Part shown: piece by piece, positions 1 to 64,000 of the stretch | How the letters are laid out: the number at the start of each line of letters is the position of its first letter | How positions within the stretch are numbered: position 1 is the first letter of the stretch | Source: Acidimicrobiia bacterium | Lineage (GTDB): Bacteria > Actinomycetota > Acidimicrobiia > IMCC26256 > PALSA-555 | Direction of reading: 5' to 3' | DNA length: 64,000 nt | Assembly (NCBI GenBank): GCA_040881685.1 | Contig: JBBECS010000002.1 | Location: 33,415 to 97,414 of the forward strand | Notes under the pieces: model-generated | Seen by the model: only the letters and a program-made list of their open reading frames with translations | Told to the model about the DNA's origin: nothing | The model's database searches: none | Made by a program: the position numbers and the translations under genes

Positions 1-481
1 AGGAGGGGAGGATGCAGGACACGAGGCTGAGCTCGCTCACGAGCACCGTCGCGCGCGGCGCGAGACCGTTCAAGCGGTTCACGATGTCGGTCTGCTCCTG
101 GAGCACGCCCTGGAACGTCTGTCCGGGCCCGGTCGCGTCGGCCAGCTCGTCGAGCCCGTCGGCGTAGTCGCCGAGCACTCCGAGCAGCTCGTCGACGTCG
201 GTCTCCATCTCCTCCGGCGGCGCCAGCTCGTCGAGGTTCTCCACGAGCCCCCGAAGCCGGTCGGCGACGCGGTGCACGAAGGTCGCGACTTCCTCGCCGG
301 TGAACGACGGGTCCTGGGCCTTGCGGAACTCGTCGCTCGCGTCCTTCAGCGACGCACACTCCTGATTCGCGGTGTTGGTGAACTCGGCGATGGTCAGTCG
401 TGCCTGGCCACCGCATGACGCGAGCGTGAAGCCGGCCACGAGCGCGCCGGCCACGGCAGAACGCGAACGCAGGGTGCCCAT
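1..481 (-). CDS. Putative lipoprotein, cut by the window edge
   Basis: This minus-strand frame starts at an ATG at 481 and runs off the left edge, so only the first 160 codons are visible. The N-terminus has basic residues (MGTLRSRS), a short hydrophobic stretch and the lipobox LASC followed by GG, so the mature protein should begin at Cys23 and be lipid-anchored outside the membrane. The rest is acidic and rich in Leu, Glu and Asp, probably helical, with further Cys residues near positions 42 and 157. I recognise no family; the pattern is that of small actinobacterial lipoproteins of unknown function. It is divergent from the acyl-CoA dehydrogenase, with about 57 bases between them that hold an inverted repeat (taccgg and ccggta). 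Confidence 0.65.
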   Translation of the reverse strand, partial: MGTLRSRSAVAGALVAGFTLASCGGQARLTIAEFTNTANQECASLKDASDEFRKAQDPSFTGEEVATFVHRVADRLRGLVENLDELAPPEEMETDVDELLGVLGDYADGLDELADATGPGQTFQGVLQEQTDIVNRLNGLAPRATVLVSELSLVSCILPS

Positions 482-538
482 CGCCGCGCACGCTACCGGC
501 TGACGCTTGCGGCGCGGCCGACCGGTAACCTCGACACC

Positions 539-2302
539 GTGCTCCCCGACTACGCAGCGCACGACGGGGCGATCGGCCTCGACTGGTACGAGACCGACCC
601 GAACCTGCGGTTGCTGCTCGACCGTCTCCTCACCGATCGCGGTGACCGTGACTTCGCCGAGGAGCACGTCGCGCTGTATGGCGCGCTGTGCGGCGGACCG
701 TTGGCGGGACGCGCCGAGGTGTCCGACCAGCACGGCCCGGTGCTGCGCCGCTACGACGAGTGGGGCGTGGAGGTCGACGAGATCGAGCTTCACCCCGGTT
801 GGGTCGAGAGCAAGGCCGACCTCGTGCGCGCCGGCTTCACCGGGCTCGCGCACCACGTCGACCGGCCCGTCCCCGCGGTTGTCACGGCAGCGATGTGTTA
901 CCTGGTGAGCCAGGCCGAGACCGCGATCTATTGCGGTCTCGGCATGACCGCGGGTGCCGCCGACATCGTCGAGCGGTACGCGCCGACCGATGTGCGCGAC
1001 GACTTCTTGCGCCGCCTCACGAGCCTCGATCCCGACGAGGCCTGGGAAGGCGGCATGTTCCTCACCGAGCGCCAAGGTGGAAGTGACGTGGGCGCGAACA
1101 CCACTCGCGCCGTTCCCGACGGCGACGAGTGGCGGATCTTCGGCGAGAAGCACTTCTGCTCGAACGCCGACGCCGAGGTGTTCATCGTGCTCGCCCGACC
1201 GGAAGGTGCTCCCGAAGGCACGCGCGGCCTCGCCACGTTCATCGTCCCGAGAGTGCTCCCCGACGGCGCGCCGAACGGATTCCAGATCAAGCGGCTCAAG
1301 CCCAAGCTCGGTACGCGAGCGGTGCCAACGGCAGAGATCGAGCTCGTCGGCGCACGCGCGTGGTTGGCTTCGCAGCGAGCGAACGACCGCGAGGCGGGTA
1401 ACCCGACTCGCAGTGAGCGAGCGAATGAAGGTGGCCTCAATCGGATGATGGAGATGGTCAACGGCAGCCGCTTCGGGGTGGCGCTGATGGGGCTCGGCAT
1501 CCACCGCCGGTCCTTCCTGGAGGCCGCGATCTACGCCGCACACCGTCATCAGTGGGGCCAGCGCATCGACTCGTACCCAATGGTGCGCGAGACCCTCGTC
1601 GACCTGCTCGTCGAGCTCGAGGCCGGGATGGCGCTCACCTTCGAGTGCGCCACGGCTGCACGCACGACCGCCGAAGCCGACGAGGGGCGCCTGCTCCGGC
1701 GCATCCTCGTGCCGATAGCCAAGGTGCGCGCGACGCGCGAGGCCCTGAACGCGGCGAGTCAGGCGCTCGAGGTCTTCGGCGGTAACGGCTACATGGAGGA
1801 CTGGCCGATGGCGCGCCAGCTGCGCGACGCGCAATGCCACACGATCTGGGAGGGGACAGAGAACATCTGCTGCCTCGACGTGCGGCGCGCGATCCGCGGC
1901 GACGACGCGCACGAGGCCCTCCTCGCCCGAGTCACGCGCGCGCTCGACGGCGCAGGCACCGACGCGGTGCTGGCACCGGTGGTCGACGCGGTCGCGACGA
2001 CGCTCGGCGACGCCAAGGAGGCGTTGGCGAGGTTCTCGGTGGCCGAGGACGACGTGCAGCTCCTCAACGCCAAGCGCGTCACCCACCTCCTCGCCGACCT
2101 CGCCGAAGGTGCGCTCCTGCTCGACGAGGCCACGTGGCAGCTCGCCCGCGACGGCGACGCCCGCAAGGCAGTCGTGGCGCGACGGTTCGCACGCCGCCTC
2201 GTTCCCACCCGCGCGCGCGGGCTCCTCGACGACGACCGAACCGTGCTCGAGCACTTCGAGCCGATCGTGCGGTACGGCGCGATCGATCCCGCGGCTGCCT
2301 GA
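539..2302 (+). CDS. AidB-like acyl-CoA dehydrogenase family protein
   Basis: A 587-residue FAD-dependent acyl-CoA dehydrogenase fold. The flavin-contact motif LTERQGGSDV lies near residues 175-184, and the C-terminal FGGNGYMEDWP followed by TIWEGTENI lies near 412-440. The TERQGGSD signature and the length above 550 residues fit the AidB-like branch (isovaleryl-CoA dehydrogenase relatives, DNA-damage-associated AidB) better than short beta-oxidation enzymes, so the substrate is uncertain. The GTG start has no clear ribosome binding site. Residues of about 278-298 (ASQRANDREAGNPTRSERAN) lie where relatives run straight from the AxxWL region into the GLNRMMEMVNGSR segment. This insert is encoded by a copy of the interspersed repeat A described below. 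Confidence 0.85.
   Translation: MLPDYAAHDGAIGLDWYETDPNLRLLLDRLLTDRGDRDFAEEHVALYGALCGGPLAGRAEVSDQHGPVLRRYDEWGVEVDEIELHPGWVESKADLVRAGFTGLAHHVDRPVPAVVTAAMCYLVSQAETAIYCGLGMTAGAADIVERYAPTDVRDDFLRRLTSLDPDEAWEGGMFLTERQGGSDVGANTTRAVPDGDEWRIFGEKHFCSNADAEVFIVLARPEGAPEGTRGLATFIVPRVLPDGAPNGFQIKRLKPKLGTRAVPTAEIELVGARAWLASQRANDREAGNPTRSERANEGGLNRMMEMVNGSRFGVALMGLGIHRRSFLEAAIYAAHRHQWGQRIDSYPMVRETLVDLLVELEAGMALTFECATAARTTAEADEGRLLRRILVPIAKVRATREALNAASQALEVFGGNGYMEDWPMARQLRDAQCHTIWEGTENICCLDVRRAIRGDDAHEALLARVTRALDGAGTDAVLAPVVDAVATTLGDAKEALARFSVAEDDVQLLNAKRVTHLLADLAEGALLLDEATWQLARDGDARKAVVARRFARRLVPTRARGLLDDDRTVLEHFEPIVRYGAIDPAAA
1369..1427 (-). repeat. Interspersed repeat A, copy inside a coding sequence
   Basis: About 59 bases in the acyl-CoA dehydrogenase gene match, in reverse orientation, the repeat at 6430 and 54078. 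The shared order is CGCTCGCT, CTGCGAG, a CGGGtnACCCG core, a CGCGG block and CGCTCGC. It keeps the reading frame and adds about 20 residues rich in Arg, Ala, Ser and Glu. Confidence 0.6.
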
Positions 2303-2303
2303 G

Positions 2304-2798
2304 TTGGCACTCACACCCACCGCGGTGTGGAACGTCTCGCCAGAGCTCGTGCTCGCGCTCGACGAGCACCTCGGAGCCCCGGTCGACAGCTACGTGAACG
2401 GCACCCAGACCTGGCTCACCGATAGTCATCCGGGTGGCGTCACGCTCGAATGGCGCCTCCATCCGGTGCCCCGCTACGAGCAACCGGCCGGTTGCTCGAT
2501 CTACGACGTCTGGGACGCCGTCGTGAGCGGGATCGTCTCCGGAAGCGGCACCGAGCACTTGCCGATCGGAACCGAGCTCCGAGCCCTCTCCTCGATCTGG
2601 GAGGGGCTCGAGTGCTTCCCGGCGTACGGTGACGAGGTGGAGCCGCCGATCCTCGCCGGGACCGCCCGCGATGCGCTCGGGATCGCGCCCGACGCATCCG
2701 GCCTGGTCGACCACGAGCGCATCGGTGACGCGTGGGAGCGCGAGCCGGGCGCGGTGTCGATCATGGGCCTGCTCCTCGACGATCTCCAGGCGGACTGA
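2304..2798 (+). CDS. Conserved-looking hypothetical protein upstream of pyrE
   Basis: The frame opens right after the stop of the acyl-CoA dehydrogenase (TTG at 2304; a GTG at 2325 is an alternative) and ends in TGA, which overlaps the ATG of pyrE by one base. The product is about 164 residues, acidic, without membrane segments or signal peptide. It contains blocks such as GGVTLEWRLHPVP and IWEGLECFPAYGDEVEPP. I do not recognise a family. Codon use (strong third-position GC) and the tight coupling on both sides support a real gene co-transcribed with pyrE. Confidence 0.6.
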   Translation: MALTPTAVWNVSPELVLALDEHLGAPVDSYVNGTQTWLTDSHPGGVTLEWRLHPVPRYEQPAGCSIYDVWDAVVSGIVSGSGTEHLPIGTELRALSSIWEGLECFPAYGDEVEPPILAGTARDALGIAPDASGLVDHERIGDAWEREPGAVSIMGLLLDDLQAD

Positions 2799-3316
2799 TG
2801 GACCGAGCCGCGCTCGCACGCGCGATCTACGAACGTGCGCACCTGACGGGTGAGTTCACGCTGCGGTCGGGGACCGTGAGCAACGAGTACTTCGACAAGT
2901 ACCTGTTCGAGGGCGATCCCGAACTGCTCCGAGACATCGCCGAGCTGCTCGCGGCGCTCGTGCCCGACGGTACCGACGCGCTCGCCGGCCTCGAGCTCGG
3001 CGGTGTACCGCTCGCGACCGCGCTCTCGCATCGCACGGGGTTGCCGACTCGATTCGTCCGCAAGGAGGCCAAGACCTACGGCACCTGCCGCCTCGCCGAA
3101 GGCGGCGAGATCGACGGTCAGCACCTCACCGTCATCGAAGATGTCGTGACGTCAGGTGGTCAGGTGGTGGCGTCGTGCGGCGACCTCCGCGACCAGGGCG
3201 CGCTCGTCGACACGGCGCTGTGCGTGATCGACCGCGAAGCTGGCGGCACCGAGGCCCTCGCCCACATCGGCGTCGAGCTCCGCTCGCTGTTCACGATGAG
3301 CGACTTGCTTCCCTAG
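2798..3316 (+). CDS. pyrE: Orotate phosphoribosyltransferase
   Basis: A 172-residue type I phosphoribosyltransferase that converts orotate and PRPP to orotidine 5'-phosphate in cytoplasmic de novo pyrimidine synthesis. The PRPP-binding loop reads VIEDVVTSGGQ. The N-terminal FTLRSGTVSNEYFDKY matches the OPRTase pattern of substrate-contact residues, and the flexible-loop stretch FVRKEAKTYGT supplies the conserved Lys residues. The ATG overlaps the upstream TGA by one base (TGATG), so translation is probably coupled. The stop TAG is shared in the palindrome CTAG with the convergent Nudix gene. Confidence 0.93.
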   Translation: MDRAALARAIYERAHLTGEFTLRSGTVSNEYFDKYLFEGDPELLRDIAELLAALVPDGTDALAGLELGGVPLATALSHRTGLPTRFVRKEAKTYGTCRLAEGGEIDGQHLTVIEDVVTSGGQVVASCGDLRDQGALVDTALCVIDREAGGTEALAHIGVELRSLFTMSDLLP

Positions 3317-4005
3317 GCACCATCCTCGCCACCGCGCCACGGCGGAGTTCTCGGCAGGTCGAAGTCGACGGGGCGTTGTTCGCCTTCGATCGCGGCAAAC
3401 GCCGTCTCGACCCAACGGGCGCCGCCCGCGAGTGGCCACGGCAGCGCGTCGCGCGCGAAGAATCCAACGTCCCGGGTCTCGAGCGGGTGGCCTTCCAGCG
3501 TGCCGCCGAGCACGCGGCAGTGAAAGACGAGCGAGTACAGGGGCAGGCGCGCGAAGCCGAGGCGGAGACCGTCGAACACCGCGATGAGTGACACCGGCTC
3601 CACCTCGATGCCGGTCTCCTCGTACACCTCTTTGATGGCTACTTCCGACGGCGAGTATCCGACGTCGGCCCAACCCACCGGGTAGAGCCAAACACCCGAG
3701 TCAGCGCGCTGGGTGAGCAGGATCTCGTTGTTGTCGTTGCCAACCACTGCGGCGACGGCGACCTTCGGCGTCACGTACCCAGCGACGCCTTCGCCGACGG
3801 TCGCAAGCCATTCCTCGAACAGCGCGTCGGCCTCGGCCTCCTCGAGCGCGGCCGACCGGATGTCGGCGGCGACCTTGAGCACCTCCTCGAAGCGCTCCTT
3901 CTCGTAGAGGCTCTGCGTGAAGCCCAGTCCCGTGCGGGCGATCCCGGCCAAGGACTCGGCCCAGCGCAACAGATCGATAGCCGAGATTTGGTGCTCGTCA
4001 CTCAT
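3313..4005 (-). CDS. Nudix hydrolase with N-terminal helical domain
   Basis: A 230-residue protein. The first 60 or so residues form a helical region (SAIDLLRWAESLAGIARTGL) of the kind found ahead of Nudix domains that act on nucleoside diphosphate sugars such as ADP-ribose. The Nudix core follows: VGWADVG, then KEVYEETGIEV, which keeps the metal-binding glutamates of the REuxEExGu part. The first Glu of the box (Gx5E) is Tyr here (GWADVGY), and the Gly before GW is Val. It is likely a pyrophosphohydrolase; the substrate cannot be read from sequence. The start at 4005 lies about 20 bases upstream of the glnD stop on the same strand. Confidence 0.85.
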   Translation of the reverse strand: MSDEHQISAIDLLRWAESLAGIARTGLGFTQSLYEKERFEEVLKVAADIRSAALEEAEADALFEEWLATVGEGVAGYVTPKVAVAAVVGNDNNEILLTQRADSGVWLYPVGWADVGYSPSEVAIKEVYEETGIEVEPVSLIAVFDGLRLGFARLPLYSLVFHCRVLGGTLEGHPLETRDVGFFARDALPWPLAGGARWVETAFAAIEGEQRPVDFDLPRTPPWRGGEDGA

Positions 4006-4026
4006 CGTGCCCGACCCTATCGAGCG

Positions 4027-6417
4027 TCAGGCGATGAGAGAGTCGGCGGTAAGCCGCGCCACGATGGTGGCCCGTAGGCGATCGAGCGCGAGTGGCTCGG
4101 TGAGCTTCGCCCCCTGCGCGTCCTGCACGTAGAAGACGTCAACGACGCGATCACCGAGCGTGGACACGAGCGCGGCGTTCACGTCGATCTCCAAGTCGGC
4201 GAACACCGCGGCGAGCCGGGCGAGCAGGCCCACGTCGTCGGGAGCGTGGACCTCGCACACCGTCGCGGCGCTCGAAGCATCGAGATCGAAGCTGACGCGT
4301 ACTGCCTCGTCGCGGATCTGTTCTCGTCGGTATCGGCGGATGCGCTCATCGAGCCTGCGGCGCACCGGGAGCGTCCCCGCGATCGCCGCCGCCACATCGG
4401 CCTCGATCGCGTTTCGTCCCTCAGCATCCAGACGCCCGAAGGTGTCGACGCCTCGGTAGACCTCGAGCGCCATGCCTGACTCGTCGCCGTAGGCGGACGC
4501 GCCGCGGATGTCGAAGCCGTGCAGGGCGAGCACCGCAGTCACGGTCGCGAGGAGCCCGGTGCGGTCCGGCGCGACGACGGTGCACTCCACGAGGCCGTCG
4601 TCACGGTCGTCCCAGGTGACCGCGAGCTGCTTGCGCGCGAGCGCATCCCGGTGACTTTCGAGCGCGGCGATCCGCTCGTCGCTGAGGCCGGGACCGACCA
4701 CACCGCGTTCGAGCAGCGCATCGGCCTCGAGGAAGAGCTGGCGCACCAACGCGGCCTTCCCGGTGCTCCACGCGGCCGGCCCGGTGGCACGCGAATCGCC
4801 CACGGTCAACGCGTAGAGCAGGTCGAGGCGCTCGGTGTCGCGCACGGCGCGACCGAAGCGCACGATCGTCTTCTCCTCGGCCAGGTCGCGCCGCGTCGCG
4901 GTGTCAGCCAGGAGCAAGTGGTTGCGCACGAGCCACTCGACGACATCGACGCCGTGCGGGTCGAGCCCCATGCGCTCGGTGATCTCACGGGCCGCCCGCG
5001 CACCCGTGACCGAGTGATCGTCGCCCGTGATCCCCTTCCCGATGTCGTGCAGCAGGGCACCGAGCAGCAACAGGTCGGGCCGGGAGCGCCGCGCCGCGTC
5101 ACCGTCGAAGCCACGCTCCTCCATAAGGCCGGCACACTCCGCTACGCACTCGAGCAGGTGCCGGTCGACGGTGAACCGGTGGTACGCATTTCGCTGCGGA
5201 CGTGCCTGCACGCACGACCACTCCGGAACGAGCGCGACGAGCGCACCCACCTGGTCGAGCGCCTCCACCACCGGGATCGCCGCGTGCCCAGTGCGGAAGA
5301 GCGCGATGAGCTCGGCGCGTGCGTCGTCGTCCCATGTCGTCGCATCGAGAGCGCGCAACCGTTCGAGTGAAGCTCGTTCGAGGGGCAGCATGAGACGAGC
5401 CGCGGTCGCCGCGAGACGCAGACACGTGGCCGGGGTGACGCTGGCGTCGGGCGACAGTCCGAGCACTCCTTCATGCGCCTCGATCCCGACCGCGAGCGCA
5501 CGGTGTCGGAGCAGACGCCGTCGCGGTTTGCGCAGTCGACGCCACACCTCGCTGGTCACCCAGGTGACAGCACGGCTCGCGGCAGCCAGATCGCGTACGA
5601 GGGCGTCGGCGTCGGAGACCCCCAGAGCGCGGGCAACCGCGTCCTGCTCCTGGAGGCTCAGCACGTCGGACCGGCCGCTGGTGACGCGGTGCAGCTCGAC
5701 GCGCGCGTCGAGGAGCCGCTCGCGGGCGGCATCGAGCATCGCGGGGTCACTGGACTGGAGGAAGCCGCCGCTGACCAGCGCATCCACTCCGCCGGGCTCA
5801 CCGAGGGTCCACCCCGCCCACGTGAGCGCCTGGAGGTCGCGCAAGCCGCCGGCACCTTCCTTGAGGTTGGGCTCGAGCATCTCCGCGATCGGTCCAGGGC
5901 GATCGTGGCGCGCCTCCGCGGCATCGGCGAGCTTCGCGATCACCGACGTACATCGCTTGCGAGCCAGCTCTCGGGCGCGTTGCACGACCTCGCGGGCGAG
6001 GTCGTGGTCGCCGTGAACGATGCGGAGGTCGAGCAGGCCAGTCAGCGTGTCGACATCGTCGCGAGCGAGTACGAGCGCCTCTTTCGGCGTGCGCAGCGCG
6101 TGCCCGAGCACGAACCCCGCGTCCCACAGCGGGTACCACAGCGCTTCGGCCGCCGCGGCTGCGAGCCTGCCGCGCGCGGTGCCGTCGTGAACGAGCATGA
6201 GGTCGACGTCGGAGCCTGGACACAGCTCGCGTCGCGCGTACGAGCCGAGAGCAACGACAGCCCAGCGGCCGGGAAGATCGACGTCCGTTGCCGCCCCACG
6301 ACAGGCCTCGTCGATGGATTCGGCCAGCGAGCGCCCGAACGCGCTGCCGCGCAGACCCGGGTCAGCTACGGCCCGGGTCTGCGCGTCACGCAGCGCAACG
6401 CTCCTCTTCCCGCTCAT
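4027..6417 (-). CDS. glnD: PII uridylyltransferase / uridylyl-removing enzyme
   Basis: About 796 residues. The nucleotidyltransferase motif GSYARRELCPGSDVDLML lies near residue 58. An HD phosphohydrolase domain (LLLGALLHDIGKG) lies in the middle and two ACT domains at the C-terminus (VVAPDRTGLLATV and VHAPDDVGLLARL). It modifies the T-loop tyrosine of PII according to glutamine level. I place the start at the ATG at 6417 (MSGKRSVALRD). The frame stays open upstream to 6504, but that extension is encoded by repeat A and has no family match. It follows amt and glnK on the same strand, and the 87-base gap to glnK is filled by the repeat. Confidence 0.93.
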   Translation of the reverse strand: MSGKRSVALRDAQTRAVADPGLRGSAFGRSLAESIDEACRGAATDVDLPGRWAVVALGSYARRELCPGSDVDLMLVHDGTARGRLAAAAAEALWYPLWDAGFVLGHALRTPKEALVLARDDVDTLTGLLDLRIVHGDHDLAREVVQRARELARKRCTSVIAKLADAAEARHDRPGPIAEMLEPNLKEGAGGLRDLQALTWAGWTLGEPGGVDALVSGGFLQSSDPAMLDAARERLLDARVELHRVTSGRSDVLSLQEQDAVARALGVSDADALVRDLAAASRAVTWVTSEVWRRLRKPRRRLLRHRALAVGIEAHEGVLGLSPDASVTPATCLRLAATAARLMLPLERASLERLRALDATTWDDDARAELIALFRTGHAAIPVVEALDQVGALVALVPEWSCVQARPQRNAYHRFTVDRHLLECVAECAGLMEERGFDGDAARRSRPDLLLLGALLHDIGKGITGDDHSVTGARAAREITERMGLDPHGVDVVEWLVRNHLLLADTATRRDLAEEKTIVRFGRAVRDTERLDLLYALTVGDSRATGPAAWSTGKAALVRQLFLEADALLERGVVGPGLSDERIAALESHRDALARKQLAVTWDDRDDGLVECTVVAPDRTGLLATVTAVLALHGFDIRGASAYGDESGMALEVYRGVDTFGRLDAEGRNAIEADVAAAIAGTLPVRRRLDERIRRYRREQIRDEAVRVSFDLDASSAATVCEVHAPDDVGLLARLAAVFADLEIDVNAALVSTLGDRVVDVFYVQDAQGAKLTEPLALDRLRATIVARLTADSLIA

Positions 6418-6429
6418 GGCACCGGCATG

Positions 6430-6490
6430 ATGGCTCGCTTGCTGCGAGCCGGGGTACCCGGCCCGCGGGCGCACGCTCGCGGGGCCGGGA
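6430..6490 (+). repeat. Interspersed repeat A, between glnK and glnD
   Basis: A GC-rich element with the order GCTCGCTTGCTGCGAG, CGGGGTACCCGG, CCGCGGGCGC and CGCTCGCGGG. It matches the copies at 54078 and 12191 and, in reverse, 1369. The palindromic GGTACC core can form a hairpin in the amt-glnK-glnD transcript. Confidence 0.65.
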
Positions 6491-6504
6491 AGCCCGCCAC
6501 ACAA

Positions 6505-8123
<1,619 letters not shown>

Positions 8124-8182
8124 CGTCCAGTGCGCGACCGGACACGTTCACGTCAGGTTCGGCAGCAGCATCACCGGGCGCT

Positions 8183-8220
8183 GTTTCCCGAAGGTCGCGA
8201 CAATGTTTCGGGAAGGTGAA
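8183..8220 (-). promoter_or_regulatory. GlnR-type operator upstream of amt
   Basis: Read on the minus strand, the site is TTCAC-n6-GAAAC-n6-GCGAC-n6-GAAAC. This is the four-part spacing (a-b-a-b, 11-base steps) of actinobacterial GlnR boxes, with both b-sites exact and each a-site 4 of 5. It lies 60 bases before the amt ATG. The amt-glnK-glnD operon is the classic GlnR target, activated under nitrogen limitation. No GlnR gene is in the window. Confidence 0.65.
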
Positions 8221-8410
8221 CGGGCGCGGGTGACCCGCCTGGTGCCTTGGCCAGGACCTTCGAACCCTCGGGGCCGACGTGGTGATCGACCGGTTCGAAG
8301 TGTCAGACCTCGACGGCCGCAAGGTCGACGACGAGCGCAAGCGTGCCGCGGTGGCCGCGATCCGTGGTGGCGTGCACACCAGGATGGGGCGTTCGCACGG
8401 CCGTTGGTGG

Positions 8411-8893
8411 TCAGGGCGCCGCGCGCACTCGCAACACGGCCGCCTTCGCCACTCCCCAGGCGAGATGTAGCGGGGCGAGCGACTCGGCGCCAAGATCGCC
8501 CAGCGTGTGGGGCACGAGGCCGTAGACGTCATCCGGGAAGGCCCGCTCCTCGAACGCGTCGCGCACGACCGGCGGAACACCGAAGCCATCGAGCACGGCC
8601 GTCGGTTCGCGGGTCACGGTGCGAACCACCTCGAGCGGCGTGGCCGACTGCTGGGCCGGGTCGACCGCAAGCAGCGCGCGCAGGTCTTCGACGATGCGGG
8701 CCGAGGCGGCGGCTCCGGCGGCACGGGCCTCGTCGTCAGCGCGAGCTCGGTCCGCGCCGTCCAGCCCGTCCCACGCATCGAGCACACGAGTGACTTGGGC
8801 CGCGATCCAGTCGGGGATGCACGCCTCGATCCCGGCCACGATCGTCTCGCCGGTGGTGCGCAACCGCTCGAGCGCAGTGCGCTCGTCCATCAC
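8411..8893 (-). CDS. Hypothetical protein beside hemQ
   Basis: 160 residues, acidic and alanine-rich, mostly helical by composition (RALLAVDPAQQSATPLEVVRTVTREP). There are no membrane segments, signal peptide or recognised motif. The C-terminal part FPDDVYGLVPHTLGDLGAESLAPLHLAWGV is the most conserved-looking. It lies after the coproheme decarboxylase gene on the same strand with about 60 bases between, so it may be co-transcribed. I cannot assign a function. Confidence 0.65.
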   Translation of the reverse strand: MMDERTALERLRTTGETIVAGIEACIPDWIAAQVTRVLDAWDGLDGADRARADDEARAAGAAASARIVEDLRALLAVDPAQQSATPLEVVRTVTREPTAVLDGFGVPPVVRDAFEERAFPDDVYGLVPHTLGDLGAESLAPLHLAWGVAKAAVLRVRAAP

Positions 8894-8952
8894 ACCGGGT
8901 CCCTACGCTCCGTCGTCCCGGCCTCCGGCCACGGCTGCGCTTCGGTCGGCAC

Positions 8953-9735
8953 TCACACCTCGAGGCCCACCCGGCGCAGCGCGTCCGCGGGCTCGAGCAC
9001 GAGTCCCGTGAAGAACGGGCCGAACTCGGCGAATCGGGCGGAGACCTCGTCGAAGCGCATCTCGTAGACGATCTCCTTGAGCGCGGCCGGGTCGTCGGCC
9101 AGCAGTGTGACCCCCCACTCCCAGTCGTCGATGCCGGTCGACCCTGTGATGAGCTGCAGCACCCGCCCGGCGTACCCACGCCCGACCCGCGCGTGGCCGG
9201 CCATGAGCCGCTTGCGCTCGTCGAAGTCGAGTGCAAACCAATTGTCCGTCCCGGTCCGGCGCTTCGACATCGGATAGAAGCAGATGGCCCGCTTCGCCGG
9301 CAGCTGCGGGTGCAAGCGCTGCTCCCGGTAGTGCTCGATGCGCTCCCGCCAGACCGTGAGCCGCTCTTCGACCGCGGCGGCGTCGGAGACGCCCTCCTCC
9401 GCCGCGAGGCGGGCACGCTCGTCGTCCTCGGTGGCGCCGTACTCGGAGAGCTCGGTCAGGGACAGGTACGACCAGGTCGGGACGAGGGGCGCACGGGAAA
9501 GATCAGCCTGGAGTGCCTGGAGACGGGCCAGGTCGGGTCCGACCGCCATCACGCCGAGGTCGGCCTTGTGGCCGAGCACCGCGAACGTGAGCACCTGGTG
9601 CGTGCCGTCCACGAACGCGTCGACCGCGTCGAGCACGCGCTTGGCCCCGCCCGGCTCTTCTTCCGCCCGCCGTGCGTCCACCCGGTAGAAGAGGTGCAGC
9701 ACCCCCCACCCGGCCGACGGTTCCACCGAATCCAC
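8953..9735 (-). CDS. chdC: Coproheme decarboxylase (HemQ, chlorite dismutase family)
   Basis: A 260-residue chlorite-dismutase-fold protein that decarboxylates coproheme III to heme b in the last step of the Gram-positive heme pathway. Diagnostic parts are FYPMSKRR, holding the catalytic Tyr, and LMAGHARVGRGYAGRV, holding the heme-ligand His and the basic residue two turns on. Relatives that detoxify chlorite have a different distal Arg environment, and monofunctional actinobacterial genomes nearly always use this family as HemQ. It is cytoplasmic, with no signal peptide. Start at ATG 9735. Confidence 0.9.
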   Translation of the reverse strand: MDSVEPSAGWGVLHLFYRVDARRAEEEPGGAKRVLDAVDAFVDGTHQVLTFAVLGHKADLGVMAVGPDLARLQALQADLSRAPLVPTWSYLSLTELSEYGATEDDERARLAAEEGVSDAAAVEERLTVWRERIEHYREQRLHPQLPAKRAICFYPMSKRRTGTDNWFALDFDERKRLMAGHARVGRGYAGRVLQLITGSTGIDDWEWGVTLLADDPAALKEIVYEMRFDEVSARFAEFGPFFTGLVLEPADALRRVGLEV

Positions 9736-9749
9736 GGGATCGAGGGTAG

Positions 9750-10118
9750 TCAGCCCGCCTCGACGGCCTCGACTGCGGCGAGGTGGAACGAGTAGTGACG
9801 GGCCATCACGTCGCGCACTTGCGCATCGGCCTCCCAGCCCTCGCCTTCCACGAGCAGGCGGAACATGCGACGCATGAACGCGCCCTCGACATACGCGCGC
9901 TGGATCCTCGGCGGCTCGGCTTCCACGATGTCGCGCATCATGGGCGGGCAGACGGTCACCAGCTCCTGATCGACGTCGGTGAGTACCGGATCGCGGAACT
10001 CCTGCTCGAAGTCGGAGAACCAGCCCATGACCATCTCGTCGCGGACGCGGGCATCGGCGCGGGCCGCGTCGAGATAGGCGTCACGCTCGAGGAAGCGCAG
10101 CGATGCGGCGGGGAGCAC
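9750..10118 (-). CDS. Hypothetical protein with unresolved or damaged start
   Basis: From the GTG at 10118 the frame gives 122 residues. The same frame stays open upstream to a TGA near 10223 and reads GIEERRICSLVLHKWGDYKP directly before it, which looks like protein-coding sequence. No ATG, GTG or TTG occurs in that upstream part; an ATC near 10175 is the only near-cognate candidate. I recognise no domain. It is helical, with Met and aromatic residues (PPMMRDIVEAEPPRIQRAYVE). The upstream region resembles a degraded repeat B in reverse, so the original start may have been lost by insertion. It ends 14 bases from the hemQ start. Confidence 0.5.
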   Translation of the reverse strand: MLPAASLRFLERDAYLDAARADARVRDEMVMGWFSDFEQEFRDPVLTDVDQELVTVCPPMMRDIVEAEPPRIQRAYVEGAFMRRMFRLLVEGEGWEADAQVRDVMARHYSFHLAAVEAVEAG

Positions 10119-10388
10119 CGGCTTGTAGTCGCCCCACTTGTGCAGGACGAGCGAGCAGATCCGCCGTTCCTCGATGCCCCAGAGTCTGCCCGGCGGGCTA
10201 CGTCGAGACGCGGAGCCTGATCAGACCGCTTGCCGAGCGAGGAGATCGGCGAACTCGGTGATCTGGTCAGCCGGCGGGGCTACGACTTCGACGGGGACGC
10301 CGAAGTCGAACATCTCCACATTCAGACCGTTCGCAGCGTCTGCGTGCCTTGGGCTGTGAGCGCCACCGACTCATCGCGCACACGCGAG
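10119..10388. other. Stretch between genes with remnants
   Basis: This part of the 317-base gap before groEL holds the unstarted N-terminal reading of the previous gene, a possible degraded repeat B (about 10185-10250), and a reading-frame fragment resembling a lipoprotein C-terminus (described separately). A terminator follows. I see no intact gene. Confidence 0.5.
10223..10345 (-). pseudogene. Remnant of a secreted lipoprotein C-terminus
   Basis: One minus-strand frame reads NGLNVEMFDFGVPVEVVAPP, then ADQITEFADLLARQAV and a stop. The pattern (beta strand, DFG-P-V, APPADQ) is typical of the C-terminal end of actinobacterial LppX/LprAFG-like or related lipoproteins. There is no signal peptide, start codon or upstream body, because the groEL terminator lies right upstream. 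I read it as a deletion remnant; the family assignment is tentative. Confidence 0.35.
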
Positions 10389-10424
10389 AAAGGGCGCCCC
10401 TCGAAAGGGGCGCCCTTCTCCGCG
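10389..10424 (-). terminator. Intrinsic terminator after groEL
   Basis: A perfect stem of GAAGGGCGCCCC and GGGGCGCCCTTC with a short loop lies 12 bases beyond the groEL stop. The T-run after the stem is weak, as is usual in GC-rich actinobacteria, and the hairpin could act in both directions. Confidence 0.75.
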
Positions 10425-10435
10425 TTCGGACCGAT

Positions 10436-12143
<1,708 letters not shown>

Positions 12144-12148
12144 TCGCC

Positions 12149-12177
12149 ATGTTGGCAGTCGCGAGCCGAGAGTGCAA
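12149..12177 (-). promoter_or_regulatory. Possible groEL promoter
   Basis: On the minus strand TTGCAC, a 17-base spacer and CAACAT end just before the CIRCE element, so HrcA bound there would cover the start of transcription. The -35 is a fair match and the -10 a poor one. Confidence 0.4.
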
Positions 12178-12190
12178 ACCGCCCTGCTTC

Positions 12191-12250
12191 GGTCGCTCGC
12201 TTCGGGCCGGGATACCCGTCCCGCGGCCGCTTGCTCCCTGGCGAGCGCCT
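12191..12250 (+). repeat. Interspersed repeat A, between groEL and the kinase gene
   Basis: A diverged copy: GGTCGCTCGCTTCGGGCCGG, GATACCCG, TCCCGCGGCCGC, then a CTTGCTCCC tail. The order and spacing are those of the copies at 6430 and 54078. Confidence 0.5.
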
Positions 12251-12272
12251 GCCAGCGCCGCACTTCATGCCA

Positions 12273-13673
<1,401 letters not shown>

Positions 13674-13705
13674 CCAGTCGACAGCCTATGGCGGTGCGGC
13701 GCCGA

Positions 13706-15340
13706 TCAACGATCGAGGCGGTCCATACGACGGATGGTCACGAGCCAGGTGAGCAGAGCGGACAGAGCCACCAGCACGAGCGCCGTCAGCCCCGCCCGGG
13801 CCAGGAGGCCGCTTTCGGACGCGCTCCAGATCCGGGTTGCGAGGGTCTCGAAGCCGGTCGGCGCGAGCAGCAACGTCGCCGGGAGCTCCTTCATCGTCGC
13901 GAGCAGCACCAGCCCGGCACCGGCCGCCAACCCAGGAGCGATGAGCGGCAGCTCGATCGTGCGCAGCCGCCGCCAACGTCCCGCGCCGAGTGCGCGCGCG
14001 GCGTCCTCGACGCGCCGCGGGAGCCCGCTGACCGCGACCTGCGAGGCGCGCATCGCTTGCGCTCCGAAGTGCACGACGTACGCGAACACCAGCAGCGGGA
14101 AGCTCTGGTACAGCGCGCTGACGACCGGGGTACCGAGCACCCAGAACACCAGGGCAAGCGCGATCACCAGGCCCGGCAGCGCGAACCCACCGACGACGAG
14201 CATGTTCACCACGCCGCCGACGCGCGATCGGTGCCGGACCGTCAGGTACGCAAGCGGGAGCACGCAGAACGTAGCGACGAGTGCGGTGACGGTCGACACG
14301 CCCACGGTGTTGAGCACGGGCTCGAGCAGATCTGCGGCATCACCGGTGCCGCCAAAGCGCGTGCCGTCGCCGCGGGCCGCCCACTCTGCGAGCACGGCGA
14401 CCGGCGCCACGAGCGCCACCATCAGCACCATGCCAACCCCGCAGAGCGTCGGAACGCGCCACCGCCCGAGGAACGCCTGGTGCGCGCGTCGCCCTGCGCC
14501 CACGGCCTCGATCGGCGCGCGCCGGCGTGCAAGCGCACGTTCGGCCAGCACGACGGCGAGCGCCACGACCGCGAGCAGCAAGCTCAGCGTGATCGAGGTT
14601 TCGCGGTCGAACAGGCGAGTTGCCTCGATACGAAGCGTGAGGGTGTCGTAGCGAACCAACGACACGGCGCCGAACTCGCTGACGCAGTACAGGAACGTGA
14701 GCAGCGAGCCGGCGGCGACTGCTCCCGTCGTCTGCGGGAGCACGACGGTGCGGAACACCTCGGCGGGCGTGCGGCCGAGCGAGCGAGCGGTCTCCTCGAG
14801 TGCGGGCGGGAGCACCGCCAGACGCGCCGCGACCGGCAGGTACACGTACGGGTAGCTCAGCAGCGTAAGCACGCCGAACGCGGCCCAGAACCCCTCGATG
14901 CGCGGCGGGACGCCGAAGTCGAGGAGCCTGTCGACGAGCCCACCGCGCGCGAAGGCGGCCTGAAGGGCGAAGGCGCCGACGAAGGACGGGATCACGAGGG
15001 GCAGCACCAGCAGCACTCTCAGGACGCGCCGGCCCGGAAGGTCGGTGCGGACGACGAGCCAGGCCAGGCTCGTGCCGAGCACCGCGCACGCGGCCGACAC
15101 GGACGCGGCGAGGAGCAAGGTTCGCAACAGCGGCCCGGCCGCGTCGTCCGACGCGAGCACATCGAGCGCGCCGCTCCCGAACCCGACCGTCCGGATCGCG
15201 AGGTAGAGCAGCGGCCCGGCGAAGAGCCCCGCCACGATCGCGCCCGCGGCGACCAGGGACCGCGGAGCGCGCGGCACTCGGCCCCCGGACGCGAGCGGCG
15301 CCGGCACCGAGGGGGTCGATGCCGGCGCCGTCGTGGTCAT
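13706..15340 (-). CDS. fbpB: Ferric-iron ABC transporter permease (FbpB-like)
   Basis: About 544 residues with roughly twelve membrane segments in two fused permease halves, as in FbpB/SfuB iron permeases. The EAA-type loops are visible in each half (ETARSLGRTPAEVFRTVVLP and DAARALGAGRWRRLRTIELP). I choose the ATG at 15340 (MTTTAPASTPS), four bases after the stop of the binding-protein gene. A longer frame to 15436 would overlap that gene. It forms the membrane channel of the transporter with the ATPase and binding protein upstream. Confidence 0.9.
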   Translation of the reverse strand: MTTTAPASTPSVPAPLASGGRVPRAPRSLVAAGAIVAGLFAGPLLYLAIRTVGFGSGALDVLASDDAAGPLLRTLLLAASVSAACAVLGTSLAWLVVRTDLPGRRVLRVLLVLPLVIPSFVGAFALQAAFARGGLVDRLLDFGVPPRIEGFWAAFGVLTLLSYPYVYLPVAARLAVLPPALEETARSLGRTPAEVFRTVVLPQTTGAVAAGSLLTFLYCVSEFGAVSLVRYDTLTLRIEATRLFDRETSITLSLLLAVVALAVVLAERALARRRAPIEAVGAGRRAHQAFLGRWRVPTLCGVGMVLMVALVAPVAVLAEWAARGDGTRFGGTGDAADLLEPVLNTVGVSTVTALVATFCVLPLAYLTVRHRSRVGGVVNMLVVGGFALPGLVIALALVFWVLGTPVVSALYQSFPLLVFAYVVHFGAQAMRASQVAVSGLPRRVEDAARALGAGRWRRLRTIELPLIAPGLAAGAGLVLLATMKELPATLLLAPTGFETLATRIWSASESGLLARAGLTALVLVALSALLTWLVTIRRMDRLDR

Positions 15341-15344
15341 GAGG

Positions 15345-16373
15345 TCATGCTTGCTCGAGTCCGCTCTCCGCGATGAGCTCGCGGGTGCGGAGCAAACCGC
15401 CGCCGAGCGTGCTGAGGTCGAGCTGCGGCGCATCAACCTTCGAGAGTGGCGGCAGGTCGCCCAAGGCCTTCACACCCCGCGCCAGCGGGTACTCGAACTC
15501 GTCTTCGGCCAGGTGGGTCTGGGCCGCCTTTGAGAGCAGGTACCGCACGAATCTCTCGGCCAGCTTCCGGTCGTCGGTCTGGTCGATGACCGCCGCCGCC
15601 GTCACGAGGATCACCGAACCGACGTCCTCGTTCGCGAACACGTGGTTCTCGACCGGGGTGGACGGGTCGGCAGCCTTCGCGAGCGCGGCGTAGTAGTGGT
15701 TCACGAGCCCCATGGGGACCTCGCCGCGGCCGACCGCCTCGACGATCGCCGAGTTGCTCGCGTACGCGCGGGCGCCGTTGGCCTCCATGCCCGCGAGCCA
15801 CTTCTTGGTGCGCTTCTCACCCTCGAGCTCGCGCATCGCAGTCACGAAGTCCTGAAACGAGCCGTTCGTCGGGGCCACGGCCACCTGGTCCTCGTACTTC
15901 GGCTTCGTGAGGGCGAAGACCGAGTCAGGGAGATCGCCGCGCTTCACAAGGTCCGTGTTGTAGACGAGCACCCGCACTCGGCCGGAGACGCCGGTCCATC
16001 GACCGTCGGCGGCGTGGTAGCGCGGGTCCACGAGGTCGAGGACGTCCTGGTCGATCTTGCGGAGGCGGTCGATCCCGTCGAGGTACCCGGTGGCGCCGGG
16101 GCTCTGCGAGATGAAGACGTCGGCGGGGGTCTGGTCGCCCTCCTCGTCGATGAGCAGCGCCAGGTCGGCCGAATCGCCGTACCGGACCTCGATCTCGACG
16201 CCGGTGTCGGCCGAGAACTCGTCGAGCAGGGGTTGGATCAGCTCCGAGGTGCGCCCGGAGTACACGGTCAGGGTCCCACCGGTGCCCGCCGAGGCGGGGC
16301 CTACGGCAGCCACGAGCGTCGCAACTGCGAGGACCAGGGTCAGGGCGATGAGGCGCATGCGTCGGTTGGTCAT
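15345..16373 (-). CDS. fbpA: Ferric-iron-binding periplasmic-type protein
   Basis: A 342-residue type II solute-binding protein with a clear signal peptide (MTNRRMRLIALTLVLAVATL, cleavage probably after GPASAG). The mature part begins LTVYSGRTSELIQPLLDEF, typical of FbpA/FutA. The paired tyrosines that bind Fe3+ are present in NHYYAALA near residue 225. There is no lipobox, so it may be released or held by the transporter. A DtxR-like box lies about 30 bases before the start, so this gene may have its own iron-regulated promoter inside the fbpC-fbpA-fbpB run. Confidence 0.92.
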   Translation of the reverse strand: MTNRRMRLIALTLVLAVATLVAAVGPASAGTGGTLTVYSGRTSELIQPLLDEFSADTGVEIEVRYGDSADLALLIDEEGDQTPADVFISQSPGATGYLDGIDRLRKIDQDVLDLVDPRYHAADGRWTGVSGRVRVLVYNTDLVKRGDLPDSVFALTKPKYEDQVAVAPTNGSFQDFVTAMRELEGEKRTKKWLAGMEANGARAYASNSAIVEAVGRGEVPMGLVNHYYAALAKAADPSTPVENHVFANEDVGSVILVTAAAVIDQTDDRKLAERFVRYLLSKAAQTHLAEDEFEYPLARGVKALGDLPPLSKVDAPQLDLSTLGGGLLRTRELIAESGLEQA

Positions 16374-16401
16374 GAAGGTGAGTCTGCCCTAACCGGTTAG
16401 A

Positions 16402-16420
16402 TCAGGTCAACCTCACCTAA
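16402..16420. promoter_or_regulatory. DtxR/IdeR-like box before fbpA
   Basis: TCAGGTCAACCTCACCTAA read on the other strand matches about 15 of 19 positions of the IdeR consensus TTAGGTTAGGCTAACCTAA. It overlaps the last codons of fbpC. A separate perfect palindrome CTAACCGGTTAG lies beside it at 16389-16400 and could be a second half-site. Confidence 0.65.
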
Positions 16421-17474
16421 CCATCCCCGGCGTCGGCGGAGGCGCTGCTGGGAACGCCAGCACGTCGCCGATGACCGAGACGCTCACCCGATCCCCGAGC
16501 TCGAACGCACGGCCCGGGCCCATGCGGGACCGGACGCCGGTGCCGTCCACCAGCTCGACGGCCACAAGCTGGTCGTGGCCGAAGTAGACGATGTCGCGTA
16601 CGACGCCCTCGCCCGCGCTGTCGAGACGGAGGCGCACGCACTCGGGCCGCACCACGACCTCGACGGCGCCGGTCCCGCCCGTCTCGGCAAGCGGGAGCCG
16701 GCCGAGCGCGGTGACGGCCGACTCCCGATCGGCGTGGCCTGGGATCACGTCGGCGTCGCCGACGAAGGTGGCGACGAACCGGTCCTGTGGATGGGCGTAG
16801 AGCGCCGACGGCGCATCGACCTGGAGCACGCGGCCTTCGTTCATCACGGCGATCCGATCGGCGATGCTCAGCGCCTCCTCTTGATCATGTGTGACCACGA
16901 CCGCGGTTGCCCGCGCTTCGCGCAGGATCTGCCGCACCTCGTCACGCACCTGGGCGCGCAGCGATGCGTCGAGATCCGAGAAGGGCTCGTCGAGCAGCAC
17001 GAGGCTCGGCTCCGGCGCGAGCGCGCGCGCCAACGCAACTCGTTGCTGCTGGCCGCCCGACAGCTCGTGCGGAAGCCGATCTGCCGTCGCCGCGAGGCCG
17101 ACGAGGTCGAGCATCTCAGCGACGCGGCGGCTTCGCGTGTCGCGGCTGCGGACGCCGTAGCCGATGTTCTGCGCCACATTGAGGTGCGGGAAGAGCGCAT
17201 AGTCCTGGAACACGACCCCGACGCGGCGTCGCTCGGGGGCGACGAACACGGCATCGCCAGCGACCTGCGTCCCGTCGAGGCGGATCGTGCCGGCGTCGGG
17301 GCGTTCGAAGCCGGCGACCAAGCGCAGCGTGGTGGTCTTGCCGCACCCGCTGGGCCCGAGCAGCGCGAGGACTTCCCCTGCGAACACGTCGAGGTCGACA
17401 TCATCGACGGCGACCACAACGTCGAACGACTTCCGGAGGCCTCGGCTCTCCACCACGGCCGAACCTGGGCTCAC
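16413..17474 (-). CDS. fbpC: Ferric-iron ABC transporter ATPase
   Basis: 353 residues. Walker A is GPSGCGKTT, the Q-loop VVFQDYALFPHLNV, the signature LSGGQQQRVALARAL, Walker B LVLLDEPFSDLD and the switch His lies in VVTHDQEEAL. A C-terminal TOBE region of about 110 residues follows, as in FbpC/PotA-type ATPases. It drives iron uptake through FbpB. The GTG start at 17474 faces the DtxR-family gene, with only 23 bases between that hold a DtxR-like box. Confidence 0.93.
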   Translation of the reverse strand: MSPGSAVVESRGLRKSFDVVVAVDDVDLDVFAGEVLALLGPSGCGKTTTLRLVAGFERPDAGTIRLDGTQVAGDAVFVAPERRRVGVVFQDYALFPHLNVAQNIGYGVRSRDTRSRRVAEMLDLVGLAATADRLPHELSGGQQQRVALARALAPEPSLVLLDEPFSDLDASLRAQVRDEVRQILREARATAVVVTHDQEEALSIADRIAVMNEGRVLQVDAPSALYAHPQDRFVATFVGDADVIPGHADRESAVTALGRLPLAETGGTGAVEVVVRPECVRLRLDSAGEGVVRDIVYFGHDQLVAVELVDGTGVRSRMGPGRAFELGDRVSVSVIGDVLAFPAAPPPTPGMVR

Positions 17475-17478
17475 AAGG

Positions 17479-17497
17479 TCAGGGTATCCTCACCTGA
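17479..17497. promoter_or_regulatory. DtxR-like box between fbpC and its regulator
   Basis: TCAGGGTATCCTCACCTGA matches about 13 of 19 positions of the IdeR/DtxR consensus and fills the whole gap between the two divergent start codons. The metalloregulator would control both the transporter and itself. Confidence 0.6.
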
Positions 17498-18157
17498 ATG
17501 GCCGAGATGCACGACACCACCGAGGAGTACCTCGAGCACATCATCGAGCTCGAGGAAGAGGGCGTCACGCCACTGCGCGCTCGGCTGGTCGAGCGCCTCG
17601 GCCTCTCGGCTGCCTCGGTGTCGGAAACGGTCGGGCGTCTGGTCGACAACGGCTTCGTCGAGATGCACGACGACCGCAGCCTGGGGCTCACGGGCAAGGG
17701 CCGAACGCTCGCCACGACGGTGGTTCGGCGTCACCGCCTGGCCGAGCGACTCCTGCTCGACGTGATCGGCCTCGAATGGGAGAAGGTGCACCGCGAGGCC
17801 GACCGCTGGGAGCACGCCATCTCGGCCGACGTCGAGCAGAAGCTCGTCGAGCTCCTCGGCGATCCGATGACTTGCCCACATGGCAACCCGATCCCCGGCT
17901 CGCAGCGCACGGCGCCGACGACCCCGACGGTGGTGCTGGCCGAGGCCAATCCGGGACCGGTCACGGTGGCTCGCATCTCAGAGAAGCTCGAGCTCTCGGA
18001 CGACAGCCTCCGCCTGCTCGCCCGCACCCGGATGATCCCGGGAGCGGCAGCCACAGTGGTGGGCCGCGGACCCGAAGGAGTCACGGTTCGGACACGGGCG
18101 GGCGACCACCAGATCCCGCGCGCCGTTGCCGAACAGGTCTACGTCTACGCCGCCTGA
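17498..18157 (+). CDS. DtxR-family metal-dependent repressor with an altered metal site
   Basis: 219 residues that align without gaps to DtxR through residue 110: a winged helix (DTTEEYLEHIIELEEEGVTP, SAASVSETVGRL), a dimerisation domain and a C-terminal SH3-like domain. His79, Glu83, His98, Glu105 and His106 are all in place. Two selectivity positions differ: residue 10 is Glu (Met in DtxR) and residue 102 is Asp (Cys in DtxR/IdeR). The manganese sensor MntR has acidic residues at these same positions (Asp8, Glu99). The box between this gene and fbpC supports iron-transport control, but the metal sensed could be Mn2+ as well as Fe2+. Confidence 0.9.
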   Translation: MAEMHDTTEEYLEHIIELEEEGVTPLRARLVERLGLSAASVSETVGRLVDNGFVEMHDDRSLGLTGKGRTLATTVVRRHRLAERLLLDVIGLEWEKVHREADRWEHAISADVEQKLVELLGDPMTCPHGNPIPGSQRTAPTTPTVVLAEANPGPVTVARISEKLELSDDSLRLLARTRMIPGAAATVVGRGPEGVTVRTRAGDHQIPRAVAEQVYVYAA

Positions 18158-18163
18158 CCTCGG

Positions 18164-18439
18164 TCAGCCCCCGGCGACTGCGGGGACGATGCTGATGGTC
18201 TGACCGTCGGTGACGGGCGTGTCGACCCCGCTGAGGAACCGGATGTCGTCCTCGGCGAGGAACACGTTCACGAAACGACGCAGGTTGCCCAACTCGTCGT
18301 AGAGGCGCTCGGCGAAGCCCGGGTGTGCGGTGTCGAGTGCCTTGAGGGCCTCGGCGACCGTGGCACCTTCGACGGTCACCTCCGACGCACCGCCACTCAA
18401 GGTGCGCAGCTGGGTGGGGATCCGCACCGCGACGGCCAT
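18164..18439 (-). CDS. cysO: CysO-like sulfur carrier (MoaD/ThiS family)
   Basis: 91 residues of ubiquitin-like fold. The C-terminus SIVPAVAGG ends in the Gly-Gly that is adenylated and turned into a thiocarboxylate. The middle (LRRFVNVFLAEDDIRFLSG) and the VAGG end are closer to mycobacterial CysO than to MoaD or ThiS. CysO gives sulfur to the PLP enzyme CysM in cysteine synthesis. Here the partner gene, 58 bases upstream on the same strand, is a threonine-synthase-family PLP enzyme. AAGGAGG lies 5 bases before the ATG. No Mec-type peptidase or MoeB-like activator is in the window. Confidence 0.85.
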   Translation of the reverse strand: MAVAVRIPTQLRTLSGGASEVTVEGATVAEALKALDTAHPGFAERLYDELGNLRRFVNVFLAEDDIRFLSGVDTPVTDGQTISIVPAVAGG

Positions 18440-18497
18440 CAGTCCTCCTTCATGAGTCGTTCGGCTCGCGCCGCGGGCTTCGCCATTGTGCTGCGCC

Positions 18498-19736
18498 TCA
18501 CTCCTTCTCCGAGTCGGGGAATGCTTCGTAGAACGCGTCGAGCGTGGGCTTGATGGTCGCGCTCACGCCAGCGTGGGGTGCAACCGCGTCGAGCGTCTTG
18601 AGCCCGTGTCCGGTGACGTACACGACGACTCGCTCGTCGGGCCGAACCACTCCCTCCTCAGCGAGGCGCTTGAGCGACGCAATCGTCACGCCGGCTGCGG
18701 TCTCACCGAAGATGCCCTCGGTGCGGGCAAGGAGCCGCATCCCCTCGACGATCTCGTCGTCGGTGACCGCGGCGAACCCGCCGCCCGTCTCGCGGACCGC
18801 GTCGAGCGTGTAGTAGCCGTCAGCCGGATTCCCGATCGCGATCGACTTGGCGATCGTGCTCGGCCGCACCGGGGTGATCGTGTCGCTCTCATCGGCGAAG
18901 GCTTGCGCAACCGGTGAGCACCCTGTGGCCTGCGCGCCCGACACGCGCACCTCGGGCGGCGCGTCGAGCAAGCCCACCTTGTGCAGCTCGTCGAAGCCCT
19001 TCCGGATCTTCGTGAGCAGCGATCCGCTCCCCACCGGGACGACCACGTGATCAGGGGCCTCCCAGCCGAGCTGCTCGACCGTCTCGAACGCCAACGTCTT
19101 GGAACCCTCCGAATAGAACGGTCGCATGTTCACGTTCGCGAACGCCCACGGTCGCTCCGACGCGAGCTCGACGCACAGTCGATTCACATCGTCGTAGTTG
19201 CCGTCGATCGCGACGACCGTGCCGCCGTACACCGCGGTCGTGAGGATCTTCGCCGCTTCGAGATCTGCCGGGATGAACACGACGCTGCGCAGCCCGGCTC
19301 TCGCGGCATGTGCTGCTACCGCGTTGGCGAGGTTGCCCGTTGACGCGCACGCAAGCGTCTTCATGCCGAAGTCGAGCGCCTTCGCAAGGGCAATGGCCAC
19401 GACACGGTCCTTGAACGCGTTCGTGGGGTTGCGGGTGTCGTCCTTCACCCACACCTCCCCGAGACCGAGCTCCGCAGCAAGGCGGTCGGCGCGCAACAGC
19501 GGCGTCCACCCGACCGGAAGCGTGGACTCGCCGGGCGGGTCGACCGGCAGCAGCGGCGCGTAGCGCCAGATCGTCTCGGGGCCGGCGGCGATGTTCTCGC
19601 GGCTGATCTCGGCCTGGATGCCGTCGTAGTCGTACGCAACCTCGAGGGGGCCGAAGCACCACTCGCAGGTGTAGATCGGGGCGATGTCGTAGGTGCGGCC
19701 GCACTCTCGACACCTCAGGGATTGCACGTGGGTCAC
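18498..19736 (-). CDS. thrC: Threonine-synthase-family PLP enzyme behind a SAM riboswitch
   Basis: About 412 residues of fold-type II PLP enzyme. An N-terminal zinc-ribbon-like part (CRECG and CEWCF) precedes the catalytic domain. The PLP Lys is in NPTNAFKDR, and the phosphate-binding Gly-rich loop is VPVGSGSLLTKI. The family turns O-phosphohomoserine into threonine. The GTG at 19736 is chosen because AGGAGG lies six bases upstream; a longer open frame would run through the riboswitch. A SAM-I riboswitch in the leader and a CysO-like gene downstream do not suit plain threonine synthesis. They raise the possibility that it makes homocysteine from O-phosphohomoserine, which I infer and have not shown. 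Confidence 0.85.
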   Translation of the reverse strand: MTHVQSLRCRECGRTYDIAPIYTCEWCFGPLEVAYDYDGIQAEISRENIAAGPETIWRYAPLLPVDPPGESTLPVGWTPLLRADRLAAELGLGEVWVKDDTRNPTNAFKDRVVAIALAKALDFGMKTLACASTGNLANAVAAHAARAGLRSVVFIPADLEAAKILTTAVYGGTVVAIDGNYDDVNRLCVELASERPWAFANVNMRPFYSEGSKTLAFETVEQLGWEAPDHVVVPVGSGSLLTKIRKGFDELHKVGLLDAPPEVRVSGAQATGCSPVAQAFADESDTITPVRPSTIAKSIAIGNPADGYYTLDAVRETGGGFAAVTDDEIVEGMRLLARTEGIFGETAAGVTIASLKRLAEEGVVRPDERVVVYVTGHGLKTLDAVAPHAGVSATIKPTLDAFYEAFPDSEKE

Positions 19737-19817
19737 GGTCGCCCTCCTGGTCTGGCGCTCTCCTGCGCTTCCTCGACGCGCTCCGAGCGCCTCGAGCGGA
19801 GGACCGCTCTTGGCTGA

Positions 19818-19932
19818 CTCATCGTTCAGGCATCTTGCCTGGCAGGCATTGGCACCTGGCTCCCGGGGTATCAACCTCGGATGCTGGTTGCCGCGGCGTC
19901 TACGGGCCTGTCCCTCGGCCGCTCTCGATGAG
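19818..19932 (-). ncRNA. SAM-I (S-box) riboswitch upstream of thrC
   Basis: On the minus strand the region has the S-box core. P1 is CTCATCG pairing with CGATGAG. GAGGGACAGGCCC is followed by GCGGCAACC, and GGTGCCAATGCCTGCC is followed by a GGCAAGATGCC hairpin. The order and conserved bases match the SAM-I aptamer. Between it and the gene, GGTCCTCC could pair with the ribosome binding site CCAGGAGGG, so control is probably at translation start. SAM binding should lower expression of the downstream gene pair. Confidence 0.85.
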
Positions 19933-19982
19933 CGCGTGCTGTGAGAGACGATAGCCGGGGCCCCCTCTAGGCTTCCAGCCCG

Positions 19983-20888
19983 ATGACGGCTCTGAACCCC
20001 GCGGCTTTGGCCGAGATCAAGGCCACCCAGCACACCAGGATCTCGGTGTGCCTTCCGGCGCGTGACGAAGAGGCGACCGTCGGTCACATCGTGGCCACCG
20101 TTCGCCGAAACCTCGTGGAGCGGGTCCCTCTGGTGGACGAGATCGTGGTGGTGGACGACGGCTCGAAGGATGCCACCGCCGAGGCGGCACGCTGGGAGGG
20201 CGCGACGGTGCATGCGGCGGCCGACATCCTGCCCGACGCCGGCCCCGGCTTTGGCAAGGGCAACGCCCTGTGGTTGTCGCTCTTCGCTGCGACCGGCGAC
20301 CTGATCTGCTGGGTCGACGCCGACGTCCGCAACTTCCGCGCCGACTTCGTGACGAGACTCGTCGAGCCACTGCTGGTCGAGCCCGATGTCGGCTTCGTCA
20401 AGGGCTACTACCGCCGGCCGCTCTTCGGACGACCGACGGGTGGCGGGCGCGTGACCGAGCTCGTGGCTCGACCGCTGCTCTCGTCACTCTTCCCGCAGCT
20501 GACGCACATCGTGCAGCCACTCGGTGGTGAGTACGCAGGGCGACGGTCTCTGCTCGAGACCGTGCCCTTCGTCGAGGGTTACGGCGTGGAGCTCGGATTG
20601 CTGATCGACATCGCGACATCGTTCGGCGTCGGAACGATCCGACAGGCAGACCTCGGAGTCCGTGAGCACCGCAATCGCCCTATCGAGGAGCTCGCACCCA
20701 TGGCGATGGAGGTCATGCTCACCGCGCTCCGCCGCGCGGGTGTGAACCGCGGTGACGTGCCCGCGACACTCGTGCGCTTCGACGAGAACCACGAAAGGAC
20801 GCTCCTGCCCGTCGAAGCACGCGAGCGCCCCCCGATCATCAGCATTCCCGCCTACCGAACGAAGCTCGGCCGCGAGCTGACGGCCTGA
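19983..20888 (+). CDS. gpgS: Glucosyl-3-phosphoglycerate synthase
   Basis: A 301-residue GT81 glycosyltransferase that joins glucose from a nucleotide sugar to 3-phosphoglycerate, the first step to glucosylglycerate and, in mycobacteria, methylglucose lipopolysaccharides. The nucleotide-binding start SVCLPARDEEATVG, the acidic VVVDDGSKDATAE, the GFGKGNALWLSL loop and the DxD-like metal site CWVDADVRNF are all present. LGGEYAGRRSLLETVPFVEGYGVE is the family's acceptor-side block. It lies near glycerate kinase and trehalose genes. No phosphatase (GpgP) is in the window. Confidence 0.9.
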   Translation: MTALNPAALAEIKATQHTRISVCLPARDEEATVGHIVATVRRNLVERVPLVDEIVVVDDGSKDATAEAARWEGATVHAAADILPDAGPGFGKGNALWLSLFAATGDLICWVDADVRNFRADFVTRLVEPLLVEPDVGFVKGYYRRPLFGRPTGGGRVTELVARPLLSSLFPQLTHIVQPLGGEYAGRRSLLETVPFVEGYGVELGLLIDIATSFGVGTIRQADLGVREHRNRPIEELAPMAMEVMLTALRRAGVNRGDVPATLVRFDENHERTLLPVEARERPPIISIPAYRTKLGRELTA

Positions 20889-20949
20889 GTCAGTCGAGGC
20901 TGAGCAAGCTTGCCGTGCGGGGCGCGCACGTGATCACGGTAACCCGGGT

Positions 20950-21975
20950 TCAAGTCAATATCTTGCAGCCAGTTTCGATGGCTGACTCTTCGACGAGGGC
21001 TGCGGCGCGGCTGTACGCCTCGCCTGACTGCCAAACGCGGTCAGTGAGCACGTAGAGGTCGATCGCGCCAAGGACCGACAGCTCCTCGCGACCTTCAGCA
21101 CTGGCCTGCCCGACGATGACGGCGCGGTGCTCGACGTTCTCCTCGGCGGCCCACTCGATCACTCCGCCCACGACCTTGCCGTCGAAGCTCGTGAGGTCGA
21201 GCCTCCCCTCGCCGGTGACGACGAGGTCGGCGTTGCTCATCGCATCCTCGAGCCCGGCCGCCGCGGCCACCACCTCGAACCCGGGTTCGAGGCGCGCGCC
21301 GATCGCGGCCAGCCCCCCTGCGAGGCCGCCGGCCGCGCCGCCGCCTTCGAGCTCGGTGACGTCGACCCCGGTACGGGCGCGGAACTCGTCGGCCAGCCGT
21401 TCGAGCCGGCGCGCGAGGAGCGAGACTTGCGCCGCGCTGGCGCCCTTCTGCGGGCCGTACACGCTCGCCGCGTCCAGGAACGGCGTGGTGACGTCACACG
21501 CCACCGTCACGTCGGCACCGGCCAGTGACCAGTCGAGCGCCTCGACGGCGGCGAGCCCACCGTCGGTCGACGCGCTCCCGCCAACGCCGACGACGACGCG
21601 TGTCGCGCCACCGCGAAGAGCGGCGGCAATCAGCTCGCCGGTGCCACGCGTCGACGCCCGGAGCGGGTCGTTGCGCATGCTCACGAGTGAGAGCCCACTC
21701 GACCTCGCCATCTCGACCACGGCCGTGCCGTCGGGAAGCACCGCATACTCCGCCTCGACCGGGTCCCCCAATGGGCCGGTGACCCGCGCCGTTCGAGCGG
21801 ATCCACCGCGCGCGGCAACGAGCGCATCGAGCGTGCCCTCCCCTCCATCCGCGAGCGGAATCTGGAGCACGTCGTCGAAGCCGGCTTGCTCGAGGCCTCG
21901 GGCGATCGCGGCCGCAGCCTCCGAGGCCGTGAGGGTGCCTCGGAACTTGTCCGGACACGCGATTGCGAAGGGCAC
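20950..21975 (-). CDS. glxK: Glycerate kinase (GlxK family)
   Basis: 341 residues with the family start FAIACPDKFRGTLTASEAAAAIARGL, the Gly-rich loop LADGGEGTLDALV and a VVGVGGSASTDGG block. It phosphorylates D-glycerate, usually to 2-phosphoglycerate in this family. It lies between gpgS and treT but on the opposite strand. A link is plausible: breakdown of glucosylglycerate gives glycerate, which this enzyme would return to glycolysis. That link is inference from position only. Confidence 0.88.
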   Translation of the reverse strand: MPFAIACPDKFRGTLTASEAAAAIARGLEQAGFDDVLQIPLADGGEGTLDALVAARGGSARTARVTGPLGDPVEAEYAVLPDGTAVVEMARSSGLSLVSMRNDPLRASTRGTGELIAAALRGGATRVVVGVGGSASTDGGLAAVEALDWSLAGADVTVACDVTTPFLDAASVYGPQKGASAAQVSLLARRLERLADEFRARTGVDVTELEGGGAAGGLAGGLAAIGARLEPGFEVVAAAAGLEDAMSNADLVVTGEGRLDLTSFDGKVVGGVIEWAAEENVEHRAVIVGQASAEGREELSVLGAIDLYVLTDRVWQSGEAYSRAAALVEESAIETGCKILT

Positions 21976-21994
21976 GGTGGATAGATTGGCCGCG

Positions 21995-23269
21995 ATGCTC
22001 GAGCGTGTCCCGCTCCTGGAAAAGGAGCTCGCGGACTACGCAGCGATCGTCGGCGACGAAGCCATGGCCGAGATCACGCGCCTGGCCGAGCCTCTGAAGG
22101 GGGCTCGGGTCCTGCACATCAACGCCACGGCGTATGGCGGAGGGGTCGCCGAGCTCCTGGCCACGCACGTGCCCCTGTTGCGCTCGCTCGGCATGGACGC
22201 CGAATGGCAGGTCATGCACGGGAGCGACGAGTTCTTCGCGATCACGAAGCACGTCCACAACGCGCTCCAGGGTGCCGAGATCGAGTGGACGCCGGCCATG
22301 CAACGCACGTACCTCGAGCGCAACCTCGACAACGCGCTCGCGCTCCGGGACGGGTGGGACTTCGTCATCGTCCACGATCCACAGCCGGCCGCGATCCTGA
22401 GCTTCTTGCACGACTCGGCACTCGCACGCTCGCCGGCGCGGTGGATGTGGCGCTGTCACATCGACCTCACCGTCGCGAATCCCGCGGTCTGGGAGTTCTT
22501 CCGCCCGTTCGTCGAGCAGTACCACGCGTCCGTGTGGACGATGCCGGAGTTCGTGCCCCCGTCGCTGAAGATGGACCGCGTCGTACATGCGCCGCCGTGC
22601 ATCGACCCGCTCTCGGTGAAGAACCTCGACCTACCGATGCCGTTCTGCGTGGAGATCACCAAGCAGTACGGGATCGATCCCAACCGGCCGATCATGTGCC
22701 AGGTCAGTCGGTACGACCCGTGGAAGGACCCGGTCGGCGTCATCGAGGCGTACCGGATCGTGCGGGAGCAGATCCCCGACGCTCAGCTGCTGCTCGCCGG
22801 CTCGATGGCGACGGACGACCCGGAGGGCTTTCGGGTCTGGGATCAGACCGAGGAAGCGCGCGCCGGCGATCGCGACATCCACCTGCTCTCCAACCTGCAC
22901 CAGGTCGGCGCGGTCCAGATCAATGCGTTCCAGCGCATCGCCGACGTCACCGTGCAGAAGTCGTTGCGTGAGGGATTCGGGCTCACCGTGAGTGAAGCGC
23001 TGTGGAAGGGACGCCCAGTCGTCGGTGGGCGTGCCGGTGGCATCAAGCTCCAGATCCGCGACGGCTTCGACGGGTACCTCGTGGACTCGGTCGAAGAGTG
23101 TGCGCAACGAACTGTCGACCTGCTCGCTGACCCGGAGGGCTCCAGCAAGATGGGCGAGCAAGGCCGCGAGCACGTGCGTCAGAACTTCCTCGCGACCCGC
23201 GAGCTCACCGACTGGCTCACGCTGTTCACTGCGCTCTCGAAGCCCGCGCCATCGCCCGCAAGCTCGTGA
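21995..23269 (+). CDS. treT: Trehalose synthase, glycosyltransferring type (TreT-like)
   Basis: A 424-residue GT4 glycosyltransferase. The N-terminal Rossmann domain has HINATAYGGGVAELL, which binds the acceptor. The C-terminal domain has QVSRYDPWKDPVGVIEAY and the nucleotide-sugar motif KSLREGFGLTVSEALWKGRP. TreT joins NDP-glucose to glucose to give trehalose in one reversible step. The ATG at 21995 is preferred over longer frames that overlap glycerate kinase on the other strand. Its TGA overlaps the GTG of the GT20 gene by four bases, so the two are translated together. Confidence 0.82.
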   Translation: MLERVPLLEKELADYAAIVGDEAMAEITRLAEPLKGARVLHINATAYGGGVAELLATHVPLLRSLGMDAEWQVMHGSDEFFAITKHVHNALQGAEIEWTPAMQRTYLERNLDNALALRDGWDFVIVHDPQPAAILSFLHDSALARSPARWMWRCHIDLTVANPAVWEFFRPFVEQYHASVWTMPEFVPPSLKMDRVVHAPPCIDPLSVKNLDLPMPFCVEITKQYGIDPNRPIMCQVSRYDPWKDPVGVIEAYRIVREQIPDAQLLLAGSMATDDPEGFRVWDQTEEARAGDRDIHLLSNLHQVGAVQINAFQRIADVTVQKSLREGFGLTVSEALWKGRPVVGGRAGGIKLQIRDGFDGYLVDSVEECAQRTVDLLADPEGSSKMGEQGREHVRQNFLATRELTDWLTLFTALSKPAPSPASS

Positions 23270-24651
23270 CCGTCGTCGTCTCCAATCGCGGACCGTTCCA
23301 GTTCGCGCGCACGAGCGACGGTGGCTTCGAGGCCAAGCCCGGGTCCGGAGGAGTCGCCAGCACGCTGCGCCCCCTCCTGACCTCTGGCGCGGCGGGGCCC
23401 AACGCCACGTGGATCGCCGCCGCGCTCGATGACGATGACCGCGCCGCGTCGCGCGAGGGAGCCGCGGATGTACCCGGTATCGCGCTCCGACTGCTCGACC
23501 ACGACCCCGACGTCCACCGGCTCTACTACGACGTCGTCTCGAACGGAACGCTGTGGTTCCTGCACCACGGCCTCTTCGATCTCGTGCGCCGGCCGCGCTT
23601 CGACCACCGATTCCGCGAGGCGTGGGCCGCCTACGAGCTGGTGAACCGCAGCTTCGCCGACGCGGTGGCCGAGCTCGCGGGCGACGGCGACACCGTGCTC
23701 GTGCAGGACTACCACCTGGCGCTGGTCGCAGAGATGGTGAACCGGCTGCGTCCCGACCTGCGCGTCGTGCATTTCACGCACACCGCGTTCTGTGGTCCGA
23801 ACTCGATTCGAGTGCTCCCCGACGAGGTCGCGGCCTCACTGTGTCGTTCGATGGCATGCAGCGCCGCGGGCTTCCACTCCGTCCGCTGGGCGCGCGCCTA
23901 CGAGGCATCCGCGCGCGAGGTGCTCGGGGATGAGGCGGAGCTTGGCCCGACGTTCGTGGCTCCCCTCGCGCCCGACCCCGATGAGCTCGCACGGGTCGCC
24001 GAGTCGCCAGAGGCGACGACGGCGGGCGCTGAGATCGACGACATCGTCGGGGACCGCCAGCTCGTGGTGCGCGTCGACCGCATCGATCCTTCGAAGAACA
24101 TCGCTCGAGGCTTCGCGGCATATGACCTGTTGCTCACCGAGCATCGGGAATGGCGAGAACAGATCGTGTTCGTGGCTCGACTGACATCGTCGCGCCAGAC
24201 ACTGCCCGAGTATCTCGCATACACCAACGAGGTGGAGCAGGCAGCGGCGCGGGTCAACGAGCGGTGGGCGACCAAGGACTGGCAGCCCGTGGTGCTCGAT
24301 ACGACGGACGACTACCCGCGAACTGTCGCCGTGCTCAAACGATCCGACGTGCTGCTCGTGAATCCTCTGAAGGACGGACTCAATCTCGTGGCGATGGAAG
24401 GTCCCCTCGTGAACGATCGCAACGGCGTCGTGTGCTTGTCACGCGACGCCGGTGCTTGGGACCTGCTCGGTGAGTCGGCGTTGCCCATCCACCCGTTCGA
24501 CTTGGAGCAGACGGCCAACACATTGCATCAAGCCCTGTCGATGCCCGCGAAGGAACGTTCGAGCCGCGCGGGTCGGTTGCGGGAGCTGACGGCGGCGCGC
24601 ACCCCCCGAAACTGGCTCGACGACCAGCTCAAGGCTGCCGGCGCGCGCTGA
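23266..24651 (+). CDS. otsA: Trehalose-6-phosphate synthase (GT20, actinobacterial type)
   Basis: 461 residues of GT20 fold. The start TVVVSNRGPFQF is typical of OtsA. VQDYHLALV corresponds to the HDYHL motif, FTHTAFC to HTPFP, RVDRIDPSKNI supplies the Arg/Lys that bind the donor phosphates, and NPLKDGLNLVAMEG matches the donor-binding Glu loop. Differences from the E. coli enzyme are wide, so another acceptor such as glycerol 3-phosphate cannot be ruled out. It overlaps treT by a GTGA junction and runs 23 bases into the convergent otsB gene. Confidence 0.82.
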   Translation: MTVVVSNRGPFQFARTSDGGFEAKPGSGGVASTLRPLLTSGAAGPNATWIAAALDDDDRAASREGAADVPGIALRLLDHDPDVHRLYYDVVSNGTLWFLHHGLFDLVRRPRFDHRFREAWAAYELVNRSFADAVAELAGDGDTVLVQDYHLALVAEMVNRLRPDLRVVHFTHTAFCGPNSIRVLPDEVAASLCRSMACSAAGFHSVRWARAYEASAREVLGDEAELGPTFVAPLAPDPDELARVAESPEATTAGAEIDDIVGDRQLVVRVDRIDPSKNIARGFAAYDLLLTEHREWREQIVFVARLTSSRQTLPEYLAYTNEVEQAAARVNERWATKDWQPVVLDTTDDYPRTVAVLKRSDVLLVNPLKDGLNLVAMEGPLVNDRNGVVCLSRDAGAWDLLGESALPIHPFDLEQTANTLHQALSMPAKERSSRAGRLRELTAARTPRNWLDDQLKAAGAR

Positions 24652-25417
24652 CCGCGTCGGCGAGCTCGGTCAAGAGCGCGGCCAACCCGGCCGGTCCGTC
24701 CACGATCACGTGGGCCAGCTCGAGCAGCTCGGGTGGCGCCTCGGTGGAACGCACCGCGATGCGCACGGCCTGTGGCGTGCGATCCACGTCGCCGAACTCC
24801 TGGGCGAAGGCGGCGAGATCGCCGGAGTCGTCTCCCGCGAACGCCTTGCTCTCATACCGGTATGCGAGCCCTTGGAACACCGTCCCCTTGTCGACGGGCA
24901 CGGGCGGGCGTAGCTCGCAGGCCTTGCGGCCGGGCTGCATCGCGAGACCGTGTTCGACGGCCAGCGCTGAGAGGTCGTCGGGATCGGGCTCATCGTTCGG
25001 TGCAGTGCGCCAATGGACGGTGAACGCGATCTCGCCCTTGCGCTCGATCCGGAGCGCCGGCCATCGCTCCTCGGCCTGCGCGGCTGCTCGGGCGACGGCA
25101 CCCACGTACTCGACGGCACGCGGATCGAGCTCGACGCGACCGTCGACAAGGCGTTCCAATCCGTACTGACCGATGAGCACGACGTCGTCGATCGGGATCT
25201 TTTCGCGGAGAAACTCGACCGGGCGGCCACTCACCACCGCGACGAGACCAAGGTGTTCGGAAAGCGTTCGAAGCGCGCTGAGCGATTCAGGAAGTGGCGC
25301 GGCGGTGGCGGGATCGTTGACGATCGGCGCGAGCGTGCCGTCGAAGTCAGAGACGAACGCACTGGTGCGCTGTTCGAGTGGTCGAGCGAAGTACTCGAGG
25401 CGTGCGGGCAGCGTCAC
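24629..25417 (-). CDS. otsB: Trehalose-6-phosphate phosphatase
   Basis: A 262-residue HAD-superfamily phosphatase. Motif I is VSDFDGTLAPI with both catalytic Asp residues, motif II VVSGRP, and the C-terminal motif YESKAFAGDDSGDLAAF carries the acidic metal ligands. GQYGLERL and KACELRPPVPVDKG are typical of trehalose phosphatases. It removes phosphate from the GT20 product. It is convergent with otsA and overlaps it by 23 bases, an unusual layout for an enzyme pair that works in sequence. Confidence 0.9.
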   Translation of the reverse strand: MTLPARLEYFARPLEQRTSAFVSDFDGTLAPIVNDPATAAPLPESLSALRTLSEHLGLVAVVSGRPVEFLREKIPIDDVVLIGQYGLERLVDGRVELDPRAVEYVGAVARAAAQAEERWPALRIERKGEIAFTVHWRTAPNDEPDPDDLSALAVEHGLAMQPGRKACELRPPVPVDKGTVFQGLAYRYESKAFAGDDSGDLAAFAQEFGDVDRTPQAVRIAVRSTEAPPELLELAHVIVDGPAGLAALLTELADAVSARRQP

Positions 25418-25426
25418 GCCGCAGGG

Positions 25427-25909
25427 TTACTTGCCGACGACGACGATGCAGTTGACGAACTCAGCACCGGCGGGCGGCGCCGCGGGGAACTCGACGATCG
25501 TGGAGTTGGCCACCACCGTCAAGAGCTGCTCCGCTTCCTTCTCGTAGCCCGCTAGGCACGCGACCGTGGAGCCGGTCTGCTCCTGGGCCGCGTTCTCGAC
25601 CGTCGGGGTCTGGTAGCCGAGACCACGGAGCTTGTTTGCCTGCACTCCCGCTGCCTGGCTCACGCCGGAGGCGTTGTACACCGCCACGATGACTTCCTGC
25701 GGGACGCGAGCGTCGCTGCCCGTCGTCGTGGTGACCTTGCCGTTGCCGTTGCCCGATGCGCTCCCCGGGAGGGGCGAACCCTCCTCGACGACCTGGAGCA
25801 GGACGATCCCGATCACCACGGCGACACCGATGAGGATCCCGCCCCGCGCCGCGGTGCGGAGCAGACGATCGCTCGCGGAACGCCCCCGTGCGTGCGCGAT
25901 TGACGTCAT
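25427..25909 (-). CDS. LytR C-terminal domain protein, membrane-anchored
   Basis: 160 residues from the ATG at 25909: a basic N-terminus, one membrane segment (AARGGILIGVAVVIGIVLLQ) and an outer LytR_C domain (EVIVAVYNASGVSQAAGVQA) without the LytR-CpsA-Psr catalytic domain. Such stand-alone LytR_C proteins are common in actinobacteria and probably act at the cell wall; their function is not known. The start overlaps the DUF3263 stop (ATGA). Confidence 0.8.
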   Translation of the reverse strand: MTSIAHARGRSASDRLLRTAARGGILIGVAVVIGIVLLQVVEEGSPLPGSASGNGNGKVTTTTGSDARVPQEVIVAVYNASGVSQAAGVQANKLRGLGYQTPTVENAAQEQTGSTVACLAGYEKEAEQLLTVVANSTIVEFPAAPPAGAEFVNCIVVVGK

Positions 25910-26211
25910 CGCGCTCTCGGATCGGCGCGAGGACCTTCGTACCGGGCACGCCGGCGGAGGTCTCGGTATCGGCGGATGCGCTTCACAGTCAAGGCGTCGT
26001 AGGCGAGCGCAAGTGGATGTTCGATCAGCTCGCCGAGACGCCGATAGTAGCGAGTCGTCGACATGTTCAACCGCGCGCGGATGTTTTGCTCCTTGGCGCC
26101 GGGCAGTTGCCACCAGGAGCGTTCGAAATCGAGGATGGCGCGATCACGCGCCGAGAGTTCCACCGGGGGCCGAGTATGGCCGCCATGCTGTGCGAGTCCG
26201 TGGATATCCAC
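25906..26211 (-). CDS. DUF3263 protein
   Basis: 101 residues, basic. The block LSARDRAILDFERSWWQLPG and MSTTRYYRRLGELIEHPLAL match DUF3263, a short helix-turn-helix-like family found with LytR_C proteins across actinobacteria. DNA binding is likely from fold and charge but unproven. The GTG at 26211 is the longest start; GTG at codon 17 is an alternative. It is coupled to the LytR_C gene by an ATGA overlap. Confidence 0.8.
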   Translation of the reverse strand: MDIHGLAQHGGHTRPPVELSARDRAILDFERSWWQLPGAKEQNIRARLNMSTTRYYRRLGELIEHPLALAYDALTVKRIRRYRDLRRRARYEGPRADPRAR

Positions 26212-26260
26212 GCGAACCGCCCAGGACTACGATTCGGCGCCACGCGAACCAGGGGGACGG

Positions 26261-26689
26261 ATGAGCAGCGGCTACGACCGGGGTGTGTACCTCATGTACC
26301 TCGCGCGGGTGCCCTTGTTCAGCGCATGCTCGACACGGGAGCTCGAAGAGGTCGCGGACCTCGCGACACCACGCACCGTGAACATTGGTGAAGAGCTCGT
26401 GCACGAGGGCGACGCCGGCGAGGAGTTCTTCGTGATCGCTTCGGGGTCTGCATTGGTGCGCAGGAGCGGCGATGTCGTCGCCACGCTCGACGACGGTGCC
26501 TACTTCGGTGAGCTCGCGCTCTTCGACTTCGCACCGCGAAACGCAACGGTCACGGCCACGACGCCACTCGCGGCGATCGTTCTCACCCGTGACGCGTTCC
26601 GAAAGCTGCTAGGTGACTCCGCGGCGATTCGTGACGCATTGCTCACGGGCATGGCCCGCCGCCTGCACGAGCTCGACGGCAAAGCCTGA
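26261..26689 (+). CDS. Cyclic-nucleotide-binding-domain protein
   Basis: 142 residues that are almost wholly one cNMP-binding beta-roll: LFSACSTRELEEVADL, VHEGDAGEEFFVIASGSALV and the phosphate-binding cassette GAYFGELALFDFAPRNATV. No DNA-binding domain follows. The ATG at 26261 is chosen because AGGGGGA lies seven bases upstream; longer frames overlap DUF3263. It resembles the protein at 62859-63302, so the genome has a small paralogous set of single-domain cNMP sensors. The ligand and partner are unknown. Confidence 0.83.
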   Translation: MSSGYDRGVYLMYLARVPLFSACSTRELEEVADLATPRTVNIGEELVHEGDAGEEFFVIASGSALVRRSGDVVATLDDGAYFGELALFDFAPRNATVTATTPLAAIVLTRDAFRKLLGDSAAIRDALLTGMARRLHELDGKA

Positions 26690-26761
26690 ACGTCTGCTCT
26701 AGAGCGCGTGCGCGGCGAAGCCCTTCCGTCTTATCGGCGGAGGGTACAGCGGAATTCTCGG

Positions 26762-26834
26762 AGCCGGGTGTCGGACTCGAACCGACGACATCTGCTTTAC
26801 AAGAGCAGTGCTCTACCAACTGAGCTAACCCGGC
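26762..26834 (-). tRNA. tRNA-Thr (anticodon TGT)
   Basis: A 73-base tRNA on the minus strand. The acceptor stem GCCGGGT pairs with ACCCGGC, the D-arm is AGCTCAGTTGGTAGAGC, the anticodon loop CTTGTAA sits on a CTGCT/AGCAG stem, and the T-arm is GTCGGTTCGAGTCCGAC. The anticodon TGT lies at 26799-26801. The 3' CCA is not encoded. Confidence 0.96.
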
Positions 26835-26846
26835 GCGACAACAAGG

Positions 26847-27710
26847 CTACCGGGCACGATGGCGGGCGACCTCGAAACACGCAACGGCGGCCGCGGTGGA
26901 CACGTTGAGCGACTCGACATGACCGTGACGCGGGATTGCCGCGAGCACGTCACAGCGTTCGGTTGCCAAGCGCGACAGACCACGACCCTCGGCACCGAAC
27001 ACGAGCGCGACGGGCCCGTCCGCCACCGTGAGCTCGTACACGGATGACGGGGCATCCGCATCCCAGCCGACAGTCCACACCCCCGCCCGCGACATCTGTT
27101 CGAGCGCCGCAGGCACACCGCCGACGAGTGCGATCGGGAGATGCTCGACCGCGCCCGCCGCGGCCTTCACTGCGGCAGGGCTGAGCGACGCGGCGCGGTG
27201 GCGCGGCAGCACGGCACCCGTGACGCCGGCACTCTCGGCGACGCGCAGCACCGCACCGAGGTTGCGGGGGTCGGTGATGCCATCGAGCACGACGAGGAAG
27301 ATGTCGGGCCGAGCGGTCAGATCACCGAGCGGGACTGCGGCAACGGGCGCGGCGAGCGCCACAACCCCTTGAGGGGCCTCGATGCGCGACTCGGCGCGCA
27401 CGCGGTCGGCGTCGACAAGGCGGATGGTCGCGCTCGCTGCGGCCGCAAGCTCGGCGATCTCGTCGAGCAGCGGGCTCGCGTCCTGGCCGCGGGCCATCCA
27501 CACCGTCTGCACATGACGCTTCCCCGCCACGAGCAGCTCCCGCACCGCGCGCCGCCCAGGCACGCGATCTCCGCCCAGATCCTTGGTCGCACTCGCTGCG
27601 GGGCGGGAACCAGCCTGCTGGTCGGCTCCGCGGGCTCCGCCTCCTGCACGCCGAGCGGCGGAGCCACTCGGCGTGCGCCCCGCGGACGCTCGCCGCTCCC
27701 GCGAGCTCAC
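26847..27710 (-). CDS. rlmB: 23S rRNA 2'-O-methyltransferase, TrmH/SpoU family
   Basis: The C-terminal 240 residues form a SPOUT methyltransferase: GRRAVRELLVAG substrate domain start, LDGITDPRNLGAVLRVAESA (motif 1), LVFGAEGRGLSRL (motif 2) and IPRHGHVESLNVSTAAAVA (motif 3, knot). It probably methylates G2251 of 23S rRNA. The longest frame starts at a GTG at 27710 that overlaps the cysS stop, but its first 45 or so residues are Arg/Ala/Gly-rich and encoded by repeat B. The GTG at 27563 (VPGRRAVREL) is an alternative start. Both are possible; coupling favours the first, family length the second. Confidence 0.85.
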   Translation of the reverse strand: MSSRERRASAGRTPSGSAARRAGGGARGADQQAGSRPAASATKDLGGDRVPGRRAVRELLVAGKRHVQTVWMARGQDASPLLDEIAELAAAASATIRLVDADRVRAESRIEAPQGVVALAAPVAAVPLGDLTARPDIFLVVLDGITDPRNLGAVLRVAESAGVTGAVLPRHRAASLSPAAVKAAAGAVEHLPIALVGGVPAALEQMSRAGVWTVGWDADAPSSVYELTVADGPVALVFGAEGRGLSRLATERCDVLAAIPRHGHVESLNVSTAAAVACFEVARHRAR

Positions 27711-27728
27711 TCGCTGCGCTCGTTCGCC
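27591..27728 (+). repeat. Interspersed repeat B, at the cysS-rlmB junction
   Basis: The block GGCGGGAACCAGC, TGCTGGTCGGCTCCG, CGGGCTCCGCCTCCTG and the tail GACGCTCGCCGC, GCGAGCTCACTCGCT is shared in order with the copy at 44182. It encodes the last residues of CysS (ANERSE) and the odd N-terminus of the long RlmB reading. Confidence 0.65.
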
Positions 27729-29101
27729 GCCTGCTTGTGCCAGATGGTGCCGGTGGGGGTGTCTTCGAGGGTGATGCCTCGGGCGGCGAGCTCGTCGCGG
27801 ACTCGGTCGGCGGTCGCGAAGTCCTTCGCCGCGCGGGCCGCCTCGCGCTCCGCCACGAGTCCGTCGACGTCGGCATCGGTGGCCTTGGCAACGTCAACCG
27901 TCACCCCCAGTGCGTCGGCGAGGTGGACGACCGTCGCGGTGAGCGACGCGGCACGATCCTTCTCGCCGTCGTCGATCGCCTGGTTCGCAGCCGTCACCGC
28001 CTCGAAGATGACCGCCAGTGTGCCCGGCGTTCCGAAGTCATCGTCCATCGCGGCCTGGAACCGGCCGACACACTCGCCGTCGAGTGGTGCGTCGGCGAAC
28101 GGACTTCCGGCTGCGGGTGCACGACGCGCCAGCGCGTCGAGGCGCGCAACTCCCTTGGCCGCGTCGGAAAGCTCGGTGTCGCCGAGCTCCGTCGCCTTGC
28201 GGTAGTGCGTCTGGAGCACGGCGAGCCGAAAGGCCCGACCTCCGTGGGCGTCGAGTGCTTGCTCGAGCGTCGTGAAGTTACCGAGTGACTTCGACATCTT
28301 CTCGCCATCGGTCACCACCATCCCCGAATGCATCCAGTGCCGCGCGAACGGATGCCCAGCCCCCTCGGCCTGCACGCGTTCGTTCTCGTGATGGGGGAAG
28401 ACCAGGTCGTCACCGGCGCCGTGAAGGTCGAATCCCTCACCGAGCAGATCCAGCGACATCGCCGAGCACTCGATGTGCCAGCCCGGGCGGCCTGGGCCCC
28501 ACGGCGAGTCCCACACGGGCTCACCGGGCTTCGCTCCCTTCCAGAGCGCGAAGTCGACCGGACTGCGCTTGCCTTCGTCGATGTCCACGCGGGCGCCCGC
28601 CGACTCGAGCAGCTGCTCGAGCGTGCGGTGCGGCAGTGCGCCGTATGACGGGAACGACGCAACGTCGAAGTACACGCCGCTTTCTGAGACGACGTACGCG
28701 TGGCCGGCACTGATGAGCTCGCCGATCAGCGAGATCATCTGCTCGACGTAATCGGTAGCGTGAGGGGTTTCGTCCGGTCGCTGCACATCGACCCGATCGA
28801 GTTGCTCCCAGTACGCCGCTTCGAACTGCTGCGCAACCTCGGACTCCGAGCCTCCCGACTCGTCCGCGCGGGCGATGATCTTGTCCTCTACATCGGTGAC
28901 GTTGCTCACGTAGTGCACGTCGAAGCCCGACCAGTGGAGGTAGCGACGAACGACGTCGAACACGACCGCTGTGCGCCCGTGGCCCACGTGGGGCACGTCG
29001 TACACGGTGGGACCGCACACATAGATCGCGACCTTGCCCGGATCGCGCAGCGCGAGCTCCACCTTCGCCCGCTGCATCGTGTCGTAGACGTGGACGGTCA
29101 T
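27707..29101 (-). CDS. cysS: Cysteinyl-tRNA synthetase
   Basis: A 464-residue class Ia synthetase. The zinc-binding start YVCGPTVYDVPHVGHGRT includes the HIGH-like motif, WHIECSAM and HHENERVQAE complete the zinc and active-site region, and KMSKSLGNF is the KMSKS loop. I place the start at the ATG at 29101 (MTVHVYDTMQ). A longer frame to 29344 would overlap ispF. It lies in the order ispD-ispF-cysS-rlmB, common in actinobacteria. Confidence 0.95.
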   Translation of the reverse strand: MTVHVYDTMQRAKVELALRDPGKVAIYVCGPTVYDVPHVGHGRTAVVFDVVRRYLHWSGFDVHYVSNVTDVEDKIIARADESGGSESEVAQQFEAAYWEQLDRVDVQRPDETPHATDYVEQMISLIGELISAGHAYVVSESGVYFDVASFPSYGALPHRTLEQLLESAGARVDIDEGKRSPVDFALWKGAKPGEPVWDSPWGPGRPGWHIECSAMSLDLLGEGFDLHGAGDDLVFPHHENERVQAEGAGHPFARHWMHSGMVVTDGEKMSKSLGNFTTLEQALDAHGGRAFRLAVLQTHYRKATELGDTELSDAAKGVARLDALARRAPAAGSPFADAPLDGECVGRFQAAMDDDFGTPGTLAVIFEAVTAANQAIDDGEKDRAASLTATVVHLADALGVTVDVAKATDADVDGLVAEREAARAAKDFATADRVRDELAARGITLEDTPTGTIWHKQAANERSE

Positions 29102-29124
29102 CGTCCGAGCGTACGCAGCCGGCG

Positions 29125-29631
29125 TCAGATCGCGGTGCCGGATTCGCTCGCCATGAGCAGCGCGACGGCCCACGCGGCGATGCCCTCGCCGCGCCCGACC
29201 GCGCCGACGCCTTCGGCGTGCTTGGGCTTCACGTTGACGGGTGCGCCCACGGCCTCGGCGAGGCAGGTCGCCATCGCGGCAACATGGTCGGCGAGACGGG
29301 GTCGCTCTGCAGCGATCACGAGATCGATGTTGACGACCGACCACCCCTCGGCGCGCAGTCGCTCCATCACCTCGCGCAACAACCCGATCGACGATGCATC
29401 GCGAAGGCGGTCGTCGGGAGCGGGAAACAACGTCCCGAGGTCGGGCAGGCCCGCGGCACCGAGCACGGCATCGGCGACCGCGTGCGCCGCGACATCCGCG
29501 TCGGAGTGGCCGGCGAGTCCTGGCGCGTCGGGGATGGTGACACCGCCGAGCACGAGCGGGCCATCGCCTGAGAAGGCGTGAACGTCGAAGCCGAGGCCCA
29601 CCCGCAATCCCGCTGCGCTCGGCACATTCAT
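29125..29631 (-). CDS. ispF: 2-C-methyl-D-erythritol 2,4-cyclodiphosphate synthase
   Basis: 168 residues with the zinc ligands Asp and His in LGFDVHAFSG and His in LAGHSDADVAAHAVADAVLG. It cyclises CDP-methylerythritol phosphate in the non-mevalonate isoprenoid pathway. The ATG at 29631 overlaps the ispD stop (ATGA), so the two enzymes are made together. Confidence 0.95.
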   Translation of the reverse strand: MNVPSAAGLRVGLGFDVHAFSGDGPLVLGGVTIPDAPGLAGHSDADVAAHAVADAVLGAAGLPDLGTLFPAPDDRLRDASSIGLLREVMERLRAEGWSVVNIDLVIAAERPRLADHVAAMATCLAEAVGAPVNVKPKHAEGVGAVGRGEGIAAWAVALLMASESGTAI

Positions 29632-30269
29632 CGCGACTGCGCCTCCAGCAATGTCGTCGCCAGTACGAGGTCGGCCACCGTGGTGACCTTCAGGTTGCGC
29701 GGATCGCCCGGCACCACCACCACGGTGGCACCCATGGCCTCGACGAGCGCGGCGTCATCGGTCGCTTCGCCGCCTTGCGCATGCGCGTCACGGAGCACGG
29801 ACGCGCGAAACGCTTGCGGGGTCTGTACCGCGACGAGTTGATCGCGTGCGACGGTGTCGATCACGCGCCCACCGTCGACCCGCTTGAGCGTGTCGGACAC
29901 CTCGAGCGCCGGCACCGCGCCGTCGGCGCCGGCTCGGACTGCGTCGACCACGAGCGCGAACAGCTCGGCGGTTGCAAGGGGACGAGCCGCGTCGTGCACG
30001 ACCACGACCTCCGCATCGTCGGCAACGGCAGCGAGACCGGCGCGTACGGACTCGGAGCGAGTGGCGCCGCCCGCGACCACGGCTTGGACGGGAGTGCCGT
30101 CCCACGCAACGCCGGAAGGAAGAACGACGACGACCTCGTCACACACAGCTGCGGCTGCAGCGACGGCGTGGTCCACGAGACGGGCCCCGCCAACGTCGGA
30201 GAACTGCTTGGTGGCCCCAAAACGATCGCCGCGACCGCCGGCAACGACGACCGCGGAGGTGCGCGCCAC
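29628..30269 (-). CDS. ispD: 2-C-methyl-D-erythritol 4-phosphate cytidylyltransferase
   Basis: 213 residues. The CTP-binding start VVVAGGRGDRFGATKQF, the middle VVVHDAARPLATAEL and the block VAVQTPQAFRASVL are standard IspD motifs. It makes CDP-methylerythritol for isoprenoid synthesis. It follows carD on the minus strand with 15 bases between, the actinobacterial carD-ispD-ispF order. Confidence 0.95.
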   Translation of the reverse strand: MARTSAVVVAGGRGDRFGATKQFSDVGGARLVDHAVAAAAAVCDEVVVVLPSGVAWDGTPVQAVVAGGATRSESVRAGLAAVADDAEVVVVHDAARPLATAELFALVVDAVRAGADGAVPALEVSDTLKRVDGGRVIDTVARDQLVAVQTPQAFRASVLRDAHAQGGEATDDAALVEAMGATVVVVPGDPRNLKVTTVADLVLATTLLEAQSR

Positions 30270-30284
30270 GCCCGTCGCGCCCGC

Positions 30285-30902
30285 CTAGCGCTTCTTGGCG
30301 GTGGCCTTCGCCGCCTTCTTGGCCGGCGCCTTCTTGGCCGCCGGCTTGCCCATGAGCGCCTTGCGAGGTGCCGCCTTCTTCGCCGCCGGTCGCTTGCGGG
30401 GGGTGATCGCCGGCACGTCGCGACCCGCGAGCACGTCGTCGAGGCGGGATTCCGCCATCTCCTCGTCGACGTTGAGTGCGAAGGTCAGCTCCGACACGAG
30501 GATCTGACGAGCCCGCGCGAGCATCCGCTTCTCACCCGCGGAGAGCCCCTTGTCGGCTTCCCGCAACGAGAGGTTTCGAACAACCTCGGCAACTTGGTAG
30601 ATGTCGCCGCTCTTGAGCTTCTCGACATGGTTCTTGAAGCGCCGCGACCAGTTGGTTGGCATGCGAGCTTCCTTCTTGCGAAGGACCGCGAACACCTCTT
30701 CGACTTCTTCGTCGTTGATGACGTCGCGCAGCCCGATCTCGTCGGCCTTCTCGACCGGGATCGAGACCTTGAGATCGCCGTACGTGATACGAAGGACGAA
30801 GTAGTCCGTCTTGTGGCCGTCGAAGACCCGCTTCTCCTTGCCCTCGATGATCGCGGCACCATGGTGCGGGTAGACGACCTTGTCACCGACGGCGAACGAC
30901 AT
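30285..30902 (-). CDS. carD: CarD-type RNA polymerase-binding regulator with a lysine-rich tail
   Basis: 205 residues from the ATG at 30902. The N-terminal Tudor-like RNAP-binding domain begins MSFAVGDKVVYPHHGAAII, and the helical DNA-binding domain follows with RRFKNHVEKLKSGDIYQVAE and the conserved Trp in PTNWSRRF. It stabilises open promoter complexes, notably at rRNA promoters. Mycobacterial CarD ends near residue 162. Here about 40 further residues form a Lys/Ala/Pro-rich tail (KRPAAKKAAPRK, AAKKAPAKKAAKATAKKR) like histone H1 or HupB tails. Upstream frame extension to 30995 is not supported. Confidence 0.93.
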   Translation of the reverse strand: MSFAVGDKVVYPHHGAAIIEGKEKRVFDGHKTDYFVLRITYGDLKVSIPVEKADEIGLRDVINDEEVEEVFAVLRKKEARMPTNWSRRFKNHVEKLKSGDIYQVAEVVRNLSLREADKGLSAGEKRMLARARQILVSELTFALNVDEEMAESRLDDVLAGRDVPAITPRKRPAAKKAAPRKALMGKPAAKKAPAKKAAKATAKKR

Positions 30903-30951
30903 GATGCTCCTCGCGCGCAAAGGATTGCAGCAGAAGGGAAGGCGGACGCCA

Positions 30952-30957
30952 ATTGTA
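30952..30957 (-). promoter_or_regulatory. Possible carD -10 element
   Basis: TACAAT on the minus strand, 50 bases before the carD ATG, matches TATAAT at 5 of 6 and is preceded by GG. I cannot see a convincing -35. The Crp-like gene is read in the other direction from the same gap. Confidence 0.35.
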
Positions 30958-31030
30958 CCAGACGACCACCGGCGAACCCGTGAGAGAGCTTCCAAGACCG
31001 ACCGCTATTCTGCGACAGGGGGGTGGCGCC

Positions 31031-31693
31031 TTGGAACGCAGACTGCTGGACACCACCGACCTGTTCGCACCGCTTCCAAAGGACGTACTCGACGAGTTAC
31101 GCGCGCGCGCGACTGTTCGTACGTTCACGCGCAACGACGTGGTGTTCCAACAAGGTGACGCTTCGGACGCGCTCTACGTGATCCAGGAGGGTCGCATCGC
31201 CATCGCAGCGCAGTCGGGCGATGGTCGCGAGTCCGTGCTGGCCGTGCTCGAGGACGGAGCGCTGTTCGGTGAACTTCCGCTCTTCGATGACGAGCCCCGC
31301 TCGGCCGACGCCCGCGCGCTCACCGACTCGACCGTCATCGAGCTCGGCTACGAGCCGGTACGCGCGGTGCTCGACAAGCGACCGGCGCTGCTCTGGATCA
31401 TCGTGCGACTCCTCGCCCAGCGGCTGCGCACCACGAACGAAGCGCTCGAGGATGCGGTGTTCCTCGACGTGCCCGCCCGGACGGCCAAGCGCCTGTTGGA
31501 GCTCGCAGGGGACGAACCCCGGTTCACGCTGCCGGTCACCCAAGAGGAGCTGGCGGCGATGGTCGGCGCCAGTCGAGAGCGCGTCAACAAGGCCATTTCG
31601 CTCTTCGTGAAGCTCGGCTGGCTCGAGATCGAGGGCCGCAGCAACTACCGCATCATCGACCGAGAGGCGCTCGAGGACCGAGCCACGCTCTAG
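31031..31693 (+). CDS. Crp/Fnr-family transcription regulator
   Basis: About 220 residues. A cNMP-binding domain (LFAPLPKDVLDELRA, VFQQGDASDALYVIQEGRIA, DGALFGELPLFDDEPRSADA) is joined by a dimer helix to a winged helix (TQEELAAMVGASRERVNKAI). There is no cysteine cluster, so it is more like Crp/GlxR than Fnr. I place the start at TTG 31031, after GGGGGGTGG; the frame is open to 30953 but would then overlap the carD promoter. The stop TAG lies in a CTAG shared with the convergent hydrolase gene. Confidence 0.88.
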   Translation: MERRLLDTTDLFAPLPKDVLDELRARATVRTFTRNDVVFQQGDASDALYVIQEGRIAIAAQSGDGRESVLAVLEDGALFGELPLFDDEPRSADARALTDSTVIELGYEPVRAVLDKRPALLWIIVRLLAQRLRTTNEALEDAVFLDVPARTAKRLLELAGDEPRFTLPVTQEELAAMVGASRERVNKAISLFVKLGWLEIEGRSNYRIIDREALEDRATL

Positions 31694-32430
31694 CTCGCGA
31701 GAACAGCCAGGGTGCGCTGCCAGGCGTCGGCCGCGTCGTCGGGTCGGTGGGTGGGGCGCTCGGGCGCGTGCACGAACCCGTGGTCAGCCTCGGGATAGAC
31801 GACGATCTCGCAGTCGGGACGGCTGCCCCACGCGCGTCGCAGCGCATCGATGTCGGCGGCGGGGGTCCACGGGTCGGCACCACCGAAGATCGCCAACGTG
31901 GAGCACACGTCTTTGGCCGTGGCCAAGGGCTCGCGCAGGCGCGTCCCGCGCCACTCCTGGGGCACGCGGATCATCCCGTAGAAGGCGACGGCGCGCTCGA
32001 ACTCACCGGTGGCCGCAGCCTTGAGGATCTGCATCCCGCCCATGCAGAACCCGAGCGCGAGCACGTCGAACACACCGTCGTACTCTTCGAGGTAGTCGCC
32101 CGCGCGCGTCAGGTCGTCCAGCTGAAGGGCGTCGTCGAGCTCGGGCATGTGGGCCATCCGAACCATCGGGTCGTCCGTCGCTCGCACTTCGTCCGACGCG
32201 CGTGCGAACGGCTCGGGTGCGCAGACGGCGAAGCCGTGCGTGGCCAGGCGCTCACAGAGGTCGTCGAACAGCGGGCGCACACCCATGATGTCGGGGTGCA
32301 GCACGATCCCAGCGTCGGCGACGCCGTCGGTGGGCGTCGCGTGGATCGCCTCGACCTTCGCGCCGTCGGAGCCGGTGAGCGTGACGCGCCCGACGGTTGC
32401 GGCGCGTGAACCCCGTGCAAGCGCTCCCAC
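31690..32430 (-). CDS. Dienelactone hydrolase family protein
   Basis: About 246 residues of alpha/beta-hydrolase fold. The nucleophile is a Cys in LGFCMGGMQ, as in dienelactone hydrolase. The Asp lies in FGGADPWTPAADI and the His in YPEADHGFVHAPERP. VLHPDIMGVRPLFDDLCERLA is the family's oxyanion segment. The substrate in this organism is unknown. The GTG at 32430 is chosen because longer frames overlap disA. It follows disA by 38 bases on the same strand. Confidence 0.85.
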   Translation of the reverse strand: MGALARGSRAATVGRVTLTGSDGAKVEAIHATPTDGVADAGIVLHPDIMGVRPLFDDLCERLATHGFAVCAPEPFARASDEVRATDDPMVRMAHMPELDDALQLDDLTRAGDYLEEYDGVFDVLALGFCMGGMQILKAAATGEFERAVAFYGMIRVPQEWRGTRLREPLATAKDVCSTLAIFGGADPWTPAADIDALRRAWGSRPDCEIVVYPEADHGFVHAPERPTHRPDDAADAWQRTLAVLAS

Positions 32431-32468
32431 TCCCCAACTCCCCCAGGCCTTCCCGGCTCCGCCGGTCT

Positions 32469-33542
32469 CTAGGTGTACCGCTCGAGGATGCTGGTCTCGG
32501 CCAGTCGGGCCAACCCGTCCTTGATCGCCTTCGCGCGCGCGTCGCCGACGCCCTCGACCTGCACGAGGTCGGTCTCGCTCGCGCGCATGATCTTCTGGAG
32601 GTTCGTGAAGCGCTCGACCACGTGGTCGGACACGATCTCGGGGAGGCGGGGGATCTTGTGCAGCAAGCGGAACCCGCGCGGCTGCACCGTGCTGTCCAGT
32701 CCGAGATCGCCGGAGAGGTGCAGCACGTCGGCCACCTCGGGCAGGTCGAGCAACGTCTCGTCGTCGAGCGTGGCGAGGCGCGACATCACGTTGGCGAGCT
32801 CCAAGCCGGGCGCGGCAACGTAGTAGTCCTTCGCGACCAGGCGGCGGTCGTCCTCGACCCCGCCGATCAGCTCGTCGAGCTGAAGCATCACGAGCCGGCC
32901 GTCGGCACCGAGCTCGATCACATAGCCTTCGATCTCCTCGGCGATGCGCCGGACCATCTCTGCGCGCTGGAGGACCGTGGCGACATCGCGAACCGTCACG
33001 AGGTCCTCGACCTCGAGTGCCGACAGCGATCCGCTCACCGCGTCGAGCCGCGCCTTGTAGCGCTCGAGGATCTGGAGCGCCTGGTCGGCGCGGGCGAGCA
33101 CGCGCGGCGTGGGCTCGATGGCTCGCTTGAGGCCGCGCACGTGGATCTCGACCTCGCTGCGGTCCTCGGACACGGTGATGACGGGCACATCGATCTGGCG
33201 GGCGACGCGCTCCGCGGTCCGGTGGCGGGTCCCCGTCTCGGCGGTGGGGATGTTGGGGTCCGGGACAAGGTGCACGTTGGACCGCACGATGCGCTGGCAG
33301 TCGCCCGTGAGGATGATCGCTCCGTCCATCTTCGCCAGCTCGGACAGGCGCTGGGGCGTGAACTCGGCGTCGAGTAGGAACCCACCCGAGCAAACCGAGA
33401 GCACGTCGGGCCCGGCGCCGACGACGATGAGGGCACCCATCCGGGCTTGGATGATGCGTTCGATGCCGTCGCGCAACTGTGTGCCCGGCGCGACGAGGCG
33501 GAGGGCGACCAGCAGGGCTTCGGATCGCGGCGGGGCTGGCAT
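32469..33542 (-). CDS. disA: Diadenylate cyclase DisA
   Basis: 357 residues. The N-terminal cyclase domain has KMDGAIILTGD (DGA motif, near residue 72) and TGTRHRTAER (RHR motif, near 105), both needed to make c-di-AMP from two ATP. A helical linker and a C-terminal helix-hairpin-helix domain (IMRASETDLVQVEGVGDARA) follow, for binding branched DNA. DisA links DNA integrity to c-di-AMP signalling. In many actinobacteria radA lies directly upstream; here only a short relic-like region is found there. Confidence 0.96.
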   Translation of the reverse strand: MPAPPRSEALLVALRLVAPGTQLRDGIERIIQARMGALIVVGAGPDVLSVCSGGFLLDAEFTPQRLSELAKMDGAIILTGDCQRIVRSNVHLVPDPNIPTAETGTRHRTAERVARQIDVPVITVSEDRSEVEIHVRGLKRAIEPTPRVLARADQALQILERYKARLDAVSGSLSALEVEDLVTVRDVATVLQRAEMVRRIAEEIEGYVIELGADGRLVMLQLDELIGGVEDDRRLVAKDYYVAAPGLELANVMSRLATLDDETLLDLPEVADVLHLSGDLGLDSTVQPRGFRLLHKIPRLPEIVSDHVVERFTNLQKIMRASETDLVQVEGVGDARAKAIKDGLARLAETSILERYT

Positions 33543-33796
33543 GAGGCTGGGCCGCCGACCGGCCGTCGGGCGGGAGCGGCGAGGGGAAACGATACCCCTG
33601 GATCAGGCCGCTCTGGGAGGTGAGACCAGGGCTCCCACCACTCCAGTTTCGCCCGCTCTGGCACCCAGCGCTCCCTGAACCGCTGCCACCTCGCCCAACA
33701 CGGCGCGCCGGGCCTCACCGAGGAGGCCACGGACGTGACCTCGGCCCCGCACGCTTCACACCGATGTGCCGTCTTCGCTTTCATCGGAGGCACCAT
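33543..33796 (-). pseudogene. Possible radA relic upstream of disA
   Basis: A frame starting near 33796, inside the end of the methyltransferase gene, reads MKAKTAHRCEACGAEV and then loses any family pattern. The KTxHRCxxCGAE start resembles the N-terminal zinc finger of RadA, whose gene often precedes disA. The RecA core is absent. It could be chance, since only about 15 residues fit. Confidence 0.25.
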
Positions 33797-34727
33797 CGCG
33801 CCCCCCTAGAACAGTGACCACCGGCGCGCTCTCCGGGATTTCCTCCTTCCCGGGATCCGCGAGCTCGAAGGACGCGTGGAGCTCGAGCTGGTCTGGTTGC
33901 TCCGGCTGAGCGGAAGCCGGCTCATCGGCGACTGGGAGCGCGGCGACGCGCTCGATCTCACGCGCCTTGGCCCGCGCCATCGCGCTCACTGAGGGCTTGT
34001 TCCCGATGACGTATCGCGCCGGCGGGAGGAGGCGCCATACCCGCCGAGAGCGCGCGACGTCGACGAGGTTGCACGACCGCAAGGCGTCTACGTACGTGCG
34101 GGTGTGAAATCGATCGATGAGCACCGCCCGACCCTCGGGCGCGAGGACCCGAGCGATCTCGCGCAGCGCGTGCACCCGCGAGTCGAACCCCTCGATGTGG
34201 TGCAGCGCGAGGCCCGACACCACCGCATCGAACGACGCGTCCGCGAAGGGCAGCGCGTGAACGTCGGCGTTCGTCACGTCGAGTCTCTCGTCGACTCCTT
34301 CGATGGCCGCATTGTCGAACACGTGATCGATCTCGTCGGCGAGCTCGTTTGAACGCCACTTGTTCGAACGCCAGACATCCACGCCGATCGCTCGTCCGCC
34401 CTCATCGAGGCGAGTAGCCACCTCGATCAGGAGCAAACCGCGCCCGCATCCCACGTCGAGCACCCGCTCTCCGCCGGTGAGGTCGAGCCGGTCGACGAGG
34501 CGAACGCGCTCACGGATCTTGTGCACACGGCTCGAGCGGACGAGCACCAGGCCGGCCATCGAGACGAGCACCGCGACCACAAGGGCGCCGGCCATCACCG
34601 TGACGGCGTCCACGATCCCGGCCACGATGGTCACGAGTAACGAACCGACGCTGACGGCGCCGAGACCCCGAACGACCCGCGGCGAATCGATCCCGTAGTC
34701 GCCAATTATTCGTTCGGCGCTGCTCAC
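33756..34727 (-). CDS. Membrane-anchored SAM-dependent methyltransferase
   Basis: 323 residues. The N-terminus carries two hydrophobic segments (VSVGSLLVTIVAGIVDAV and VMAGALVVAVLVSMAGLVLV), and a class I methyltransferase domain follows. SAM-binding motif I is VLDVGCGRGLLLIEVA, motif II NADVHALPFADASFDAVV, then SGLALHHIEGFD. The C-terminal 70 residues are acidic and probably disordered. The substrate is unknown; membrane anchoring suggests a lipid or quinone-like substrate, which is a guess. It lies between disA and the histidine kinase, all on the minus strand. Confidence 0.82.
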   Translation of the reverse strand: MSSAERIIGDYGIDSPRVVRGLGAVSVGSLLVTIVAGIVDAVTVMAGALVVAVLVSMAGLVLVRSSRVHKIRERVRLVDRLDLTGGERVLDVGCGRGLLLIEVATRLDEGGRAIGVDVWRSNKWRSNELADEIDHVFDNAAIEGVDERLDVTNADVHALPFADASFDAVVSGLALHHIEGFDSRVHALREIARVLAPEGRAVLIDRFHTRTYVDALRSCNLVDVARSRRVWRLLPPARYVIGNKPSVSAMARAKAREIERVAALPVADEPASAQPEQPDQLELHASFELADPGKEEIPESAPVVTVLGGRDGASDESEDGTSV

Positions 34728-34754
34728 CGCCGAAGTCTTGCCTGTATCTCGAGG

Positions 34755-36098
34755 TCAGTTGGAGGCGAAGCGGACGCGGAAGCGAGCACCGCCGCCCGTG
34801 GCCGCCTCGACCGCGGCGGATCCGCCGTGGGCCTCGGCCACCTGACGCACGATCGCGAGCCCGAGCCCTGACCCAGGGAGACTGCGGGCGGTCGGCGCCC
34901 GCCAGAAGCGGTCGAAGACGAACGGGGCGTCGGCCGGGTCAACGCCCGGACCGTGGTCGCGCACCGAGACTTCCGACCCTTCGACAACCACCTCCACGAC
35001 CGATCCCGCGGGACTCCACTTGCCTGCGTTGTCGAGCAGGTTCGTGACCGCGAGCGCGATCCGGTCGGGCACGCCGGTCACCTCGGTCGCCTCGAGCCGC
35101 GACTCAAAGCGAACGTCGGGCCAGTGGAACTCTGCGTTCTCCACGGCCTCCGCGACCACCTCGTCGAGGTGAACGTGCTCGACTTGCTCGACCGGCTCTT
35201 CTCCCCGGGCGAGGTCGATGACACCACCGACGAGCGCGCTGAGCTCGACGAGCTGGCTGTCGATGTCTCGTCGCAAGCGCTCGCGATCAGACGGCTCGAG
35301 CTCACCTTCTCGCGCGAGCACTTCGATGTTCGTGCGCAGGCTCGTGATCGGCGTTCGAAGCTCGTGGGACGCGTCGGCGACGAGGCGCCGCTGCGCGGTG
35401 ATCGAGCTGTCGAGTGCGGCGAGCATTGCGTTGAAGCTCGACGCGAGTCGTGACAGCTCGTCATCACCCCCGAGGCCGACCTGATCGGCGTCAACGCGGC
35501 GCGAGAGGTCGCCGGTCGCGGTCACGTCCTCCACGGTCTCCGTGAGCCGGTGGACGGGCTGCAATGTGGCGCGCGCGGCCAGCAATGCGAGGACCGCGGC
35601 CACAGCCACACCCACGAGGGCCGCGGCGAGAAGCAGCCAACGGAGGCCACCGAGCACGTCGTCGATCTCGTCGAGTGGCCGGGCGACCTGCAGCGCGGTG
35701 CCGGCCGTCCATGGAACGGTCAGCACGCGCACGGACGTCCCGCCGATCTCGGTCTCCGAGAAGAAGGCGTCACGCTCGCCGGCGGCCACGGCTTCGGCAG
35801 CCGTGCTGACCGGCAGCGGTCCGCCCACGCCGCTCGACACCTGCACGCTGCCGCTCTCGTCGACGATCTGGGCGAAGCCTCCTGCCGCGCCGAGCGCGGG
35901 TGGGGGCAGCCGGTCGGGCGCGCCGGGTCGCCGGTTGGCGCGCAGGCGGACGAGCTGATCAGCGCGCTCCTCGAGCGTGTCATCCACGTTGTTTCGCAGC
36001 TCGCGGCCGGTGGCGTCGTATGCGAAGAGTGCAACTCCGACCGCGGCGAGCGTCGCCGCGACGGCTGCGGCGACCACGAGCCGCGCCCGGAGGCTCAC
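34755..36098 (-). CDS. Sensor histidine kinase (MprB-like)
   Basis: About 447 residues. The GTG at 36098 overlaps the response-regulator stop (GTGA). An N-terminal membrane segment, an outer sensor domain of about 140 residues and a second membrane segment ([20 protein letters not shown]) are followed by HAMP, then the H-box [17 protein letters not shown], the N-box [13 protein letters not shown], the G1 motif [10 protein letters not shown] and [17 protein letters not shown]. It autophosphorylates and passes phosphate to the neighbouring regulator. The length and order fit the MprB class of envelope-stress sensors, but the signal is not known. Confidence 0.92.
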
Positions 36099-36787
36099 GG
36101 CTCGCGCAGCGAGTAACCGATGCCGCGCACCGTGTGGATCACCCTCGGCTCGCCGTCGGACTCGGTCTTGCGTCGCAGGTATCCGATGTAGACCTCGAGC
36201 GAGTTCGACGCCGGCCCGAAGTCGTAGCCCCACACCCGTTCGAAGATCAGCGAGCGTGGCAGCACCTGGCGGGGGTTCTCGAGGAAGAACTCAATCAACG
36301 CGAACTCGGTCCGCGTGAGCTCGAGCAGACGATCACCGCAATGGACCTCGCGGGTGCCGGGATCGAGCGACAGATGCGCGTACCTGAGCACTTGCTCCTC
36401 CCCAAGTCCACTCCCGTTCGGACCCTCGTCGGTTCGTCGCAACAGCGCCCGTAGGCGCGCCAGCAGCTCGGCGAGCGCGAAGGGCTTCACCAGGTAGTCG
36501 TCGGCGCCGGCATCGAGTCCTTCGACGCGTTCGTCAATCGCGTCACGGGCGGTCAACATGAGGATCGGCGTGCGATCGCCCTTGGTCCGAAGCTGGCGGC
36601 AGACGTCCAGCCCGTCGATATCGGGCAGCCGCAGATCGAGCACGACCGCGTCGGCCGGCTCCGCGCGCTGCCGCTCGATCGCCGGAAGTCCTGCTCCGAT
36701 GCATTCGACGTCGAACCCTTCCAGGTGCAAGGCGCGTTCGATCGACTCGCGCACCGCGCGGTCATCGTCGACGAGCAGCACCCGCAT
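36095..36787 (-). CDS. OmpR-family response regulator (MprA-like)
   Basis: 230 residues. The receiver domain has [14 protein letters not shown], the phospho-acceptor Asp in [12 protein letters not shown], the Thr in MLTARDA and the Lys in LVKPF. The winged-helix DNA-binding domain ends with [14 protein letters not shown] and [11 protein letters not shown]. The ATG at 36787 is chosen because the receiver begins right there; the 17 codons upstream look non-coding. It is the first gene of the two-component pair. Confidence 0.94.
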
Positions 36788-36844
36788 TACGGGAGTCTGA
36801 CGCGTTGATCTGAGAGTCTGCTGAAAGGATCCTGGCAAGCGCCC

Positions 36845-36978
36845 CTACTCCCGACGGGGCGGATCTGGTCCGGTCCACGTCGCCGCCGGCACGAATCGCT
36901 TGTTCGTACCTTCACCGACCAGCCGCGGCTTGTATGCGTGCTTGTAGCGACGATGGAACGTGCAGAGCGGATTGAGGC
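36845..36978 (-). pseudogene. Gene fragment with a Cys/His pattern, no start
   Basis: A minus-strand frame reads LGLNPLCTFHRRYKHAY, a Lys/Arg-rich middle, then ATWTGPDPPRRE and a TAG. The C-x2-H-x4-H arrangement recalls the end of HNH-type or zinc-binding proteins. It has no start codon and follows the small gene at 36979 in a shifted frame. Either a frameshift split one gene or it is a remnant. Confidence 0.3.
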
Positions 36979-37182
36979 CTAGCCCGCGCCACCCTGGTCG
37001 ACGGCTGCGGCGATCTCGTCGAGGGCGTCCCAGATTGCCGCGAGGTTGATGCCGACGCCCTGGATGGCGGCGGCCGTCGGATCAGGGTGAGCGAGCGTGA
37101 CCGAGGCGGACACGGCCTCGTTGCGTCGGCGCTGCACGGACTGCTGAAGGGTCTCGTCTGTCATTCGTGGACTCTTGGGCAT
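36979..37182 (-). CDS. Small hypothetical protein
   Basis: 67 residues beginning MPKSPRMTDETLQQSVQRRR and ending AALDEIAAAVDQGGAG-like, without membrane segments or a known domain. The second Met (MTDETLQQ) is an alternative start. It is close in size to small phage- or plasmid-type proteins, but no mobile-element genes are nearby. The next frame downstream holds a fragment that may once have been its C-terminus. Confidence 0.4.
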   Translation of the reverse strand: MPKSPRMTDETLQQSVQRRRNEAVSASVTLAHPDPTAAAIQGVGINLAAIWDALDEIAAAVDQGGAG

Positions 37183-37213
37183 CGCGTCGCGCCCGTCAAA
37201 GCGAGGGCGCGGC

Positions 37214-38047
37214 CTACGTCATGCCGGGCGGGATCATCGGGGGGCGGCGCGGTGGCGGTGGGGGCGCGTCGGGGCGCGAGCGGCCCGGCCGATGAGGATG
37301 CGGCAGGTTCGGGTGCGGGACGTGGGGACGGGGCACGTGCGGAAGATGCGGGCCGCGCCGGGGGCCCTGACCTGATGGCGGGCGCGGGCGGGGCTTGGGA
37401 CGTCTCTTGGGTCGGGGACGCCCGCCTCGAACCCAGAGAACAACCGCGAGAACGGCGAGCGCGAGCGCCGCGACGAGGAACACGAGTCGCGTCGTGTCGC
37501 GCACGCTCGAGGTGAGGGTGATCGGCGTCGCTTCCCCAGGCTTGGCCACGACCGTCTGCGGCTTCGCACCGGGGAGCCGCGCAGTGATCGTCAACCCGAA
37601 CGATGACTTCACCTGCGCCAGCAGCTGGAGATCGATGACCGCGGGATCGACGCTCTGCGCGGTCAGATTCGCCAGCAACTCCGGATCAGTGGGCACACCA
37701 GTGGCGACGTTCTCGAGGTCGATGTCACCGTCCAGGCCGTATTCGGTGGCGAGGAACCCGACGGCACGCGTAGCGCGCACGCCACGGAGTGGTCCGTCGT
37801 CGCCACTCGCCTCGTTGATGATGTCGGCGACCTGCTCGACCGAATCGAACGGCTTCGACAAGACGATCGACGCCGACCCGTCCTCAGCCCGCACCCACGC
37901 ACCGACCTGCCACCCGGCGTCCCCGAGATCATCGAGGCGAACCGCCTGCTCGAGTGCGAGCCCGCCCGACTCTGCGGCCTTCACCGCCTCCGCGTCCGCG
38001 TCCACAAGAACGCGCACGACCCCAGACCCGTTCTCCCGAACCCGCAC
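37214..38047 (-). CDS. LppM-domain lipoprotein with C-terminal membrane anchor; start unresolved
   Basis: From the GTG at 38047 the frame gives 277 residues: an LppM-type beta-rich domain, one membrane segment (TTRLVFLVAALALAVLAVVL) and a Pro/Arg/His-rich cytoplasmic tail. The same frame upstream reads VVALLVAVLAAGCEVNATV, a typical lipoprotein signal peptide whose Cys codon is at 38069-38071, so translation surely starts earlier. Back to the clpC stop there is no ATG, GTG or TTG; an ATC near 38160 is the only near-cognate candidate with suitable position. LppM proteins take part in envelope function in mycobacteria. Confidence 0.75.
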   Translation of the reverse strand: MRVRENGSGVVRVLVDADAEAVKAAESGGLALEQAVRLDDLGDAGWQVGAWVRAEDGSASIVLSKPFDSVEQVADIINEASGDDGPLRGVRATRAVGFLATEYGLDGDIDLENVATGVPTDPELLANLTAQSVDPAVIDLQLLAQVKSSFGLTITARLPGAKPQTVVAKPGEATPITLTSSVRDTTRLVFLVAALALAVLAVVLWVRGGRPRPKRRPKPRPRPPSGQGPRRGPHLPHVPRPHVPHPNLPHPHRPGRSRPDAPPPPPRRPPMIPPGMT

Positions 38048-38170
38048 GTCAACGGTCGCGTTGACCTCACAACCAGCGGCAAGGACCGCGACGAGGAGCG
38101 CGACGACCGCTCGGCGCGCCGTGCGGTGGGAACGGAACGAGCGCGTGGGATGTGGAGTGATCGAAAGGTT

Positions 38171-40672
<2,502 letters not shown>

Positions 40673-40918
40673 CCTGGTGGACCTTCCTGATCGGGGGGCG
40701 GTCAGGCCCGATTCGTTGCAAACCGGTCCGGCCGAGAACTTCAGTGTACCCATCGGGGTCTCGATGACCCCTTCGCTCTGTACCACGCTCTCGCGTCACA
40801 TCGGCATCCCAGGTACCGCGCGAGAGGGCCAGTGATGCTTCTTCCAGCGCCAGGCACGCCAGGATTGTTCCCGCCCCGGTTGGTGAAATCGCCTCCTCCT
40901 GCGTACCGTGGACGGCGT

Positions 40919-41896
40919 ATGAGGCCGGCCGAGACCCTCGAGCTCGCTCCGCTGGCCGACGACCTCGCTCGCGTCGAGGCCCGGCTGCACGACTCGGTGC
41001 GTCACCCCGACCGCTTCCTCGGTGAGATCGCCTCGCACCTGGTCACCGCGGGTGGGAAGCGCATCCGCCCGACGCTCACCCTTTGTGCCGCGTATTCGGC
41101 CACCACCGGCGATGCGCCAGCCTCCGAGCAGGCGGTGACCGGGGCGGTAGCCGTCGAGCTCGTGCACCTCGGCTCGCTCTACCACGACGACGTGATCGAC
41201 GAGGCCGAGACCCGTCGCGGGGTGCCGAGCGTCAACGCCCGCTGGTCCAATATCGTCGCGATCCTCTCGGGGGACTACCTGCTGGCCCGGGCCTCCGCGC
41301 TCGCGGCATCGCTCGGTGCCGACGTGGCCGGGCTGCTCGCCGACACCATCGGGGAGCTGTGCCGGGGTCAGGTGCTGGAGCTGCAGCACCTGTACGACGT
41401 GGGCCGCTCCGAAGAGGACTACCAGTCCACGATCGAAGGCAAGACGGCGTCCCTGTTCGCGACGGCTTGCCGGATCGGCGGAATGGTGAACGACGTCGAC
41501 GAGCCGACGCTTGACGCGCTCACCCGCTACGGGCACCACCTCGGCATGTGCTTCCAGATCGTCGACGACTGCCTCGACCTCACCGCCACCGACGAGACCC
41601 TCGGGAAGCACGCGGGCCAGGACCTCGTCGAGGGCATCTACACCCTGCCGGTGATCTACGCGCTCGGAGCGTGCGATCCGCTGCGCGACCTGCTCGGCGC
41701 GCCGTTGGATTCGGCGCGGCTGCTCGAAGCGCGCGCGCTTGCCACGTCAGACGGCGCGATCCCCACGGCGCTGGACGTGGCCCACGACCACGCGACGAAG
41801 GCCAGCGAGGCACTCGCCGGCGCGGAGAGCCTCGACGCGACCGTGACCGCGGGGCTCCGGCGCCTCGTGCAAGGCCTCGTCAGCCGCGATCGCTAA
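40919..41896 (+). CDS. Polyprenyl diphosphate synthase (trans, long-chain)
   Basis: 325 residues of isoprenoid synthase fold. The first Asp-rich motif is LYHDDVIDEA, the second FQIVDDCLDLTA, and GGKRIRPTLTL and EGKTASLFATA are further signatures. Small residues sit before the first motif, which suggests a long product such as a menaquinone side chain. I choose the ATG at 40919 (MRPAETLEL); an upstream frame to 40832 lacks family match. Its TAA overlaps the stop of the convergent SGNH gene (CTAA). Confidence 0.9.
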   Translation: MRPAETLELAPLADDLARVEARLHDSVRHPDRFLGEIASHLVTAGGKRIRPTLTLCAAYSATTGDAPASEQAVTGAVAVELVHLGSLYHDDVIDEAETRRGVPSVNARWSNIVAILSGDYLLARASALAASLGADVAGLLADTIGELCRGQVLELQHLYDVGRSEEDYQSTIEGKTASLFATACRIGGMVNDVDEPTLDALTRYGHHLGMCFQIVDDCLDLTATDETLGKHAGQDLVEGIYTLPVIYALGACDPLRDLLGAPLDSARLLEARALATSDGAIPTALDVAHDHATKASEALAGAESLDATVTAGLRRLVQGLVSRDR

Positions 41897-42594
41897 TCCG
41901 GACAACGACCTTCGACGAGCTCGCCGCAGGCCTCGAGCGTGTCGTTGACGGCTTGCGCGATGAACCCGGCATACGCGCGCTTCCCCGCCGGCGAGAAATG
42001 CAGGCCGTCACCGCGCAGGATGGTCGGGTCCTCGATCATCACCGCACTGAAGTCCCCCACCGTCAGGTTCGACCAGCGTTCGGTCGCGTCGCGGATCAGC
42101 TCGTTGATCGCGCGACCGGCAGGCGGGGGCGCGGCCGGTCGGTCGTCCACGTGCGTCAGCCAGACCACCGGCCGCTCACCTACGAGCTCCATCATCTGAT
42201 CGAGACGCGCCGGGAACGCCAACACGTTGGCCGGCTCGAGCGCGTCGTTGGTGCCGAGTCCCACCACGACGACGTCGGGATCACTCTCCAGCAAGGGCGG
42301 CACCTTCTGCATCCAGAAAGCGTCCAGGTCCTTGAGCCCGTAGCCAGGGACACCGAGGAGCGTCGGTTCGATGCCCACGTTGCGCAACGCGGCGTCGACG
42401 TCGGCCCCTGACTCGAAGAGGTTCGAGTCCCCGATCACCAGGACGCGTGGCGAGGATGGAATCGGTTCACGCGTGGTCGTCGTCGTGGAGCGGCCGGCGG
42501 GGTCGGTCGAGCACCCTGAGGTCGCGAATGCGACGGCGATCGAGGCGATGGCGAGCAGGGCGACGCCGAGGACGCCGCGTCGGCGTCGGGTCAC
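41893..42594 (-). CDS. SGNH-hydrolase-type lipoprotein
   Basis: 233 residues. The N-terminus RRRRGVLGVALLAIASIAVA with the lipobox ATSGC marks a lipoprotein. The SGNH blocks follow: VLVIGDSNLF (nucleophile Ser), LGVPGYG, VGLGTND and the C-terminal DGLHFSPAG with the catalytic Asp and His. It is an esterase-like enzyme on the outer side of the membrane, possibly acting on acetylated glycans or lipids; the substrate is unknown. It is the last gene of the long minus-strand run and starts 4 bases inside the hydrolase gene. Confidence 0.88.
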   Translation of the reverse strand: MTRRRRGVLGVALLAIASIAVAFATSGCSTDPAGRSTTTTTREPIPSSPRVLVIGDSNLFESGADVDAALRNVGIEPTLLGVPGYGLKDLDAFWMQKVPPLLESDPDVVVVGLGTNDALEPANVLAFPARLDQMMELVGERPVVWLTHVDDRPAAPPPAGRAINELIRDATERWSNLTVGDFSAVMIEDPTILRGDGLHFSPAGKRAYAGFIAQAVNDTLEACGELVEGRCPD

Positions 42595-43415
42595 GAAGCG
42601 AGTCGGGACGGAGCCACCACTTCCTTGAGGAAGTCGAGCACCGCCGCGTTGTAGGCGTTGGGTGCTTCGACCATGAGCGCGTGGGCTGCGCCTCGCAGCT
42701 CGAACAGCTGCGAGCCGGGGATCAGCTCATTGAGCTCCTCGGCGTCGCCGAGCGGCGTGAGCAGATCCTGACTACCCGTGATCACCAGCGCGGGCACCGC
42801 GACGCGGCACAGATCAAAGCGCACGTCGTCTGGCGCGTCCAGGATCGCTTGCACCTGCGCGGCGAACGCCTCGGGCGTGGCTTGGAGCAGGACGCGCGCC
42901 ATGAGGTTCAACCATCCGCCGAACCGGCGCCGCAGCCTGGGCCCGACGAGCCAGTGCAGGCCGTCGCTCGCCAGCGCGCCCGTACCGCGCTCCAGCACCG
43001 CGTCGGCCCACTCCTGGAGCAACTCCCGGCGCCAGTCATGGTGCTTGCAGGCGGTGCAGGCGAGCACCAGGGAACGGACCCGATCGGCGTGCTCCACTGC
43101 GAGGAACTGCGCGATCGCTCCACCCATCGACGCGCCCATCACATGCGCAGACTCGACGCCTTCTGCGTCGAGCACCGCGACGGCATCATCGGCCATCTCG
43201 AGGAGCGAGTACGGCCGCGGTGCGCCGGCACTGCCACCCACGCCGCGGTTGTCGACGGCGATGCAGCGAAACCGTCGGCCGAACGCCATGCGCTGGAGTG
43301 CCCAACCCCGCGAGTCGGCACCGAGGCCTTGGAGCATGAGGACCGGCTCGCCGTTCGTGCGACCGTACGTGTGATACGCGATCGTCGTCCCGTCGCTCAC
43401 GGTCGTCGTGCGCAT
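42591..43415 (-). CDS. Alpha/beta hydrolase
   Basis: 274 residues. The oxyanion turn is LMLQGLGADSRGW, the nucleophile elbow MGASMGGAIAQF, the Asp lies in ITGSQDLLTPL and the His in GAAHALMVEAPNAY. The shape resembles 3-oxoadipate enol-lactonases and esterases of that branch, but the substrate cannot be inferred. It overlaps the SGNH gene by 4 bases and abuts the acyltransferase-like gene, so these three envelope or lipid-type genes are probably one transcript. Confidence 0.88.
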   Translation of the reverse strand: MRTTTVSDGTTIAYHTYGRTNGEPVLMLQGLGADSRGWALQRMAFGRRFRCIAVDNRGVGGSAGAPRPYSLLEMADDAVAVLDAEGVESAHVMGASMGGAIAQFLAVEHADRVRSLVLACTACKHHDWRRELLQEWADAVLERGTGALASDGLHWLVGPRLRRRFGGWLNLMARVLLQATPEAFAAQVQAILDAPDDVRFDLCRVAVPALVITGSQDLLTPLGDAEELNELIPGSQLFELRGAAHALMVEAPNAYNAAVLDFLKEVVAPSRLAS

Positions 43416-44161
43416 CAGACCTCGCGGAGCAAGTCGTGGACCGCGTCGCGCACGGCCTCGGAGATCTCGGCCGCCGCGAGCTGGTCGTCGGCCTCCGTGC
43501 CCGACGGCGGGAGCAGTGGCTCACCCACGAGCACCCGCCACCGACGCACAGGGAGGCCGAGCGGGCCACCGGGCCTGACCGCCACCGGGATCACGGGGAA
43601 CCCGAGCGTTGCCGCCAGCAGCGCCCGCGGCGGCTCTCCCGCTCCCCTGGTCGACTTCGCTGGCTTCGTCTCTTGCGGCGACGGATGGCCAAGCCACACG
43701 CCGCCGCGTCCCCTGGTGAGCCAGGAGGGAGCGAGCGGCGCGGCCGCGAGGTGGCCGGCGCGCAGGAGCGCGGCGACGTCGCTCGGGAGCGAGCCGATCG
43801 CGCCGAGCTTGTTGAGCATGGGCCCGACGACCGGGAGATCGGGTGCGCCGACGACGCGCAAGCGGCGGCCGGTCGCTCGGCGCACACCCAGCACGAGCAC
43901 GATCGGCTCGAGCAGTCCGAGACCACGATTCGCGACGAGGAGCGCGGGTCCGACCTGCGGGAGGTTCTCGGCGCGCTTGACGTGCACACGAATCGGCGCG
44001 CCGAGCGGCGCGACGACGTCCATGAAGTGGGGATCGGCGCCGAGCTCGTCTACCGCGTAGCGGCCGTCGAAGCGACGGCGCAGCGCATCGAGCGGCGCGT
44101 CGACCGCGAGCACTCGGTCTGCGTCGATGCCGTAGTTCGGCTTGATCGCGGTCCCTGTCAC
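43415..44161 (-). CDS. PlsC-like acyltransferase with degenerate active site
   Basis: About 248 residues from the GTG at 44161. The order of blocks is that of lysophospholipid acyltransferases (LLVANRGLGLLEPIVLVLGV, then LPVVGPMLNKLGAIGSLPSD, then LGFPVIPVAV). The catalytic HX4D is missing: the His is Arg in ANRGLGLLEP. The FPEGTR region is replaced by GGVWLGHPSPQETKPAKSTR, which is encoded by a copy of repeat B. It is therefore probably not a working acyltransferase. Longer frames to 44332 run through another copy of repeat B and are not supported. Confidence 0.65.
   Translation of the reverse strand: MTGTAIKPNYGIDADRVLAVDAPLDALRRRFDGRYAVDELGADPHFMDVVAPLGAPIRVHVKRAENLPQVGPALLVANRGLGLLEPIVLVLGVRRATGRRLRVVGAPDLPVVGPMLNKLGAIGSLPSDVAALLRAGHLAAAPLAPSWLTRGRGGVWLGHPSPQETKPAKSTRGAGEPPRALLAATLGFPVIPVAVRPGGPLGLPVRRWRVLVGEPLLPPSGTEADDQLAAAEISEAVRDAVHDLLREV
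43631..43708 (+). repeat. Interspersed repeat B, copy inside the acyltransferase-like gene
   Basis: CCCCTGGTCGACTTCGC, GGCTTCGTCTCTT and GACGGATGGCCAAGCCAC follow the same order as CCCTGGTCGACTCGGC, GGCTCCGTCTCCT and GACGGGCGGCAAAGCCAC at 47624-47675. The frame stays open through it. Confidence 0.5.
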
Positions 44162-44181
44162 GCAACCCGCCTTCTGGCCGC

Positions 44182-44320
44182 GCTCGCTCGGCGGCGGGAA
44201 CCAGCTTGCCGGTCGACTCCGCAGGCTCCGTCTCCTGATTGACGAGCGGCAAAGCCCCTCGCCAATCGCCGCCGCCCTACGGGACGCTCGCCAGCGTCTG
44301 CGAGCTCGCTTCGCTCGCCG
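44182..44320 (+). repeat. Interspersed repeat B, between SDR and acyltransferase-like genes
   Basis: The fullest copy: GGCGGCGGGAACCAGCTTGC, CGGTCGACTCCGCAGG, CTCCGTCTCCTG, GACGAGCGGCAAAGCC, GCCGCCGCCCTACGGG and the tail GCGAGCTCGCTTCGCTCGCC. Its first half matches 27591 and its middle matches 47601. Confidence 0.7.
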
Positions 44321-44324
44321 CCGA

Positions 44325-45293
44325 TCATGCAACCTCCGCGCGTTCGGTCGCGGCGATTGGGGTCACGGTGGCCCAGTCGAACACGTCGACGAGCACTTCC
44401 TGCGTCGGGTGCACGAAGCCGAGGTCGAGCACGTCCGTGGCACGGCTGCCGTCGGCAACGCGCCCGCGGTGCAGCACCTCTTCGACGTGGTCGGGAATCG
44501 GGGCACCCGCGACGGTGACGAGACGGCGAGCCGCGGCCCATCCCGGGCCGACCACGGGCAGCGGCACCCGACCGCCGAGGCGCACCGCCTGCCATGGGCT
44601 CGTTGCGCCAGGCCCGACGACGTTGAGCGGACCGTCGTACCCACGGACGAGCGCCTCGACCATGGCGCGCGCGGCGTCGTCGTGATGGAGCAACGCGAAG
44701 GGCGGGTCGGCGAACGCGGGCACCGGAACCACCGGCAGCCGAAGGAGCCGCGCCAGCGGGCTCGGCGCATGCGAGCCGGCCACGACGGCGTATCGCAGCG
44801 CGCAGACCGCGATCCCGTCGCGGCGAGCCAGATCGGACGCCATCGCCTCGACCTCGAGCAGCATGCGGCCGTACTGCGTGGTAGGCGCGAGCGGCGCGCG
44901 CTCGTCGGGGAGCTTGGGCCTGCCGGAGCCGCGGCCGTACACCTCGAGACCGCTGCGCAGCACAACCCGATCGAGCCGTCCGGCGCGCGTCGCGGCGTGG
45001 AGCGCCACGACCGTGCACGTCTCGGTCGCGCGGGCGGCCTCGTGCGGCTCGACGCGCGCGTCTGGCTCGTACACGCCCATGTGCGCGATCGCCGTCGGTG
45101 CGAAGTCGGTGACGAACTCCGTGAGGCGATCGCGATCGCTCGGGTCGATCCGGGTGAACGTTGCCCGGTGCAACCGCCGCCGCGGCGGCACGAAGTCGCA
45201 GCCGGCGACCTCGTCGATGTCAGTACGCGCCTCGAGCATCTGGGCGACCTTCGTGCCCAGCACGCCGCCCATGCCTGTGACCAGCACTTTCAT
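44325..45293 (-). CDS. NAD-dependent epimerase/dehydratase-like (extended SDR) protein
   Basis: 322 residues of Rossmann fold with the NAD-binding GMGGVLG near residue 7 and the DFVP region after strand 2. The Tyr of the YxxxK active site is in TTQYGRMLLE, but the Lys is Leu, so it is an atypical member. It may bind rather than convert its substrate or use another residue. The neighbours suggest lipid or envelope functions. Its ATG overlaps the lysS stop (ATGA). Confidence 0.78.
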   Translation of the reverse strand: MKVLVTGMGGVLGTKVAQMLEARTDIDEVAGCDFVPPRRRLHRATFTRIDPSDRDRLTEFVTDFAPTAIAHMGVYEPDARVEPHEAARATETCTVVALHAATRAGRLDRVVLRSGLEVYGRGSGRPKLPDERAPLAPTTQYGRMLLEVEAMASDLARRDGIAVCALRYAVVAGSHAPSPLARLLRLPVVPVPAFADPPFALLHHDDAARAMVEALVRGYDGPLNVVGPGATSPWQAVRLGGRVPLPVVGPGWAAARRLVTVAGAPIPDHVEEVLHRGRVADGSRATDVLDLGFVHPTQEVLVDVFDWATVTPIAATERAEVA

Positions 45294-46807
45294 AACTGGT
45301 TCTCTCCCCCTGCTGGGGGTTCATCATGCCCGGCCTCGGGGCGCAGGTGGGGGAACAGGATGACCTCCCGGATCGTGGTGACCCCGGCGATCAGCATCAC
45401 CAGGCGGTCGATGCCGATCCCGAGCCCGCCGCAGGGCGGGAGGCCGTACTCGAGCGCGCGCACGTAGTCGGCGTCGACGCCGTGCGCCTCGTCGTCGCCT
45501 GCCGCGGCGAGCTTGGCCTGCGCTTCGAACCGCTCGAGCTGGTCGATCGGATCGTTGAGCTCGCTGAACGCGTTCCCCAGCTCGCGACCGAGCACAACGG
45601 GCTCGAAGCGCTCGACGAGATCCGGATCGGATCGGTGAGTACGCGCGAGCGGCGACACCTCACGGGGGTAGTCGATGACGAAAACGGGACCAACCAAGTT
45701 GGGCTCGACCGTCTTTTCGTAGAGCTCGAGCACCAGCTTCCCTGGTCCCCAACCCGGTTCGTGTGGGACGCGCGCGTCGTCGCACGCGCGCTCGAGATCG
45801 GCGAGAGCGTTGGCTGGATGCACATCGACGCCGGCGTGCTCCTTGATGAGCTCGAGCATCGGCCGACGCGGCCACGGCGGCGTCAGGTCGATGGTGACGC
45901 CTTCGACCTCGACGACGGTCGTGCCGATGGCGTCGCGCGCGCACTGGCTGACGAGCTCCTCGGCGATGCTCATCATGTCCGTGTAGTCGGCAAACGCCTG
46001 GTAGAGCTCGAGCATCGTGAACTCGGGGTTGTGACGGGTCGACAGCCCCTCGTTGCGGAATACCCGCCCGATCTCGAAGACGCGCTCGAGCCCGCCCACG
46101 ATGAGGCGCTTGAGATGGAGCTCGAGCGCGATGCGCAGCACGAGCGGCATGTCGAGCGCGTTGTGATACGTGTCGAACGGCTTCGCGGTGGCGCCACCGG
46201 CTTGCACGTGCAGCACCGGGGTCTCCACCTCGACGAAACCGTGCTCGGCGAGCACTCGTCGGATGGTCGCGATCACCGCGAACCGGATGGCGAACACGCG
46301 GCGGGCATCGTCGTTCGCGATCAGGTCGACGTAGCGCTGGCGAAATCGGGTGTCGACGTCACTCAAGCCGTGCCACTTCTCCGGCAGCGGACGGAGCGCC
46401 TTAGCGAGGAGCACGAAGTCGCGCACCTTCACCGACAGCTCGCCCTTCTTCGTCCTCATCACGGTGCCGCTGGCACCGATCCAGTCGCCGAGGTCGAGGT
46501 CGTCGAACGCTTCGTGCACGTCGTCGCCGACTTCGGAACGCGACACGAAGAGCTGCACCGAGCCCGTGCCGTCGCGCAGCGTGGCGAAGGTGAGCTTCCC
46601 TTGGCGCCGAACGAGCAAGAGCCGGCCCGCGACTCGCACCTCGTCGGCTGTCTCCGACCCGTCCTCGATGTCGGCCCAGTGCTCGTGCACCTCTGCCGCC
46701 GTGTGCGTGCGGTCGAACCGAACCGGGTACGGGTCGATCCCCGCAGCCCGGAGCGCGTCCAGCTTGGCGATCCGCCGCGCGCGCTCGTCGATCGGCCCGT
46801 CGCTCAT
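45290..46807 (-). CDS. lysS: Lysyl-tRNA synthetase, class II
   Basis: About 505 residues. The N-terminal OB-fold (VRVAGRLLLVRRQGKLTFAT) is followed by the class II core: motif 2 FEIGRVFRNEGLSTRHNPEF and motif 3 GLGIGIDRLVMLIAG. The ATG at 46807 (MSDGPIDERARR) overlaps the coaX stop (ATGA); longer frames are not needed. The C-terminal end is a few residues longer than usual (AGHDEPPAGGENQL). Confidence 0.96.
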   Translation of the reverse strand: MSDGPIDERARRIAKLDALRAAGIDPYPVRFDRTHTAAEVHEHWADIEDGSETADEVRVAGRLLLVRRQGKLTFATLRDGTGSVQLFVSRSEVGDDVHEAFDDLDLGDWIGASGTVMRTKKGELSVKVRDFVLLAKALRPLPEKWHGLSDVDTRFRQRYVDLIANDDARRVFAIRFAVIATIRRVLAEHGFVEVETPVLHVQAGGATAKPFDTYHNALDMPLVLRIALELHLKRLIVGGLERVFEIGRVFRNEGLSTRHNPEFTMLELYQAFADYTDMMSIAEELVSQCARDAIGTTVVEVEGVTIDLTPPWPRRPMLELIKEHAGVDVHPANALADLERACDDARVPHEPGWGPGKLVLELYEKTVEPNLVGPVFVIDYPREVSPLARTHRSDPDLVERFEPVVLGRELGNAFSELNDPIDQLERFEAQAKLAAAGDDEAHGVDADYVRALEYGLPPCGGLGIGIDRLVMLIAGVTTIREVILFPHLRPEAGHDEPPAGGENQL

Positions 46808-47568
46808 TGGTTGCGCTCGAAGATGATGCGCAGGCCCTGGAGGGTGAGCCACGGTTCATAGTGCTGGATCGTGCGCGAGTGCGGAATGATCGAGACAGCG
46901 AGGCCTCCGGTGGCGACGACGGTGCAGTCGCCCAGCTCCTTCTGGAACCGCTCGACGAGCGCGTCGACTTGTCCGCTGAACCCGTAGAGGGCACCAGACT
47001 GGATCGACTCCACCGTCGACTTGCCGATCACCTGGCGCGGTTCGACGAGCTCGACCCGTCGCAATGCGGCGGCGCGCTCGAAGAGCGCGTCCATGGAGAT
47101 CTCGATGCCAGGGAAGATTGCGCCGCCGAGGTACTCACCGTCGGAGCTGATCGCTTCGATCGTGTTCGCAGTTCCGAAGTCCACGACGATGGACGGGCCG
47201 CCGTAGAGGTCGTACGCGGCGACGGCGTTGGCGATGCGGTCGGCGCCCACTTCCTTGGGGTTGTCGTAGAGAATCGGCATACCGGTTCGGATCCCGGGTT
47301 CGAGGACGAGCGGGGGGAACCCGAAGTAGCGCTCGCACATCTGTCGAAGCTCGGTGGTGACGCGCGGCACGCCCGACGAGATGGCGACGCCGCTGATCTG
47401 GGACTCGAACGAGAAGCCGTGAAACCCGAGGAACTGCTGGATCATCAGTGCGAGCTCATCGGCGGTGCGCTCGGCCACCGACGCGATGCGCCAATGGTCG
47501 GCGAGGTCCTGGTCGTTGAACAGCCCGATGACGGTCTGGGTGTTCCCGGCGTCGATGCAGAGCAGCAT
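46804..47568 (-). CDS. coaX: Type III pantothenate kinase
   Basis: 254 residues of ASKHA fold. The phosphate loop is LCIDAGNTQTVIGLF, the pantothenate-side block is YDNPKEVGADRIANAVAAYD, and VVDFGTANTIEAIS and GGAIFPGIEISMDALFERAA are family motifs. It phosphorylates pantothenate, the first step of CoA synthesis, and is not feedback-inhibited by CoA. It sits with panC, panD, nadB and nadC, so CoA and NAD pathways are joined here. Confidence 0.95.
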   Translation of the reverse strand: MLLCIDAGNTQTVIGLFNDQDLADHWRIASVAERTADELALMIQQFLGFHGFSFESQISGVAISSGVPRVTTELRQMCERYFGFPPLVLEPGIRTGMPILYDNPKEVGADRIANAVAAYDLYGGPSIVVDFGTANTIEAISSDGEYLGGAIFPGIEISMDALFERAAALRRVELVEPRQVIGKSTVESIQSGALYGFSGQVDALVERFQKELGDCTVVATGGLAVSIIPHSRTIQHYEPWLTLQGLRIIFERNQ

Positions 47569-47600
47569 GAGAGCGGCTACTCCTTCAACATCGCGCACTC

Positions 47601-47703
47601 ATTCGGCGGCAGGGTACCTGCATCCCTGGTCGACTCGGCCGGCTCCGTCTCCTCCGGTGACGGGCGGCAAAGCCACCCGTCACCTGCCGCCGCCCTACGG
47701 GCC
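47601..47703 (+). repeat. Interspersed repeat B, between coaX and nadC
   Basis: GGCAGGGTACCTGC (recalling the core of repeat A), CCTGGTCGACTC, GGCTCCGTCTCCT, GACGGGCGGCAAAGCC and GCCGCCGCCCTACGGG match the copy at 44182 in order. It includes the last codons and stop of nadC. Confidence 0.65.
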
Positions 47704-48561
47704 ATTCGCTTGGGGCGCGACGTCGAGGCCGATGTCCAACGCGGGAGCCGACTGCGTGATCGCGCTGGTCGAGATGAGATCCGCGCCGGTTCCGGCGTAG
47801 TCGGCGACGTTCTCGAGCGTGATGCCCCCCGACACCTCGACGAGGGTGTCCGGGCGTGTGCCTTCACGTACGAGGCCCACGCAGTCGGCGGCCTCGGCGG
47901 GGGTCATGTTGTCGAGCATGACCATGTCGGCTCCGGCGGCGACCGCCTCCAGGACCTGATCGGCGTGGTCGCACTCGACCTCGACGCGACGACCTGGCCA
48001 GCTCTCACGGGCCTGCTTCACCGCTCCGGCCACGCCGAGCGACCCCAGGTGATTGTCCTTCACGAGCACCATCTCCGAGAGTGACCCGCGATGGTTTGCG
48101 CCACCACCGGCGCGCACCGCGGCCTTCTGGAGCGCGCGCAACCCGGGAAGCGTCTTGCGCGTATCCCAGATCTGTGCCCGTCTTGCGGCGGCCTCTACGA
48201 ATCGTCGTGTCAGCGTGGCGACTCCGGAGAGATGGCACAGGAAGTTGAGCGCGGTCCGCTCTCCAGTCAGCAGTGATCGCAGCCGACCGTCGAGGCGCCC
48301 GATCAACGCGCCGGTCTCCAACGTCGCTCCGTCGCCGAGTGCCCAGGTGACCCTCACCGCGTCGTCGAGCTGCGCGTACGTCTCCTCGACGCACGCAGTG
48401 CCAGCGAGCACGCCAGCTGCTCGAGCGACGAATGTCGCGCTCCCGAGCGCACCTTCGGGCAGGAGTGCTGCCGTGATGTCGCCTAGCGGACCGAGATCCT
48501 CGCTGAGCGCGCGAGCGACGGCGTCGCGGACGGCTTGGATCGGAGGGTCGTACTCGTTCAT
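47695..48561 (-). CDS. nadC: Nicotinate-nucleotide pyrophosphorylase (QAPRTase)
   Basis: 288 residues. SEDLGPLGDITAALLPE, TALNFLCHLSGVAT, TRKTLPGLRALQKAAVRAGG and HRGSLSEMVLVKDNH are the quinolinate and PRPP binding motifs. It turns quinolinate and PRPP into nicotinate mononucleotide. The ATG overlaps the nadB stop (ATGA). The last residues (QANGP) are encoded by repeat B. Confidence 0.96.
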   Translation of the reverse strand: MNEYDPPIQAVRDAVARALSEDLGPLGDITAALLPEGALGSATFVARAAGVLAGTACVEETYAQLDDAVRVTWALGDGATLETGALIGRLDGRLRSLLTGERTALNFLCHLSGVATLTRRFVEAAARRAQIWDTRKTLPGLRALQKAAVRAGGGANHRGSLSEMVLVKDNHLGSLGVAGAVKQARESWPGRRVEVECDHADQVLEAVAAGADMVMLDNMTPAEAADCVGLVREGTRPDTLVEVSGGITLENVADYAGTGADLISTSAITQSAPALDIGLDVAPQANGP

Positions 48562-50135
48562 CGTGTGGCGGCAACCGTGTGGAGCGGCGCGAACTTGGGC
48601 TTGCCGAAGTGCACGCCGAAGAAGAAACGACCGAGGAATCGATCGGAAGCATCAGGGAAGTCGAGACGGGTGTGCGTGCCCCGCGACTCCTTCCTGGCCA
48701 ACGCGGCTTGCACCAGCGCTGTGGCAACCGTGTGGAGGTTGCCCACCTCGGGATCGCGGGGGCTTGGCATTGCGCCGAGCTCGTCGAGTGCATGACGGAG
48801 ACTCGTCCGATCGCGCAGGACGCCGGCGTACTTCGTCATGAGGTCTTGGATCGACTCTCGCGCCACGTCGCCGGTGTCGCGAACTTCGAAGCCAATACCC
48901 GTCGCGCCGGGATAGTCACCGAGCACGCCGGCGGATTCGGGCGCATCCTTGCCGCTTTCGATGGCCTCGACGATCCGGGCACCGAACACCAGCCCGTCGA
49001 GGAGCGAGTTCGACGCGAGCCGGTTCGCGCCGTGCACCCCCGAGTTGGCTGCCTCGCCACACGCCCAGAGCCCCGGCAACGACGTGGCACCGTCGAGGTC
49101 GGTACACACGCCGCCCGACACGTAGTGCGCGGCGGGGGCGCACGGAAGCCAGTCCTTCGTAGGGTCCAGGCCAATGCCCGTGCACGCACGCCAGATCGTG
49201 GGAAAGCGGTGCTCGAAGTCCGGGATGCTCGTGCCATCGAGCCACAGATGGTCCAGGTTTCGCTCGACGAGCCGGCGCGCGATTGCCCGAGAGACGACGT
49301 CGCGCGGCGCCAGATCGCCGCGAGGATGCTCATCGGCCATGAACGCGACACCCTTCTCGTCGCGCAATACCGCGCCCTCGCCCCTCAGCGCTTCGGACAG
49401 CAGCGGCCGGGGCATCGACGGGTGGTGCAGGGCGGTTGGGTGGAACTGCATGAACTCGACGTCGGCCACCGCCACGCCGGCCCCCAGAGCCATGGCCGTC
49501 CCGTCGCCCGTCGACAGGCTGGGGTTGGTCGTGACCGCGAAGCACTGCCCAGCACCACCGGTGGCAATGATGGTGTGGCGGGCCTCGATTTCGTGCTCAG
49601 TGCCGGCGGCGTCCAGCGCCAGGACGCCAGCTGCCCGCCCAGTGGCCTTCCCTACCAGCAGGTCGCGCGCGAACCAGCGCTCCCGCACCTCCGCCGCCGT
49701 CGCACGCACTCCCTCGACGAGCGCGCGCTCGACTTCGGCACCGGTCGCGTCCCCACCCGCGTGCAGGATGCGCGCGGCCGAATGACCTCCCTCGCGGCCC
49801 AGCGCGTAAGCATCCCCGTCACGGCGGTCGAACTCGGCTCCGAGCTCCACGAGCTCGCGAACTCGATCGGGACCCTCGTACACCAAGATGCGCACGGCGT
49901 CCTCGTCGCACAGTCCGGCGCCCGCGGTCATCGTGTCGGAACGATGTAGCTCCGGCGTGTCGGGTGTGCTCGCGTCGTCTCCCAAGACCGCGGCAACACC
50001 CCCCTGCGCGAACTGAGTCGCCGACGCTCCGAGAACGTCTTTGGTCACCACGATGACCGAGCGGCCCACACGCGCGGCGCGGACCGCGGCCGAAAGACCG
50101 GCCACACCGCCGCCGAGGACCAGCACGTCGTACAT
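48558..50135 (-). CDS. nadB: L-aspartate oxidase
   Basis: A 525-residue flavoprotein with the FAD-binding start VLVLGGGVAGLSAAVRAA, the succinate-dehydrogenase-like block FAQGGVAAVLGDDAS, the capping-domain HSAARILHAGGDATG and catalytic region LLSEALRGEGAVLRDEKG. It oxidises aspartate to iminoaspartate for quinolinate synthesis. No nadA is in the window, though nadB and nadC are coupled here; nadA should lie elsewhere. Confidence 0.95.
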   Translation of the reverse strand: MYDVLVLGGGVAGLSAAVRAARVGRSVIVVTKDVLGASATQFAQGGVAAVLGDDASTPDTPELHRSDTMTAGAGLCDEDAVRILVYEGPDRVRELVELGAEFDRRDGDAYALGREGGHSAARILHAGGDATGAEVERALVEGVRATAAEVRERWFARDLLVGKATGRAAGVLALDAAGTEHEIEARHTIIATGGAGQCFAVTTNPSLSTGDGTAMALGAGVAVADVEFMQFHPTALHHPSMPRPLLSEALRGEGAVLRDEKGVAFMADEHPRGDLAPRDVVSRAIARRLVERNLDHLWLDGTSIPDFEHRFPTIWRACTGIGLDPTKDWLPCAPAAHYVSGGVCTDLDGATSLPGLWACGEAANSGVHGANRLASNSLLDGLVFGARIVEAIESGKDAPESAGVLGDYPGATGIGFEVRDTGDVARESIQDLMTKYAGVLRDRTSLRHALDELGAMPSPRDPEVGNLHTVATALVQAALARKESRGTHTRLDFPDASDRFLGRFFFGVHFGKPKFAPLHTVAATR

Positions 50136-50139
50136 CGGT

Positions 50140-50529
50140 TCAGCCTAAAGCCTTGTCACGCTGCGCATCAGAGGGCGCGTAGCTCGGACCCACGGGTCGA
50201 TTGTGCTCGTCGACGTGGACGACCAGCGGGGCATATCGCTCGAGCTCGTCCGCGCCGTAGTGCGCGTAGCAAATCACGATCACGCGATCACCCGGGTGCA
50301 CGAGGCGGGCCGCGGCTCCGTTGACGATGACGTCACCCTTGCTCCCAGTGATCGCATAGGTCTCGAACCGGGCGCCGTTGTCGATGTCGAGCACGTGAAC
50401 CTGCTCGTGCTCGACGATGTCTGCGAGCTCCATCAGCGCCGGGTCGAGCGTGATTGAACCGACGTAGTTGAGGTCGGCGGCGATCACGGTGGCTCGATGA
50501 ATCTTCGACTTCATCATGATGCGGTGCAT
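50140..50529 (-). CDS. panD: Aspartate 1-decarboxylase precursor
   Basis: 129 residues. The self-cleavage site Gly24-Ser25 lies in LNYVGSITLDP at the same numbering as the E. coli enzyme, which supports the start at 50529. Cleavage gives the pyruvoyl group that makes beta-alanine from aspartate. NGARFETYAITGSKGDVIVNG and VICYAHYGADEL are family blocks. It is four bases from nadB and three from panC. Confidence 0.95.
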   Translation of the reverse strand: MHRIMMKSKIHRATVIAADLNYVGSITLDPALMELADIVEHEQVHVLDIDNGARFETYAITGSKGDVIVNGAAARLVHPGDRVIVICYAHYGADELERYAPLVVHVDEHNRPVGPSYAPSDAQRDKALG

Positions 50530-50532
50530 CGA

Positions 50533-51441
50533 TCAGCTCTCCTGTTCGGTCGGGTCGAACCCGGGAAGGTCAGCGCGGACGTCGGATCCACTCACGGTGA
50601 AGGTTGCGTTGTCGATGAGGCGCGGCCCTCCGATGAAGACCGCCACCGCAACGAGGTGTTCGACGTCGTCGTCGAGGCGGTCGACGGCACGAAGGTCATC
50701 GGCCCGCACGACCTCGACGTAGTCCAGCCTGGCAAGGGGCTCTGCGCCGACGAGGTCGAGCGCGGCATGACGCACGCGGGCGGGGTCGCGTTCGCCCGAT
50801 GCCACGGTCTTGAGCGCACACTGGAGCGCCCGGTAGAGCACCGTGGCGGCGGGACGTTCGTCGGGCGCGAGATATGCGTTGCGACTCGACAACGCGACGC
50901 CGTCGATCTCGCGAACCGTCGGCACCCCGACCACGGTTACTGGCAGGTCGAGATCCGCGACGAGCCGTCGCACCACCACGAGCTGCTGGAAGTCCTTCTT
51001 GCCGAAGTACGCGGTGCACGGCCCCACGATCGAGAACAGCTTCGTGACCACGGTGGCCACACCGCCGAAGTGGTGGGGCCTCGACGCGCCGCACAGCCCG
51101 TCGGTCACCTCAGCCACCCTGACGCTCGTAAGGCCGGGGGTGGGGTACATCTCCGAGACCGGGGGTGAGAACAGCACGTCGACTTCTTCCTCGGACGCGG
51201 CACGGGCGTCACCCTCGGGATCGCGGGGATACGCATCGAGGTCTTCGTTCGGACCGAACTGGATGGGGTTCACGAAGAGGCTGACGACGACGAGATCATT
51301 CGTGGCACGTGCGGCCCGCATGAGCGCGCGGTGCCCTTCGTGCAGGAACCCCATCGTGGGCACGAGTCCGACCGTGTCGTTGGCGCGGCGAGACTCATCG
51401 CAGCGAGCGCGTACTGCTGCGATCCGCTCGATCGTGATCAT
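50533..51441 (-). CDS. panC: Pantoate-beta-alanine ligase
   Basis: 302 residues. PTMGFLHEGHRALM is the ATP-binding HIGH-like motif, FVNPIQFGPNEDLDAYPR the pantoate site, and FGKKDFQQL and LSSRNAYL complete the active site. It joins pantoate to beta-alanine from PanD. The ATG overlaps the stop of the DUF2520 gene (ATGA). panB is not in the window. Confidence 0.96.
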   Translation of the reverse strand: MITIERIAAVRARCDESRRANDTVGLVPTMGFLHEGHRALMRAARATNDLVVVSLFVNPIQFGPNEDLDAYPRDPEGDARAASEEEVDVLFSPPVSEMYPTPGLTSVRVAEVTDGLCGASRPHHFGGVATVVTKLFSIVGPCTAYFGKKDFQQLVVVRRLVADLDLPVTVVGVPTVREIDGVALSSRNAYLAPDERPAATVLYRALQCALKTVASGERDPARVRHAALDLVGAEPLARLDYVEVVRADDLRAVDRLDDDVEHLVAVAVFIGGPRLIDNATFTVSGSDVRADLPGFDPTEQES

Positions 51442-52238
51442 GCGAGAACTTCACGCATCGCGGGATCGTCGCGACCCGAGAGTCGTTGCGCGGCGTCGGC
51501 CAGCGCGGAGTAGGCCCGGTGCTCGTCATGCGGTAGCGCCGCGAGGTGGCGTTCCACTGTCGCGACATCACCGCGGGCAACGGGACCTGTGAGTGCCTCC
51601 ACGGGCCCGAACGCGAACGAGTTCTCGAGCGCAGCTCGCGCCAGGGACTCGAATGCTGCGAACGGAACCTTTGCCGCCGCAGCGAGTCGCGCCACCTGAC
51701 CCAAGAGAGCAACCAGGTGATTCGAGGAGATGACCGCGGCGGCGTGGTACATCGCGCGGTCGGCGTCAGCAACCTCGAACACGTGCATCCCGACCTCGCG
51801 CGCGACCTCCGCGACTTCGGGAGGCCCGGCCACGGCGGCCCACGCCCCGTTCAGCGGCGACTCTGCCGACGGGATGGTCTGGAGCGGGTGGAACGCGCCG
51901 ACCCGCACATCACCGCGTTCGATTGAGATCGCCGCGAGGGCGTCGAGCCCGTGCGACCCGGAAAGATGCAGCACGAGCGCGCCCGACTCCAGTGACTGTG
52001 CAATCGCACGCGCAGTGGCTGTGATCGCGTCGTCCGGCGTGGCGATCAACACAAGGGCGGCGCCGCGCCCGGCGTACTGCACGGGCACGGCGCGGGCATC
52101 GAATCGAGCGGCACCCACCCGCGTCGACTCCGCGTCCGGTGTCCGGCCGGCGACGCTGATGATGCGATGCCCCGCGCCGAGCAATGCGACGGCGAGGGCG
52201 GTGCCGGCACGACCCGGGCCGACGAGCGCGATGTCCAC
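51438..52238 (-). CDS. DUF2520 Rossmann-like protein, possible ketopantoate reductase substitute
   Basis: 266 residues. The Rossmann motif ALVGPGRAGTALAVALLGAG opens the protein, VLIATPDDAITATARAI and LHLSGSHGLDAL follow, and a C-terminal helical domain carries ADRAMYHAAAVISSNHLVAL. This DUF2520 family is often next to panC and looks like an NADP-dependent reductase of the 6-phosphogluconate dehydrogenase type. A role in pantoate synthesis is plausible but inferred from context. The GTG at 52238 begins exactly at the fold; upstream frame is repeat-like sequence. Confidence 0.8.
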   Translation of the reverse strand: MDIALVGPGRAGTALAVALLGAGHRIISVAGRTPDAESTRVGAARFDARAVPVQYAGRGAALVLIATPDDAITATARAIAQSLESGALVLHLSGSHGLDALAAISIERGDVRVGAFHPLQTIPSAESPLNGAWAAVAGPPEVAEVAREVGMHVFEVADADRAMYHAAAVISSNHLVALLGQVARLAAAAKVPFAAFESLARAALENSFAFGPVEALTGPVARGDVATVERHLAALPHDEHRAYSALADAAQRLSGRDDPAMREVLA

Positions 52239-52373
52239 TGGCAACCCTCTCGATCCAGCCCCCATGCGGGGTGCCGGTCCTGGGTTCTCCCTTGTGCTCT
52301 TGGCGCCTGCGGCGCCGGGCCGCAAGGCCACGGCTCGGCGGCGCCGGATACCTGCGCCGTTGATCCTCGCCTC

Positions 52374-53180
52374 TTACGGCAACTTCAAGGATAGATCGGT
52401 AGGGCGCACCCCGGGCCAGCCGCCTTCGGGTTCCACCATGGCCCCGATCTGAGGATCGAGGTCGGCGAGCGGCACCATCACGAAGCCCCGCTCCCACATG
52501 CGCGGATGTGGCACTTCGAGATCAGGCTCGTGCAACTCGTCGTCGCCAACCAGCAGCACGTCGACGTCCAACGTGCGCGGCCCCCACCTCTCACCTCGGA
52601 CGCGCTCCGCACCGGCCTCCAAGTCGTTCGCGACGCCGAGCAGCTCGCGAGGATCGAGGTCCGTCTCGATCGCCACGACCGCGTTCAGATACTCACCTTG
52701 CTCGGGTCCGCCGACCGGGTCCGTTGCGTAGACCGGCGACACCGCGACCACGTCGATGTCATCCATCGCCGCCAGCCCATCGACTGCCGACTGGAGGTTT
52801 GCGAGCCGCTCGCCCAGGTTCGATCCGATCCCCAGGTACGCCTTGCGACGCCCGAAAGCATGCGTGCCAAACCCGTAGCAGCTCTCGAACTCTCTGACCG
52901 TCATGAGACTCAAGCGCTCGCGTGCTCGTGCGAGGGCCTCTTTGGCCTCGTTGTAATGATCAGCGAAGTCGATGTGGTGCACAACGCGACCAGACGTGTC
53001 GCGGAACCGCAGGGACACGTTCCGGTCCCCGATCGAGCCCACGACGTCGCCGACTAGCGGGACCCATCCCAGCAAGACGGCCACCGCGGCGCGCCACCTG
53101 CCCAACGCGCCGTCCGCGCGGGTGAACTCCACGCGAGCACGAAAGCGATCTGTGGCTCGAGCGTCCCGGCTCCCGGTCAC
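52374..53180 (-). CDS. folK: HPPK (FolK) with an extra N-terminal domain
   Basis: 268 residues. The C-terminal 155 form 2-amino-4-hydroxy-6-hydroxymethyldihydropteridine pyrophosphokinase: AYLGIGSNLGERLANLQ, VSPVYATDPVGGPEQGEYLN, RWGPRTLDVDVLLV and the MWERGFVMVPLAD end. The first 110 or so (for example RNVSLRFRDTSGRVVHHIDF) match nothing I know. The GTG start at 53180 overlaps the folB stop (GTGA), which argues that the extension is translated. A Met at residue 93 is an alternative start for a FolK of normal length. Confidence 0.88.
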   Translation of the reverse strand: MTGSRDARATDRFRARVEFTRADGALGRWRAAVAVLLGWVPLVGDVVGSIGDRNVSLRFRDTSGRVVHHIDFADHYNEAKEALARARERLSLMTVREFESCYGFGTHAFGRRKAYLGIGSNLGERLANLQSAVDGLAAMDDIDVVAVSPVYATDPVGGPEQGEYLNAVVAIETDLDPRELLGVANDLEAGAERVRGERWGPRTLDVDVLLVGDDELHEPDLEVPHPRMWERGFVMVPLADLDPQIGAMVEPEGGWPGVRPTDLSLKLP

Positions 53181-53527
53181 AGCTCGATGCGGACGGCGAC
53201 GTGGTCGACCATGGCGCGCACGGGCGGATGCAGCTTGCGCACGGTGACGACGACGCCGGTGACGCGCTCGTCGGTGCGGCAGACCTCGGCGATGCGCGTT
53301 GCTAGGCGCTCCAGCAGCTGATACCGCTCGGAGCGCACGACGCGGCTGATCGCCTCGGACACCGCGGAGTAGTCAACGGTGTCTTCGATGGCGTCGGACT
53401 CACCGGCCGAACCGAGGTCGACGGTGAGCTCCACATCGACTTCGAACGGTTGCGGACGCGTCTGCTCCTCGGGCAGCACTCCGTGCACACCCAGCTCGCG
53501 CAATCCCGCGATCACGATCCGACCCAT
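53177..53527 (-). CDS. folB: Dihydroneopterin aldolase
   Basis: 116 residues from the ATG at 53527 (MGRIVIAGLRELG). Contact residues lie in GVHGVLPEE and the catalytic Lys in VRKLHPPVRAMVDHV. It turns dihydroneopterin into hydroxymethyldihydropterin for folate synthesis. GAAAGG lies upstream; a frame from 53542 adds five codons. Its stop overlaps the folK start. Confidence 0.92.
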   Translation of the reverse strand: MGRIVIAGLRELGVHGVLPEEQTRPQPFEVDVELTVDLGSAGESDAIEDTVDYSAVSEAISRVVRSERYQLLERLATRIAEVCRTDERVTGVVVTVRKLHPPVRAMVDHVAVRIEL

Positions 53528-53543
53528 GTCGCGCCCTTTCAAG

Positions 53544-54068
53544 CTACGGGTGGACGAGTCCCGCGTCGATCGTTGTGGCCACGATCTCGCGTCCGGGGGC
53601 GCCGAGCTCGCGACCGGTGATCTTCTCCATCATCACGATGGCGTGCGGTCCTTCGGCGACGACGCCGGCGAACAGCAGGTAACCCGTCAAGACGCCCACC
53701 AGGCGCTCACCGAACTCCTCGTGATGGATGAGCACACGCTCCACCGGGTCGTCCAGCCACTTCTTGAGAGTGGTGAACGTGCGCTCGAGTGATTGCGGCC
53801 AGTCGTCGTGCCGGCCGAGCGGCACATGCTCGTATGGCAAGCCGGCTTCGTCGTAGGCGTGGAGGTTGTGGGGCGAGTCGAGCAGCGACAGCACGTGGGT
53901 GAACCCGTGCCCGACGAGCCAGATCAGCTCTTCCTGACGGCGCACCTTGCGATGGTTGCGCGCGAACCCGCCGGGGCGCTCCGACGCAGCCAAGCGGTCG
54001 GTGACGATCCACGCGAACCCGCGCGGTTCGAGACCTTGAGCCCATCGACCGCGCAACGGCGCGCTCAC
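53544..54068 (-). CDS. Dual-specificity-phosphatase-like protein with Cys to His in the P-loop
   Basis: 174 residues laid out like a small dual-specificity phosphatase: FAWIVTDRLAASERPGG at the start, LIWLVGHGFTHVLSLLDS, YEHVPLGRHDDWPQS (place of the general-acid Asp) and the P-loop strand. The P-loop HCX5R reads HHEEFGER, so the nucleophilic Cys is His while the Arg remains. It is thus probably a pseudophosphatase or an enzyme with altered chemistry. It lies between folP and folB in the folate run. The GTG at 54068 falls in a 71-base tandem repeat, so the start is uncertain by a few codons. Confidence 0.65.
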   Translation of the reverse strand: MSAPLRGRWAQGLEPRGFAWIVTDRLAASERPGGFARNHRKVRRQEELIWLVGHGFTHVLSLLDSPHNLHAYDEAGLPYEHVPLGRHDDWPQSLERTFTTLKKWLDDPVERVLIHHEEFGERLVGVLTGYLLFAGVVAEGPHAIVMMEKITGRELGAPGREIVATTIDAGLVHP

Positions 54069-54212
54069 GCCTTCTCCATGGCTCGCTCGCTGCAGCGCAG
54101 GGTACCCGCGCCGCGGGCGCTCGCTCGCGTGCCGCTCACGCCTTCTCCATGGCTCGCTCGCTGCAGCGCAGGGTACCCGCGCCGCGGGCGCTCGCTCGCG
54201 TGCCGCTCACGC
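54062..54212. repeat. 71-base tandem duplication containing repeat A
   Basis: Units 54062-54132 and 54133-54203 are identical over 71 bases, and nine bases of a third follow. Each unit holds GGCTCGCTCGCTGCAGCG, CAGGGTACCCGCG, CCGCGGGCGC and CGCTCGCGTGCC, a copy of repeat A. It fills the space between the folP stop and the start of the phosphatase-like gene, and each unit contains a GTGA start/stop junction. Confidence 0.9.
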
Positions 54213-55061
54213 GGCCACCTCCTCCATCGCTTGGAGGAGTGCAACGGCGCGGGCGGCTGGACGAACGTCGTGGACGCGCACGATGCGCGCCCCGTGATCG
54301 ATCGCCCAGACGACGGTGGCCAACGTGGCGTCGTCGCGGTCCGCGGCCGAGGGATCGTCGCCGAGACCACCGACGCCCCGGACGATCTGGCCGAGGAAGC
54401 GCTTTCGGGACGTTCCCACCAGGACGGGCACGCCGACACGGTCGCAGAGGTCGCGCAGTCGCGCCAAAAGCGTGAGGTTGTGCTCGAGCGTCTTGCCGAA
54501 GCCGATGCCGGGGTCGGCCGCGAGGGAAGCTTCGTGGATCCCGGCCGCTCGTGCCGCGTCGAGGCGCCCCACCAGGAAGTCGCCCACCTCGGTGACCACG
54601 TCGCCATAGCGGGGGTCGTCCTGCATCGTCCGCGGCTCACCCAACATGTGCATCAGGACGTAGCCGGCGCCTGCGGCAGCCGCGACCTCGAGGATCTCGG
54701 GCGCGAAGCGGCCGGCCGACACGTCGTTGACGATCACGGCACCGGCGTCGAGCGCGGCGGCGGCCACGGCCGCCTTGGTGGTGTCAACGCTCACCGGCAC
54801 GCCGGCCTCGACGGCGAGGCGTTGCACGACCGGCACGACCCGGCGCAACTCTTCGAGCTCGTCGACGGGTTCGGCACCAGGACGGGTCGATTCGCCACCG
54901 ACATCGAGCACGTCAGCGCCCGCGGCGACCAGGTCGAGCCCGTGGGCAACGGCTGCTCCTGCGTCGAGGTAGCGGCCGCCGTCGGAGAAGGAGTCGGGCG
55001 TGACGTTGACAACCCCCATCACCGCGGGACGTGCGCCACAAGCCACCGACCACTCGAACAT
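54207..55061 (-). CDS. folP: Dihydropteroate synthase
   Basis: 284 residues of TIM-barrel fold. MGVVNVTPDSFSDGG binds the pterin pyrophosphate, LDVGGESTRPGAEPV is the second signature, and VPVLVGTSRKRFLG the third. It condenses the pterin with p-aminobenzoate. Neighbouring folE, folB and folK give nearly the whole dihydropteroate route. It starts about 50 bases after the folE stop on the same strand. Confidence 0.96.
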   Translation of the reverse strand: MFEWSVACGARPAVMGVVNVTPDSFSDGGRYLDAGAAVAHGLDLVAAGADVLDVGGESTRPGAEPVDELEELRRVVPVVQRLAVEAGVPVSVDTTKAAVAAAALDAGAVIVNDVSAGRFAPEILEVAAAAGAGYVLMHMLGEPRTMQDDPRYGDVVTEVGDFLVGRLDAARAAGIHEASLAADPGIGFGKTLEHNLTLLARLRDLCDRVGVPVLVGTSRKRFLGQIVRGVGGLGDDPSAADRDDATLATVVWAIDHGARIVRVHDVRPAARAVALLQAMEEVAA

Positions 55062-55115
55062 CGCGGCCGCAGCGTACCGGTGCCGCGCGCCCTCCGTGGT
55101 CGGCGAAATCCAGCG

Positions 55116-55703
55116 TCAGAGCCGGTTCCCGGGGTGGGTGATGAGGCTCATGGCCTCGGCCCGGGTGGCTGGGTTGGATTTGAACAGGCCGCGAACCGCC
55201 GACGTGACCGTGAGCGCGCCGGGCTTCTTCACTCCCCGCATCGACATGCAGAAATGCTCGGCCTCGATCATCACGAGCACGCCCTCGGGCTCGAGCACCT
55301 CCACTAGGGCGTCGGCGATCTGCGTGGTCAAGCGCTCCTGCACCTGCGGCCGGCGGGCAAAGCCGTCGACCAGCCTGGCGATCTTCGAGATGCCGGTGAT
55401 GCGACCGTCTGGCCCCGGGATGTACGCGACGTGCGCCTTCCCCGCGAACGGCACGAGGTGGTGTTCACAGTTGGAGAGCATCGCGATGTCGCGCACCATG
55501 ACCATCTCGTCATGGTCGGCCTCGAACGTGCAGGTCAGATGGTCAGCGGGGTTCTCGTGCAGGCCGCCGAAGATCTCCGCGTACATCGCGCCCATGCGCT
55601 CGGGAGTGCGCTGGAGCCCGTCACGGTCGGGATCCTCACCGATCGCGATCAGGATCTCGCGCACGGCCTTCTCGATCCGGGCGGTGTCGATGGGTTCGCT
55701 CAC
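55116..55703 (-). CDS. folE: GTP cyclohydrolase I
   Basis: 195 residues with the zinc ligands in [17 protein letters not shown] and [10 protein letters not shown], and the GTP-site block [20 protein letters not shown]. It makes dihydroneopterin triphosphate, the entry to folate. The GTG start overlaps the ftsH stop (GTGA). Confidence 0.96.
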
Positions 55704-57580
55704 GATGTTCCTCTCCGCGGTGGCACCGACGTCTCGCTGGCTGCGGCGCTCGATATCCGACCGAGCCCGCTCCCAGTAAAGGGTTGCACACCCTTGAACA
55801 GCTCCTGCACGCGTTCGAGCTCCAACGTCTCGTCGGCCACGAGCTCGGCCGCAAGGGACTCGAGCACGGGACGGTTCGCCTCGAGGATCTCGCGCGCAAC
55901 GCGGTGCGCGTCGTCGACGAGACGGCGGACCTCGGCGTCGATCTTCGCGGCCACCGATTCGGAGTAATCGGGCGTGGTGGTGAAGTCACGGCCGAGAAAG
56001 ACCTCACCGCGGGGTTGCCCGAAGCGCAACGGCCCCAGCTCCTCACTCATGCCGAACTCCGTGACCATCTGACGCGCCACGGTCGTGGCCCGGTCGATGT
56101 CGTTCTGTGCGCCCGTGGTCGGATCGGCGAAGATCATCTCCTCGGCCGTGCGCCCGCCCATGAGCATCGCGAGCTCGTCAACCAGCTCGCTCTTCGTCAC
56201 GAGGAATTTGTCCTCAGTGGGCAGCGTGAGCGTGTAGCCGAGCGCGCGGCCGCGGGGGATGATCGAGATCTTGTGCACAGGGTCGGAGTTCGGCAGTGCA
56301 TGGGCGACGAGTGCATGGCCACCCTCGTGATAGGCGATGACCCGACGCTCGCGCTCCGAGATGACGCGGCTCTTGCGTTCAGGGCCGGCGATCACGCGTT
56401 CGGTCGCGGCCTCGAGCTGCGGCAAACCGATGAGCTTGAGATCGTGGCGCGCCGAGAGCAGCGCGGCCTCGTTCATCAGGTTGGCAAGGTCGGCACCGGT
56501 GAATCCCGGAGTGCGGCGGGCGATCACGTCGAGATCGACGCCCTCGGCGATTTGCTTGCCCTTGGCGTGCACACACAGCACCGCCTTGCGGCCCTCGAGG
56601 TCGGGTCGGTCGACCACGATCTGTCGGTCGAACCGCCCCGGGCGCAAGAGCGCGGGATCGAGGATGTCGGGGCGGTTCGTGGACGCGAGCAGGATCACGC
56701 CGGTGCGTTGGTCGAATCCATCCATCTCCACGAGCAGCTGGTTGAGGGTCTGCTCGCGCTCGTCGTGACCACCGCCGAGCCCTGCCCCGCGGTGGCGCCC
56801 GACGGCATCGATCTCATCGACGAAGACGATGGCCGGTGCTGCCGCCTTTGCCTGTTCGAAGAGATCGCGCACGCGTGACGCGCCGACACCCACGAACATC
56901 TCGACGAAGTCGGAGCCGCTGATGGAGAAGAACGGCACCCCGGCCTCACCGGCGACGGCCCGGGCCAACAGCGTCTTGCCCGTGCCCGGCGGCCCGTAGA
57001 GCAGGACGCCTTTGGGGATCTTGGCGCCGATGTCACGGAACTTGTCCGGTGACTCGAGGAACTCCTCGATCTCCCGGAGCTCTTCGACCGCCTCGTTCAA
57101 GCCGGCTACGTCTGCGAACGTCACCTCGGGTTGGTCCTTGGCGAATGCCTTGGCGCGTGACTTGCCGAAGCTCATCACGCGTCCGCCGCCGTGGGACCGG
57201 TTCAGGAAGTACAGGAGGATCGCGATGAACAACACGACCGGGAGCACATCCAGGAGGATCCCGAGCAACGCGCTCTCCTGTTGACCCTCGACCTGGAACT
57301 CCCCGATGTCAGCGTCGATCAGCTGCTGGGTGATCCGGGACGTGTATCCACCAGGGAACCGAACCTCGAACTCGTTGCCGTTGCGCAGGTGGCCCTGGAT
57401 GGCGTGGTCACCGTCGAACAACGTCGCGTCGGCGATCGCTCCCTCGTCGAGGCGCGCGCCGAGCTCGCCCAGCGAGATCGGAGTCGGGCCGGGGTCCTTG
57501 GTGGCCGACAGCAAGACCACGCAGGCGGCGGTGACGGTAACGACGATCCCGACCAGGATGTTGCGGCGGCGCTTGGTCAC
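55700..57580 (-). CDS. ftsH: ATP-dependent zinc metalloprotease FtsH
   Basis: About 626 residues from the GTG at 57580 ([11 protein letters not shown]). An N-terminal membrane segment, an outer domain of about 80 residues and a second segment ([17 protein letters not shown]) are followed by the AAA domain ([37 protein letters not shown]) and the protease ([15 protein letters not shown]). It degrades membrane and regulatory proteins. The frame stays open upstream to 57697, but that part overlaps hpt and lacks family match. Confidence 0.95.
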
Positions 57581-57617
57581 GAGCGAATCAGGTTCGCCGC
57601 GCGGTTCAACACCAGGC

Positions 57618-58163
57618 TCATTGGGGTACGCGCCCGGTGTACTCGTACACCGCGGGCAGGTTGCGGTAGCGCTCGCCGACGTCCAACCCGTAACCAACGA
57701 CGAAGTCGGGCGGGATGTTGAACCCGACGTAGCGAAGATCGAGGTCGGCCTTCTGGAGACCTTCCTTTACGAGCAGCGCACACACCTCGAGCGAGCGCGG
57801 GCCGCGCGCCGCGAGATTCCGGCGCAGATACGCGAGCGTGAGACCGGAGTCGACGATGTCCTCGACGACGAGCACGTCGCGCTCGGTGAGGTCGAGGTCC
57901 AGGTCCTTCAGGATCCGGACCACGCCGCTGGTGCGCGTGGCTGACCCGTATGACGAGACCGCCATGAAGTCGAACTCCACCGGGCGCTCGATGGCGCGCG
58001 ACAGGTCGCTCATGAACATGAACGCACCCTTGAGGACTCCGATGAGCAACGGTGCACGATCGGCGTAGTCGGCGGTGATCTCCTTGCCGAGCTCCCTCAC
58101 ACGCTCTTGGAGCACATCCTCGGGGACGACGATCTTCCCGAGGTTCGGATCCGGTCCGTCCAC
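57618..58163 (-). CDS. hpt: Hypoxanthine phosphoribosyltransferase
   Basis: 181 residues. VLVVEDIVDSGLTLAYL is the PRPP loop, LIGVLKGAFMFMSDLSR the N-terminal block, and NIPPDFVVGYGLDVGERYRN the base-binding end. It salvages hypoxanthine and guanine. The tilS-hpt-ftsH order is widespread in bacteria. Confidence 0.96.
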   Translation of the reverse strand: MDGPDPNLGKIVVPEDVLQERVRELGKEITADYADRAPLLIGVLKGAFMFMSDLSRAIERPVEFDFMAVSSYGSATRTSGVVRILKDLDLDLTERDVLVVEDIVDSGLTLAYLRRNLAARGPRSLEVCALLVKEGLQKADLDLRYVGFNIPPDFVVGYGLDVGERYRNLPAVYEYTGRVPQ

Positions 58164-58172
58164 GGTCAGAAC

Positions 58173-59096
58173 CTATCGCCGGTCTTCGGCGTAGAGGCAT
58201 CCCCCGGTTCGCCAGACGCGACGCCCGCCGGCGACTTCGGTCGCGCGTGCCTCCCCGCGCGCGACGTCGAGCACGCGCTCCACCTCGTCGAGCGAGGGCG
58301 GCGGCGGGCCGAGCCACAGCCGAACCGCCCGGCGCGCCAGAACCGCGGGCATCTCGGCGAGGGGACGCGCCGGACGCGCGCCATCGGCCGGCCAGGCCGC
58401 TCGGGCGAGCGTGTCGAGGTAGTCGGACTCGTCGCGGAGGATCGCGGCTTGCCGAGCCAGCACTGGCACGAGATCACGGGCTGCGCCGGCGGACAGCGCC
58501 GGGAGGATCTCGTGGCGGATCCAGTTCCGGCGCAGCGAGACATCGTCGTTCGACGGGTCGCGCACGGGCTCCAAGCCGAGCACCCCGCACAGCCCCTCGG
58601 TCTCCGAGCGGCGGATCTCGAGCAACGGCCGCACGATCCGATCGCGCTGCACCGGCATCGCGCCAAGGCCGGCCGACGCACTCCCGCGCAGCACGTTGAG
58701 CAAGACGGTCTCGGCCTGATCATCGGCCGTGTGCCCGACGAGGATTGCCGACGCATCGAGTTCATCACGCGCGCGTTCGAGGGCTTCGTACCGGGCGGCG
58801 CGCGCGCGGGCCTCGTAGTTCGGCCCCCGTTGCACATCGACCTGCTCGACTCGAAACGCCACGCCGAGGCGCGCCGCGTGAGCTTCGACCGCCGTTGCGT
58901 CAGCATCGCTGCCGGGTCGTGAGCCGTGGTCGACGTGGACTGCAACGGGGTTCAACGCGGCTGCGTTCGCCAGCACGAGGAGGGCCAGCGAGTCGGGCCC
59001 GCCCGAGCATCCGACGACGACGGGCGCGCTTACGTGGCGCAGCCCCAGCAGTCGCTCGACCAACGCGTCGACTTCGGCGGTGCCAACGGTGTGCAT
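58173..59096 (-). CDS. tilS: tRNA(Ile)-lysidine synthetase
   Basis: 307 residues. The PP-loop VGCSGGPDSLALLVLANAA, the HVDHGSRPGSDADATA segment and ILVGHTADDQAETVLLNVLRG are signatures of TilS, which converts C34 of a tRNA-Ile to lysidine. The C-terminal part is short, as in many actinobacteria. The ATG at 59096 is chosen, clear of the upstream metalloprotease stop at 59105. Confidence 0.95.
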   Translation of the reverse strand: MHTVGTAEVDALVERLLGLRHVSAPVVVGCSGGPDSLALLVLANAAALNPVAVHVDHGSRPGSDADATAVEAHAARLGVAFRVEQVDVQRGPNYEARARAARYEALERARDELDASAILVGHTADDQAETVLLNVLRGSASAGLGAMPVQRDRIVRPLLEIRRSETEGLCGVLGLEPVRDPSNDDVSLRRNWIRHEILPALSAGAARDLVPVLARQAAILRDESDYLDTLARAAWPADGARPARPLAEMPAVLARRAVRLWLGPPPPSLDEVERVLDVARGEARATEVAGGRRVWRTGGCLYAEDRR

Positions 59097-59104
59097 CGGG
59101 AAGC

Positions 59105-60184
59105 TCAGGCGACGCGCGTCAACCAGGCGGACGGCGTCGTGAGCTCGTCGAGGGTCGGCAGACACTCCGGCCCGCGCCAGGCCGCGTCCAGCGCGCGCGG
59201 CCCGCCCTCGAGCTCGACAGCCTCAACGAACGCCTCACCCACCTCGTACTGACGCATCTTCGTCTCGAGTCCGAGCGCCTTGTAGACGACGCCGGTGAGT
59301 CCTTGCGTGCGCCGACGAGACTGCAGCACGTATGCCATGCGCTCCTGGCCGTCGACGTGGGCCCGCCCTAGCTCGTTCATGACGCGGTTGCCGTGCCCTT
59401 CGAGCACGGACATGAGCGCCTGCACGCGCCCCAACACGCCGCGGTGCTCGTCGGTTGCCAGGAGCCCGACGATGCCCCCCTCGTCGAAGGGGTTCCGACC
59501 GTGGCGGAGCTCGTCGACCGCTCGGAGCAAGGCCCGCACGAGATGCTTCGGATCGGCGTCCACGCTTCCGAGTGCTTGGTTGACCAGGTCGAGGAAGTAG
59601 TCGCGCATCCACGGAACCGCGGTGAACTGCGCCCGGTGCGTCACCTCGTGGATTGCGATCCAGAGTCGGAACTCGCGAGGCCGGAAGGCGAAGCGCTTCT
59701 CCAGCGCGAGCACGTTCGAACCGACGTAGTAGACCGCATCGTCGGTGGGCGCGCCGTCGTCGTCGGGCACGAGCAGGTCGTACTGGCCGAGCACCCGCTG
59801 CGCGAACCAACCGAGCAGCACGCCAAGCTCGGTGGCGGCCACACGACGTCCGACACCGCCGACCGGTGAGCTCAGCATGCGCTCACCGACGCGCGCGGTG
59901 AGTGGCCCGAGGAGGCGCCGCATCGAGGAGACGTTGGCGTCCACCCAGCCTTGGCGGTCGACGACCTCCGCGCGCGCGACGCCGCTGGCGCGCAGACCCG
60001 TGTGATCGGCGACGAGCGCCTCGGCACGCGCGGTAACGGCCGTGAAGTCGTCGGTGAGCGATGCGGCGAGGTACGAGTCGCCGAGCGGATCGCGCCCAGC
60101 GACGCGACGGGCGACGCGTGCCGCCAGCGCCCAGTCGACCGCGTCGGTGGTCGACGGTGGGGCGGCGAGTGCCGGCGCGGTCAC
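59105..60184 (-). CDS. DUF2342 zinc metalloprotease-like protein (F420 biosynthesis-associated family)
   Basis: About 359 residues. The zincin motif HEVTH lies in LWIAIHEVTHRAQF, followed by a Glu-containing helix (FVEAVELEGG) in the C-terminal third. The family is found next to tilS across F420-producing actinobacteria and is often annotated as coenzyme-F420-associated; its substrate is not known. The GTG at 60184 overlaps the stop of the small membrane protein (GTGA), which fixes the start. Confidence 0.88.
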   Translation of the reverse strand: MTAPALAAPPSTTDAVDWALAARVARRVAGRDPLGDSYLAASLTDDFTAVTARAEALVADHTGLRASGVARAEVVDRQGWVDANVSSMRRLLGPLTARVGERMLSSPVGGVGRRVAATELGVLLGWFAQRVLGQYDLLVPDDDGAPTDDAVYYVGSNVLALEKRFAFRPREFRLWIAIHEVTHRAQFTAVPWMRDYFLDLVNQALGSVDADPKHLVRALLRAVDELRHGRNPFDEGGIVGLLATDEHRGVLGRVQALMSVLEGHGNRVMNELGRAHVDGQERMAYVLQSRRRTQGLTGVVYKALGLETKMRQYEVGEAFVEAVELEGGPRALDAAWRGPECLPTLDELTTPSAWLTRVA

Positions 60185-60327
60185 TCGACCCGCCGGCCCC
60201 GGTACTTCGGCAGCATGATCTTGCGGACGTAGCCGACGCACAACGAGAGGACCATGAGGAGGAAGCCGCCTGCGAGAAAGAAGGAGAGCCAGTAGAACCA
60301 CTTGAACTGGTCGTCGGCGAAGATCAC
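60181..60327 (-). CDS. 48-residue membrane protein between anti-sigma factor and metalloprotease
   Basis: A small frame not long enough for most gene callers: MIFADDQFKWFYWLSFFLAG begins it, GGFLLMVLSLCVGYVRKIM continues the single membrane segment, and LPKYRGRRVE is a basic cytoplasmic end. AGGAGG lies seven bases before the GTG at 60327. Its start overlaps the anti-sigma stop (GTGA) and its stop overlaps the DUF2342 start (GTGA), so it is coupled on both sides. I know no family. Membrane-bound position next to a zincin suggests a partner or anchor for it, which is inference. Confidence 0.75.
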   Translation of the reverse strand: MIFADDQFKWFYWLSFFLAGGFLLMVLSLCVGYVRKIMLPKYRGRRVE

Positions 60328-60626
60328 TGCGCTTCCTCCTGTTCTGGTCGACTCCGCTGCGCGCTCCCGGCCGTCCGGCCAGCGCTGCGCTGCGTCTCCC
60401 CCTGCTCGCAGCCTAGGGCGCCCGCGATTCGGCGCCGGAGATCATCGGGCATCGCGTCGCGACATCGCGTCGCGATGACCTGGCGGAACTCGACCTCGTA
60501 CACGAAGCCATCCGCGCACGGTGGACATCGCTGAATGTGGCGTCGGATCGTCCAACGTCGCCAGATGGCCAGCTCACCGTCGAGGTAATGGTGCATGCGG
60601 TACGAGGCCTTGTCGCAGTCCATCAC
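60324..60626 (-). CDS. Zinc-binding anti-sigma factor (RsrA-like)
   Basis: 100 residues. The ZAS pattern is visible: an early Cys (MMDCDKAS), YLDGELAIWRRW, then HIQRCPPCADGF with H-x3-C-x2-C, and a later Cys in IATRCRDAM. It should hold the sigma factor encoded just upstream and let go of it on thiol oxidation. The last 30 residues (GETQRSAGRTAGSAQRSRP) are encoded by a copy of repeat B and look like a recent addition. Confidence 0.88.
   Translation of the reverse strand: MMDCDKASYRMHHYLDGELAIWRRWTIRRHIQRCPPCADGFVYEVEFRQVIATRCRDAMPDDLRRRIAGALGCEQGETQRSAGRTAGSAQRSRPEQEEAQ
60342..60413 (+). repeat. Interspersed repeat B, in the anti-sigma gene end
   Basis: TTCTGGTCGACTCCGCTGCG and GCGTCTCCCCCTGCTCGCAG match the CTGGTCGACTCCGC and CGTCTCC core of the family, with a GGCCGTCCGGCC hairpin between. 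It is shorter and less complete than the copies at 27591 and 44182. Confidence 0.45.
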
Positions 60627-60636
60627 CGCTTCTCCG

Positions 60637-61224
60637 TCACGCGCTGGTGTTGACGGGCTCGGTCTTCGGGAGCAGCCCTCGATCGCGGGCGAAATCCCAC
60701 AACCGCTGCTGGAGCTGCTTTCTTCCGCGATGGAGACGGCTCATGACCGTGCCGATCGGCACGTCCATGATGTCGGCGATCTCCTTGTACGAGAAGCCCT
60801 CGACATCGGCGAGCAGGACCGCGATGCGGAACTGCTCCGGCAGCGACTCGAGCGCCTCCTTCACGATCTCATCGGGCATCGACTCGAGCACTTCGGTCTC
60901 GGGCGTGCGCTCCGCGTTGGCGGCCTCGATCCCGCCCATCCGTCCGTAGATCGAGTACTCCTCGACGTCGTCGAACTCGGTCTCTTCGGGCCGGCGCTTC
61001 TTGGCGCGGTACGTGTTGATGAACGTGTTGGTGAGGATCTTGTAGAGCCACGCCTTGAGATTGGTGCCTTCCTTGAAGCCACCAAACCCCCGGTACGCGC
61101 GCAGGTACGTCTCCTGGACGACGTCTTCGGCGTCGGAAGGATTGCGCGTCATCCGGAGCGCGGCCGAGTAGAGCGCATCCATGTAGGGCATCGCGAGCTC
61201 GGCGAAGCGCGCCTGGTCGGCCAT
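60637..61224 (-). CDS. sigH: ECF sigma factor, SigH/SigR type
   Basis: 195 residues. Region 2 holds [20 protein letters not shown] and [12 protein letters not shown], region 4 [20 protein letters not shown] and [40 protein letters not shown] is typical of the SigH/SigR (thiol-oxidative stress) group. The RsrA-like gene follows 10 bases on. I do not see the GGAAT-N18-GTT self-promoter upstream, so autoregulation is not evident. Confidence 0.92.
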
Positions 61225-61281
61225 GAGGCCGAGCGTACCGGACCCTTACGACAGCACTGGCAAAGAAAGGTGTGGCCGCTC

Positions 61282-62523
61282 TCAGGTGCGCCCGAGCACC
61301 AGCACAGCGTTGTGGCCGCCGAAGGCGAACGAGTTCGACACCACAACACCCTCACCCAGCGCTCGGGGCTCGGCCACCACGTCCAGATCGATCGCCGGGT
61401 CCGGCGTCTCGTAGTTGGCCGTCGGCGGGATCGTGCCGTGCTCGAGCGTCAGCACGCTGGCAACCGCCTCGACGGCACCTGCGGCGCCGATCGAGTGCCC
61501 AAGCACGCCCTTGACCGACGTGACGGGCGGCCCGTCGTTCCCGAACACAGCCCGGATGGCCGCAGCCTCCGCGACATCGTTGTGGACGGTCGACGTGCCG
61601 TGCGCGTTCACGTGCGCAACGTCGGCGGCGGTGAGGCCGGCGTCGGTAAGTGCCAGACGGATGCAGTCGCGCGCGCCGCGGCCGTCGGGCGGGGGCGCCA
61701 CCAGGTGGAAGGCGTCGGTGTTGCGCGCGTACCCGAGCAGCTCGGCACGGACCCGCGCCCCCCGCGCCTGCGCATCCGACCGGCGCTCGAGAACCAAGGC
61801 AGCCGCGCCCTCGGCGATCACGAATCCGTCCCTGGCTTGATCGAACGGGCGCGACGCCGCCGTCGGGTCGTCGCTGCGTTCCGAGAGGGCGTGGGCTGCA
61901 GCAAACGCGGCCATCACCCAAGGGGTGAGGGGTGCCTCGGCGCCGACAGCGATCACCGCGTCGGCGCTGCCTTCCCGCAGGAGCCTCATGCCCTCACCGA
62001 CGGCGTTCGCGCCGGCCGCGCACGCGGTGGAGATCGTGAGGCAAGGTCCCCGGAAGTCGCGCCGCATCGCGATCAGCGCCGAGCCGGCGTTGGGCATCGC
62101 CATCGGCACGAACAACGGGTTCATCCGGCCCTTCGCACTCCCCGGTTCGACCCCGAGGAATGCTCGGGCGCCGCTGTCGGCCGTCTCCAGTCCTCCGAAC
62201 CCGGTACCCACGACGGTCGCGACGCGATCGGCGTCCACCGATGGCGAGCCCGCATCTCGCAACGCGTCCTCCGCGGCAACGATCGCAAGCTGCGTGTTTC
62301 GGTCGCTTCGTCGAACGTCTTTCTCGGACAGCGTGGGCTTGGGGTCGAAGTCGCATTCGCATCCGAAGCGGATCGGTGACTCCGAAACGTCGACGTGCTG
62401 CACGTTGCGCGCAACGGAACGACCGGCGACCAGTGCGGCCCAGAATTCGTCCAACGAGCAACCGGCGGGTGTGACCACGCCGAGGCCGGTCACCGCGATT
62501 GCGTGCCCACTGTGTCCCGCCAT
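61282..62523 (-). CDS. fabF: 3-oxoacyl-ACP synthase II
   Basis: 413 residues of thiolase fold. The catalytic Cys is in TISTACAAGANAVG, the two His residues in VNAHGTSTVHNDVAE and KGVLGHSIGAAGA, with SFAFGGHNAVLVLG at the end. It extends acyl-ACP chains. The ATG at 62523 begins the fold (AIAVTGLGVVTPAG); the frame is open far upstream but there it covers the divergent acyl carrier gene. It may serve a secondary lipid pathway, since it pairs with a stand-alone carrier protein and no other fab genes. Confidence 0.9.
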   Translation of the reverse strand: MAGHSGHAIAVTGLGVVTPAGCSLDEFWAALVAGRSVARNVQHVDVSESPIRFGCECDFDPKPTLSEKDVRRSDRNTQLAIVAAEDALRDAGSPSVDADRVATVVGTGFGGLETADSGARAFLGVEPGSAKGRMNPLFVPMAMPNAGSALIAMRRDFRGPCLTISTACAAGANAVGEGMRLLREGSADAVIAVGAEAPLTPWVMAAFAAAHALSERSDDPTAASRPFDQARDGFVIAEGAAALVLERRSDAQARGARVRAELLGYARNTDAFHLVAPPPDGRGARDCIRLALTDAGLTAADVAHVNAHGTSTVHNDVAEAAAIRAVFGNDGPPVTSVKGVLGHSIGAAGAVEAVASVLTLEHGTIPPTANYETPDPAIDLDVVAEPRALGEGVVVSNSFAFGGHNAVLVLGRT

Positions 62524-62586
62524 CGGCAGGACCGTATTAGATTTCGCGCGGTCCACTTCCGTCTCTGGGCTGGGAGGCCGAGCGGC

Positions 62587-62832
62587 ATGGCGTTCCCTTC
62601 GCTCGACCATGTCCTCGATCAGCTGCGCGCGATCGTCGAAGACGACAGCGTGGGCGCAGACTCCAAGATCGCCGACCTCGGCGTCGATTCGCTCGACGTG
62701 TTGGAGTGGGTGTTCGAGATCGAGGGCGCCGCTGACATCACGGTCGACGAATCGCTGTACGAGCCGGAGATCCTCGAGACCGCGACGGTCCGCGAGGTCT
62801 ACGAGCGCATCAAGCAGGCCGCGTCGGCATAG
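62587..62832 (+). CDS. Acyl carrier protein
   Basis: 81 residues. The phosphopantetheine Ser is in LGVDSLDVLEWVFEIE, and the acidic helix around it and the end TVREVYERIKQA are typical of ACP. The ATG at 62587 is chosen; the upstream open frame is antisense to fabF. It is divergent from the fabF gene, 63 bases apart, which likely share a promoter region with A/T-rich parts (TATTAGAT). Confidence 0.85.
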   Translation: MAFPSLDHVLDQLRAIVEDDSVGADSKIADLGVDSLDVLEWVFEIEGAADITVDESLYEPEILETATVREVYERIKQAASA

Positions 62833-62858
62833 ACGCGCCATGTCCGGGGGGCTATCGC

Positions 62859-63302
62859 ATTCCGTCACGCCGCGAACTCACTGAGCTGTTAGCCGACGTC
62901 AGCCTGTTCTCGCGTTGCTCGCGTCGTGAGCGCGCCACGCTGGCGCGCCACATGGAGACGGCCTCCCTGCCAGCCGGGACCACGTTGGTCGAGGAAGGTG
63001 AGGAAGGCGACGCCTTCTTCGTGATCCTCAATGGCGCTGCGTCCGTTCGCAAGGGGGACCGCGTGCTCGCGACCGTGGGGCCGGGTGCGTCCTTCGGTGA
63101 GCTCGCGCTGCTCGACGGCGAACCCCGAAGCGCGAGCGTGATCGCGACCGAAGATTCGAGCGTCGCGGTGCTCGGCGTCCGGATGTTCCGAACGCTGCTG
63201 CGTGAGTTTCCTGAGATGGCGCTCGAGCTCATGGCCGGCTTGGCGGGCGACGTTCGCCGGGCCCGCGACGAGCTCGACGCCACGCGTGATCGCACCGAGT
63301 GA
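62859..63302 (+). CDS. Cyclic-nucleotide-binding-domain protein, probable non-canonical start
   Basis: From ATG 62952 the frame gives 116 residues of cNMP-binding fold (VEEGEEGDAFFVILNGAASV, GASFGELALLDGEPRSASV). The same frame upstream reads SRRELTELLADVSLFSRCSR, which aligns with the N-terminal helix of the paralogue at 26261, so translation should begin earlier. No ATG, GTG or TTG occurs there. An ATT at 62859, seven bases after GGGGGG, is the best candidate and gives 147 residues. It follows the acyl carrier gene and leads into the MMPL gene. Confidence 0.72.
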   Translation: MPSRRELTELLADVSLFSRCSRRERATLARHMETASLPAGTTLVEEGEEGDAFFVILNGAASVRKGDRVLATVGPGASFGELALLDGEPRSASVIATEDSSVAVLGVRMFRTLLREFPEMALELMAGLAGDVRRARDELDATRDRTE

Positions 63303-63323
63303 CGCCGTGATGGCCGGAGCCTG

Positions 63324-64000
63324 ATGCGAGGGCTCGCGGTCTGGGTGCTGCGGCGAAGGTGGGTCGTCATCGCCGCGGCCATCGTGTTCGTCCCACTCGC
63401 GGGGTTCTTCGGGATTGGTGTGGCTGACGACCTCTCCGCTGGCGGCTTCGACGATCCCGGTTCGGAGTCCGCCCGCACGACCGAAGCGTTGAACCGCCGT
63501 TTCGAGGGCGCCGGCGAGCCAGAGTTCGTCGTGCTGGTCACGGCGCGCAGCGGGTCAGTGGATGACGACGCCGTCGCCGAAGCCGGACTCGCGCTCACCA
63601 AGGACCTCGCCCGAGAGCAGGGAGTCGACGCTGCGAGCTCGTATTGGAGCCTCGACCGGCCGCCCCCGTTGAAGAGCACAGACGGGACGCAGGCACTGGT
63701 CATCGTCGAGCTGCACGGCGAGCTTGGCGAGCGGGTCGAGACCGCAGAGGAGCTGTCGCCGAAGTACACCGGCCGGCGCGGGCCGCTCGTCCTCGGCGTC
63801 ACCGGCCTCACTGAGGTCGCGCGCCAGGTGAGTGAGCGCTCGGAGCAGGACCTCGAGCGTTCGGAGCTCATCGCCGCGCCGCTGACCGGCATCGCGCTCG
63901 TGCTGGTGTTCGGAGGCGTCGTCGCGGCCGCACTCCCTCTGGCGATCGGCATCGTTGCGGTGATCGGCACGCTGCTCGCCCTCCTGGCGATCGCGTCGGT
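63324..64000 (+). CDS. MMPL/RND-family transporter, cut by the window edge
   Basis: The first 225 codons are visible. A basic start (MRGLAVWVLRRRW) leads into a membrane segment, then an outer loop domain (GSESARTTEALNRRF, FVVLVTARSG) and further membrane segments at the edge (ALVLVFGGVVAAALPLAIGI). This is the layout of MMPL lipid exporters and related RND proteins of actinobacteria. The earlier ATG at 63310 stops after four codons, so 63324 is used. With the KAS II and carrier protein nearby, lipid export is possible but not shown. Confidence 0.85.
   Translation, partial: MRGLAVWVLRRRWVVIAAAIVFVPLAGFFGIGVADDLSAGGFDDPGSESARTTEALNRRFEGAGEPEFVVLVTARSGSVDDDAVAEAGLALTKDLAREQGVDAASSYWSLDRPPPLKSTDGTQALVIVELHGELGERVETAEELSPKYTGRRGPLVLGVTGLTEVARQVSERSEQDLERSELIAAPLTGIALVLVFGGVVAAALPLAIGIVAVIGTLLALLAIAS

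Follow-up and report, generated by a model that had tools for sequence, protein, structure and literature searches.

A DtxR-family repressor with a carboxylate-rich metal site beside fbpCAB in an Acidimicrobiia bacterium: a probable iron-responsive regulator outside the Met10/Cys102 IdeR clade

Introduction

In the DtxR family, the occurrence of Met10/Cys102, as against Asp/Glu, is a common guide to whether a protein senses iron or manganese, and this guide derives from residue swaps in B. subtilis MntR and in DtxR. Based on the established DtxR/IdeR structures, we take Glu172 and Gln175 of IdeR (Glu170 and Gln173 of DtxR) to be donors to the ancillary site. IdeR is selective for its metal only to the extent that the cell requires, and it can be activated by Mn2+ in vitro (PMC10317159); in S. 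erythraea two IdeR dimers sit on opposite faces of the 19-bp box. In streptococcal MtsR/SloR, the ligands of site 1 are His76, Glu80, Cys123 and His125 (PMC9253540). Of the engineered proteins, nickel complexes of DtxR C102D are present in the PDB, one of which (1f5t) includes operator DNA, and a DtxR C102D construct with Co2+ binds the operator at about 5.5 nM (PMC13379313).

The window described here, i.e. the whole stretch of 64,000 nucleotides that was analysed, comes from an Acidimicrobiia bacterium (contig JBBECS010000002.1) of the GTDB order IMCC26256 (the host order), and a literature search found no paper on the regulator of this order. The features of the locus that are of interest are listed in Table 1.

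Table 1. Genes, predicted operators and codons of candidate metal ligands at the dtxR-fbp locus of the window
Feature	Position	Strand	Remarks
fbpB, double ABC permease	13706..15436	-	Pfam BPD_transp_1, two stretches
fbpA, ferric-iron-binding periplasmic protein	15345..16373	-	NHYY motif; PDB matches
Weaker box near fbpA	16374-16392	-	2 mismatches
5-bp-shifted copy of the TCAGGTCAACCTCACCTAA box	16397-16415	-	2 mismatches
Operator TCAGGTCAACCTCACCTAA	16402..16420	+	1 mismatch; between fbpC and fbpA
fbpC, ABC transporter ATPase with TOBE domain	16413..17474	-	Pfam ABC_tran, TOBE_2; divergent from dtxR
Second box TGAGGATACCCTGACCTTG	17474..17492	-	1 mismatch; 5-bp shift, overlaps the first box; covers fbpC start
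IdeR-type operator TCAGGGTATCCTCACCTGA	17479..17497	+	0 mismatches to TNAGGNTANNCTNACCTNA; between divergent dtxR and fbpC
dtxR-like gene	17498..18157	+	219 aa; HTH and dimerisation domains, SH3/FeoA-like domain at the C-terminus
Glu10 codon	17525..17527	+	Met10 in IdeR/DtxR; Asp8 in B. subtilis MntR
Glu13 codon	17534..17536	+	By alignment equivalent to MntR Glu11 (A-site Mn ligand); IdeR has Arg13
Asp102 codon	17801..17803	+	Cys102 in IdeR/DtxR; Glu99 in MntR
Cys126-Pro-His128 codons (in TCPHGNPIPG)	17873..17881	+	Aligned with Cys123/His125 of MtsR/SloR site 1
Glu162 and Glu165 codons, SH3-like domain	17981..17992	+	Align with IdeR Glu172/Gln175 (DtxR Glu170/Gln173)

Results

The repressor and its candidate metal ligands

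The ORF, which the sequence-only reading had placed on a DtxR scaffold, is real, and by its domain matches the encoded protein is a member of the DtxR/MntR family. It contains both Fe_dep_repr_C (PF02742; 107.3 bits against a cut-off of 27, E 3.8e-31) and Fe_dep_repress (PF01325; 54.4 bits against a cut-off of 26, E 1.4e-14), it aligns with M. tuberculosis IdeR without gaps over residues 1-134, and its C-terminal domain matches FeoA at 21.1 bits, slightly below the 23-bit cut-off. The AlphaFold2 model (mean pLDDT 93.3, pTM 0.86) has its closest PDB fold in S. erythraea IdeR, which it matches over the full length with a TM-score of 0.88. The top-scoring NCBIfam model for this protein is that of the iron-dependent repressor DtxR (NF053665), although the score of 213.2 bits lies below the cut-off of 290. 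No other PF02742 (DtxR-family) protein is encoded in the genome (3.1 Mb, rated 100% complete). Repressors that are 66-76% identical to that of the window are also found on three public MAG contigs titled Bifidobacterium breve (L132, L137 and L155); these proteins fit the window's class, and the titles look wrong.

The repressor resembles the IdeR/DtxR proteins (M. tuberculosis 1fx7, S. erythraea 7b20, C. diphtheriae) in its fold and three-domain layout, in most of the DNA-contact residues, in the type of 19-bp box and the iron-uptake targets, and in the presence of H79/E83/H98/E105/H106 and an equivalent of the SH3-domain Glu172. However, it differs from them in having E10, E13, D102, C126, H128 and E165 in place of M10, R13, C102, S126, F/Y128 and Q175 (Ser126 and Phe or Tyr128 being the residues of actinomycete IdeR). 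The alignment thus bears out the earlier observation that His79, Glu83, His98, Glu105 and His106 are retained and that positions 10 and 102 are acidic. Glu13, Cys126/His128 and both of the SH3-domain carboxylates were overlooked at that time, and they matter for the interpretation. Of the ancillary-site positions, H79, E83, H98 and Glu162 are present, and the position of the Gln in IdeR is taken by Glu165; H79/E83/C126/H128 correspond by alignment to site 1 of MtsR/SloR; and fitting residues are found for D8/E11/H77/E99/E102/H103 of B. subtilis MntR. The protein would therefore bring together candidate ligands for three arrangements, viz. the DtxR ancillary site, SloR/MtsR site 1 and the MntR binuclear site. 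As Cys126 is a candidate thiol ligand, the site of this repressor is not sulfur-free.

Each of the other resemblances is likewise accompanied by differences. An acid at position 10 is shared with SloR, and E105 and H106 are as in SloR site 2, but SloR has Lys13 and Glu102, its DNA targets differ, and the fold match is at 25-26% identity. B. subtilis MntR is without an SH3 domain. The M. tuberculosis MntR (5zr4) and D. radiodurans DR2539-like (8pvt) proteins belong to the DtxR family and have acids at positions 10 and 102, whereas in the combination D10/K13/E102/D126 they are unlike the repressor. Asp102 is also found in DtxR(C102D) and DtxR(M10A C102D) (PDB 1f5t, 2qqb), which, unlike the repressor, are engineered and lack both Glu10/Glu13 and Cys126/His128. 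However, since DtxR C102D takes up metal and binds the operator, as seen in its structures and in the Co2+ binding, the presence of Asp102 by itself leaves metal-activated DNA binding possible.

The conservation of these residues was determined in 90 orthologues from the class, 39 from the host order and 51 from the rest of the class. E10 occurs in 83 of the 90 (36/39 in the order, 47/51 elsewhere) and E13 in 81 (37/39 and 44/51, respectively); in all 38 Met10-type proteins position 13 is R or K. H79, E83, H98, E105, C126 and H128 are each found in all 90 orthologues, H106 is absent from one, and the positions of Glu162 and Glu165 are both E in 39/39 orthologues from the order. In contrast to E10, which is held, residue 102 varies: in the class it is G in 34, D in 33, A in 11, C in 8 and E in 4, with D 28, A 10 and C 1 in the host order and G 34, C 7, D 5, E 4 and A 1 in the rest of the class. 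Glu10 is thus widespread, and its interpretation as a lone variant is ruled out. However, the acidic residues that the sequence-only reading had emphasised do not hold together as a pair in this comparison; as judged from the orthologues, Glu10 is a trait of the lineage and the pair is not, and the variation of residue 102 removes the weight that was placed on Asp102.

The fbp locus and its operators

The best PDB matches of FbpA are ferric-iron-binding proteins (7w3w, E 4e-66; 4elo, E 5e-56), and the NCBIfam model for a ferric ABC ATPase is among the matches of FbpC, for which no model scores above its cut-off. The pattern TNAGGNTANNCTNACCTNA occurs six times in the window, where 0.12 occurrences would be expected, and none of 100 shuffles reached this number. 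All six are located at fbpA and in the 23 bp that separate fbpC from dtxR, which agrees with the earlier assignment of the boxes and neighbouring genes to iron control. The last base of the box at 17479-17497 directly precedes the dtxR start codon, and both main boxes are overlapped by a second box at a 5-bp shift. The residues R27, A28, R29, S37, S42 and R60, which contact DNA in IdeR, are invariant in the host order and R47 is present in 38/39 proteins. From the box sequences at 17479-17497 and 16402-16420, the repressor is predicted to recognise TTAGGTTAGSCTAACCTAA-type boxes. In the rest of the host genome no box rises above the reversed-pattern control, and the matches outside the locus (C15, C28 and C36) were dropped, as they do not exceed the level of this control. 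With its boxes confined to one locus, the predicted regulon in this genome is narrower than that of actinomycete IdeR. On the other side dtxR adjoins genes for a ThiS/MoaD-like and a threonine-synthase-like product (18164-20213, minus strand), and this pair is linked in most members of the order, even where dtxR lies elsewhere.

Targets of the boxes in the host order and the genome context

The boxes were surveyed in 46 genomes of the order, with the exclusion of matches lying inside genes (L253, L261). The fbpC-dtxR arrangement along with its box is present in at least 14 species, and a box is found in the equivalent place in L005-L010 and in further members of the order. The boxes are located in front of genes for ferric-type binding proteins and an ABC ATPase (fbpC/dtxR included), a siderophore-type binding protein, FTR1 proteins in 4 species and ZIP transporters in 6-7 species. 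FTR1 is a family of iron permeases. ZIP-family genes immediately follow IdeR-type boxes in L244, L256, L263, L268, L269, L270 and L271, of which L270 and L271 are called ZIP solely by their sequence likeness to L269. As targets, the ZIP genes are ambiguous with respect to the metal, and their placement suggests that ZIP serves as an iron importer in the host order. Near 30 Nramp matches in the order no box was found. Further, the operators and target classes are alike in Ala102 and Asp102 species, the Ala102 genomes (G099, G124, G084, G048, G080, G106, G147, G003 and G109) having boxes at fbp, ZIP or FTR1 genes. In L248 and L258 boxes occur near an uncharacterised ORF of which the two copies are alike in sequence; the ORF in L248 is followed by a bacterioferritin-like gene on the opposite strand.

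Neither an Nramp gene nor a ZnuA/MntA-type binding protein is present in the host genome, and a manganese regulon was rejected on this ground and on that of the 30 box-free Nramp matches of the order. In both respects the repressor is unlike SloR/ScaR/MtsR, which control sloABC/mtsABC and mntH. Two Fur homologues are present; one of them is PerR-like and lies beside rubrerythrin, and the second (L003) may be a Fur-type iron sensor.

Phylogeny and origin of the metal site

A maximum-likelihood tree was constructed for 108 proteins after omitting columns 10, 13, 102, 126 and 128. In this tree the host order forms one clade (100/96), which is the sister (bootstrap 99, SH-aLRT 87) of a clade (100/93) consisting of all of the Met10/Cys102 proteins and L177. 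The repressor therefore falls outside the Met10/Cys102 IdeR clade, and by its residues, the NCBIfam cut-off and the tree it appears to be a protein that works like IdeR yet is not a member of that clade. A single clade of all Acidimicrobiia proteins was rejected (p-AU 0.012). The MntR-type proteins (5zr4, 8pvt and L102, the order's own relative of these, which adjoins an Nramp gene) form a separate group. A second, divergent DtxR-family protein occurs in L164-L173 (the genomes of family f4 and G118 of the order); it has E10/K13, Asp98 replacing His98, and T/A/Q102, and its nearest structure is M. tuberculosis MntR.

With the exception of MntR, the groups outside both clades have mostly E10/E13, C126/H128 and a variable residue 102. 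Due to this placement of the E10/E13 groups, the tree is most simply read as indicating that the acid-rich site is ancestral and the Met10/Cys102 site arose later. L177 (from G639; 3402-4052, minus strand), which branches at the base of the IdeR clade and has Q10/L13/C102/C126/H128, looks like a candidate intermediate between the acidic and the sulfur-containing primary sites. As a testable proposal, E10/E13 and C126/H128 would have been present first, followed by Cys102 together with E10 or Q10, as in the outgroups and L177; M10/R13 would have appeared next, and Cys126/His128 would have been lost afterwards in the actinomycetes.

Discussion

The most probable interpretation, to which we assign a probability of roughly 0.6, is that the protein responds to iron, represses ferric uptake as well as its own gene, and has a metal site of a pre-IdeR type. 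Metal-loaded dimers, with Fe(II) as the effector, would sit on the 19-bp boxes as in IdeR and shut off both the divergent fbpCAB and the repressor's own gene, and upon a drop in iron the repressor would leave the DNA. Its putative ligand set would be the older, carboxylate-rich one (E10, E13, H79, E83, H98, residue 102, E105, H106, C126, H128, E162 and E165), with the Met10/Cys102 site of IdeR being a later arrival. Targets that are iron transporters point to iron as the effector without proving it. This interpretation is favoured because the above-chance boxes of the genome are all at dtxR/fbpC and at fbpA, whose product matches ferric-binding structures; because the boxes of the order are in front of iron-uptake classes and never at the Nramp genes that were checked; because the genome, which is devoid of Nramp and ZnuA/MntA-type genes, has this protein as its sole DtxR-family member and one of its Fur homologues is PerR-like; and because Ala102 and Asp102 species have the same target classes. 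Its IdeR-like character is indicated by the position as sister to the Met10/Cys102 clade and by the conserved DNA-contact residues. As aligned, the ligand set has more in common with the manganese sensors SloR and MntR than with IdeR, and this counts against the iron interpretation, as do the restriction of the boxes to one locus in this genome and the second Fur homologue, which may itself be a Fur-type iron sensor.

It is possible, though in our view rather unlikely, that Fe2+ and Mn2+ are both physiological co-repressors and ferric uptake is tuned to either of them. A carboxylate-rich primary site combined with Cys126/His128, similar to the streptococcal manganese sensors, would suit such a dual response, which is documented for the DtxR-family members D. 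radiodurans DR2539 and T. denticola TroR, and the genome has no separate MntR. However, DR2539 controls mntH, whereas in the host order the boxes front iron genes and none of the Nramp genes checked, and there is no Nramp or ZnuA-type manganese importer in this genome under the control of the repressor. The earlier proposal that the acidic pair marks a manganese or dual sensor is left unsupported, because residue 102 drifts (D/A/G/C/E) with the operators and the iron-uptake target classes unchanged. Some response to manganese in vitro would nonetheless be unsurprising, as IdeR itself can be activated by Mn2+ under such conditions.

A pure manganese sensor, which would repress ferric uptake at high manganese through an MntR-like binuclear site (E10/E13/H79/D102/E105/H106), is a distinctly more unlikely explanation. 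The binuclear site of B. subtilis MntR has six positions, each of which is occupied by a suitable residue here, but at position 102, where MntR has its bridging ligand, 45 of the 90 class orthologues have Gly or Ala, and in the order the box types and target classes are the same despite the changes at this position; further, the MntR lookalikes (M. tuberculosis 5zr4, L102) are of the D10/K13/E102/D126 type and form the separate clade noted above. That the IdeR sulfur ligands were lost recently by drift in one lineage is hardly credible, for although the sequence and fold are close to those of IdeR, Glu10/Glu13 is common to the whole class and to the outgroups of the IdeR clade, and the order lies outside the Met10 clade in the tree.

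For the iron-responsive repressor proposed here, the two-residue rule for telling iron from manganese sensors would fail, as manganese-type residues stand beside an iron-type operator and regulon, with residue 102 drifting freely. We also suggest, at slightly less than an even chance, that iron sensing by a carboxylate-rich "manganese" site is a property of the entire lineage that is sister to IdeR, in which the ligands of three site types are retained. If this is true, then the sulfur-containing site of IdeR is a later refinement and not the basis of iron sensing.

Follow-up and report, generated by a model that had tools for sequence, protein, structure and literature searches.

A short open reading frame in the analysed DNA (hereafter the window, the whole stretch of 64,000 nucleotides from an Acidimicrobiia bacterium) is a genuine gene for a small membrane protein. 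As far as can be told from sequence, it is the shortest form of a family of one-helix membrane proteins found in many actinobacteria. We consider it nearly certain that the gene is real and, jointly, that its anatomy is as given here. The gene and its neighbours in the window are as follows.

60637..61224, minus strand, SigH/SigR-like ECF sigma factor (TIGR02947, 256.6 bits, over the cut-off of 251.55)
60324..60626, minus strand, anti-sigma factor, RsrA-like, with the zf-HC2 domain recognised (HIQRCPPC)
60343..60399, no strand assigned, dispersed palindrome of about 57 bp, read in frame as part of the anti-sigma 3′ end
60335..60340, minus strand, AGGAGG, Shine-Dalgarno-like site of the small gene, 7 nt 5′ of its GTG start
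60181..60327, minus strand, small membrane-protein gene; W-aromatic motif, one TM helix and a basic C-tail, no signal peptide
59105..60184, minus strand, zincin (Zincin_2/TIGR03883) with HEVTH from residue 179 (PF10103 259.8 bits, TIGR03883 312.7 bits)
58173..59165, minus strand, tilS, tRNA(Ile)-lysidine synthetase; the start may be 59165 or 59096
57618..58163, minus strand, hpt, phosphoribosyltransferase
55700..57697, minus strand, ftsH-like AAA/M41 protease

The small frame reads on the minus strand from a GTG start at 60327 to a TGA stop at 60181 and its product has 48 aa. The ribosome binding site described in the first-pass annotation is present, and so are the GTGA overlaps at both ends: the start of the small gene and the stop of the anti-sigma gene share 60327-60324, and its stop and the start of the zincin gene share 60184-60181. 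The protein contains a single hydrophobic stretch with a highest 19-residue Kyte-Doolittle mean of 2.26, and the structure predicted for the protein alone is one helix covering residues 2-38 (mean pLDDT 83). The part before the helix has a charge of -1 and the part after it a charge of +5. Based on the positive-inside rule and on the signal peptides of relatives, the protein is predicted to be single-pass with the N-terminus outside and the C-terminus inside.

Among the neighbours, the zincin carries the HExxH motif and passes the family cut-offs for both Zincin_2 and TIGR03883. It had been called membrane-near, but its sequence contains no membrane segment (highest 19-residue hydropathy mean 1.14). 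Of the two upstream genes, which had been described as a thiol-stress pair, the sigma factor passes the SigH_actino cut-off, but the anti-sigma factor reaches only 56.8 bits against TIGR03988 (RsrA), under the cut-off of 62.5. Beside the sigma gene, translations of 61282-62832 inspected by eye show a ketoacyl-synthase-like frame on the minus strand and a divergent short acyl-carrier-like frame on the plus strand. The palindromic repeat lies in frame within the anti-sigma gene and so adds codons to the protein. We counted 24 matches to it at E ≤ 1e-3 in the window's own genome and 26 (G001), 10 and 4 matches in three members of the genus. It occupies the same site in L004, and L003 and L006 are without it there.

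A short frame in a GC-rich genome may be open by chance, and the purifying signal on this one is mild. The dN/dS was below 1 in all ten pairs of the close relatives L001, L002, L003, L004 and L006, with P ≤ 0.05 against random change in five of them; in the five pairs with L005 it was significant throughout, with synonymous sites saturated. What speaks against chance is the conservation in place. Starting from the zincin in named Acidimicrobiia genomes, we fetched 80 loci and used the 77 with at least 400 nt upstream, which are partly the same genomes as our earlier samples of relatives. The small gene was found upstream in 75 of these 77 loci at E ≤ 1e-3, but the controls (antisense, inside the zincin and on the zincin reverse strand) gave 0/77 each. 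Homologues in place at so many loci, together with empty controls, refute a chance open frame, which we regard as practically out of the question. The two loci with no small gene upstream of the zincin in this search were L221 and L227; one of the 75 matches, L260, has no W (see below) and was left out of the promoter listing. At E ≤ 1, a tblastn search with the 48 aa hit 37 of 41 relatives, representing 23 of 26 genera, and the matches keep the gene order of the window. The comparison with related genomes proposed in the first-pass annotation thus found the frame conserved at the same place and, with the one hydrophobic helix, bore out its reading as a genuine small membrane-protein gene.

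In alignments of 30, 48 and 37 members the W is invariant, a Y and a V are near-invariant and the tail is basic. The W marks the outer helix end and the Y and V the inner one, followed by the basic tail, and the TM segment itself is poorly conserved. The window protein shows all of these traits (W-aromatic motif, TM helix, inner-end Y and V, basic tail), and its gene lies directly upstream of the zincin and then tilS, matching the position of the family before [zincin-]tilS. A core profile of 30 rows matched 150 of 295 class genomes at E ≤ 0.1, the weakest of these matches being likely due to chance. A 37-row profile that takes in members of greater divergence found 81 of 396 phylum genomes at E ≤ 0.01, and a second such profile matched 66 of 396 at E ≤ 0.001, of which 42 are in the class and 24 outside. 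Fourteen weak matches of the first 37-row profile outside the class were checked by their place, a check that covers 14 of the 24 non-class genomes of the second profile. In 12 of them the match immediately precedes zincin and tilS, the two others being L169 and L172. Within the class, gaps at first taken as gene-free often carry a longer version of the small gene. In L116, L119 and L121 the small gene was not found in the gap between the sigma/anti-sigma pair and the zincin. The gap is filled instead by a small cysteine-rich frame (around 866-1501, 1221-1498 and 1044-1510, respectively) with the pattern RVC..PGC.T.LSIYN...CY.H.P, which is possibly zinc-binding.

No Pfam or NCBIfam family matched the 48-aa protein over its curated cut-off, and 29 family members searched against the same databases gave scattered weak matches, none shared by more than two members. 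A profile search for a known PDB fold returned aquaporin-like chance matches only (best E 0.12), and no paper on such a protein was found in the open-licence text of PubMed Central. The family of one-helix bitopic membrane proteins is apparently undescribed so far, although bitopic small proteins are a familiar kind.

Most relatives have a longer small protein than the window. In many, a signal peptide at the N-terminus precedes the W motif, and members from other orders and families have an acidic or Pro/Thr-rich linker added. The window form has no signal peptide, and membership in the family does not require one. It begins approximately where the mature chain begins in the sister genus (L007, L011), and by this comparison its 48 residues correspond to the mature part only. 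To place the changes we used a zincin tree of 76 rows, taken from 98 typed loci of which 20 had no zincin match and two had a zincin match that was too short. The signal-peptide label needs a minimum of four changes on this tree, and well-supported branches force at least three. All outgroup rows and the early-branching class rows have the signal peptide. Because every outgroup row carries one, loss is the simpler direction, and the signal peptide would have been present ancestrally and lost repeatedly, in about three separate events or more. One loss falls in a clade of 22 class rows and another in L017, and the window's family accounts for one or two. Cleavage sites were assigned only by eye and hydropathy; the N-terminal hydrophobic stretch of L026, L055 and L076 may not be a cleaved signal, and L047 and L050 were set to signal peptide by hand owing to their lipobox-like ends. 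Such a cysteine end (for example TGC or SGC) stands in place of an AxA signal peptidase site in four members of family f12 (L027, L030, L047 and L050), in which the mature protein may be a lipoprotein.

The promoter pattern suggests where transcription of the gene begins. In the class outside the window's order, TANNNT lies 6-9 nt before the start of all 37 short-form genes, with almost no further TANNNT in the 60 nt upstream, and in signal-peptide forms it is found at the signal-peptide start in 10 of 11. Other genes of the same loci, counted only where the match began near the gene start, fall into two groups: anti-sigma (0/18), zincin (0/14) and tilS (0/31) lack it at their starts, but sigma (18/27) and hpt (8/11) often have it. 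In the zincin-anchored promoter listing, which mixes the window's order (mostly without the box) with the rest of the class, TANNNT lies 5-9 nt before some start in 42 of 74 loci. In Mycobacterium smegmatis, TANNNT is the preferred housekeeping -10 element, and leaderless mRNAs make up about a quarter of the transcripts (PMC6448022). The spacing observed here fits the -10 box of a leaderless mRNA, which argues for a promoter of the small gene's own. At -27 to -25 we noticed a weak G/A/T preference. TTGACA-like matches were only somewhat above shuffled sequences, so a specific -35 element is not claimed.

Three elements of this type were located in the window.

61232..61237, minus strand, TACGCT, 7 nt ahead of the sigma start codon, candidate promoter for a leaderless sigma/anti-sigma mRNA
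60410..60415, minus strand, TAGGCT, -10-like element 82 nt before the small-gene start, the TANNNT nearest to it in the window
58170..58175, minus strand, TAGGTT, candidate leaderless promoter of hpt, 6 nt before its start codon

The small gene of the window has no TANNNT at the leaderless position (5-9 nt before the start) and has the Shine-Dalgarno site instead. The situation is similar in most members of the window's order, where TANNNT, often TACGAT, is placed further upstream, often with a Shine-Dalgarno site in between. TAGGCT is present also in the three other genus members and lies 19 nt before the small-gene start in L003; the palindromic repeat lengthens the distance from TAGGCT to the start. 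From the pattern at sigma, small gene and hpt, we infer three units: sigma with anti-sigma, then small-zincin-tilS, and a third that begins at hpt. In the relatives within the class the small gene very probably starts its own transcription unit, and the extent of that unit as small-zincin-tilS is likely.

Downstream, tilS was found in 65 of 68 testable loci (10/12 in the order, 41/42 elsewhere in the class and 14/14 outside it), and the three loci with no tilS match are short stretches ending soon after the zincin. Between the small gene and tilS, the TIGR03883 zincin is absent at 15 of 48 class loci and, within the order, at 4 of 34 testable ones, and all 16 tested zincin-loss genomes (families f20 and f11), which have only a lower-scoring zincin paralogue and none over the cut-off, keep the small gene. 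We therefore rejected the zincin as a strict partner, and as the small gene is itself missing in some loci, no single partner appears to be obligatory. One locus of the collection (L184) comes from contig CAMDCC010000009.1, titled Bifidobacterium breve. Its zincin is 86% identical to that of the window, the genes of the locus are arranged as in the window's genus, and the title looks wrong.

The first-pass annotation saw in the small frame a link between a thiol-stress sigma/anti-sigma pair and the zincin, which would make the protein part of a thiol-stress module. The GTGA overlaps and the Shine-Dalgarno site in the window agree with this, and so does the place of the anti-sigma gene, which precedes the small gene in 31 of 36 loci within the order and in 37 of 48 from the rest of the class. 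However, this adjacency was seen only within the class: in other families of the phylum, none of the 12 testable loci had sigma or anti-sigma upstream. Among 30 loci, the 4-nt overlap with the anti-sigma gene (GTGA or ATGA) occurs only in the four genus members and in L017, and it is best read as a recent, local feature at the level of the genus. Moreover, 7 of the 12 tested genomes retain the small gene with no SigH-like factor anywhere in the genome (SigH-like scores of at most 105 bits, compared with more than 235 bits in the other five), although most are drafts and single absences are weak. The sigma factor was rejected as a strict partner on these grounds. With the own promoter of the small gene elsewhere in the class, the retention of the gene after loss of the SigH-like factor or of the zincin, and an anti-sigma factor scoring below the RsrA cut-off, neither the coupling nor the link to thiol stress found support, and we regard this explanation as quite unlikely. 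The promoter evidence corrects the tempting reading of the locus as one operon leading from a stress sigma factor to a protease.

As the overall best explanation we tentatively propose, based on gene order, promoters and conserved residues, that the protein acts constitutively at the membrane as an accessory of its own unit small-zincin-tilS. Under this proposal the small bitopic protein, with N-terminus outside and C-terminus inside, would be a reduced form of an older precursor with a cleavable signal peptide. Its gene would be the first in a housekeeping unit, transcribed elsewhere in the class as a leaderless mRNA from its own promoter, and the basic, aromatic cytosolic tail would hold or dock a partner at the membrane, be it TilS, the zincin or something else. 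Against this count the mild selection, the poorly conserved TM segment, the fact that no family, fold or paper found points to a function, the lack of an obligatory partner and, in the window's genus, a promoter away from the leaderless position. A docking or accessory role directed specifically at the unit products TilS or zincin is possible but doubtful. Unlikely, in our view, is the still more specific version in which the family, spread over several lineages of the phylum, docks tRNA(Ile)-lysidine synthetase to the membrane, the zincin joining as a third component in some cases, and in which the protein, in the several lineages that lost the signal peptide, is inserted from a start near the old cleavage site. 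The protein may just as well be one subunit of some membrane complex (e.g. respiratory or envelope) that has nothing to do with the neighbours, with the gene order reflecting a stable housekeeping neighbourhood; we hold this to be as doubtful as docking to TilS or zincin. Its independence of the zincin and of the sigma pair would suit such a subunit, and the conserved interface W, inner Y/V and basic tail are as in small TM subunits, but the position before [zincin-]tilS is strongly kept across families of the phylum.

Other explanations have a lower probability than docking or an unrelated complex, the thiol-stress link among them. The frame is small, first in its unit and often near the zincin start, as would suit a leader peptide whose translation controls zincin and tilS and whose product is itself unimportant. 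We consider this very unlikely, as the W, Y, V and basic residues and the signal peptides are conserved in diverse relatives, and translational coupling does not need a membrane protein with a signal peptide. Modulation of the membrane protease FtsH, whose gene follows further downstream in the same gene run, both in the window and in several relatives, is also quite improbable. As noted, hpt appears to open its own unit, with a leaderless box before it both in the window and in 8 of the 11 relatives counted, and in the zincin-less loci L061, L064, L067 and L071, which have long flanks, no hpt match lies beside tilS (ftsH was not queried).

Several known systems resemble parts of the locus. 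In Firmicutes, the gene for the bitopic membrane protein DivIC sits upstream of tilS-hpt-ftsH, and the likeness consists of a bitopic membrane-protein gene just upstream of tilS. However, DivIC has a coiled-coil outside and a topology opposite to that predicted for the small protein, in which nothing like this coiled-coil is seen. The SigH/SigR-RsrA pair (TIGR02947, TIGR03988) is represented by the upstream neighbours in the class, but it forms a separate transcription unit according to the promoter pattern and is dispensable to the small gene. The TIGR03883 DUF2342_F420 zincin is the immediate downstream neighbour in most loci but a different protein. In size and single membrane helix the small protein is like small bitopic membrane regulators such as MgrB (47 aa; PMC8404706). 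It differs from MgrB by its predicted outside N-terminus, the basic cytosolic C-tail, signal peptides in relatives and no sensor kinase nearby, and no sequence relation is expected.

A frame that is easily dropped from annotation is thus a conserved gene across the class and beyond, and an apparently undescribed family comes with a clear candidate partner to test, TilS or the zincin. If docking of TilS is true, a step of tRNA modification would be done or controlled at the membrane. The natural series of signal-peptide losses would be useful for studying how proteins with an outside N-terminus are inserted into the membrane without a signal peptide. Leaderless starts may be common in the class, and they could serve to map transcription units from sequence.
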